Origin: a virus | Strand: one strand, 5' to 3' | Virus record (IMG/VR): IMGVR_UViG_3300021963_000609 | Location: 1-25,048 of that record | Length of the DNA: 25,048 nucleotides | Part shown: positions 1 through 25,048 of the stretch, piece by piece | Layout: each line of letters opens with the position of its first letter | Position numbering within the stretch: position 1 is the stretch's first letter | Made by a program: the position numbers and the translations under genes | Notes under the pieces: model-generated | Told to the model about the DNA's origin: nothing | Seen by the model: the letters and a program-made list of their open reading frames with translations, nothing else | The model's database searches: none

Positions 1-1
1 C

Positions 2-286
2 TCAGGTGAATATAATATTGATAGAGTTAGAATTTATGATAATGGAATTCTTGTAGATGACCATAAAGAAAAAATGAGTGGATGGATGCACCCATTAGTT
101 CCAGATGATGTTCGTATGCCTATGTGGGAATATGTTCATTCTATGAGAAGTAAATTCCATAGAGATAAACCACCACTTGAAGAAGTCCTTCATGGATTTG
201 TAGATAGACTAGGAGCAATATTTGCTGCTTTAGGGAGTGCTGGTGTTACCGCATTTAGGTTTTTTAGAGCTGGAAGAGGAATGTAA
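2..286 (+). CDS. 3' end of an unrecognised phage protein (5' partial)
   Basis: The frame is open from the first complete codon at base 2 to a TAA at 284-286, so the gene starts upstream of the window. A methionine at base 74 is internal to this open frame. The visible 94 residues are mixed polar and hydrophobic. The part after about residue 60 is richer in Ala, Gly and Phe and ends in a basic tail (RFFRAGRGM). I do not recognise the family. The last 57 bases overlap the 3' end of the convergent minus-strand gene ending at 230, so the two genes share their ends and no terminator separates them. Function is unknown. Confidence 0.6.
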   Translation, partial: SGEYNIDRVRIYDNGILVDDHKEKMSGWMHPLVPDDVRMPMWEYVHSMRSKFHRDKPPLEEVLHGFVDRLGAIFAALGSAGVTAFRFFRAGRGM

Positions 287-481
287 TTCTTCTTCTCTTC
301 TTCTCTGGGCGTCAATACCAAATGTGGATAAGGTGGATGTGAATACTGCTGCTACAAAAGTGGGGTCCATCTTATTCATTACTCCCATATAACCAAGTGT
401 GAGCATACCAGCAGACCAAATCAACACTGCCATTCTAACAAAAGCAACCATACAAATATTGTCCTTAAATTTTTTATTCAT
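230..481 (-). CDS. small membrane protein, possibly holin-like
   Basis: An 83-residue protein. I chose the ATG at 481-479 because it is preceded by a good Shine-Dalgarno (GGAAGGGAG) and overlaps the stop of the upstream gene as ATGA, implying translational coupling. One clear hydrophobic segment (about residues 9-34) is followed by a second, weaker one (about 37-52). After that comes a charged, Ser- and Lys-rich tail with QRRREEE. A short protein with two hydrophobic segments, a DPTFVAAVFTSTLSTFGID-like second segment and a charged tail would fit a small phage holin, but no motif proves it. It is the last gene of a three-gene minus-strand operon. Confidence 0.6.
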   Translation of the reverse strand: MNKKFKDNICMVAFVRMAVLIWSAGMLTLGYMGVMNKMDPTFVAAVFTSTLSTFGIDAQRRREEELHSSSSSKKPKCGNTSTP

Positions 482-669
482 CTCCCTTCCTGTCGATGTA
501 TCCAGGTTTTGAGTTCTGAAAGATATAGTCTTAATTCTTCTGCTTTTTCTAAATGCCAAACATTACCACTCTTGAAATATTCTTGAGTGTGGTTATCAAT
601 TGCTTTTAGTATATTATGTATCGGTGCGTTCCAAGGCTCACGATTGGGAGTATTCCATTCTCTTGGCAT
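478..669 (-). CDS. conserved small cyanophage protein, function unknown
   Basis: A 63-residue soluble protein rich in Trp (WNTP, WNAP, VWH, TWIH) with a mainly helical second half (HLEKAEELRLYLSELKTWIH). No catalytic motif is visible. The ATG lies three bases after the stop of the Lys/Gly-rich microprotein upstream, with GTGAGG immediately before it. Its stop overlaps the start of the membrane-protein gene downstream (ATGA). The tight packing says the three are co-translated from one late transcript. I recall similar short Trp-containing proteins in other T4-like cyanophages but cannot name a function. Confidence 0.65.
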   Translation of the reverse strand: MPREWNTPNREPWNAPIHNILKAIDNHTQEYFKSGNVWHLEKAEELRLYLSELKTWIHRQEGR

Positions 670-672
670 ACC

Positions 673-786
673 TCACTTTTTTTTACCCCCATTCTTTGCT
701 TTTTTAGCAGTAGCATTACCTTGATTTTGTTTGGATTGCTTACCGCCAGCAGATCCTTTCTTACCTTTGTTTGCAGACTTTGCCAC
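673..786 (-). CDS. Lys/Gly-rich basic microprotein with GTG start
   Basis: A 37-residue frame starting at GTG (786-784) and ending with TGA at 675-673. The product is almost entirely Lys, Gly, Ala, Asn, Gln and Ser (AKSANKGKKGSAGGKQ at the start, AKKAKNGGKKK at the end). It has no ATG in frame. GGGACGG lies four bases upstream as a possible Shine-Dalgarno. A TATAAATA late promoter sits 46 bases upstream on the same strand. The stop is three bases from the next gene's ATG. Low-complexity basic composition suggests nucleic-acid or membrane-surface binding, but this is inference. A different frame over the same bases (791-606) would run through the next gene and looks like a shadow. Confidence 0.5.
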   Translation of the reverse strand: MAKSANKGKKGSAGGKQSKQNQGNATAKKAKNGGKKK

Positions 787-831
787 TGCACCGTCCCAGT
801 TTATACAATGATATTTATGGAAAATGGTTTC

Positions 832-839
832 TATTTATA
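832..839 (-). promoter_or_regulatory. late promoter for the minus-strand small-gene operon
   Basis: TATAAATA read on the minus strand (839 to 832), a perfect match to the T4 late promoter. It lies 46 bases before the GTG start of the microprotein. It is back to back with the psbA promoter cluster (866-899, plus strand), making this a divergent promoter region. Confidence 0.6.
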
Positions 840-865
840 CTGTGCCACTTAAGTAATTGGACCTA

Positions 866-899
866 TTGACAGGATTTCCTAACACTGTTATTATAAATA
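866..899 (+). promoter_or_regulatory. composite sigma70 and late promoter of psbA
   Basis: TTGACA at 866-871, a 17-base spacer and TATTAT at 889-894 form a near-consensus host sigma70 promoter. The late element TATAAATA at 892-899 overlaps the -10 box, starting three bases into it. Transcripts from both would start near 901-905, giving psbA a leader of about 160 bases. The same register is seen at psbD. Confidence 0.7.
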
Positions 900-1066
900 C
901 ATCAACAACATTAAAGAATGTAACAACTCCTTAATGTTTTGTAACTCCCATTAACCGAGACCTATGGGGAGTATAAAAACGTCTCTCATACCCACAGTGG
1001 AGGGTGCTGTGGGGAATAATCGTATCAGTTCGTCCCCCCGAACTTTTATTTAACTCTCTTAAAAAA
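900..1066 (+). other. structured psbA 5' leader
   Basis: This stretch contains several inverted repeats: AACATTAA (907-914) with TTAATGTT (931-938); CCCACAG (991-997) with CTGTGGG (1007-1013), a perfect 7-bp stem; and a C-run flanked by TTCG and CGAA (1028-1041). No clear Shine-Dalgarno precedes the psbA ATG at 1067. The leader could regulate translation or stability of psbA mRNA, but I cannot assign it to a known RNA family. Confidence 0.4.
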
Positions 1067-2149
1067 ATGACTGCTACACTTTCACGTCAACAATCACAAT
1101 CGAATATTTGGGAACAGTTTTGCAACTGGGTAACTTCAACTGACAACCGCCTCTATGTGGGTTGGTTCGGCGTTCTGATGATCCCCTGCCTGCTTGCTGC
1201 TACTACTTGCTTTATCATTGCTTTCATCGGTGCTCCCCCAGTGGACATTGATGGCATCCGCGAACCAGTTGCTGGTTCTCTGATGTACGGAAACAACATC
1301 ATCTCTGGTGCTGTTATTCCTTCGTCCAACGCGATTGGACTGCACTTCTACCCCATCTGGGAAGCTGCTTCTCTAGATGAGTGGCTGTACAACGGTGGTC
1401 CTTTCCAACTTGTTGTCTTCCACTTCCTCATTGGCATCTATGCTTATATGGGTCGTGAGTGGGAACTTTCCTACCGCCTAGGTATGCGTCCTTGGATCTG
1501 CGTTGCATACTCTGCACCTGTTGCTGCTGCTTCTGCAGTGTTCCTGGTCTATCCTTTTGGTCAAGGTTCTTTCTCTGACGCGATGCCCCTTGGTATCTCT
1601 GGTACTTTTAACTACATGCTTGTGTTCCAGGCAGAGCACAACATCCTGATGCACCCCTTCCACATGCTTGGTGTGGCTGGTGTGTTCGGCGGTTCTCTGT
1701 TCAGTGCAATGCACGGTTCTCTGGTTACTTCTTCGCTGGTTCGTGAAACCACTGAGCAAGAGTCACAGAACTATGGTTACAAGTTCGGTCAAGAAGAAGA
1801 GACCTATAATATCGTTGCTGCTCACGGTTATTTCGGACGCCTTATTTTCCAATATGCTTCTTTTAATAACTCCCGTTCGCTGCACTTCTTCCTTGCTGCT
1901 TGGCCTGTTGTAGGCATCTGGTTTGCTGCTTTAGGTGTAAGCACTATGGCTTTTAACCTTAACGGTTTTAATTACAACCAGAGTATTCTTGATTCACAAA
2001 ATCGTGTAATCAACTCTTGGGCGGATGTTCTTAATCGTGCCAACCTCGGTTTTGAAGTAATGCACGAAAGAAACGCACATAACTTCCCACTTGACCTTGC
2101 TGCTGCTGAAACCACTCCTGTGGCGATGACTGCACCTTCAATTGGTTGA
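1067..2149 (+). CDS. psbA: photosystem II D1 protein
   Basis: D1, the reaction-centre subunit that binds QB, pheophytin, P680 chlorophylls and the Mn4Ca cluster. In cyanophage infection it replaces photodamaged host D1. The frame is 360 residues, the normal length for D1 precursor. I start at ATG 1067 (MTATLSRQQ), not at an in-frame GTG upstream at 1004, because this matches the D1 N-terminus. There is one extra residue near the N-terminus, so local numbers are +1 to the usual ones. Visible ligands include Asp171 (SFSDAMP), Glu/His in [13 protein letters not shown], and the C-terminal [13 protein letters not shown] with the CtpA cleavage site. Glu is present at usual position 130 (MGREWELSY), the high-light D1 form. 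No intron interrupts it. A terminator follows. Confidence 0.97.
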
Positions 2150-2169
2150 TAAAAACTCAATAGTTTTTG

Positions 2170-2194
2170 AGAGACCTGAAAGGGTCTCTTTTTT
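2170..2194 (+). terminator. rho-independent terminator of psbA
   Basis: GAGACC (2171-2176) pairs with GGTCTC (2183-2188) around a short loop, extended by an A-T pair, and is followed by a run of T (2189-2194). It lies 20 bases after the psbA stop. Confidence 0.8.
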
Positions 2195-2202
2195 ATGCTT
2201 TC

Positions 2203-2240
2203 TTGACTAAATACTTAAAGTTATGCTATAATAACTTTAA
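2203..2240 (+). promoter_or_regulatory. sigma70 promoter with overlapping inverted repeat, upstream of endonuclease gene
   Basis: TTGACT (2203-2208), an 18-base spacer and TATAAT (2227-2232) make a strong sigma70-type promoter. A perfect 10-bp inverted repeat, TTAAAGTTAT (2215-2224) and ATAACTTTAA (2231-2240) with six bases between, covers the -10 box. It could be an operator. Alternatively it forms an RNA hairpin only in read-through transcripts, since initiation near 2239 would omit it. Confidence 0.6.
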
Positions 2241-2255
2241 TCACTTAAAAGAACT

Positions 2256-2693
2256 ATGAGAACTTGTAAAATCTGTAATCAATCAAAACCTCTTACTGAA
2301 TTTTATCAAACTGTAAGGAAAGGAAAACCTTATGGTTATCACGGAAAATGTAAAGAATGCTATATTAAAAAGCAACAAGAAAATTATGACCCATTAAAAC
2401 AAAGAGATGAAAATCTCAAACAAAGATATGGTAAGCATTTTGGATTAACACAATATAATACTCTTTTAGAAAATCAAGGACATAAGTGTGCTATTTGTGG
2501 AACTACTAATCCCAAAGGTAGAAAATCTGGAAGAGGTGGTTCAATAGATGTATTCTTTGTTGACCATAATCATAAAACTGGTGAAGTGAGGGGTTTACTT
2601 TGTAATGTCTGTAATAGAACTATTGGATATGTAAATGAGGATGTTGATTTGATTAGGAATATGATTGAATATGTTAAAAGAAATAATAACTAA
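2256..2693 (+). CDS. endonuclease VII-like HNH endonuclease, probable free-standing homing endonuclease
   Basis: A 145-residue nuclease of the recombination-endonuclease-VII type. An N-terminal zinc ribbon (C4-x2-C7, C32-x2-C35) precedes a second zinc site C78-x2-C81 and C116-x2-C119. These bracket the catalytic DHNH at residues 103-106, with Asn120 matching the essential Asn of T4 endonuclease VII. Its position directly after psbA, its own promoter and its small size fit a free-standing homing endonuclease that cuts in or near psbA-like alleles. Cyanophage S-PM2 is known to carry a free-standing homing endonuclease (F-CphI) next to psbA. I cannot tell whether this protein is the same family. 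A role as a Holliday-junction resolvase is the alternative. GC is much lower than in psbA. Confidence 0.8.
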   Translation: MRTCKICNQSKPLTEFYQTVRKGKPYGYHGKCKECYIKKQQENYDPLKQRDENLKQRYGKHFGLTQYNTLLENQGHKCAICGTTNPKGRKSGRGGSIDVFFVDHNHKTGEVRGLLCNVCNRTIGYVNEDVDLIRNMIEYVKRNNN

Positions 2694-2715
2694 ATAACTA
2701 AAAAGTATTTGTAAA

Positions 2716-3273
2716 ATGGACGCACAAGAACTTCGCAATCTTCAAGAAGCATATATGGAAGTTGTTGAAAATCAGCAACTTGATGAAATCTCTGATAGGA
2801 AAGTCAAGGGGATGTTAAGAAAGAGAGATGCACAAGATGTAGATAGTGGTGGTATAAGTGGTGCTTGGATGGCAAGACGCCGTGCTCATCAGGCAGCAGC
2901 AAGAAGAAATGTAAGAACAGGTTCAAATGTTCGTGTCGATTCTGATTTAGCAAAAGAAGAAGTAGATATTTACGACATCATCCTCTCACACTTACTTGAT
3001 GAAGGATATGCTGAAACACCAGAAGCAGCAGAAGCAATTATGGTGAATATGAGTGAAGAGTGGAAAGAAAATATTATGGAAATATCTGATAGAATGGTTA
3101 ATGCGGTAAAGAAAGCACGAGTAAAAAGAACTGATAGGTCACTGATGAGAGGTGATGGAAATAATTTCGCGGGTAATGTAGATAAGGAAACAAGAATGAA
3201 TGCTAGAATTCAAGCTAGAAATCAAAGAACTGGTAGTAATGTTGAACCTTCATTTACTCGTAGGCATCAGTAA
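2716..3273 (+). CDS. unknown phage protein with internal duplication and EGYAET repeat domain
   Basis: A 185-residue, highly charged protein. The N-terminus (MDAQELRNLQEAYMEVVE) is helical. A central module (about residues 91-118, LLDEGYAETPEAAEAIM then NMSEEW) is shared almost exactly with the next gene. The flanks repeat one another: EISDR, a basic stretch, then RN-x-RTGSNV, at about residues 24-74 and again at about 121-176. This suggests an internal duplication. Similar EGYA-x-T modules occur in other T4-like cyanophage proteins, but I know no function. A structural or scaffold role is only a guess. No good Shine-Dalgarno precedes the ATG. A strong terminator follows at 3305-3328. Confidence 0.75.
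   Translation: MDAQELRNLQEAYMEVVENQQLDEISDRKVKGMLRKRDAQDVDSGGISGAWMARRRAHQAAARRNVRTGSNVRVDSDLAKEEVDIYDIILSHLLDEGYAETPEAAEAIMVNMSEEWKENIMEISDRMVNAVKKARVKRTDRSLMRGDGNNFAGNVDKETRMNARIQARNQRTGSNVEPSFTRRHQ
2995..3064 (+). repeat. 70-base direct repeat, copy 1
   Basis: Bases 2995-3064 and 3529-3598 are the same length and differ only in an eight-base middle segment (3015-3022 against 3549-3556). The last 42 bases are identical. The repeat encodes the EGYA...AEAIMVNMSEEW module in both genes. Such identity at synonymous positions points to a recent duplication or gene conversion. Confidence 0.85.
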
Positions 3274-3304
3274 TAAAATATAAAAAAATCAATCAATCAA
3301 ACAA

Positions 3305-3328
3305 GAGAGTTCATTACTCTCTTTTTTT
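3305..3328 (+). terminator. rho-independent terminator
   Basis: GAGAGT (3305-3310) and ACTCTC (3316-3321) form a perfect 6-bp stem with a five-base loop, followed by seven T. It closes the gene ending at 3273. Confidence 0.85.
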
Positions 3329-3336
3329 ATAAATTT

Positions 3337-3344
3337 TATAAATA
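3337..3344 (+). promoter_or_regulatory. late promoter
   Basis: A perfect TATAAATA, 23 bases before the ATG at 3367, in an AT-only spacer directly after a terminator. It predicts late expression of the downstream gene from a leader of about 15 bases. Confidence 0.65.
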
Positions 3345-3366
3345 ATAAAAAATATAAATTAATAAT

Positions 3367-3984
3367 ATGTCTCCTTACGAACATCGTCAGTTACTTAAGT
3401 TTTTATATTTTGAAGGATATGCTGACTCCTATCAGGAAGCTGATTATCTTCTTGAGGAGATGAATGATGATGACTTTTTATACTTATATGAAGAAGTAAT
3501 TGAAAACAAAAAAATAATCAATCGCCTTCTTGATGAAGGATATGCTGATACTCAACAAGCAGCAGAAGCAATTATGGTGAATATGAGTGAAGAGTGGAGA
3601 GACACTATTATAGAAAGAGAGGATAGTCCTTATGAGAAAGCATCTGATGCTGCATTAGATAAAAGATATGGATATGGTAGAGCATCTGGTGATAAGCGTT
3701 CTTTCGGTAGAGCAGCAAACCGTTCATCTGCTGCCGCTGCTCTTCGTGCTATTAGAAGAGGTGAAAGAAGTGGTAGTGGAACTTCAAGAGAAGCAGGTGC
3801 TGATGCAGTTCATCAGGGTTGGGCAAGAACTGCTAAAACAAGTACAGACCAAACACCAGAAAAGAAAGAAAGAAGAGCAAAACTTGCTAATACATCATAT
3901 TCAAATCTTCCCGATGATGAAAAGGAAAAGGATAGAGTATCTTTTGATGCTGTAAGAGCAACTTATAATAGAAACAAAAGATAA
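3367..3984 (+). CDS. unknown protein with two EGYAD modules
   Basis: A 205-residue protein. Residues about 8-45 (LLKFLYFEGYADSYQEADYLLEEM) are a diverged version of the module at about 52-80 (LLDEGYADTQQAAEAIM, MSEEWRDTI). The second copy is nearly identical in DNA to the module of the upstream gene. The rest is basic, Arg-, Ser- and Gly-rich (SGDKRSFGRAANRSSAAAALRAIRRGERSGSG) and looks unstructured, ending in charged RNKR. A late promoter and terminators on both sides make it a single late transcription unit, suggesting a virion or assembly role. That is inference; no catalytic residues are visible. Confidence 0.75.
   Translation: MSPYEHRQLLKFLYFEGYADSYQEADYLLEEMNDDDFLYLYEEVIENKKIINRLLDEGYADTQQAAEAIMVNMSEEWRDTIIEREDSPYEKASDAALDKRYGYGRASGDKRSFGRAANRSSAAAALRAIRRGERSGSGTSREAGADAVHQGWARTAKTSTDQTPEKKERRAKLANTSYSNLPDDEKEKDRVSFDAVRATYNRNKR
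3529..3598 (+). repeat. 70-base direct repeat, copy 2
   Basis: Partner of 2995-3064: the first 20 and last 42 bases are identical to copy 1, with eight substituted bases between. It is in frame in both host genes. Confidence 0.85.
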
Positions 3985-3990
3985 TAAAAA

Positions 3991-4013
3991 AGGAGGGATA
4001 AAACCCTCCTTTA
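3991..4013. terminator. bidirectional terminator between convergent genes
   Basis: AGGAGGG (3991-3997) pairs with CCCTCCT (4004-4010) around ATAAAA. A short T-run follows on the plus strand, and a six-A run (3985-3990) gives a T-run on the minus strand. It therefore serves the gene ending at 3984 and the minus-strand gene ending at 4017. Confidence 0.8.
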
Positions 4014-4016
4014 ACT

Positions 4017-4220
4017 TTATTTGGAACTTACAAAATCATTAATGATTTCTGCTTGTTCTAGAACTTGATTGAGTGTTGGAAAATCTGGATAATCCATTGG
4101 TACTTCTTTTTTCTCAACCTCATTCCAACGAACAGCAGTATCGTACTCTATACTAAACTGGTCATTAAGCATATTGTATGCTTGCTTAAAGATTTCAAAT
4201 CGAAGTTCATAAGGTGTCAT
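4017..4220 (-). CDS. conserved small cyanophage protein, function unknown
   Basis: A 67-residue acidic, aromatic-rich protein (MTPYELRFEIFKQAYNMLND at the start, ending INDFVSSK). I chose the ATG at 4220-4218 because AGGAGGA lies six bases upstream. An upstream in-frame ATG at 4256 has no such site. The protein looks like a compact helical fold, with no catalytic motif. I recall close relatives in many T4-like cyanophages, without a function. It is the only minus-strand gene between psbA and psbD. It has its own strong sigma70-type promoter and shares a bidirectional terminator, so it is probably an early or host-polymerase-transcribed gene. Confidence 0.8.
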   Translation of the reverse strand: MTPYELRFEIFKQAYNMLNDQFSIEYDTAVRWNEVEKKEVPMDYPDFPTLNQVLEQAEIINDFVSSK

Positions 4221-4262
4221 AGGTATCCTCCTAATGTGTGTGATGTGTGTTTCCACTAAGAC

Positions 4263-4290
4263 ATTATATCATAAATCATCAAAAAGTCAA
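4263..4290 (-). promoter_or_regulatory. sigma70 promoter for the minus-strand small gene
   Basis: On the minus strand, TTGACT (4290-4285), a 16-base spacer and TATAAT (4268-4263) stand about 40 bases before the ATG at 4220. This is a near-consensus host-type promoter. Confidence 0.7.
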
Positions 4291-4317
4291 GTAATAATAA
4301 AAACCTATCCTCAGTTT

Positions 4318-4376
4318 TCTGAAGCAACTCCTGTTGCTCTGACTGCTTCTTCTATCGGTTGATAACAACTGAATAA
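4318..4376 (+). pseudogene. displaced psbA 3' tail
   Basis: Bases 4318-4362 read SEATPVALTASSIG and a TGA stop, matching the D1 C-terminus in 10 of the last 14 positions. The DNA match to the psbA end at 2106-2163 is about 46 of 58 bases and runs past the stop codon (GGTTGATAAxAACTxAATA), so it is homology and not chance. No start or upstream psbA sequence is present. It is an orphan 3' fragment 2.2 kb downstream of the intact gene, followed by a strong terminator. Its stop-codon region also supplies the -35 box of a promoter. Confidence 0.85.
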
Positions 4377-4386
4377 CTGATATAAT
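4359..4386 (+). promoter_or_regulatory. sigma70 promoter within the psbA-tail remnant
   Basis: TTGATA (4359-4364), a 16-base spacer and TATAAT (4381-4386). Initiation near 4393 would fall inside the 5' arm of the following terminator hairpin, so transcripts starting here would escape it and could express the microprotein and psbD. Confidence 0.5.
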
Positions 4387-4387
4387 T

Positions 4388-4413
4388 AGAGGGTGTAACA
4401 ACCCTCTTTTTTT
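4388..4413 (+). terminator. terminator after the psbA-tail remnant
   Basis: AGAGGGT (4388-4394) pairs perfectly with ACCCTCT (4401-4407) around a six-base loop, followed by a T-run to 4413. It probably is the original terminator of a former psbA allele. Confidence 0.8.
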
Positions 4414-4536
4414 ATGTCTCATAATAATCAACATCATCCTATGGAACCCTGGATCATCTGGGTAGGTGTAGGTATGATGGCCTTTACGGTTCTTATATTT
4501 GTCTTATTCACTCTCGGTCAGATGTATTGGGGATAA
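4414..4536 (+). CDS. 40-aa single-span membrane microprotein upstream of psbD
   Basis: A 40-residue frame: a short polar, His-rich start (MSHNNQHHPMEPW), then one long hydrophobic helix (about residues 13-36, IIWVGVGMMAFTVLIFVLF) and a TLGQMYWG end. Size and topology resemble the single-helix small subunits of photosystem II or cytochrome b6f, and it sits 68 bases before psbD. I do not recognise it as any named subunit; a photosystem link is inference from position. There is no Shine-Dalgarno; the ATG follows the terminator T-run directly. A shorter start at 4441 (MEPW) is possible. Confidence 0.6.
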   Translation: MSHNNQHHPMEPWIIWVGVGMMAFTVLIFVLFTLGQMYWG

Positions 4537-4549
4537 GCACAAACACTCA

Positions 4550-4583
4550 TTGACTCCTTTGTTAAGAGATGTTAACATAAATA
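4550..4583 (+). promoter_or_regulatory. composite sigma70 and late promoter of psbD
   Basis: TTGACT (4550-4555), a 17-base spacer and TAACAT (4573-4578) form a moderate sigma70 promoter. CATAAATA (4576-4583), a late-promoter variant, overlaps it from the fourth base of the -10 box, the same register as at psbA. A strong AAGGAGG (4596-4602) then precedes the psbD ATG. Confidence 0.6.
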
Positions 4584-4604
4584 TGAGAAATAACTAAGGA
4601 GGTT

Positions 4605-5666
4605 ATGACTTCTTCTACACTTTCACAACCAATTCAACAACGAGGATGGTTTGATGTCCTGGATGACTGGCTTAAACGAGATCGCTTTGTATTTGTGGGT
4701 TGGTCTGGACTATTACTTTTTCCCACTGCTTATCTTGCCCTTGGTGGTTGGCTTACTGGCACAACGTTTGTTACGAGTTGGTACACCCACGGGTTGGCGT
4801 CTAGTTACCTTGAGGGTGCTAATTTCCTTACGGCAGCTGTGTCAACGCCTGCAGATTCTATGGGTCATTCTCTTCTTCTACTTTGGGGTCCTGAGGCTCA
4901 AGGGGATATCGTCAGGTGGTTCCAACTTGGGGGACTATGGACTTTTGTGGCACTTCACGGATCTTTCGCTCTGATTGGATTCATGCTTCGCCAGTTTGAG
5001 ATTGCTCGATTGGTTGGTATCCGTCCTTATAACGCAATCGCATTTTCCGGTCCGATTGCAGTATTCGTTTCTGTATTTCTGATGTATCCACTGGGACAAT
5101 CCAGTTGGTTTTTTGCTCCATCATTCGGTGTGGCAGCAATCTTCAGGTTCCTGCTCTTCCTTCAGGGTTTCCATAACTGGACCCTTAACCCCTTCCATAT
5201 GATGGGAGTTGCTGGTATACTAGGAGGAGCACTACTCTGTGCTATTCATGGTGCAACGGTAGAAAACACACTATTTGAAGATGGTGATCAAGCAAACACA
5301 TTCAAAGCATTTGAACCTACACAAGAAGAAGAAACCTATTCAATGGTTACTGCTAACCGTTTCTGGTCGCAAATCTTTGGAATTGCTTTTAGTAACAAGC
5401 GTTGGCTTCACTTCTTTATGCTCTTTGTTCCTGTCATGGGTCTTTGGACTTCTTCTATTGGTATCATCGGTCTTGCACTTAACCTGCGTGCTTATGATTT
5501 TGTATCGCAGGAGATAAGGGCAGCAGAAGATCCAGAATTTGAAACTTTTTATACAAAGAACGTGCTTCTTAACGAAGGCTTACGTGCTTGGATGGCTCCT
5601 GTAGACCAACCTGGAGCAAACTTCCAGTTTCCCGAAGAGGTTCTTCCGAGAGGTAATGCACTATAA
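4605..5666 (+). CDS. psbD: photosystem II D2 protein
   Basis: D2, the partner of D1 in the photosystem II core; it binds QA and carries TyrD and the non-haem iron His ligands. The frame is 353 residues, the normal length. Family hallmarks run throughout: [20 protein letters not shown] near the start, [54 protein letters not shown] and the invariant end [12 protein letters not shown]. The Shine-Dalgarno AAGGAGG ends two bases before the ATG, which fixes the start. No terminator follows directly. The next gene, an endonuclease, is reached by read-through or its own late promoter. A second copy of the last ten codons lies at 6299-6331. Confidence 0.97.
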
Positions 5667-5676
5667 AGGTTATTTT

Positions 5677-5684
5677 TATAAATA
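5677..5684 (+). promoter_or_regulatory. late promoter of the second endonuclease gene
   Basis: A perfect TATAAATA ending at 5684. Initiation about six bases later, near 5690, would fall inside the 5' arm of the start-codon hairpin at 5683-5706. Confidence 0.65.
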
Positions 5685-5706
5685 GTATTACCCTGTGGTA
5701 ATACTA
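5683..5706 (+). promoter_or_regulatory. hairpin covering the endonuclease start codon
   Basis: TAGTATTACC (5683-5692) pairs perfectly with GGTAATACTA (5697-5706) around the loop CTGT. The 3' arm ends on the A of the ATG at 5706 and covers the ribosome-binding region. Read-through RNA from psbD would contain the full stem; RNA started at the late promoter would not. Confidence 0.7.
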
Positions 5707-6188
5707 TGACAAGACCTAAATCAAAATCTCATATTGGTGAGAAACATAATAGACTGACTATCTTGGAGCAGCATAGCGAAAAGAAGGCAGTCTATTTTAC
5801 TGTTAAATGTGACTGTGGGACTATAAAAAAAGTTCGTAAGGATGCTATAATAGGACCCAGAGCAGAAACAAAATCTTGTGGATGTGTATTAAAAGCGCAC
5901 GATTGGAACAGGGGTCGTGATGCTCGTTCACCCATGTGGTCTCGGGCAAAATATAGAGCAAAGCAAAAGGGTCTGGATTTTAATATCACAAAGGAAGATA
6001 TTGTTATTCCAGACACCTGCCCTTTGTTAGGCACTCCTATGGAATCACCGTCATTAGATCGTATTGATTCTTCTAAAGGATATATAAAAGGTAATGTGTG
6101 GGTCATCAGTAATAGAGCAAATACTCTAAAAAATGATGCTACATTACAAGAACTCAAAACATTAGTTGAAAATCTGGAGAAACTATGA
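5706..6188 (+). CDS. HNH-like homing endonuclease
   Basis: A 160-residue protein. The N-terminal part (GEKHNRLTIL, then C35-D-C37 and C58-G-C60) resembles the DNA-binding zinc module found before phage HNH nucleases. The C-terminal part CPLLGTPM, SLDRIDSSKGYIKGN, VWVISNRANTLKND (residues 105-144) matches phage and intron endonucleases in which the HNH core is written D-R-x-D...GY...NV...N. Asp118, Asp121, Asn130 and Asn139 are candidate core residues; the canonical first His is absent, so activity is not certain. Its place directly after psbD, start-codon hairpin, and late promoter fit a selfish endonuclease that restrains its own expression. It overlaps the next ORF as ATGA. Confidence 0.7.
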   Translation: MTRPKSKSHIGEKHNRLTILEQHSEKKAVYFTVKCDCGTIKKVRKDAIIGPRAETKSCGCVLKAHDWNRGRDARSPMWSRAKYRAKQKGLDFNITKEDIVIPDTCPLLGTPMESPSLDRIDSSKGYIKGNVWVISNRANTLKNDATLQELKTLVENLEKL

Positions 6189-6331
6189 AAGATACTTCTA
6201 CAAATCAACTTCCACCAAATCAAAAATACATTGGGTGGAAAGAAGTAAATGAAAAAGAATTTGATGAGTTGTTTCCTCCCATCCAAAAGAAAAATCGTGA
6301 GGAAGTATTGCCAAGAGGCAACGCTCTGTGA
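6185..6331 (+). CDS. 48-aa ORF whose C-terminus is a displaced psbD 3' tail
   Basis: The ATG overlaps the stop of the endonuclease gene (ATGA), so it may be translationally coupled. Residues 1-37 (starting MKDTSTNQLPPNQKY) are polar and unrecognised. The last ten residues, [10 protein letters not shown], are identical to the D2 C-terminus and end at TGA. The junction lies at about base 6298. Whether this chimeric peptide is functional or simply an open frame left by recombination is unknown. A perfect terminator hairpin follows within eight bases. Confidence 0.55.
   Translation: MKDTSTNQLPPNQKYIGWKEVNEKEFDELFPPIQKKNREEVLPRGNAL
6299..6331 (+). pseudogene. displaced psbD 3' tail
   Basis: Ten codons plus stop encode [10 protein letters not shown] as in psbD at 5634-5663. 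Nine of ten codons differ in DNA, all synonymously, so this is a diverged allele's tail and not a recent copy of the psbD in this window. Confidence 0.85.
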
Positions 6332-6338
6332 TATACTT

Positions 6339-6360
6339 GGAGGGGAAACCCTCCTTTTTT
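6339..6360 (+). terminator. terminator after the psbD-tail remnant
   Basis: GGAGGG (6339-6344) and CCCTCC (6349-6354) with a GAAA loop and six T. Probably the original psbD terminator, displaced by the endonuclease insertion. Confidence 0.9.
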
Positions 6361-6375
6361 AATGTTCTTTATATT

Positions 6376-6918
6376 ATGGATAAGACGTTGAAGGAATATA
6401 TCGAAATATATTCTCCACCAAATCCAATATTAAATCAAAATGATATAGATAAATTGCAGTGGAATTCTGGGATTTGGGCAGATAAGAATGGAAATAAAAT
6501 AAGTTTCCAAAATTGCGATATGGCATATTGCCCAGATCAAGAGACATTTTCAAAAGTTACTGGATGGGCAAATTATTGCTGCAATCAATATTCCAAAAAT
6601 AAAAAATTTAAAATCACTGAGGGTGCAGATCCTAGATTTAATCGATATCAAGTTGATCAACATATGGATTTGCATGTTGATCATATTCATAGTTGTTTTG
6701 ATGGTCTCAAAAAAGGAATTCCAGTATTATCTGTTGTTGGAATTTTGAATGAGGACTACGTAGGAGGAGAATTAGTGTTTTACCTTGGAGATCAAGAATA
6801 CGTACCAAATTTGAAAATGGGAGATACTCTAATATTTCCTTCTGCCTTTCCTTGGAAACATGAAGTAAAACCTGTTATTTCTGGAACACGTTATACATGG
6901 GTTACTTGGGCTTGGTAA
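6376..6918 (+). CDS. 2-oxoglutarate/Fe(II)-dependent oxygenase
   Basis: A 180-residue dioxygenase of the prolyl-4-hydroxylase-like type, common in cyanophages. The iron ligands are His100-x-Asp102 (MDLHVDHIH) and His162 (WKHEVKP), with Arg172 (GTRYTW) as the 2-oxoglutarate-binding residue. The strand region VVGILNEDYVGGELVFYLG lies between, as expected for the double-stranded beta-helix. I chose ATG 6376; the longer frame from 6328 runs through the preceding terminator hairpin. The substrate cannot be read from the sequence: protein or nucleic acid hydroxylation are both possible. It starts a run of short auxiliary genes directly after the psbD terminator. Confidence 0.85.
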   Translation: MDKTLKEYIEIYSPPNPILNQNDIDKLQWNSGIWADKNGNKISFQNCDMAYCPDQETFSKVTGWANYCCNQYSKNKKFKITEGADPRFNRYQVDQHMDLHVDHIHSCFDGLKKGIPVLSVVGILNEDYVGGELVFYLGDQEYVPNLKMGDTLIFPSAFPWKHEVKPVISGTRYTWVTWAW

Positions 6919-7023
6919 ATATTATATGATTACAACATCAACACCATATAAACTTGCTGAAATTATTAGAGATACTTGGCCCCAACTTTACAGACCCTCA
7001 AAATTGACTTATAATAAATTACC

Positions 7024-7031
7024 TATAAATA
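7024..7031 (+). promoter_or_regulatory. late promoter upstream of glutaredoxin
   Basis: Perfect TATAAATA, 26 bases before the glutaredoxin ATG at 7058. It lies inside the longer open frame that begins at 6926. Confidence 0.55.
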
Positions 7032-7057
7032 CTCCACAAAACTTTACGAAAAACCAT

Positions 7058-7294
7058 ATGAAGTTTACAGTTTATTCAAAAGATGGATGTCCATATTGCT
7101 CAAAGGTAGAACAGGTGCTACAATTATCGGAGTTGCAATATGTCGTCTACAAGTTGCACCAAGACTTTACTAAAGAAGAATTTTATTCTGAGTTTGGACC
7201 TGGTTCAACTTTCCCTCAAGTAATTATGAATGATCAGCATCTAGGTGGATGCACAGATACAGTGAAGTACCTAAAAGAAAACCAAATTATTTAA
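7058..7294 (+). CDS. grx: glutaredoxin
   Basis: A 78-residue glutaredoxin that reduces disulfides with glutathione, in T4-like phages typically supporting ribonucleotide reductase. It begins MKFTVYSKDGCPYCSKVEQ with the CPYC dithiol active site (residues 11-14). The cis-Pro segment STFPQV and the GG-C-TD glutathione-binding turn follow, giving a complete fold of usual length. The frame stays open upstream to an ATG at 6926, which would add 44 residues (MITTSTPYKLAEIIRDTW...). I prefer 7058 because the core fold starts there and a late promoter lies between the two starts. The extension reads like real protein and might be used from read-through RNA. The next gene begins at the base after its stop. 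Confidence 0.85.
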   Translation: MKFTVYSKDGCPYCSKVEQVLQLSELQYVVYKLHQDFTKEEFYSEFGPGSTFPQVIMNDQHLGGCTDTVKYLKENQII

Positions 7295-7654
7295 ATGGAA
7301 AGCACTTTTCACGAAGTTTATTACGATGTAGAGAGAGCGATTGATTATGCATTTGAAGGCAAATTCGTTCTTAACTTTTATGAATACTTAAAAGTTAAGA
7401 ACATAAAAAAAGTAGAAATTGAACAATTTATCGAAAGTTCAACTGCAGCGAATATTAATTCAATTGTTGGTGATCTTGATGAATATCTAAAAGGAGGTTC
7501 TGATGATGAACATAAACAACTTCGTGAAGCATATGGTCATATTCCAAAACCTCAAGCTAGAAAAATTCGTAATTATCTCTACGAAATTTTAGAGGATGCT
7601 TGGAAATACAATCATGACAAAAGAAAAGGAAGACGAAAAAAGGAAACTAAATAA
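7295..7654 (+). CDS. conserved hypothetical helical protein
   Basis: A 119-residue protein, probably all-helical, with a basic C-terminus (HDKRKGRRKKETK). The ATG directly follows the glutaredoxin stop with no gap, so translation is likely coupled. No enzyme motif is visible. The segment LREAYGHIPKPQARKIRNYLYEILEDAW looks like a surface helix pair. Similar proteins occur in T4-like cyanophages as hypotheticals. Its 3' end overlaps the next gene by about 40 bases in another frame. Confidence 0.75.
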   Translation: MESTFHEVYYDVERAIDYAFEGKFVLNFYEYLKVKNIKKVEIEQFIESSTAANINSIVGDLDEYLKGGSDDEHKQLREAYGHIPKPQARKIRNYLYEILEDAWKYNHDKRKGRRKKETK

Positions 7655-7844
7655 TTTTGATCCCCATATTGATAGGGGATTTGAATTGATGTTACGACAG
7701 CATAATAGGAGGGAGAAACCATCAGAAGAACCAAAAACATTTTTAATTCGGTTTGGTAAGATGCTATCTCTCCTCAAACGAGAGATTCATTTTCAATTTG
7801 AATTTTTTGTTGATATTAGAAAAATCAACTCTCGGGAGAAATAA
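7614..7844 (+). CDS. small hypothetical protein
   Basis: A 76-residue protein starting MTKEKEDEKRKLNNFDP. The ATG at 7614 is chosen over an upstream in-frame start at 7596 because less overlap with the preceding gene is needed. The N-terminus is strongly charged; the middle (FDPHIDRGFELMLRQHNRR) and end (FQFEFFVDIRKINSREK) look folded. No known domain is recognised. It overlaps the upstream gene by 41 bases and its stop is one base before the next ATG, so it belongs to the same tightly packed operon. Confidence 0.6.
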   Translation: MTKEKEDEKRKLNNFDPHIDRGFELMLRQHNRREKPSEEPKTFLIRFGKMLSLLKREIHFQFEFFVDIRKINSREK

Positions 7845-7845
7845 A

Positions 7846-8082
7846 ATGCTTGCAGTAACTCTCACCTTAGGAACATTAATTTCAATTATGTTCTTTTTTC
7901 TTGGAGGTGTAATAGGATGGATGGCAAAACAATACGTGTTTGAAAAGAACATGGTTGCATATACACATCCCGAAATGTTTGATGAGAATGGAAATGTAAT
8001 TCCAGATGAAATTGTAGCCGTGAGGTTTGAAAACGATTATGACAACTACGAAGACGAAGAAGACAACTACGACGAAGACTAA
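7846..8082 (+). CDS. single-span membrane protein with acidic tail
   Basis: A 78-residue protein. One transmembrane helix near the N-terminus (about residues 3-25, VTLTLGTLISIMFFFLGGV) is followed by a soluble part with MFDENGNVIPDEIVAVRF and a very acidic C-terminus (NYEDEEDNYDED). The ATG at 7846 is preceded by GGGAG at a proper distance; an upstream in-frame start at 7753 is rejected because it lies deep in the previous gene. I recall the FDENGNVIPDEIVAVRF stretch as common in cyanophage hypotheticals. Function is unknown; a short membrane-anchored protein facing the cytoplasm is the likely form. Confidence 0.75.
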   Translation: MLAVTLTLGTLISIMFFFLGGVIGWMAKQYVFEKNMVAYTHPEMFDENGNVIPDEIVAVRFENDYDNYEDEEDNYDED

Positions 8083-8632
8083 TGTAGTAAAGGAAGTAAA
8101 ATTAGTTCCAAATTGCTTCCTATACGAAATCTTTGAACTAGTTTCTAAGCAAAGAAGTAATGCAAAAAAAGTCGAACTGCTAAAAGAATATCGACATGAT
8201 GCACTGATTTCAATCTTTATTTGGAACTTTGATGAAACTGTGATTAGTCTTTTGCCAGAGGGAGATGTTCCCTATGCTGACATTAAAGAAATGACATCTG
8301 TTGGTGGAACATTGACCGATAAAGTTACTAAACAGATTGAAGGCGATGTTAAGTCTGTTGCATATAATGGTGTAGAAGAAAAGATGAATGTCGGTAGGAC
8401 ATCATTGAGGAATGAATACGATAAACTTTATAACTTTATAAAAGGTGGAAACAATAGTCTCTCATCTATTCGTAGAGAAACTATGTTTATCAACATGCTT
8501 CAGGGACTTCATCCTTTGGAAGCAGAAATTCTTTGTTTAGTTAAGGATAAAAAACTTACTGATAAATATAAGATAACCTTTGATAATGTAAAAGAAGCTT
8601 ATCCTGATATTGTTTGGGGAGGTCGTTCGTGA
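8039..8632 (+). CDS. hypothetical protein, resembles the DUF6433-type phage family
   Basis: About 197 residues. A Thr/Lys-rich leader (MTTTKTKKTTTTKT) precedes a helical body. LYEIFELVSKQRSNAKKVELL and then FIWNFDETVISLLPEGDVPY fit a phage family whose members carry an F-x-LLPEG-x-P-Y motif after a helical N-terminus. I recall this as DUF6433 but could not check. The second half, MLQGLHPLEAEILCLVKDKKL, also looks conserved. The start overlaps the acidic tail of the preceding gene; a TTG at 8027 is an alternative. The stop overlaps a GTG start of the next gene (GTGA). Confidence 0.65.
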   Translation: MTTTKTKKTTTTKTNVVKEVKLVPNCFLYEIFELVSKQRSNAKKVELLKEYRHDALISIFIWNFDETVISLLPEGDVPYADIKEMTSVGGTLTDKVTKQIEGDVKSVAYNGVEEKMNVGRTSLRNEYDKLYNFIKGGNNSLSSIRRETMFINMLQGLHPLEAEILCLVKDKKLTDKYKITFDNVKEAYPDIVWGGRS

Positions 8633-8961
8633 ATACAAATGTAGTGGAGGGAGAGATGACCCAATGGACTCCGGAGGAAAAAAAAGAACTTCCTACACAA
8701 TATGGTTGCGAACTTCTTTTTGAAAGAGCAAGTCTAGAACAGGTAAAAGATAAATCACTTCCTAATGATGCATACATCATAGTGTATGAAGTTGATGGGA
8801 ATTCATATATGGACCTTTGTAGAGGTAGTAGAGTAAGAATTTTTGATCTTTATTACGACAAGTTTGGTCCTGGATCTATTAAGAAAATTGATTTCGGATA
8901 CGGAAGAACAAACCCCAAACTTTGGGGATATAAAAAACCAGAAAAAAAGAAAAGAAGATGA
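8629..8961 (+). CDS. hypothetical protein with GTG or internal ATG start
   Basis: About 110 residues from a GTG at 8629 that overlaps the previous stop (GTGA) and has GGGGAGG six bases upstream. An ATG at 8656 with GGAGGGAG is equally well served by a ribosome site and would give 101 residues (MTQWTPEEKKELP). The protein is mixed alpha/beta (DAYIIVYEVDGNSYMDLCRG, DLYYDKFGPGSIKKIDFGYG) with a basic tail (KKPEKKKRR). I know no function. It is part of the packed operon leading to speD. Confidence 0.65.
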   Translation: MNTNVVEGEMTQWTPEEKKELPTQYGCELLFERASLEQVKDKSLPNDAYIIVYEVDGNSYMDLCRGSRVRIFDLYYDKFGPGSIKKIDFGYGRTNPKLWGYKKPEKKKRR

Positions 8962-9143
8962 GTGAAGGTTTTAGTGAAGAACAAATTGAAGTTGCCATTA
9001 ATAAAAATGAACTTCAAAAAGTATTAAAGAAATATAAGAAAATCAAAAAGTATATGAAATCTCCTCTTTTTGCCATCAAAACACTTGATGGAACTGAAAA
9101 TTATGTCAGTCAACTTATGAAAGAATCTGAGGAGAATGGGTAA
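8958..9143 (+). CDS. small charged hypothetical protein
   Basis: A 61-residue protein rich in Lys and Glu, helical through residues 7-33 (EEQIEVAINKNELQKVLKKY). Its ATG overlaps the previous stop as ATGA and its 3' end overlaps the start of speD by eight bases. It has no recognisable domain. The tight coupling on both sides is the main support that it is a real gene. Confidence 0.65.
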   Translation: MSEGFSEEQIEVAINKNELQKVLKKYKKIKKYMKSPLFAIKTLDGTENYVSQLMKESEENG

Positions 9144-9462
9144 GCATTATTTGTTAAATTTGTATGGGTGCTCGTTTGTTCTTTTGAATGACGAGCGCTG
9201 CCTTATAGACTTACTAGAACATGCTGCAACATCTAGTGGAGCAACAGTAGTTCAAACTATTTTTAAAAAATTTGATCCACAAGGTGTTACAGTAATTTGT
9301 TTGTTATCAGAAAGTCATATTAGTATTCATACATGGCCTGAAGAAGGTAAAGCAGCCGTGGATGTTTATACATGTGGAGATTGTGATCCTAAGATTGGTT
9401 GTGATATCATCATAAAACAACTATTTGCAACGGATCATAAACTTACTTATATTGAGCGTTAA
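9136..9462 (+). CDS. speD: S-adenosylmethionine decarboxylase proenzyme
   Basis: SpeD makes decarboxylated S-adenosylmethionine, the aminopropyl donor for spermidine synthesis. It is a known cyanophage auxiliary gene. The 108-residue frame has the prokaryotic class 1b layout: autocleavage between Glu59 and Ser60 (SESHISIHTWPE), which makes the pyruvoyl group, the proton donor His65 and the catalytic Cys80 (YTCGDC). The spacings match Thermotoga SpeD (Ser63, His68, Cys83). The ATG at 9136 has GAGGAG just upstream and overlaps the preceding gene by eight bases. Polyamines may stabilise phage DNA or the infected photosynthetic cell; that purpose is inference. Confidence 0.95.
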   Translation: MGKHYLLNLYGCSFVLLNDERCLIDLLEHAATSSGATVVQTIFKKFDPQGVTVICLLSESHISIHTWPEEGKAAVDVYTCGDCDPKIGCDIIIKQLFATDHKLTYIER

Positions 9463-9489
9463 CTAAATACACTATATCTGGAGAAGTAT

Positions 9490-9807
9490 ATGCTCTCTAC
9501 TCAATACCGTCTTCGCCTTGAAGCAATCTGCGAGAAAATTGTAAAAGGTGAATCAGTAGAGTTAAGTGATATGATCTGGGCAGAGAAACTTGCCAAATCG
9601 AATCGTTCTGCTGCGACTATTTTAAGACAAGCAAGACGACGTGCTGCTAATCCAGAAATGACTGAGGATAGTCTTGATGGATTTATGAATGCGTTAGACT
9701 TGGGAGACCCTGACCCTTCAAATCATAAGACCGGTTTTTATAGTGCTGATGATATTATTGATTTCTTTTCTGGGGACAAACCAGATGACTGGAGACAAAG
9801 AGATTAA
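9490..9807 (+). CDS. conserved cyanophage hypothetical protein
   Basis: A 105-residue protein beginning MLSTQYRLRLEAICEKIVKG, with a basic helical middle (SAATILRQARRRAANPEM) and an acidic C-terminal half (ADDIIDFFSGDKPDDW). I recall this N-terminus as well conserved across T4-like cyanophages but no function is known. GGAG precedes the ATG at a good distance. A strong terminator directly follows and closes this transcription unit. Confidence 0.75.
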   Translation: MLSTQYRLRLEAICEKIVKGESVELSDMIWAEKLAKSNRSAATILRQARRRAANPEMTEDSLDGFMNALDLGDPDPSNHKTGFYSADDIIDFFSGDKPDDWRQRD

Positions 9808-9809
9808 AA

Positions 9810-9835
9810 TTGTATAAAAAGATACAACTTTTTTT
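9810..9835 (+). terminator. rho-independent terminator
   Basis: TTGTAT (9810-9815) pairs with ATACAA (9822-9827), followed by C and a run of seven T. The end of the T-run doubles as the start of the next promoter's -35 box. Confidence 0.75.
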
Positions 9836-9862
9836 GCATAACTAGAATGATAGGTCTATAAT
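9834..9862 (+). promoter_or_regulatory. sigma70 promoter of the riboswitch transcript
   Basis: TTGCAT (9834-9839), a 17-base spacer and TATAAT (9857-9862). The predicted start near 9869 coincides with the first base pair of the riboswitch aptamer. Confidence 0.7.
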
Positions 9863-9869
9863 GGCCTTA

Positions 9870-9992
9870 CGTTCATCGGGGTAACCCGACGCAAGTAGGA
9901 CGGCGGAACGGATCGTTCATTCGCTATTCGCATATAGCGAACGCAAACCGCCCGAAGGAACGGGATTAACCATCTCATTCTGGAGGAAATCC
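9870..9992 (+). ncRNA. glutamine-type riboswitch (glnA / Downstream-peptide class) leader
   Basis: The leader carries the conserved blocks I know from the glnA and Downstream-peptide RNAs: GTTCATC (9871-9877), GACGCAAGTAGG (9888-9899) and CCGAAGGAACG (9952-9962). P1 pairs CGTTC (9870-9874) with GAACG (9958-9962). P2 is CGGG/CCCG with a GTAA tetraloop (9877-9888). P3 is GGCGG (9902-9906) with CCGCC (9948-9952) closing an inner perfect stem TTCGCTAT/ATAGCGAA (9920-9927/9934-9941). The 3' part pairs GGATT (9963-9967) with AATCC (9988-9992) around the Shine-Dalgarno GGAGG, a plausible translational switch. A second CGTTC (9914-9918) could compete with P1. These RNAs sense L-glutamine in cyanobacteria and marine phages. 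Confidence 0.85.
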
Positions 9993-9994
9993 TA

Positions 9995-10132
9995 ATGTCT
10001 AAAGTAGTATATCGTGGTGTTGAATACGATACCGAAAAGCGCATTGCATATCAACAACAAATGATGCAGCAACCCCAACAATACAACGAAACCTATCGTG
10101 GTGTTAAGTTTGTAAAGGAGGGACACAAATGA
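9995..10132 (+). CDS. YRGV-repeat small peptide under glutamine-type riboswitch
   Basis: A 45-residue peptide starting MSKVVYRGVEYD. The motif YRGV occurs twice (residues 6-9 and 34-37), encoded by an identical 12-base stretch, separated by a Gln/Met-rich linker (YQQQMMQQPQQY). GGAGG lies eight bases upstream of the ATG. It sits exactly where the short ORF of Downstream-peptide riboswitches lies. Short YRGV-containing proteins occur in cyanobacteria (DUF4278-like), some linked to nitrogen control, so a role in host nitrogen or glutamine response is a reasonable inference, not shown here. The stop overlaps the next ATG (ATGA). Confidence 0.75.
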   Translation: MSKVVYRGVEYDTEKRIAYQQQMMQQPQQYNETYRGVKFVKEGHK

Positions 10133-10227
10133 AAAAACTTAATTTTCTTCAACTCATTAAAGAGCAAAAACAAAAAGAAGAAAGACGACGCAAAGCATCT
10201 CTTGCCACTCTAGTCGCATCAAAATAA
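10129..10227 (+). CDS. 32-aa basic peptide
   Basis: MKKLNFLQLIKEQ followed by a Lys/Arg/Glu-rich helix (KQKEERRRKASLATLVASK). The ATG overlaps the previous stop (ATGA) and GGAGG lies seven bases upstream, inside the preceding gene. It is the second and last ORF of the riboswitch operon, before a strong terminator. An amphipathic basic helix is likely; function unknown. Confidence 0.6.
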   Translation: MKKLNFLQLIKEQKQKEERRRKASLATLVASK

Positions 10228-10235
10228 TAATTCTT

Positions 10236-10261
10236 GAGAGGTTGACACCTCTCTTTTTTTT
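10236..10261 (+). terminator. strong terminator with a promoter -35 box in its loop
   Basis: GAGAGGT (10236-10242) pairs perfectly with ACCTCTC (10247-10253) around TGAC, followed by eight T. The loop and adjacent bases also spell TTGACA (10243-10248). Confidence 0.85.
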
Positions 10262-10270
10262 GTGTATTAT
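10243..10270 (+). promoter_or_regulatory. sigma70 promoter nested in the terminator
   Basis: TTGACA (10243-10248), a 16-base spacer and TATTAT (10265-10270). It would start transcription near 10277, upstream of the thyX operon beginning at 10292. Confidence 0.65.
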
Positions 10271-10291
10271 GTATTGAGACACCACTCGAAA

Positions 10292-10459
10292 ATGAATAAA
10301 GAAAAAGTCAATCTCATTATTCGAAATATGGAATTATTGATTCAATCATTGAAAGAAGAAATTTCGGATCCAGTATCTTACAACTATGAAGAAATTTCTC
10401 AATACATAACTGAAGATGATGTCGATGAATACTATTCTGAGGAGGACGACGATGTATGA
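10292..10459 (+). CDS. small acidic hypothetical protein
   Basis: A 55-residue protein: a helical start (MNKEKVNLIIRNMELLIQSL) and a very acidic end (ITEDDVDEYYSEEDDDV). I start at ATG 10292, after the predicted transcription start near 10277; an upstream in-frame start at 10262 would lie within the promoter. The stop overlaps the next gene's start. Function unknown. Confidence 0.65.
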   Translation: MNKEKVNLIIRNMELLIQSLKEEISDPVSYNYEEISQYITEDDVDEYYSEEDDDV

Positions 10460-10640
10460 AGATCTGACAGCATTTGAAAGAGCACTTGCTCGCTTTGGAG
10501 ATAAAGTTCAATACATTGTTGGACTCGAAATTTCTAATAAAATTTCGCCAGAAATGGCATATCAAGAAATTAAAGAAATGATGAAAGAACTTAAACGTTT
10601 GCGTAAAAAAGAAAAAAATAACTGGGAGAATGATGAATGA
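10452..10640 (+). CDS. conserved small cyanophage protein
   Basis: A 62-residue helical protein starting MYEDLTAFERALARFGD, with a basic C-terminal helix (KEMMKELKRLRKKEK). GGAGG lies six bases before the ATG, which decides the start against 10416. It overlaps the previous gene by eight bases and the thyX start as ATGA. I recall relatives in T4-like cyanophages upstream of thyX; no function is known. Confidence 0.7.
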   Translation: MYEDLTAFERALARFGDKVQYIVGLEISNKISPEMAYQEIKEMMKELKRLRKKEKNNWENDE

Positions 10641-11308
10641 ATAACCAAATTAAACTAATTGCTATTACTCAAGGTGCAGGTGATCTTATTAACCAAAATG
10701 CACAAGAAGTTATTTCTTACATTGCTCGCGTAAGTAATCCAAACAACCAACTCAACTTTGATACTGCAGCAGGTCTCCTTCGTTATTGTATTAAGCATGA
10801 ACATTGGAGTATCTTTGAACATGCTTATATGACTTTGGAGATTAATACTACTCGTGGTATCGCGGCTCAAATTCTCCGGCATAGGTCTTTCACATATCAA
10901 GAATTTTCACAACGATACGCTGATACAAATCTTTTATCGAATCGTCCAGAGATTCCTGATCTTCGTAGACAAGATACTAAAAACCGTCAGAATTCAATTG
11001 ATGATTTTGGTGATTTTGTAAAACTTAAAATGCAAGGAGAAATCTCAGAATACTTTGCACAGGGTCAACAACTTTATAATAAACTTCTTGAAAAAGGTGT
11101 GGCAAAGGAATGTGCAAGATTTGTATTGCCACTCGCAACACCGACAAGAATTTATATGACCGGTTCGTGCCGCTCCTGGATACATTATATTAAATTGCGT
11201 TCTGCAAACGGTACGCAAAAAGAACACATGGAAATCGCTGAAGGATGTAAATTGATTTTTAATGATCAATTTGAAGACGTTTCTAACGCACTTGGGTGGA
11301 GAGAATGA
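10637..11308 (+). CDS. thyX: flavin-dependent thymidylate synthase
   Basis: ThyX makes dTMP from dUMP with FAD, NADPH and methylene-tetrahydrofolate, feeding phage DNA synthesis. The 223-residue frame has the ThyX signature RHR-x7-S at residues 81-91 (RHRSFTYQEFSQR). Upstream is a typical EHWSIFEHAYMTLEI segment, and downstream the dUMP- and FAD-binding region (RFVLPLATPTRIYMTGSCRSWIHYIKLR). Length is normal for viral ThyX. The ATG overlaps the previous stop (ATGA), so translation is coupled. It is the main enzyme of the operon started at the nested promoter near 10243. Confidence 0.95.
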   Translation: MNNQIKLIAITQGAGDLINQNAQEVISYIARVSNPNNQLNFDTAAGLLRYCIKHEHWSIFEHAYMTLEINTTRGIAAQILRHRSFTYQEFSQRYADTNLLSNRPEIPDLRRQDTKNRQNSIDDFGDFVKLKMQGEISEYFAQGQQLYNKLLEKGVAKECARFVLPLATPTRIYMTGSCRSWIHYIKLRSANGTQKEHMEIAEGCKLIFNDQFEDVSNALGWRE

Positions 11309-11309
11309 T

Positions 11310-11468
11310 ATGAAATCTTATTGCATTAAGGACAGTCTTACCGGCCATGTGTTTAAAGTTCTTATGACTGAGGAAGAATTTAAAGAATTTCTCGACAAAT
11401 ATAATGACATGAGTGAATGTATTGATTGTGTTGAATGTGATGATGCACCTTCGCTGTGCATAGAATAA
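11310..11468 (+). CDS. small Cys-rich protein
   Basis: A 52-residue protein. The C-terminal half holds four Cys (C-x2-C-x2-C around CIDCVECDD, then SLC), which could bind one metal ion or form a redox cluster. The N-terminal half (IKDSLTGHVFKVLMTEEEFKEFLDKY) resembles short FmdB-like phage proteins. The ATG at 11310 has GGAGAG upstream, one base after the thyX stop. Function unknown. Confidence 0.65.
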   Translation: MKSYCIKDSLTGHVFKVLMTEEEFKEFLDKYNDMSECIDCVECDDAPSLCIE

Positions 11469-11471
11469 ATA
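11464..11471 (+). promoter_or_regulatory. possible late promoter
   Basis: AATAAATA overlapping the stop codon region of the Cys-rich gene, 26 bases before the TTG start of the next gene. It fits the NATAAATA late pattern but is not the strongest form. Confidence 0.4.
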
Positions 11472-11496
11472 CCCTTATATAAAATGGAGGTTAAAA

Positions 11497-11745
11497 TTGC
11501 CAACATATCCTGTAGTAAATAGAGAAACTGGTGAACAGAAAGAAGTTGTAATGAGTGTGAATGAATGGGATCAATGGAAAAAAGATAATCCTCAATGGGA
11601 CAGAGATTGGTCAGATCCATCTACATGCCCATCTCCAGGAGAACTTGGAGAATGGAAAGACAAATTAGTGCAGAAGCATCCAGGTTGGAATGAAGTACTG
11701 CAAAAAGCATCACAAGCACCAGGTTCAAAAGTAAAACCCATTTGA
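11497..11745 (+). CDS. FmdB-like short protein with TTG start
   Basis: An 82-residue protein starting at TTG with GGAGG six bases upstream; no ATG fits. The start MPTYPVVNRETGEQKEVVMSV followed by EWDQWKKDNPQW resembles the FmdB-like family of phage and bacterial small proteins, which begin MPTY and usually carry a zinc ribbon. Here only one Cys remains (STCPSPG), so metal binding is unlikely. The C-terminus is helical with KHPGWNEVLQKA. phoH follows three bases later. Function unknown. Confidence 0.7.
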   Translation: MPTYPVVNRETGEQKEVVMSVNEWDQWKKDNPQWDRDWSDPSTCPSPGELGEWKDKLVQKHPGWNEVLQKASQAPGSKVKPI

Positions 11746-11748
11746 CTT

Positions 11749-12498
11749 ATGGCAAGAAAGAAAATCGCGAATCCAGTCCCATTTGGAACGAGCAATCGTC
11801 AAATGAAGAGAAAGAAACCAATTAATCTTGATTACATGAGGAAGATTGAGCCTCTAACAGATAATCAAGAAAAACTCTTCAAATCATATGGACTAGAACA
11901 AAACCTGGTTGCATATGGAGCAGCAGGTACAGGAAAAACGTTTATTACGCTTTATAATGCATTGAAAGATGTACTTGATGAAAGATCAGTTTATGAAAAG
12001 ATTTATCTTGTTCGTTCTCTGGTAGCAACACGAGAGATCGGATTCCTTCCAGGAGACCATGAAGATAAATCAAGTCTTTATCAGATTCCATATAAGAACA
12101 TGGTTAAGTACATGTTTGAAATGCCTGACGACTCTTCGTTCGAAATGTTGTATGGAAACCTCAAAACTCAAGGAACGATTAGTTTTTGGAGTACTTCTTT
12201 TATTAGGGGAACTACTCTGGACAATGCAATCATTATTGTAGATGAATTTCAGAACCTAAACTTCCACGAACTTGATAGTATCATTACTCGTGTAGGTGAA
12301 AACTCTAAGATCATGTTCTGCGGTGATGCAACTCAGTCTGACCTTGTTAAAACAAATGAGAAAAATGGTATCATCGACTTTATGAGAATTTTGAGATTGA
12401 TGTCTTCTTTTGATATCATTGAGTTTGGTGCCGAAGACATTGTTCGTTCTGGTCTCTGTAAAGAATATATCCTCGCAAAAATGGAATTGGGTCTCTGA
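11749..12498 (+). CDS. phoH: PhoH-like ATPase
   Basis: A 249-residue P-loop ATPase of the PhoH family, common in cyanophages. The Walker A motif GAAGTGKT is at residues 57-64 and Walker B IIIVDEFQN at 161-169, with a sensor-like CGDATQSD after it. The segment YLVRSLVATREIGFLPGD is a PhoH hallmark. PhoH proteins are predicted RNA-acting helicase-like ATPases; the link to phosphate starvation comes from E. coli regulation and has not been shown for phages. It ends TGATG, overlapping the next start. Confidence 0.95.
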   Translation: MARKKIANPVPFGTSNRQMKRKKPINLDYMRKIEPLTDNQEKLFKSYGLEQNLVAYGAAGTGKTFITLYNALKDVLDERSVYEKIYLVRSLVATREIGFLPGDHEDKSSLYQIPYKNMVKYMFEMPDDSSFEMLYGNLKTQGTISFWSTSFIRGTTLDNAIIIVDEFQNLNFHELDSIITRVGENSKIMFCGDATQSDLVKTNEKNGIIDFMRILRLMSSFDIIEFGAEDIVRSGLCKEYILAKMELGL

Positions 12499-13178
12499 TG
12501 TTTAATCATATTGATTTGAATCTCCCTTCTCTTCAAAGGGAGACTATTGATGGAATTCGATATTATAAAGTTCCAAATGGTGAAGAACTCAAAAAATTAG
12601 TTTCTATTACATCAATTACTAGTAACTATAAAAAAGAGTTCTTTAACAAATGGAGGGCAAGAGTTGGTACTGAGGAAGCAGATAAGATTACAAGGAAGGC
12701 CACAAGTCGTGGCACTGACATGCATACTCTTGTGGAGCATCATCTCAAGAATGAAAAACTTCCTACAGTACAACCTCTTTCGGAAATGTTATTTAATATT
12801 TCCAAACCTGCTCTAAATCGTATAAATAATATTCATGTTCTTGAAGGTTCTTTATACAGCGAATTTCTTGGAATCGCTGGAACTGTCGATTGTATCGCAG
12901 AATTTGATGGAGAACTTTCTATTATAGATTTTAAAACTTCCGCAAAACCTAAACCCCGAGAATGGATTGAAGGATACTTCGTTCAATGTTGTGCTTATGC
13001 ATGTATGTTGCACGAAATGACGGGTCTCTCTGTTAAAAAATTTGTCATTATTATGGCATGTGAAAATGGAGAATTAGAAGTATATGAAGAATATGATAAA
13101 TCAGCACACATTAAGTTGCTGATAAAGTATATCAAAAAGTTTTTTAACGATAAGTTGGAGACTGTTGTTAATAACTAA
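12498..13178 (+). CDS. PD-(D/E)XK exonuclease, RecB/Cas4-like
   Basis: A 226-residue nuclease. The catalytic core reads GTVD (Asp131), then IIDFKTS (Asp144, Lys146), followed by the QCCAYACML helix with Gln163. The upstream RGTDMHTLVEHH (His76) is the extra His typical of the RecB-like and lambda-exonuclease-like subset. It overlaps the phoH stop by one base (TGATG). In this replication-linked operon a role in DNA recombination or host DNA breakdown is likely but not proven. There is no cysteine cluster like that of Cas4. Confidence 0.85.
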   Translation: MFNHIDLNLPSLQRETIDGIRYYKVPNGEELKKLVSITSITSNYKKEFFNKWRARVGTEEADKITRKATSRGTDMHTLVEHHLKNEKLPTVQPLSEMLFNISKPALNRINNIHVLEGSLYSEFLGIAGTVDCIAEFDGELSIIDFKTSAKPKPREWIEGYFVQCCAYACMLHEMTGLSVKKFVIIMACENGELEVYEEYDKSAHIKLLIKYIKKFFNDKLETVVNN

Positions 13179-13193
13179 ATTCTATGCTATGAT
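13165..13193 (+). promoter_or_regulatory. possible sigma70 promoter for gene 33
   Basis: TTGTTA (13165-13170), a 17-base spacer and TATGAT (13188-13193), overlapping the end of the nuclease gene. Initiation would be near 13200. The match is moderate. Confidence 0.4.
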
Positions 13194-13216
13194 TTATTAA
13201 CCTTATTATTATTAAG

Positions 13217-13513
13217 ATGTTGCCTATCACGCTGTTAGATTTAATGGAAAATAACTTAAACAAAGAATTCGAAAAAGTATTAGAAAGTAAGTTCGTTTGT
13301 CCATCTAAATTCGCTCAAGAGATTGAAAAACTAGTTCAAGAAAATTCAGACATGAATTATATTGATGCTGTTGTTGCATATTGTGAGATGAATAAGATCG
13401 ATTTAGAATCTGTACCTAAACTTATTTCAAAACCACTTAAGGAAAAAATTAAGTATGATGCTACGGAACTTAATTTCCTTAAGAAAACTTCTCGTGCCAG
13501 ATTAGTATTTTAA
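13217..13513 (+). CDS. 33: gp33-like late transcription coactivator
   Basis: A 98-residue protein matching my memory of cyanophage gp33: KEFEKVLESKF, then FAQEIEKLVQEN, YIDAVVAYCEMNKIDLESVPKLISKPLKEKIKYDA and a TSRARLVF end. T4 gp33 links the sliding clamp to RNA polymerase and the late sigma factor gp55, allowing transcription from TATAAATA promoters such as those in this window. No Shine-Dalgarno supports a start; an ATG at 13244 (MENNLNKEF, 89 residues) is closer to relatives and may be correct. It lies two bases before gene 59. Confidence 0.75.
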   Translation: MLPITLLDLMENNLNKEFEKVLESKFVCPSKFAQEIEKLVQENSDMNYIDAVVAYCEMNKIDLESVPKLISKPLKEKIKYDATELNFLKKTSRARLVF

Positions 13514-13515
13514 TA

Positions 13516-14106
13516 GTGGAACCACTGAATTGTTATAAAACATATTTGGCACTCAAAAATCACTTCACAAAACCAAACTACGACTTTCACAAATATAATG
13601 GGAAAGTAAAAGCATCTCTTCAAGCATTCTATAAACGAAAGGATAGAATGTGGTTTGAAAAAATGAGTCGTCAAAAAACCGATAAAGAAATATTGGATTT
13701 TTTTGTTGCAAATTTTATAGAATGCCAAGATCCTCAAGCTCTTTGGATTGGAGAAATTATAAGAGAAGGAGAATCTAGGTATAAAACATGGAACAAAAAA
13801 GTACAATCGTTATCCTATATCTTTAAGGAAGAGGTAGAATCTATTTTTGATTCTAAAAAATTTGATGAGATGTTTGAAATTAAGAATGGGCAACATCCAA
13901 AAATTCTTAAAGACTATCTTCAAGGAAAAATATCTCTTGAAAGTATGGTAGTATTAAACAATATCTTAAACTTCAGAAAGGATTTTGATAAGAAGATGGA
14001 GGATCCAATTTGGGAATTTGTTTCGATGAGAATATTAAAGTATTCTCCATTCCTACATACAGATGTATTTAAATACAGAAAAATTCTTAAGGAGTGTGTA
14101 TTGTGA
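13516..14106 (+). CDS. 59: gp59-like loader of the gp41 replicative helicase
   Basis: A 196-residue protein starting at GTG, directly after gene 33. The pattern WFEKMSRQKTDKEILDFFVANFIECQD, then LWIGEI and YIFKEEVESIF, aligns with T4 gp59 (217 residues). T4 gp59 binds forked DNA and gp32 and loads helicase gp41 at recombination forks. The ending HTDVFKYRKILKECVL also fits. Its stop overlaps the next GTG start (GTGA). Neighbours gene 33, DUF1825 and gene 32 keep it with replication functions. Confidence 0.8.
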   Translation: MEPLNCYKTYLALKNHFTKPNYDFHKYNGKVKASLQAFYKRKDRMWFEKMSRQKTDKEILDFFVANFIECQDPQALWIGEIIREGESRYKTWNKKVQSLSYIFKEEVESIFDSKKFDEMFEIKNGQHPKILKDYLQGKISLESMVVLNNILNFRKDFDKKMEDPIWEFVSMRILKYSPFLHTDVFKYRKILKECVL

Positions 14107-14444
14107 GTTTTTTTGATTCTGAAGTAGTTCGTGCTGAGATGGCAGAAATATCAGAACTACAAGAAGAAGTATATGCAAATGTGTTTGAATTTTCTAGAAT
14201 GTCTAACAGCGATAAAATTAAACATGTTGATTTGCTACAAAAACTTCTTAAAAAACAGCAGATACTGTATACTAGATTGAGTCTTTCGGAAGATCCAGAC
14301 GCGAAAGAAATGAAAAATAAAATTATGGAATCTGCAGTTATGATGGGTCTTCCTGAAAAGACTGATATGAATATCATATTCAGTAACATGGATAGATTAA
14401 TAGATGTTATGCGTCAGCAGATTGACGAGAGCGACGAGACCTGA
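14103..14444 (+). CDS. DUF1825 family protein, shared with cyanobacteria
   Basis: A 113-residue helical protein starting at GTG 14103 with AAGGAG eight bases upstream and a GTGA overlap with gene 59. The start MSFFDSEVVRAEMAEISELQEEVY and RLSLSEDPDAKEMKNKIMESA match the cyanobacterial and cyanophage DUF1825 family. Function is not known. Presence in hosts makes it an auxiliary gene of likely host origin. The promoter of gene 32 lies across its 3' end and stop. Confidence 0.8.
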   Translation: MSFFDSEVVRAEMAEISELQEEVYANVFEFSRMSNSDKIKHVDLLQKLLKKQQILYTRLSLSEDPDAKEMKNKIMESAVMMGLPEKTDMNIIFSNMDRLIDVMRQQIDESDET

Positions 14445-14450
14445 TATACT
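14422..14450 (+). promoter_or_regulatory. sigma70 promoter of gene 32
   Basis: TTGACG (14422-14427), a 17-base spacer and TATACT (14445-14450), spanning the end of the DUF1825 gene. Initiation near 14457 would put the leader hairpin at 14458 at the very 5' end of the mRNA. Confidence 0.65.
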
Positions 14451-14457
14451 AAGGTCA

Positions 14458-14480
14458 TGCGGCTGGGAGATCCGCACCCA
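14458..14480 (+). promoter_or_regulatory. candidate gp32 autoregulatory operator hairpin
   Basis: TGCGG (14458-14462) pairs with CCGCA (14472-14476). The loop bases TGGG (14464-14467) can also pair with CCCA (14477-14480), hinting at a pseudoknot. T4 gene 32 has a 5'-terminal pseudoknot that nucleates gp32 binding and represses translation. The following 35 bases up to the ATG are weakly structured, as in T4. Confidence 0.45.
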
Positions 14481-14515
14481 AGTTAATCCACACAGGCCAA
14501 ATACGGAGCAATTTA

Positions 14516-15475
14516 ATGTCCTTTGAATCACTTAAAAAGCAATCTAAACTCGGTTCTCTCACTGATAAACTGGTGAAAGAAGTTGAGAAAATGAACACTG
14601 GTTCTAGTAGTGCTGATGATCGCTATTGGAAACCTGAAATGGATAAAACTGGAGTCGGATCTGCAATCATCCGATTCCTTCCCGCACCAGAAGGAGAAGA
14701 CCTTCCCTGGGTTAAAATGTATTCCCATGGATTCCAAGGTCCTGGTGGTTGGTACATTGAAAATTCTTTGACTACGATTGGACAGAAAGATCCCGTTTCG
14801 GAGTATAATCGCAGTCTTTGGAATAGTGGAAGCGATAAAGATAAAGAAACTGTTCGTAAGCAAAAGCGTAAACTTTCCTACTACAGCAACATTTATGTTG
14901 TGAAGGATCCTGCTCACCCCGAGAACGAAGGTAAAGTCTTCCTGTTCAAGTTTGGTAAGAAGATCTTTGATAAGATCCTCAATGCAATGCAACCAGAATT
15001 TGAAGATGAAGAACCCATCAATCCTTTTGATTTCTGGAGTGGTGCAAACTTTCGTCTAAAGATCCGTAAGGTTGAAGGTTATTGGAACTACGATAAATCT
15101 GAATTTGATCGTTCAAGTCCTCTTCTTGAAGACGATGATGCTCTCGAAGCTATTTGGAAGAAAGAGTATTCCTTGTCTGCTGTTATTGCACCTGATCAGT
15201 TCAAGACATATGAAGAACTTGAGAAGCGCATGAACTATGTTCTTGGTATTGGTAAGACTGCACCCAAGACCGCTTCATTCGATGAAGAGGAGCAATACGA
15301 ATCTTATATTCCTAAGAAGAATAAAGAAGAAGATGTAATGGCAGAACTTGAAGAATCATATCGTAAGAGTAAGTCAGTTGAACCTTCTCTTCCTAAGATC
15401 ACCAATTCTGTTGATGAAACGGATGAAGATGAAGATGATGCTCTGTCTTACTTCCAAAAACTTGCCGAGGATTGA
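14516..15475 (+). CDS. 32: single-stranded DNA-binding protein gp32
   Basis: A 319-residue gp32, the replication and recombination single-strand binding protein. The basic N-terminus (SFESLKKQSKLGSLTDKLVKEVEKM) is the cooperativity domain. The central core has the ADDRYWKPEMDKTGVGSAIIRFLPAP start and KIFDKILNAM, NPFDFWSGANFRLKIRKVEGYWNYD segments. The C-terminus is acidic (DETDEDEDDALSYF), the arm that contacts partner proteins. It has no cysteine at all, so the zinc site of T4 gp32 (three Cys and one His) is missing. GGAG precedes the ATG. A strong terminator follows, inside the convergent gene. Confidence 0.95.
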   Translation: MSFESLKKQSKLGSLTDKLVKEVEKMNTGSSSADDRYWKPEMDKTGVGSAIIRFLPAPEGEDLPWVKMYSHGFQGPGGWYIENSLTTIGQKDPVSEYNRSLWNSGSDKDKETVRKQKRKLSYYSNIYVVKDPAHPENEGKVFLFKFGKKIFDKILNAMQPEFEDEEPINPFDFWSGANFRLKIRKVEGYWNYDKSEFDRSSPLLEDDDALEAIWKKEYSLSAVIAPDQFKTYEELEKRMNYVLGIGKTAPKTASFDEEEQYESYIPKKNKEEDVMAELEESYRKSKSVEPSLPKITNSVDETDEDEDDALSYFQKLAED

Positions 15476-16486
15476 TCACTCGTAAAGTTTAATATTATCG
15501 GCTCTCTTAAGGGTGGGACTTACATATTGAGTCCCACCTTTTTTATATGGCATGATACTATCCATATCATTGAACAGAACATTCAAATACTTCGCTTTGA
15601 GAACGTAAATATTTCTCTTTGCCTCATTGATTTCTAATTCATACTCATAATTTGTTACTGCTCTTACAAATGCTGTTGATGGAATTTGAACTGAATATCC
15701 CAAGTTTTCATCCCAGTATTCGTAATAATAAGAGTTTCCTGGATTCAATGATTCTTCGGATACTGTATAATGAACTTCTTCTTTTCTTGGTGTCGATAAT
15801 GTGGGCGAAACTATGTTAGGAATAGATGGTAAACTATAAGTAAATCCATAAACAATATCACTACTTACCGAAGTGATTCCTGTTACAACATATTGTCCAT
15901 TATATTGTTTTTCAGATACGCCATCGATGGTAACTTGATCATTTTCTTCTAGACCAAGAATTCCATTTACCATAGTTACATTCACAGTTGTAGTAGACGC
16001 ACTACCAACTAAAGTGTCTATTTTAGAGTTGATGATTTCTAAAAAGTTACCATTTGTTTTCCAACTCAATGGTGTTCTTATTCCTGCAGGAAGAACAGTT
16101 CTTCCAATTGAATTCTTAATTTCTACAGTTTCATAATGATGAACACCAGAATATAAGTTATCATAAGAACCATAACGTTCCAGCATGACACTATCAAAAA
16201 TATTTTGAGGAAGAGGCCACTCAGTTTGATGATTCAATATGTTGTTTGAAAGTAAAACCACCCAATCTAAGGTTTCATCTTCATACAATTTGAATGCAAC
16301 ATTATCAGGTCTATCATCACCAATGATTTGATATTTTTCAAAGAACGTAAGATTACCAAAAATGTCTTCTCTTAATCTTCCTTTTTTAAAAAGGTTTTTA
16401 ACTTCAACATAATCTGATATGTTTTGTTCTCCTTTATTTCTGGAGACATACTCAAAGTTGGGAACTTGTCTGAAGTAAGATGCCAT
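15476..16486 (-). CDS. 53: baseplate wedge protein gp53
   Basis: A 336-residue wedge subunit that joins the six baseplate arms around the hub. The start MASYFRQVPNFEYVSR and LLSNNILNHQTEWPLPQ are typical of cyanophage gp53. T4 gp53 is only 196 residues. The extra length includes a beta-rich insertion at about 155-240 with GLEENDQVTIDGVSEKQYNG followed by QYVVTGI, which looks like a small virion-surface domain. The end YVSPTLKRADNIKLYE is conserved-looking. Last gene of the minus-strand operon 4-48-53; the start is two bases after the gene 48 stop. Confidence 0.9.
   Translation of the reverse strand: MASYFRQVPNFEYVSRNKGEQNISDYVEVKNLFKKGRLREDIFGNLTFFEKYQIIGDDRPDNVAFKLYEDETLDWVVLLSNNILNHQTEWPLPQNIFDSVMLERYGSYDNLYSGVHHYETVEIKNSIGRTVLPAGIRTPLSWKTNGNFLEIINSKIDTLVGSASTTTVNVTMVNGILGLEENDQVTIDGVSEKQYNGQYVVTGITSVSSDIVYGFTYSLPSIPNIVSPTLSTPRKEEVHYTVSEESLNPGNSYYYEYWDENLGYSVQIPSTAFVRAVTNYEYELEINEAKRNIYVLKAKYLNVLFNDMDSIMPYKKGGTQYVSPTLKRADNIKLYE
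15512..15544 (+). terminator. gene 32 terminator embedded in gene 53
   Basis: GGTGGGACT (15512-15520) pairs perfectly with AGTCCCACC (15530-15538) around a nine-base loop, followed by six T on the plus strand. It lies inside the coding region of convergent gene 53, so the same bases serve both as codons and as a terminator for the opposite strand. Confidence 0.85.
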
Positions 16487-16488
16487 TT

Positions 16489-17835
16489 TTAGTAACCTAT
16501 CTTAGTATCTGCATTACCATCAAGTTTTTTATAGTCATCATCAAAGATGGGTTCAATCTCACCAAATGTTAAGTTGAGATCATATTGTGTCATTGCACCA
16601 TCTTCGAAGGTCGCATAATTACCTCCAGGAGTATAATTAACTACGAAGTTTTGTAGAGCACATGTTTTTATTTGATTTATATATGGATGAGATTGTCCTT
16701 TATGTAAGTATTCAATATCAAAAATATTTGGTGTTTTTAAAAACAATGCACTGGTAGATCTTTTGACTGACATACCTTGTTTGAAGAATCTGATAATTTT
16801 TCTAATTGCTTGAGATTCTTCTTTGTATCGAGCAGAAAGTGAAAATGTAAATGTAAATGATCTGAGGGATGGTCCTTGAAATAATAATTCAAGATTATTA
16901 TTTAAGACTGCTCCTGTTGCTCTTGTAAAGAATCCTTGATTTGCTCCTGCTGCTTGACCTGCAAAATATGCGGCTAAGGATGCTTTAATATCTGTATTTT
17001 TTGTCCTGATACCTTCTGCAATTGTACCAATTTCTTCACCAATACCCGTTGGACCTTTTTGTATTCCTGCCAATGCTGCTGCACCTGCTAGTGCTTGTAA
17101 AGCATTTAAAGAATCTTCTCCCCATAAGACTACATTAGCATCTGATATTTGAGGTTGAATCGGAAGAATTACACTTCCCATTGGAGTTGGAGATCCTTTG
17201 TTTGAACCAGAGAATCCTCCTAAGTCTGGTGTAACACTAAATTTTTTAGGAGTGTATCTAAACATCGAAAATTTAATACAATCCTGATCATCAAATTTGG
17301 CATCAATTGGATATTGTACCCTTGCATCATATTTTTCTCTTACCCCAGCATCTTTTATTTCTGTTAATAGTTTATCTGCATTAAATTCTTCTGCTTTTGT
17401 ATTTCCTTTGCCCTCTTGATTATCTCCAGTCGTAGGAGCATTTGATGATGCAGTGTTTTGATTTAACTGTAAGGTTTTTGCTTGTACTTCAGGTACTCCT
17501 CCTTCTATAGCACTACTCTTGATAACATTATTTGTATTTGTTTTTAAAACACCTTCTTGTAAAGATCTTCTTGCATCATCACCTAGAATAAATTTACCCT
17601 CAGAATCTTTTAAATAATTCCAGGTTTTTCCTCCATCATTTGTAGTTGCAGCGGGGACATAATTATTGGGTGTGGCAGAGTATAATAATGTAGTTTGACC
17701 TCCATTAACTTTTCCAGAAGAATCTTGATTTACTTTTGTTGATGTGAAAAAAAATAACTTTGTTCCGTTTGGTCCAACATTCGCCTCATATGGTTTTTTC
17801 GGACAAATTGTACCAGGTGGGCAATTGAGTGCCAT
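16489..17835 (-). CDS. 48: baseplate tail-tube cap protein gp48
   Basis: A 448-residue protein that caps the baseplate and starts tube assembly with gp54. The C-terminal half holds the family features: GPSLRSFTFTFSLSARYKEE, IIRFFKQGMSVKRS, NIFDIEYLHKGQSHPYINQI and YATFEDGAMTQYDLNLTF. The N-terminal 100-150 residues are Thr-, Asn- and Gly-rich and not conserved in T4 gp48 (364 residues). A TGG-N-P-Y-like start (MALNCPPGTICPKKPYEANVG) carries two close Cys. A GATAAATA late-promoter variant lies 24 bases upstream on the same strand. Confidence 0.9.
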   Translation of the reverse strand: MALNCPPGTICPKKPYEANVGPNGTKLFFFTSTKVNQDSSGKVNGGQTTLLYSATPNNYVPAATTNDGGKTWNYLKDSEGKFILGDDARRSLQEGVLKTNTNNVIKSSAIEGGVPEVQAKTLQLNQNTASSNAPTTGDNQEGKGNTKAEEFNADKLLTEIKDAGVREKYDARVQYPIDAKFDDQDCIKFSMFRYTPKKFSVTPDLGGFSGSNKGSPTPMGSVILPIQPQISDANVVLWGEDSLNALQALAGAAALAGIQKGPTGIGEEIGTIAEGIRTKNTDIKASLAAYFAGQAAGANQGFFTRATGAVLNNNLELLFQGPSLRSFTFTFSLSARYKEESQAIRKIIRFFKQGMSVKRSTSALFLKTPNIFDIEYLHKGQSHPYINQIKTCALQNFVVNYTPGGNYATFEDGAMTQYDLNLTFGEIEPIFDDDYKKLDGNADTKIGY

Positions 17836-17858
17836 TTTTTAAGTCTTATTTGTATTAA

Positions 17859-17866
17859 TATTTATC
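17859..17866 (-). promoter_or_regulatory. late promoter variant for gene 48
   Basis: GATAAATA on the minus strand, 24 bases before the gp48 start, overlapping the 3' end of gene 4. Confidence 0.5.
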
Positions 17867-18311
17867 ACCACAGATCATCTTCTGTGATGATCTTAAATTC
17901 CAAACCATGGTCAAGACACCATTCTTTTGCAGCTTTCCATTTTGCTACATTCTTTTCATAAGTTAATGCTTCGGTGATCAGTGTTTTTCTCTTTTTATTC
18001 CCCACAGTGGGAGGAGCAGTCTGTCTCTTTGGTTTAACTTCTATCAGATATCTTCTAATTTTACCTGAACTCTCTTTAAGTTTTACGATAAAATCTGGAA
18101 AGTATCTACGTACTTGGTGGGTTGTAGGATCGAAATATGGAATGTAAAACTCTTCAGATCCCCATTCTAAAATTGAAACATTGCGATCACAATATCTCAT
18201 AAATCTAAGTTCCCATGAACTCCTGTAAATGATATTTGATGGATCGCCTTTATACTTTTCAGGATTTTGTGGATTAAATTTTCCTTGATGATATCTACCG
18301 TCTTTGCCCAT
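17865..18311 (-). CDS. 4: head completion protein gp4
   Basis: A 148-residue head completion protein (T4 gp4/gp50). MGKDGRYHQGKFNPQNPEKYKGD and NIIYRSSWELRFMRYCD are typical. Glu34, PD73F and EVK (Glu91, Lys93) form a PD-(D/E)XK-like arrangement, as known for this family and its TnsA-like fold. gp4 acts at the head-to-tail joining stage and may trim or protect DNA at the portal. It heads the minus-strand operon and is divergent from gene 54. Confidence 0.9.
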   Translation of the reverse strand: MGKDGRYHQGKFNPQNPEKYKGDPSNIIYRSSWELRFMRYCDRNVSILEWGSEEFYIPYFDPTTHQVRRYFPDFIVKLKESSGKIRRYLIEVKPKRQTAPPTVGNKKRKTLITEALTYEKNVAKWKAAKEWCLDHGLEFKIITEDDLW

Positions 18312-18316
18312 AAATA
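18309..18316 (+). promoter_or_regulatory. late promoter variant for gene 54
   Basis: CATAAATA 26 bases before the gene 54 ATG. Its first three bases are also the complement of the gene 4 start codon, so the two elements overlap. Confidence 0.5.
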
Positions 18317-18332
18317 CATAATAAATCCCCTG

Positions 18333-18340
18333 TATTTATA
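18333..18340 (-). promoter_or_regulatory. late promoter for gene 4 operon
   Basis: A perfect TATAAATA on the minus strand (18340 to 18333), 21 bases before the gene 4 start. It is interleaved with the plus-strand element for gene 54. Confidence 0.65.
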
Positions 18341-18342
18341 AA

Positions 18343-19284
18343 ATGGGTGCCCCCAATCCTAAAGCAAGGTCTGTTAGTAATATTAAAGCAAAGTTATTGC
18401 AACCAGCATTAACTTCTACTTTTGAATGTTACTTTGCAATACCTAACACATTTCCTTCGATTTCACAGGATACTGTATCCAGTTTTATAAGTAAATCTGT
18501 TCCAGTAACAACGGATCTCAGTGATCTACTTACTCTCTCATGTTCAGACGCGACGCTTCCTGGATCTCAACTGGCAACTCATGAATTAAATAATGACTTT
18601 ACAGGAGTTACACAACGTCATGCATACAGAAGATTGTATGATGACAGAGCAGATTTTACATTCTATGTGAATAATACATACACTCAAATTAGATTGTTTG
18701 AAAGATGGATGCAATTTATTTCTGGTGAGCAGAATGCCACATCTGCAAATTTGAATTCTTTTTATAGAATCATGTATCCTAGAACATACAAGACTACAAT
18801 ATACATCACTAAATTTGAAAAGGATATTGCAGTTCCAGGAAAGGCACCTTTAGAACCAAGCAGTCAAGGTAGAAGTAAACTTATATACTCTTTCTTTAAT
18901 GCTTTTCCAATTTCTATAACCTCAATGCCAGTTTCGTATGAGGCATCACAACTTTTAAAATGTACAGTTTCATTTTCTTATGATCGATATGTTACTGAGA
19001 ATAAGCGAGGAACAGATGCTGCAGGAACTGCTCCTCCATCTGCAAGTGGAGTACCTGATCCAATCAATATTAGTCCTGAACAACAGGCAGTTTTGAATAG
19101 TAATTCTATTTTCAACACAGGCCAAACTCTTAACTTTGGTGTTGAACCAATAGAAGTTTCGAATAATCTATCACCAAATCAATTCAATATATCCCCAGGA
19201 ACTCTTTCTAATACTGGTGCAGGAACCATAGCAGAATCTTCAAGAATTACTAGACAACTTGCAGATGCCCAGAACATTGCCTAA
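18343..19284 (+). CDS. 54: baseplate tail-tube initiator gp54
   Basis: A 313-residue tube initiator on which gp19 tail tube polymerises. The core LSCSDATLPGSQLATHELNNDFTG, then QRHAYRRLYDDRADFTFYV, FERWMQFISGEQN and FFNAFPISITSMPVSYEASQLL is the gp19/gp54 tube fold. The C-terminal 90 residues are Ser/Asn/Pro-rich and likely flexible. The start (MGAPNPKARSVSNIKAKLLQPALT) fits the family. Transcribed from a late promoter shared in a divergent arrangement with gene 4. Confidence 0.9.
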   Translation: MGAPNPKARSVSNIKAKLLQPALTSTFECYFAIPNTFPSISQDTVSSFISKSVPVTTDLSDLLTLSCSDATLPGSQLATHELNNDFTGVTQRHAYRRLYDDRADFTFYVNNTYTQIRLFERWMQFISGEQNATSANLNSFYRIMYPRTYKTTIYITKFEKDIAVPGKAPLEPSSQGRSKLIYSFFNAFPISITSMPVSYEASQLLKCTVSFSYDRYVTENKRGTDAAGTAPPSASGVPDPINISPEQQAVLNSNSIFNTGQTLNFGVEPIEVSNNLSPNQFNISPGTLSNTGAGTIAESSRITRQLADAQNIA

Positions 19285-19290
19285 TAAATA
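19283..19290 (+). promoter_or_regulatory. possible late promoter for gene 26
   Basis: AATAAATA overlapping the gene 54 stop codon, 26 bases before the gene 26 ATG. It is a variant of the late element. Confidence 0.45.
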
Positions 19291-19315
19291 AAGTAACTGA
19301 ATCGTATAGGAGATT

Positions 19316-20035
19316 ATGCCTTTACCAAAAATTGCTACTCCAACTTATGAGTTGGAATTGCCTTCGACTGGACAGACTATAAAATATAGACCATTTTTAG
19401 TCAAAGAAGAAAAACTATTAGTAATTGCATTAGAATCAGAAGACACAAAACAAATTACTACTGCAATTAAAACAGTTATTAAAAATTGTATAGAGACTAA
19501 AAATATTAAAGTTGAATCTCTCCCTACATTTGATATTGAATTTTTATTTTTAAACATTCGTGGAAAGTCTGTAGGAGAAGAAATTGAGGTTAATATTATT
19601 TGCCCAGATGATGAAGAAACTACAGTTCCTGTGAAAATTAATGTAGATGATATTAAGGTTCAAAGAAATGATGATCATGTAAATAAGATCAAACTTGATG
19701 ATAATTTGATTATGGAAATGAAGTATCCTTCTCTGGATCAATTCATTAAAAATAATTTTGATATGTCAAACAACAATGCAATGGAACAATCTTTTGAACT
19801 TGTTGCTGCTTGTGTAGATAAAATTTATAATGAAGATGAAGTATGGAGTTCTGCAGATGTGACTAAAAAAGAACTTATGGAATTTTTGGATCAAATGAAT
19901 TCGTCTCAATTCAAACAAATTGAGCAATTCTTTGAAACTATGCCAAAGTTGTCACACACTATAAAAGTGAAGAATCCAAATACTGAAGTTGAGAGTGAAG
20001 TAGTTCTTGAGGGACTGTCAAGTTTTTTCGCATAG
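19316..20035 (+). CDS. 26: gp26 baseplate hub / tail assembly chaperone
   Basis: A 239-residue protein of the T4 gp26 (T4_baseplate) family, needed for baseplate hub assembly. MPLPKIATPTYELELPSTGQ, YRPFLVKEEKLLVIA and FDIEFLFLNIRGKSVGEEIE are typical, and the C-terminal half is acidic and helical. AGGAG precedes the ATG. The last codons run AGT-TTT-TTC-GCA-TAG, which contains a T_TTT_TTC slippery heptamer (20023-20029). A -1 shift there would continue in frame into the ORF at 20047, giving a fusion of 301 residues. See the findings for the hairpin downstream. Confidence 0.85.
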   Translation: MPLPKIATPTYELELPSTGQTIKYRPFLVKEEKLLVIALESEDTKQITTAIKTVIKNCIETKNIKVESLPTFDIEFLFLNIRGKSVGEEIEVNIICPDDEETTVPVKINVDDIKVQRNDDHVNKIKLDDNLIMEMKYPSLDQFIKNNFDMSNNNAMEQSFELVAACVDKIYNEDEVWSSADVTKKELMEFLDQMNSSQFKQIEQFFETMPKLSHTIKVKNPNTEVESEVVLEGLSSFFA

Positions 20036-20053
20036 CACTGGTCCACATGGACC
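20023..20053 (+). promoter_or_regulatory. candidate -1 programmed frameshift signal
   Basis: The slippery heptamer T_TTT_TTC lies at 20023-20029 in the gp26 frame. After a ten-base spacer there is a hairpin GGTCC (20040-20044) and GGACC (20049-20053) with loop ACAT. The -1 frame is open from 20011 through to 20220. The stem also contains the ATG of the downstream ORF. Confidence 0.6.
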
Positions 20054-20220
20054 TTGAAAACTACTTTCGACTTAATTTTTCGTTAATGCAGTACCATAAA
20101 TATTCATTGACAGAAATTGAAAATATGATACCTTGGGAAAGAGACATTTATGTTGAACTTCTCAAGCAACATATAGAGGAAGAAGAGTCCAAACAACAAC
20201 AACAAAGTAATGGCTGGTAA
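20047..20220 (+). CDS. 51: gp51-like hub assembly protein / chaperone extension
   Basis: A 57-residue ORF beginning MDLENYFRLNFSLMQYHKY, then SLTEIENMIPWERDIYVELLKQHIEEEE. A short helix-rich protein with a P-W-E-R-x-I-Y motif, directly after a gp26-type gene and before a tape-measure-like gene, fits the second half of a tail assembly chaperone pair. T4 gp51 occupies this place. It could be made independently from ATG 20047 or as a -1 frameshift extension of gp26. Its ATG has no good Shine-Dalgarno and lies in a hairpin, which favours frameshifting. It overlaps the next gene by eleven bases. Confidence 0.6.
   Translation: MDLENYFRLNFSLMQYHKYSLTEIENMIPWERDIYVELLKQHIEEEESKQQQQSNGW
20095..20102 (+). 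promoter_or_regulatory. possible late promoter
   Basis: CATAAATA inside the gp51-like ORF, 108 bases upstream of the tape-measure-like gene. It may be a promoter or simply coding sequence (HKY codons). Confidence 0.3.
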
Positions 20221-22735
20221 TCCACCAAATGTACCTACTGAAAATATTGATGAGGTAATTTTAAGATTACTAGCCTTAGAACCTAATGAGGTTGATGAAC
20301 TTGACTATGAAACGTATCGCCAATATTTAAAAGAACTTTTAATTGAGATTACCTCTGGAAAGAGAAAAATTGATAGTGGTGAAGCAGAACAAATTAAAAA
20401 CGAATTTGTAAGAGTAAAGGGAAAAAAAGGTAGATTTAAAATATCATCCAAAAAAACTAAAGTAACTGCAAACGGATTAGGACTTGGAGGAATCCGTAAG
20501 CAGATGAAGGGCGCACAGCAAAGAATAATGCTGATGCCTGTTGGTGGAATTCCTAAAGATAAAAAAGAAGTAAAAGAAAAAGTAGAAACTGTTTCTAAAA
20601 AGAAGAAGACAGAAAGTGATCCTTTAATTCGTATTAGTAAGACACTTGACTCTATTTTAAAAACACTTATCAGTATTGATAAGGAAAATAAAAAGAAGAG
20701 TGATACTGATAGAAGAGAATCTGAACGTAAAAGAAGAGGATCTAGAGAAAAAGAATTAGAATCAAAACCACTTGAAGGAATTAAAAAAGCAATATCCAAT
20801 ATCCTCAAACCCTTTCAGTCCATTTGGGATACGATACTCAACTTTATTGGAAATATTATTCTTGGTAGAATCTTAATAAAACTGATTGATTGGTTTGCAG
20901 ATCCCAATAATCAAGGTAAGATTCAAAGTATCATACGATTTTTTAGTGATCACTGGCCAACACTATTAGCATTATACTTAAGATTTGGAACGGGTATTGG
21001 TAGGTTTATTGGAAAACTTACTAAGATCTTAGTTAAAGGTACTGTAAAATTAGTAGGACTTGCCGCTAAACTTGCTGCCAAAGCGGGATTAAAAGGTTTT
21101 GGAAAAGTTGCTAGTTTTATTGGGGGACCAAGAGGAAGATTATTAGCAACTGGAATTGGAATTGCTGCCGATGTTGCTGTAACTGCAGGTACTGCTGCTG
21201 GAATTGGTGGACTTGCAAGTGGTGATATAAAAATTCCAGGATTCTCTGGTGGTGGATGGAATAAAGGTTTTGGTAATCTGTTTAGTGGAACTAAAAATTT
21301 CTTTGGTAATATGTTTAGTGGTCTTGTAAAAGGACCAAAAGGAAAAGATAAAGTACCTGCGATGCTTACTGATGGTGAGTTTGTTGTGTCTGCAGGTGCT
21401 GTAAAGAAATATGGAGTTGATACTTTTGAATCAATGAATGCGGCTGGCGGGGGTACTAATGTTCCTCAGATTGCATCTGGAATGACTTTTGCTGAAGGTG
21501 GTGGTTATATTGGTGGTATTGGAGAATTAAGAAGAAAGTATGATGCAAAACACGGAGAAGGTGCATATGATAAAGAAAGTGCTAGAAGAAGAGCAGTTGC
21601 GAATGCAACTCCAGAGAGATATAATCTACCTCCACTAAAAACTGGAAATCAAGAATATTTAAAACAACTTAAAGAGAGAGCGAAAAAACCAGCTCCAAAG
21701 GCTCCAATAGCTCCACAAACTCCAAAGACCCCACAAATAAACATTAAAGCACCAACTTTTACACCAATAGTAGATCCAAAAAGAGAAGCAGAAAAAGAAG
21801 CAAGGAAAAAAGCAAGAGCAGAATATACTAAAATTATAACCAATATGGATCATCCAGATTATGATAAGGCGTGGAATGATCCTAAATTTATGGATAATCT
21901 TAGAGAAAAATATAGAGCACAAGCATCTGCACCAACACCTTCAGCAACTAAACCGGGAACAGGATATACTCCATATGTTTCTAGATTTGCTGGTGCTCGC
22001 GATGCTGCACATGAAAGGGCATCGAGAATTCAAGGATCTAGACCATATGTAAATCCTTTTAGTCCAGGTGGAATGTTTGGTGGTCCAAGAATGCAAGCAA
22101 GAACTGATTATGCTAAATCAAAAGGTAAATATTATTCCTCTTCGGATCAAAAAACATATGGAAATTATAATGACGCAATGGCTGCAAAAAAATCAAGAAT
22201 GACTTCTCTTGCATCACAACAAAGACTGAATAAGTTAAGTTCACAAGGTGCAGGTCCAAAAACTGGTAGAGGAATAAGATATACGACAGAATCAGTTGCA
22301 CAGGCTAGAGAGGATGCAAAACGTGGTGGATTTATGGGGCAACTTGGTAGGGGATTTACTAGAATGTTTTCTGATCCAAACAGTAAGCTTGGTAAAGAGA
22401 GACTTGCTAAGTTAGATGCTGCAGACAAAGCATCTACAGCAAGAGTAAAGCAAGCAGGTGCAGCATCGATTGGTAGATACTATTCATCATCTGATGGAAA
22501 ATATTATAAAGATTATAATGCAGCAGTTCTTGCTAGAAAACAGAGATTAAAATCTGGAGTAAAACCACTTCCTAAACCAAAACCAAAACCACAAGTTGCT
22601 GGTGGAGGAATGGGTGGGAAAAGAGGAAGTGGATCAAGTCCTTCTAATAGTCAAAAACCAAAATCTCAAAATCCAACTCATAGTGCAAAATCAACAAGAA
22701 CTGCAAGAAGCACCTTGGGAGTCAATAAGAAATAA
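20210..22735 (+). CDS. large virion protein, tape-measure-like
   Basis: An 841-residue protein. Order of parts: acidic and charged N-terminus; a Lys/Glu-rich coiled-coil-like stretch (about 110-195); hydrophobic helices (about 200-330: ILNFIGNIILGRILIKLIDW, KLVGLAAKLAAKAGLKG, TGIGIAADVAVTAG); the segment KVPAMLTDGEFVVSAGAVKKYG (381-402), which I know from C-terminal parts of tape-measure proteins; then a Pro-, Lys- and Gln-rich tail. A YYSSSD-x-K motif repeats at about 640 and 757. Position after a gp26/51 pair is where a tape measure belongs, since these chaperones act on it. T4 gp29 is shorter (590), so the exact role in this phage is inference. Confidence 0.7.
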   Translation: MAGNPPNVPTENIDEVILRLLALEPNEVDELDYETYRQYLKELLIEITSGKRKIDSGEAEQIKNEFVRVKGKKGRFKISSKKTKVTANGLGLGGIRKQMKGAQQRIMLMPVGGIPKDKKEVKEKVETVSKKKKTESDPLIRISKTLDSILKTLISIDKENKKKSDTDRRESERKRRGSREKELESKPLEGIKKAISNILKPFQSIWDTILNFIGNIILGRILIKLIDWFADPNNQGKIQSIIRFFSDHWPTLLALYLRFGTGIGRFIGKLTKILVKGTVKLVGLAAKLAAKAGLKGFGKVASFIGGPRGRLLATGIGIAADVAVTAGTAAGIGGLASGDIKIPGFSGGGWNKGFGNLFSGTKNFFGNMFSGLVKGPKGKDKVPAMLTDGEFVVSAGAVKKYGVDTFESMNAAGGGTNVPQIASGMTFAEGGGYIGGIGELRRKYDAKHGEGAYDKESARRRAVANATPERYNLPPLKTGNQEYLKQLKERAKKPAPKAPIAPQTPKTPQINIKAPTFTPIVDPKREAEKEARKKARAEYTKIITNMDHPDYDKAWNDPKFMDNLREKYRAQASAPTPSATKPGTGYTPYVSRFAGARDAAHERASRIQGSRPYVNPFSPGGMFGGPRMQARTDYAKSKGKYYSSSDQKTYGNYNDAMAAKKSRMTSLASQQRLNKLSSQGAGPKTGRGIRYTTESVAQAREDAKRGGFMGQLGRGFTRMFSDPNSKLGKERLAKLDAADKASTARVKQAGAASIGRYYSSSDGKYYKDYNAAVLARKQRLKSGVKPLPKPKPKPQVAGGGMGGKRGSGSSPSNSQKPKSQNPTHSAKSTRTARSTLGVNKK

Positions 22736-25048
22736 TGGCTAAACTACTTCCTTCTTCAAATTACTCTATCGTAAAATCATCAAAGTCTGCTGTAATAAAA
22801 GCAGACAAACTTTTGAATGTAAAATCTAAAACGGCAAGAGTTGGTGTAAATGAAACTAGGAATGAACCTCCTAAACTTTTAGAAGATACCCTTACAAAGA
22901 TTGAACGAAAAGTAATAAAGATTGATAAACTTTTAAAAGATTCATTTGTATTTTCGAAGAAAGAATCCGAAAAGAAAAGGAAGTCTGATGAACAAGAAAA
23001 ATTTAAATCAAAGGAAAGAGATTTAGAGCAAAAGAAACTTCCCAAAACAAAAGGAGTAAATTTGCCATCTCCACCAAAGATGGGATTTTTGGATTGGATT
23101 AAGAACTTTATTACTCAAACTATTCTTGGATTTTTTGCAGTTCGTTTAATTGATTTCTTACCACAACTATTAAAGATTCTTCCAGTCATTATTAAGGTTG
23201 GAGATTTCTTTATTGATGTTGGTGGTAAGATGCTTGATGGTCTTATAACTTTTGTTGACTGGGGTTATAAAGCAATCGATGGAACACGTCAATTTATAAA
23301 GCAACTTGGTGGAGAAGGATTAGCACAGAACTTTGATAAGTTTGCTGGTGCGATTGATAACGTTATTGAGATTGCAATTATTGCTGCCCTTGCAACTGCT
23401 GATAGTGGTGGGTTTGGTGGTGGTGGAGGTCCTGGTGGTGGAAGAGGAGGATATGGAAACAATTATAGTGGTGGTAAAAGAGGACTTGATGGAGATTTTA
23501 GAAGAGGAAGATTTGGTGGTTATGTTCGTGGATTTGGGATAGAGAGTGAAGCTGGTAAAAGTGCTCAGGGATTTAATTTATGGAAACAACAGGCAAAAGG
23601 TGGAGAATTAACTACTTCTGGATTGAGAAAAGCAGAAAATGATATAATGAAACGCTACTTCCAAAGATATGGAAGAGATGCGTTTATTCAAAGATTTGGT
23701 GAAGAAGGATTAAAGAAATTACCCGGTGGAATGCAAAGAGGACTTCTCCAAAGAGGTGCTCGTAGTGCTTTCACTGGACTTCTTGGTAAGGGTGGTGCAA
23801 AAACAGTTCTTAAGTTTATAAAACCATTTACAAAACGTCTCCCTATCATTGGTGGATTGTTAGACTTTGGAATTTCTGTTGCTCTTGGAGAGAGTCCTGG
23901 TAGAGCAGCATTTAAAGCAATAGGTGCAACACTGCTTGGTGCTATTGGTGCTGCTGTTGGTTCTGTTGTACCTTTTGCTGGAACATTTTTAGGTGGTCTT
24001 GCTGGTGGTTTTGTTGGTGATGCAGTTGGTGGTGCGTTGTATGATATGTTCTTTGGTAATAAAAAACCAAAAGGAAAAGTAGTAAAGGCAGCGGGTGGCG
24101 GAAAACCGTCTACCCGTGGAGGAAAACCTGTAAGTGGTCCTGCAAAAAGAACCGTCAAGAAAAAGAAAACACCGAGAACTTTAAAGGCAACACCTTCTAG
24201 ATTAAGACCTGGTGCAACTGTTGGTGGAGAAAAACAAATAAAGAAAATATATCCTGAGTCAAAGGACAAATCAAAAATGAGTCCTTTTGATTTCTTAAAG
24301 AATTCTTATAATACATTTGCAAAGTCATCTGGTCTTGGTGCATTAGTTGCCCTTGCAATTAAACCTATAATGGGTGATAAACCAACATATGCAGATTATA
24401 AGAATGCAGGAGCTGGGATTAATAATTGGATGAACCAATCTATTGGATCCGGAACTTTTGCGTATGCTGGTGGTGGTGAAGTTAAAATGGAAAGCATTGT
24501 TTCTGGAGAAGACTATAGTGATGTAATTGCAAAGTCACTTCAAGATTCCGTTGCTCCTCAAGTTGATAAAACTATTCAAGACTTGATGAAACAGTTGATT
24601 TTAAAGAAAGCAGAACCAGAACAAAAAGAAAAAAAACCATCAGAGGGAATTGATGGTGAGGATGGAGGTACTGGTGGAGGAGGTTTAACTGCTGGACAGT
24701 GGGGACCTTTATTAGATGTAATTGCTGCGGGAGAAGGCGGATACGAATCTGTTAATCCTAGTTTTACAATACCGGGTTTAACAAAAATGACAATTGCCGA
24801 TGCTTGGTCTCAGGCACAAAGGATGGGGAGAGCAAAAGGTGGTTCTGGTGCGATGGGGAGATATCAATTATTATCAGATCCTGTTGGAAGAGCAAAATCT
24901 GCTGGATTGGATCCTTATAAGGATTTATTTACTCCAGCAAATCAAGATAAAATTGCAGTTCATATTATTGAAAATATAAGGAACGGAAAAGAATGGATTG
25001 CTGGAAAAATTAGCGACCAAGATTTTCTACAAGGAATTGCAAATGAAT
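22735..25048 (+). CDS. large virion protein with C-terminal lysozyme-like domain (3' partial)
   Basis: The ATG shares its A with the TAA of the preceding gene, and the frame is open to the window edge (771 codons visible). A basic charged N-terminus is followed by a hydrophobic segment at about 115-160 (NFITQTILGFFAVRLIDFLP). Next come a Gly-rich linker (about 222-262), a second hydrophobic Gly/Ala segment (about 395-440), basic Pro-rich linkers and, from about residue 655, a lysozyme-like domain. That domain shows LLDVIAAGEGGYES (candidate catalytic Glu667), GAMGRYQLL and FTPANQDKIAVHII. The pattern resembles lambda-type or GH104 lytic enzymes. It may open the host peptidoglycan during DNA entry. 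The N-terminal part shares a W-x2-I-x-NFI...ILG...LIDF/W pattern with the preceding protein. Confidence 0.75.
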   Translation, partial: MAKLLPSSNYSIVKSSKSAVIKADKLLNVKSKTARVGVNETRNEPPKLLEDTLTKIERKVIKIDKLLKDSFVFSKKESEKKRKSDEQEKFKSKERDLEQKKLPKTKGVNLPSPPKMGFLDWIKNFITQTILGFFAVRLIDFLPQLLKILPVIIKVGDFFIDVGGKMLDGLITFVDWGYKAIDGTRQFIKQLGGEGLAQNFDKFAGAIDNVIEIAIIAALATADSGGFGGGGGPGGGRGGYGNNYSGGKRGLDGDFRRGRFGGYVRGFGIESEAGKSAQGFNLWKQQAKGGELTTSGLRKAENDIMKRYFQRYGRDAFIQRFGEEGLKKLPGGMQRGLLQRGARSAFTGLLGKGGAKTVLKFIKPFTKRLPIIGGLLDFGISVALGESPGRAAFKAIGATLLGAIGAAVGSVVPFAGTFLGGLAGGFVGDAVGGALYDMFFGNKKPKGKVVKAAGGGKPSTRGGKPVSGPAKRTVKKKKTPRTLKATPSRLRPGATVGGEKQIKKIYPESKDKSKMSPFDFLKNSYNTFAKSSGLGALVALAIKPIMGDKPTYADYKNAGAGINNWMNQSIGSGTFAYAGGGEVKMESIVSGEDYSDVIAKSLQDSVAPQVDKTIQDLMKQLILKKAEPEQKEKKPSEGIDGEDGGTGGGGLTAGQWGPLLDVIAAGEGGYESVNPSFTIPGLTKMTIADAWSQAQRMGRAKGGSGAMGRYQLLSDPVGRAKSAGLDPYKDLFTPANQDKIAVHIIENIRNGKEWIAGKISDQDFLQGIANE

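Follow-up and report, generated by a model that had tools for sequence, protein, structure and literature searches.

The window, by which we mean the whole 25,048-nucleotide stretch of viral DNA analyzed here (positions 1 to 25,048 of IMG/VR record IMGVR_UViG_3300021963_000609), has cyanophage genes and carries intact copies of the photosystem genes psbA and psbD, each followed by an endonuclease gene and, further downstream, by a short detached photosystem-gene 3' end (Table 1). The endonuclease encoded after psbA, HEG1, is 39% identical to F-CphI, and its residues D103, H104, H106, R112, and N120, which supply the Endonuclease VII motif D-H-x-H...R...N, are invariant between the two proteins. 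No relative of HEG1 above 60% identity was found in phage isolates. HEG1 is separated from the detached psbA end by 1.6 kb of cargo, and the gene content predicted for this interval was recovered as described: an Endonuclease VII-type ORF, two related ORFs, and one ORF in reverse orientation. The two related ORFs have a 92-bp repeat in common (90% identity) and correspond to one fused ORF in contig L350; the cargo ORF family is common in IMG/VR contigs, with 429 relatives. Upstream of psbA, a PhotoRC-II RNA motif is present at 932-1027 (Rfam RF01717, 80.5 bits).

Table 1. Features of the psbA-psbD region, numbered from the first base of the window.
Feature	Position	Strand	Basis or remarks
Intact psbA	1067-2149	+	
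psbA body, recipient-type (groups with L021/L066/L088 lineages)	1067-1911	+	Mostly 85-98% identity; trees, MaxChi
Replacement psbA 3' end, donor-type, nearest L010	1912-2149	+	Breakpoint between ~1912 and ~1957
Terminator travelling with the new psbA 3' end	2169-2190	+	Similar in L017 and L010 before HEG1
Putative sigma-70-like promoter before HEG1 (TTGACT-18-TATAAT)	2203-2232	+	11/12 consensus; kept in L017
HEG1, 145 aa, Endonuclease VII-type free-standing endonuclease	2256-2693	+	PF02945, E 3.8e-20
Cargo ORF	2716-3273	+	2739-2978 95-98% to L350 (DNA)
Cargo ORF sharing a segment with the preceding ORF	3367-3984	+	93% protein identity in L350 group
Cargo ORF	4017-4256	-	91% in L350 group
Displaced old psbA 3' end (codon ~347 to stop)	4319-4362, likeness to 4375	+	BLASTN and profile
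Promoter-like element over old stop codon (TTGATA-16-TATAAT)	4359-4386	+	Sequence match; putative function
Old psbA terminator hairpin	4388-4407	+	Same in empty-site contigs
40-aa membrane-like ORF, after psbA in empty-site phages	4414-4536	+	phrog_7358, E 3e-16
psbD	4605-5666		Intact gene
Second element: end of psbD, HEG2, and small ORF (706-base block)	5601-6306	+	100% identical to L246
HEG2, endonuclease after psbD, 160 aa	5706-6188	+	phrog_3322 endonuclease, E 2e-32
Small ORF running in frame into displaced psbD tail	6185-6331	+	
Displaced old psbD 3' end (D2 codon ~343 to stop)	6296-6331	+	psbD tail profile, E 1.9e-5

Comparison of the window with itself by BLASTN aligns 4319-4375 without gaps to the end of the intact psbA at 2106-2162, with 46 of 57 bases identical (E 1.3e-5). 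The original prediction of an orphan psbA tail at this place is therefore correct in substance, although the match begins at 4319 rather than 4318; the claim that the likeness continues past the stop codon also holds, for about 13 bases. A chance match is ruled out by the local score of 59, against a best score of 29 in 500 dinucleotide shuffles, so the sequence is clearly closer to psbA than to unrelated sequence. A psbA-3'-end profile recovered the tail from codon ~347 to the stop codon (E values between about 4e-9 and 1e-8) and detected no further unattached psbA-end copy at E<=0.01 in the whole window.

Contigs that lack the insert provide the context for this tail. In L089, L076/L067/L111, L098, L083, L334, L335, and L346, the true psbA end runs into the sequence that follows the tail in the window, in the order psbA end, promoter-like element, terminator, 40-aa ORF (phrog_7358), and psbD; L089 matches window positions 4321-4593 at 88.9% in a single uninterrupted alignment. 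As the terminator and 40-aa ORF that follow the tail also link the psbA end to psbD in these empty sites, the tail is, judged from these alignments, the ancestral psbA 3' end of the phage. It had been proposed that psbA formerly ended at the tail, beside psbD, and that this could be checked by looking for genomes in which a sequence resembling 4318-4413 closes psbA ahead of psbD; the empty-site contigs, including L089, have precisely this arrangement. They also show that an endonuclease gene is optional between a conserved psbA and psbD. The tail is 95% identical to the intact psbA ends of L017 and L088 and 80% identical to the intact end in the window itself. Following the stop codon, the sequence is nearly invariant across contigs having the window-type flank, and its conserved promoter-like and terminator elements are a plausible reason for the flank to persist while the coding part decays. 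At both displaced tails the promoter-like element over the old stop is followed immediately by a terminator hairpin (4359-4407 and 6308-6354), an odd order. The 40-aa ORF is conserved between psbA and psbD in many cyanophage contigs. In the L019-L027 group (e.g., L020 5001-5431), the end of a HEG1-type gene meets the start of this ORF, and none of the old psbA tail, the promoter-like element, or the terminator is retained.

The intact psbA of the window is a mosaic. Its identity to closer relatives is for the most part 85-98% between about nt 180 and nt 850 and about 73-78% thereafter; over the last ~190 nt, L010 alone remains close, at 91% (~73-82% for the others), and it likewise bears a HEG1-type gene. 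MaxChi places the switch at about nt 846-891 of the gene (window ~1912-1957) relative to L021, L089, and L131, with no signal as strong in 1000 permutations. For the 5' part of psbA, a grouping of the window with L010 is rejected (p-AU 0.028); the 3' part joins these two with support of 92, a value from few sites, and at this number of sites a tree joining the window with its 5' kin is not rejected (p-AU 0.107). By these comparisons, the last ~170-200 bases of psbA and the endonuclease gene that follows are attributed to another lineage, the nearest being L010, so that a foreign 3' end stands immediately upstream of an endonuclease gene, as it does in the yeast WHO elements considered below. 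The D1 sequence LDLA is at codon 345 and the displaced part starts about two residues later, at codon ~347, inside the C-terminal extension that we take to be normally removed from D1. Replacement of the gene end at this point should therefore be mild, and the extension is a plausible safe spot for repeated replacement. The psbA gene is continuous and no Rfam intron match was found in 1-8000, and a remnant of an intron was accordingly ruled out as the source of the tail. Other contigs have interrupted psbA genes: the gene is apparently in four pieces (codons 1-78, 79-232, 217-332, and the end) in L347 (2958-6336), and also in L333 and L343, which suggests several introns or insertions in one phage psbA. 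Interruptions at codons ~299 and/or ~338 occur in L399 and L400 (1676-3235), L126, L137, and L337, close to the psbA breakpoint and to the intron site of S-PM2.

A group of five contigs, L350-L354, has the cargo, reverse ORF, tail junction, 40-aa ORF, and psbD in common with the window, and the cargo DNA is 95-100% identical over long stretches, but their endonuclease differs from HEG1 (33% identity) and their psbA end differs as well. Along L350, identity to the window is 85-98% in the psbA body (1187-1906), drops to 73-80% from ~1907 to the psbA stop, 68% in the spacer, and 33-53% in the endonuclease gene, and returns to 95-98% from ~2739. The same cargo and tail are thus found under different endonucleases, with turnover in a single slot like that of the WHO elements. 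Since tail and cargo are shared and the endonuclease and psbA end are not, the exchanged unit consists of the psbA 3' end and the endonuclease gene, and for one of the two lineages at least, the displacement is older than the unit found there today. The present psbA 3' end and endonuclease are thus, from these alignments, probably a later replacement in the same slot, and HEG1 is probably not the endonuclease that displaced the tail. The original prediction of a cassette inserted ahead of the old tail, made up of a replacement 3' end and an endonuclease, stands insofar as the foreign end travels with the endonuclease, but the L350-L354 contigs show at least two steps rather than a single insertion. 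Tails at different stages of decay were observed: the full tail is present in the window and L350, the last two codons and stop are fused to a cargo ORF in L017 and L337, and in L356 the coding part is lost and the promoter and terminator alone remain, together with what looks like the last bases of an endonuclease gene.

A parallel case is present at psbD. The window and L246 have no mismatches between 5600 and 6307, while psbD upstream of this block has diverged and the sequence after the tail is unalignable; the presence of 706 identical bases between diverged flanks points to a recent transfer of the unit with its right junction inside the displaced psbD tail. This block and the psbA breakpoint both indicate flanks co-converted with an endonuclease gene. 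HEG2 has no Pfam match. Window positions 6295-6337 are 95% identical to the psbD end of S-PM2. Near the start of psbD, 110 bases (4786-4895) are also identical to L246 in an otherwise diverged gene body, a separate recombination patch. Further psbD cases were found in L246, L247/L248/L250, L252, L268, L270, and L275; in several of them the tail and the endonuclease are fused. The psbD tail starts at codons 343-344 in five of six cases.

Displaced psbA tails likewise recur in other lineages. In L048, L071, L118, L140, L155, and L150, the endonuclease ORF extends in frame into the tail and terminates at the stop codon of the tail; L170/L171 represent a sister case to L048. The psbA bodies of L048 and L170 are ~77% identical, but their final ~45 nt are almost the same, their endonucleases share 92% identity, and the likeness ends within the displaced tail. 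A displaced tail with an F-CphI-like gene and a further ORF is present in L069; the ORF between that gene and the tail (3709-4737, reverse strand) encodes 342 residues with repeats of the form xPDGKxYxG...HG...GWTR. In the four cases compared, the displaced tail is 91-98% identical to the psbA end of another phage and 71-80% identical to the intact end of its own genome. The tail starts fall in a narrow zone, codons ~341-347. No displaced tails were found in the isolates S-SKS1, S-RSM88, S-RIM12, S-CAM9, AG-345-L05, DSL-LC02, and S-IOM18.

Displaced psbA tails occur in 5 of 36 contexts with an intervening endonuclease and in none of 75 without one (p 0.003), and displaced psbD tails in 6 of 29 versus none of 52 (p 0.0015), counts that are indicative because the loci were partly picked by endonuclease or tail queries. 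An orphan tail far from psbA in phages lacking the insert, which the original prediction had named as an observation that would speak against it, was not seen in the 75 contexts. Endonuclease insertions after psbA have no displaced tail in 31 of the 36 contexts, so the tail is either an occasional product or often lost.

Displacement of the old end, the foreign source of the new one, block exchange of the unit, and recurrence at both genes are read directly from the sequences, while cleavage, its site, and resistance to it are predicted. We consider it highly likely that the tail once formed the 3' end of psbA and was moved downstream by a free-standing homing element, the mobile part of which comprises the replacement psbA 3' end, its terminator, and the endonuclease gene. 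During co-infection, the endonuclease would cleave a unit-free psbA close to the 3' end of the gene, and repair would copy the donor psbA end and the endonuclease gene into the recipient, joining them on the left within psbA homology and on the right within or close to the native 3' end of the recipient. The recipient psbA would stay whole, with a foreign and presumably cut-resistant terminus, and its former end would be stranded downstream together with the promoter and terminator. Later rounds would exchange the unit while the old tail remains in place and decays, possibly serving as the right-hand homology arm; the loss of similarity inside the displaced tail in both the window/L246 and L048/L170 pairs is consistent with this role but is not proof of it.

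The alternative that survives best is ordinary phage mosaicism, in which illegitimate recombination placed a foreign psbA end and its neighbours in front of the old one, with the endonuclease as a mere passenger. T4-like phages recombine freely, cargo ORFs are present, and the right junction is variable, all of which would fit; we nonetheless judge this explanation unlikely, as an endonuclease lies between gene and tail for every displaced tail found, the same anatomy arose separately at two genes, the tail starts are confined (psbA codons ~341-347 and, in five of six cases, psbD codons 343-344), and non-homologous endonucleases have been exchanged in the same slot. A tandem or partial duplication of the phage's own psbA, later split by insertions, has as its sole point the presence of two copies of the psbA end in one genome, and it was ruled out as highly improbable because the tail is nearer to the psbA ends of other phages (95%) than to its own (80%) and its flank is the ancestral psbA-psbD spacer. 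Integrase islands typically leave a restored gene end plus a displaced fragment, so a site-specific island at the psbA 3' end, with the end restored and an att-type fragment left behind, would give a similar picture; this equally improbable reading was rejected because none of the inserted genes was recognised as integrase-like, the two psbA ends are not identical, and foreign sequence extends ~200 nt into psbA, in keeping with co-conversion. An assembly chimera or chance similarity, conceivable for a window that is a single metagenomic contig, has a negligible probability given the score far above shuffled controls, the recurrence of the arrangement in identical form in L003, another contig of 35 kb, and the presence of this tail junction in the five larger contigs L350-L354 (up to 284 kb); these contigs exclude an assembly artefact.

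Several known systems resemble homing of this kind. Yeast WHO elements replace the FBA1 3' end and push the old end downstream (Coughlan et al. 2020, PMC7282813), and they likewise have an endonuclease gene directly downstream of an essential gene, a foreign 3' end before it, and older 3' ends that now lie downstream, along with strong divergence of the 3' end among relatives and turnover of non-identical endonucleases at one site. They differ in residing at a yeast nuclear gene, in using an intein-like endonuclease with a zinc finger whose cutting has been demonstrated, and in leaving fragments of ~400 bp, whereas the phage elements, for which cutting is predicted from sequence, involve photosystem genes, Endonuclease VII/HNH-type enzymes, and tails of 33-75 bases, with some endonuclease ORFs reading into the tail. 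As an Endonuclease VII-type protein, HEG1 is not a member of the WHO family proper, and the likeness is one of mode of working alone. Mobile ORFs of fungal mitochondria (Allomyces atp6; Glomus atp6, atp9, cox2, and nad3; PMC3630166) also combine an endonuclease element with a foreign C-terminal segment and a native end that is displaced downstream and is nearer to relatives than the inserted end is; unlike the phage elements, they employ LAGLIDADG/GIY-YIG enzymes, and several are in frame with the host gene. Cyanophage S-PM2 has the same psbA-psbD locus and enzyme family, and its F-CphI cuts intronless psbA in collaborative homing (PMC6083498). The psbA of S-PM2 holds a group I intron at the F-CphI cut site, unlike the intronless psbA of the window, and S-PM2 was rejected as a direct parallel since the F-CphI gene is present but no displaced psbA tail was found there. 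The T4 seg and mob genes, which take part in intronless homing, also encode free-standing endonucleases beside conserved genes and are inherited with co-converted flanks; displaced host-gene ends are not mentioned in the parts of the account on which this comparison draws (PMC2988022). The open-access papers searched contained no earlier account of photosystem-gene ends displaced in this way in phages, and prior description elsewhere is possible. By analogy, the anatomy resembles that of WHO elements and fungal mitochondrial mobile ORFs and is best read as homing into photosystem-gene 3' ends.

More tentatively, and with slightly less than an even chance of being right, these loci may represent a cyanophage class of 3'-end-replacing homing elements that use unrelated endonuclease families at psbA and psbD. 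The short displaced end would be kept for two roles, as right-hand homology arm in the following round of homing and as promoter of the downstream gene; some endonucleases would borrow the tail as their own C-terminus and stop, and the elements would cause the C-terminal coding region of phage photosystem genes to be replaced repeatedly.

The displacement of old psbA and psbD ends offers a concrete route by which selfish endonucleases could reshape the ends of phage photosynthesis genes, and would be a phage counterpart to a mechanism already described for nuclear genes of yeast and mitochondrial genes of fungi. As displaced tails are readable fossils of past homing, the history of this homing could be reconstructed from metagenomes. 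The process may also help to explain mosaic psbA 3' ends and the introns that sit near the same place.

Follow-up and report, generated by a model that had tools for sequence, protein, structure and literature searches.

A probable programmed −1 ribosomal frameshift as the source of short and long tail assembly chaperones in a marine T4-like phage

The locus considered here raises the question of whether a small gp51-like reading frame, which overlaps the end of a gp26-like gene, is a gene in its own right or the C-terminal part of a longer protein, made by ribosomes that slip back by one base. The window, i.e. the whole stretch of DNA analysed, comprises the 25,048 nucleotides of the virus record IMGVR_UViG_3300021963_000609. 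It carries two photosystem reaction-centre genes (PF00124; 1004-2149 and 4605-5666; psbA/D1-like and psbD/D2-like by eye), with an endonuclease VII-like ORF (PF02945; 2256-2693) after the first of them; S-adenosylmethionine decarboxylase, ThyX, PhoH and a gp32-like protein, encoded at 9136-9462, 10637-11308, 11749-12498 and 14516-15475, are typical auxiliary and core genes of cyanomyoviruses. The phage, a virus of ocean cyanobacteria, very probably makes a short and a long tail helper protein by means of a one-letter slip backwards. The features on which the argument depends are as follows.

18343..19284, plus strand: tail tube protein gene, just upstream (PF23849, 1e-14; phrog_45, 1.8e-36)
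19316..20035, plus strand: gp26-like gene, predicted short form of 239 aa (TAC-N / G-like), ending in TAG at 20033-20035
20009..20014, plus strand: GAGGGA, Shine-Dalgarno-like, possible weak stimulator about 10 nt 5′ of the heptamer (anti-SD duplex energy)
20023..20029, plus strand: slippery heptamer T_TTT_TTC in X_XXY_YYZ phase (conservation in homologues)
20029..20220, plus strand: predicted −1 frame extension of 63 codons downstream of the shift (TAC-C / T-like; RIALVHMDLENYF...SNGW), ending in TAA at 20218-20220
20040..20053, plus strand: downstream hairpin GGTCC(ACAT)GGACC, probable stimulator (covariation, synonymous null)
20047..20049, plus strand: ATG, the annotated gp51 start in relatives, partly within the hairpin loop
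20210..22735, plus strand: tape-measure-like ORF, downstream (weak tape-measure PHROG matches, best 7.4e-4)

The gp26-like ORF ends AGT TTT TTC GCA TAG, and the heptamer named in the initial annotation is found at its proposed place and phase ahead of this stop; the −1 frame is likewise open from 20011 and runs through the ATG at 20047 to the TAA, its end overlapped by 11 nt by the tape-measure-like ORF. A short form and a C-terminally extended long form can be read from the sequence of this one gene. The gp26-like ORF matches PF12322 (T4_baseplate, 6.2e-77) and, with its first 232 positions, phrog_150 (9.1e-82), whilst the −1 ORF by itself aligns with phrog_634 from position 63 onwards (2e-27) and with the last 40 positions of phrog_150 (2.7e-5). 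PF12322 occurs in a single copy in the record, and a pair of the T4 kind is accordingly not seen. The order of tail tube, 26/51 and tape-measure-like genes places the pair where a tail assembly chaperone is expected, between tube and tape measure. Two long ORFs follow the chaperone gene at 20210-25047, both with weak matches to tape-measure PHROGs and some to endolysin.

Within the AT-rich window, TTTTTTC is not rarer than chance (18 occurrences on both strands, versus 21.7 expected from shuffles); rarity was therefore rejected as evidence, the heptamer by itself proves nothing, and comparison must decide. A close set of homologues was assembled from 80 IMG/VR loci with gp26 relatives of 70-87% identity, the gene end being readable in 79; all 79 have TTTTTTC exactly at −10 from the stop, with the −1 frame open. 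For a wider set, further scans were made from Pelagibacter, Prochlorococcus, Vibrio, Aeromonas and Sinorhizobium phage proteins and annotated phage records, giving 263 loci with a stop-closed gp26 ORF, which clustering at 85% reduced to 118 representatives. T_TTT_TT[CTA] stands at the homologous spot in 114 of these, as TTTTTTC in 101, TTTTTTT in 7 and TTTTTTA in 6 (102, 7 and 6 with the window included; n = 115); a locus with a truncated gp26 (L101) was not counted as a real loss of the heptamer. The initial annotation had staked its reading on the persistence of heptamer and frame relation in relatives, and both sets bear it out. Since the sequences are related, the counts do not represent independent events, and a probability computed from independent codons (p^n = 4e-19) was dropped as a significance value.

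Position and phase of the heptamer are also kept in P-SSM2, P-HM1, Stenotrophomonas phage Mendera, Aeromonas phage phiWae14, Acidovorax phage ACP17 and the Vibrio phages QD01 and EniLVp02. Where the zero-frame stop has drifted, leaving the heptamer at −7, −13, −16 or −31, its position in the protein (GLxxFF) is unchanged. The base before the T-run is always T, irrespective of the codon to which it belongs (AGT, TCT, GAT, AAT or GCT). In some marine lineages the second slip codon encodes Leu, written as TTA, with the slip retained; at the seventh base, Rhizobium phage P10VF has T_TTT_TTG and Agrobacterium phage Atu_ph04 has TTT.

The four representatives that depart from T_TTT_TT[CTA] (BX-1, K364, Maynard and Serratia 3M) are Ackermannviridae or a likely relative. 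When the gp26 ends from this group are taken together (loci L088, L091, L092, L096, L286, L290 and L291), BX-1, Maynard, K364, Serratia 3M, 1.255.O, Sajous1 and D510 have no T_TTT_TTY, but carry N_NTT_TTY at the same −10 position, in the forms A_ATT_TTC, G_GTT_TTC, C_GTT_TTT, A_CTT_TTY and G_CTT_TTT. G_GTT_TTC is the slip site of phage T7 gene 10. A start codon for the −1 ORF is absent in Maynard, Sajous1 and 3M, whilst the Vibrio members have an in-frame ATG that overlaps the stop.

The stretch between heptamer and ATG reads as protein-coding sequence in the −1 frame. Codon entropies at positions 1, 2 and 3 are 1.11, 0.59 and 1.50, respectively, and, with the second position lowest and the third highest, this is the pattern of a real reading frame; coding selection on the overlapping −1 ORF extends as far as the slip site. 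Among the residues conserved ahead of the ATG are an Arg at codon 0 (96 of 115) and a His at codon 5 (91 of 115).

A GC-rich hairpin had been proposed ten bases downstream, and a 5-bp stem, GGTCC-ACAT-GGACC, indeed begins 10 nt past the heptamer. Sequence on the 3′ side of the heptamer has a mean MFE of −7.36 kcal/mol, compared with −3.53 kcal/mol for synonymous −1 recodings (mean z −1.85; 87% of sequences below zero; n = 115). In the 50 nearest sequences all five pairs show changes on both sides, with 84.5% of cells paired; neither the paired fraction nor the covariation score is matched by any slid register or shuffle (0 of 500 shuffles as high). The stems of other groups lie in a different register, and it is therefore the hairpin as a feature, rather than its exact pairs, that is conserved. 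The hairpin is a probable stimulator of frameshifting. Upstream, the GAGGG Shine-Dalgarno-like stretch gives an anti-SD duplex of −6.68 versus −5.50 for the synonymous null, with 72% of sequences below the null; this signal is weak, as a conserved LEG protein motif yields most of it, and GAGGGA is at most a possible, weak stimulator.

Comparison with T4 informs on the nature of the two products. T4 genes 26 (minus) and 51 (plus) lie on opposite strands, and their products (208 and 249 aa) both belong to PF12322 and phrog_150, gp26 covering the first part of the family only, and gp51 its whole length together with phrog_634. A profile made solely from the fusions inferred here aligns with T4 gp51 over residues 16-246, across the junction (E 1.2e-13), and with T4 gp26 over residues 3-207, ending at the junction (6.3e-24). 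A profile of the −1 tail matches gp51 of T4, RB43 and Aeromonas phage 31 and finds T4 gp26 at background level only (E 9.3); the match corresponds to residues 207-245 of the 249 of T4 gp51, not to gp51 end to end. At the end of gp26, no slip site is present in T4 (GAG TTC TTT GAG TTA CTA TAA) or in a Karamvirus (GAA TTC TTC AGG TAT CTG TAA). On these sequence comparisons T4 encodes, in separate genes, the short form (gp26) and the in-frame long form (gp51) of a single family. The profile and family matches thus indicate that homologous short and long products come from two divergent genes in T4, which has no slip site, and from one gene with a shift in the phage of the window. The initial annotation had described T4-like phages as having separate genes 26 and 51, which a shift here would unify with the lambda-like chaperones; the link to lambda is supported, but had already been published, whilst the view of 26 and 51 as a split pair does not hold, since in T4 they are opposite-strand paralogues of which gp51 corresponds to the full-length fusion.

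Two further observations concern gp51 genes. In RB43 (L274, 1610-4187) tail tube, 51, 26 and 25 follow one another on a single strand, whereas 26 and 51 of T4 are divergent; the RB43 layout looks like an intermediate of a duplication. In another locus (L284, 2480-3300) an indel breaks the middle of a T4-like gp51 gene, far from where the two chaperone parts join, and this looks like a mutation or an assembly error.

Three alternative explanations can be weighed against a ribosomal shift. That usually implied by the annotation of relatives is a separate gp51 gene, in which ribosomes would stop at the TAG at 20033 and re-initiate by translational coupling at the ATG at 20047, giving free gp26 and a 57-aa gp51. 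The ATG lies 11 nt past the stop, a similar ATG is retained in most cyanophage homologues, and TAATG overlaps occur in some Ackermannviridae that lack the canonical heptamer. However, ATG, GTG and TTG are all absent from the first 11 −1 codons in 35 of the 114 representatives (e.g. S-CAM8, ACG-2014j and HTVC008M); as the C-terminal part is nevertheless conserved, it can be reached there only from gp26, i.e. as a fusion. Re-initiation also fails to account for the conservation of the −1 codons ahead of the ATG, for T4 gp51 being a full-length fusion and for the invariance of the T6 run, and we regard it as unlikely. The ATG at 20047 is probably not the main start of gp51; in cyanophages that keep such an ATG, some independent initiation may occur beside the fusion.

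The T6 run, invariant in those same 114 of the 118 representatives, might alternatively act at the level of transcription, with polymerase slippage giving access to the −1 frame. Six Ts are, as a matter of general knowledge, short for polymerase slippage, both the phase of the heptamer (X_XXY_YYZ) and the covariation in the hairpin that follows it suit ribosomes, and the Ackermannviridae retain the place with four or five Ts only; this explanation is thus very unlikely. It could also be argued that the heptamer is an accident of a Phe-Phe pair, which is indeed conserved as protein sequence, and that gp51 is a non-functional overlap. The codon choice at the site is, however, sharply unlike that for Phe-Phe elsewhere in these genes, where the pair is written TTTTTC in 5 of 112 cases as against 102 of 115 slip sites. 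Phe is replaced by Leu only via TTA or TTG, which keep the slip, the −1 protein is itself conserved, and the silent change to TTC TTC occurs in none of the 79 close relatives, though many would be expected from an accident. We give this last explanation next to no credence.

With a high degree of confidence, then, we read the locus as one tail assembly chaperone gene that yields two products via a −1 slip, and the signal at T_TTT_TTC is, on the comparative evidence above, almost certainly one for programmed −1 ribosomal frameshifting. We infer that slippage occurs at an efficiency at which the majority of ribosomes would stop at the TAG at 20033 and release the short form. In a minority, both tRNAs would shift their pairing back by one base on U_UUU_UUC, aided by the hairpin, and translation would continue into CGC AUA GCA, producing a 301-aa gp26-gp51 fusion (...SSFFRIALVHMDLENYF...). 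The predicted junction-spanning peptide is FFRIALVHM (SFFRIALVHM); the junction peptide to be expected for the window in mass spectrometry is SFFRIALVHMDLENYFR.

In lambda, a short chaperone, gpG, and its −1 extended form, gpGT, work together with the proteins of the tape measure and the tail tube (PMC5009743). The lambda slip site is G_GGA_AAG, in contrast to the T_TTT_TTC of the window, whose phage has a contractile tail. We know of no sequence similarity between the lambda proteins and the pair described here. By analogy, the tape measure protein would be coated by many copies of the short form and a few of the long form, whose −1 encoded tail would bring in subunits of the tail tube; neither form would remain in the finished virion.

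Structure prediction lends some support to the chaperone assignment. In a VIA-align comparison, the AF2 model of gp26 (pLDDT 88.4) ranks 3FGX, the HK97 tail assembly chaperone 2OB9 and YqbN 3KLU first, with Z scores of 8.0, 7.9 and 7.4 over 84-86 residues and the next row at 5.4, although a Z near 8 is reachable by unrelated folds. The match spans most of these small domains but only residues 1-96 of gp26; 2OB9 and 3KLU, the best structural matches to this N-terminal domain, correspond to about residues 1-88 and share 6-10% identity with it. Foldseek against the PDB also gives 2OB9 as its first match, at an E of 0.64, and the E-values for the chaperone match (0.64 and above) are not significant. 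The gp26 profile, run against PDB sequences, returned no phage protein, the best hits being unrelated helicases (E 0.11). For the long form, the only model is one of T4-type gp51 (six sequences, pLDDT 82.9), for which the PDB gave no clear match, with the HK97 chaperone at rank 4 (Z 3.7). The modelled fold is supportive of an HK97-type chaperone identity, but not conclusive. Taken with gene order and the homology to T4 gp26 and gp51, it favours the G/GT-type chaperone pair put forward in the initial annotation.

Vladimirov, Gautam and Davidson (Virology 2022) reportedly identified the tail assembly chaperones of T4-like phages. As cited in the PRFect paper (PMC10885494), that study found some T4-like phages to have one short gene and one long fusion gene; as cited in the paper on phage Adele (PMC12846349), it described the TAC-N genes of T4-like phages as carrying slippery poly-T sites. 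From these citing accounts, the window is a further instance of the same family with the same kind of signal, and the central claim has very likely been published already for some T4-like phages at least; by the same accounts, the family had been brought together with lambda-like chaperones before. The present comparison may go beyond this earlier work, as there represented, in the extent of the conservation, in the argument from absent start codons, in the hairpin and in the variant of the Ackermannviridae. In phage Adele itself, which belongs to a different phage family (Vandenendeviridae/Andersonviridae), the short-form gene is predicted to shift by −1 at the poly-T site GTTTTT (PMC12846349); this site resembles the Ackermannviridae variant N_NTT_TTY, not T_TTT_TTC.

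Across the wider family (Kyanoviridae, Emdodecavirus, Pootjesviridae, KVP40-type Vibrio phages, Menderavirus, Busanvirus and Ackermannviridae) frameshifting may be ancestral, with degenerate, T7-10B-like sites in the Ackermannviridae, T4 26/51 as a derived duplication and RB43 as an intermediate; we consider the chances of this reading to be evenly balanced.

In public records, the −1 ORF is unannotated or started late at an internal ATG in ACP17 (L089), ACG-2014j (L093), S-CAM8 (L094) and 3M (L096), and the same fault is found in Atu_ph04 (L287) and in loci L083, L084 and L087.

The cyanophage "gp51", often missing or late-started in records, is probably no separate gene but the final part of a protein made by frameshifting. 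Reannotation of the −1 ORF would mend many cyanophage entries, a correction which touches one of the commonest groups of marine phages. The function of the essential T4 protein gp51 was reportedly called unknown in a 2010 review; on the relationships described here, gp51 gains a clear place as the long form of the tail assembly chaperone. The locus also offers a simple test case for the replacement of a frameshift by gene duplication in a phage lineage and, if frameshifting is indeed ancestral, the duplication in T4 would have frozen the two products.
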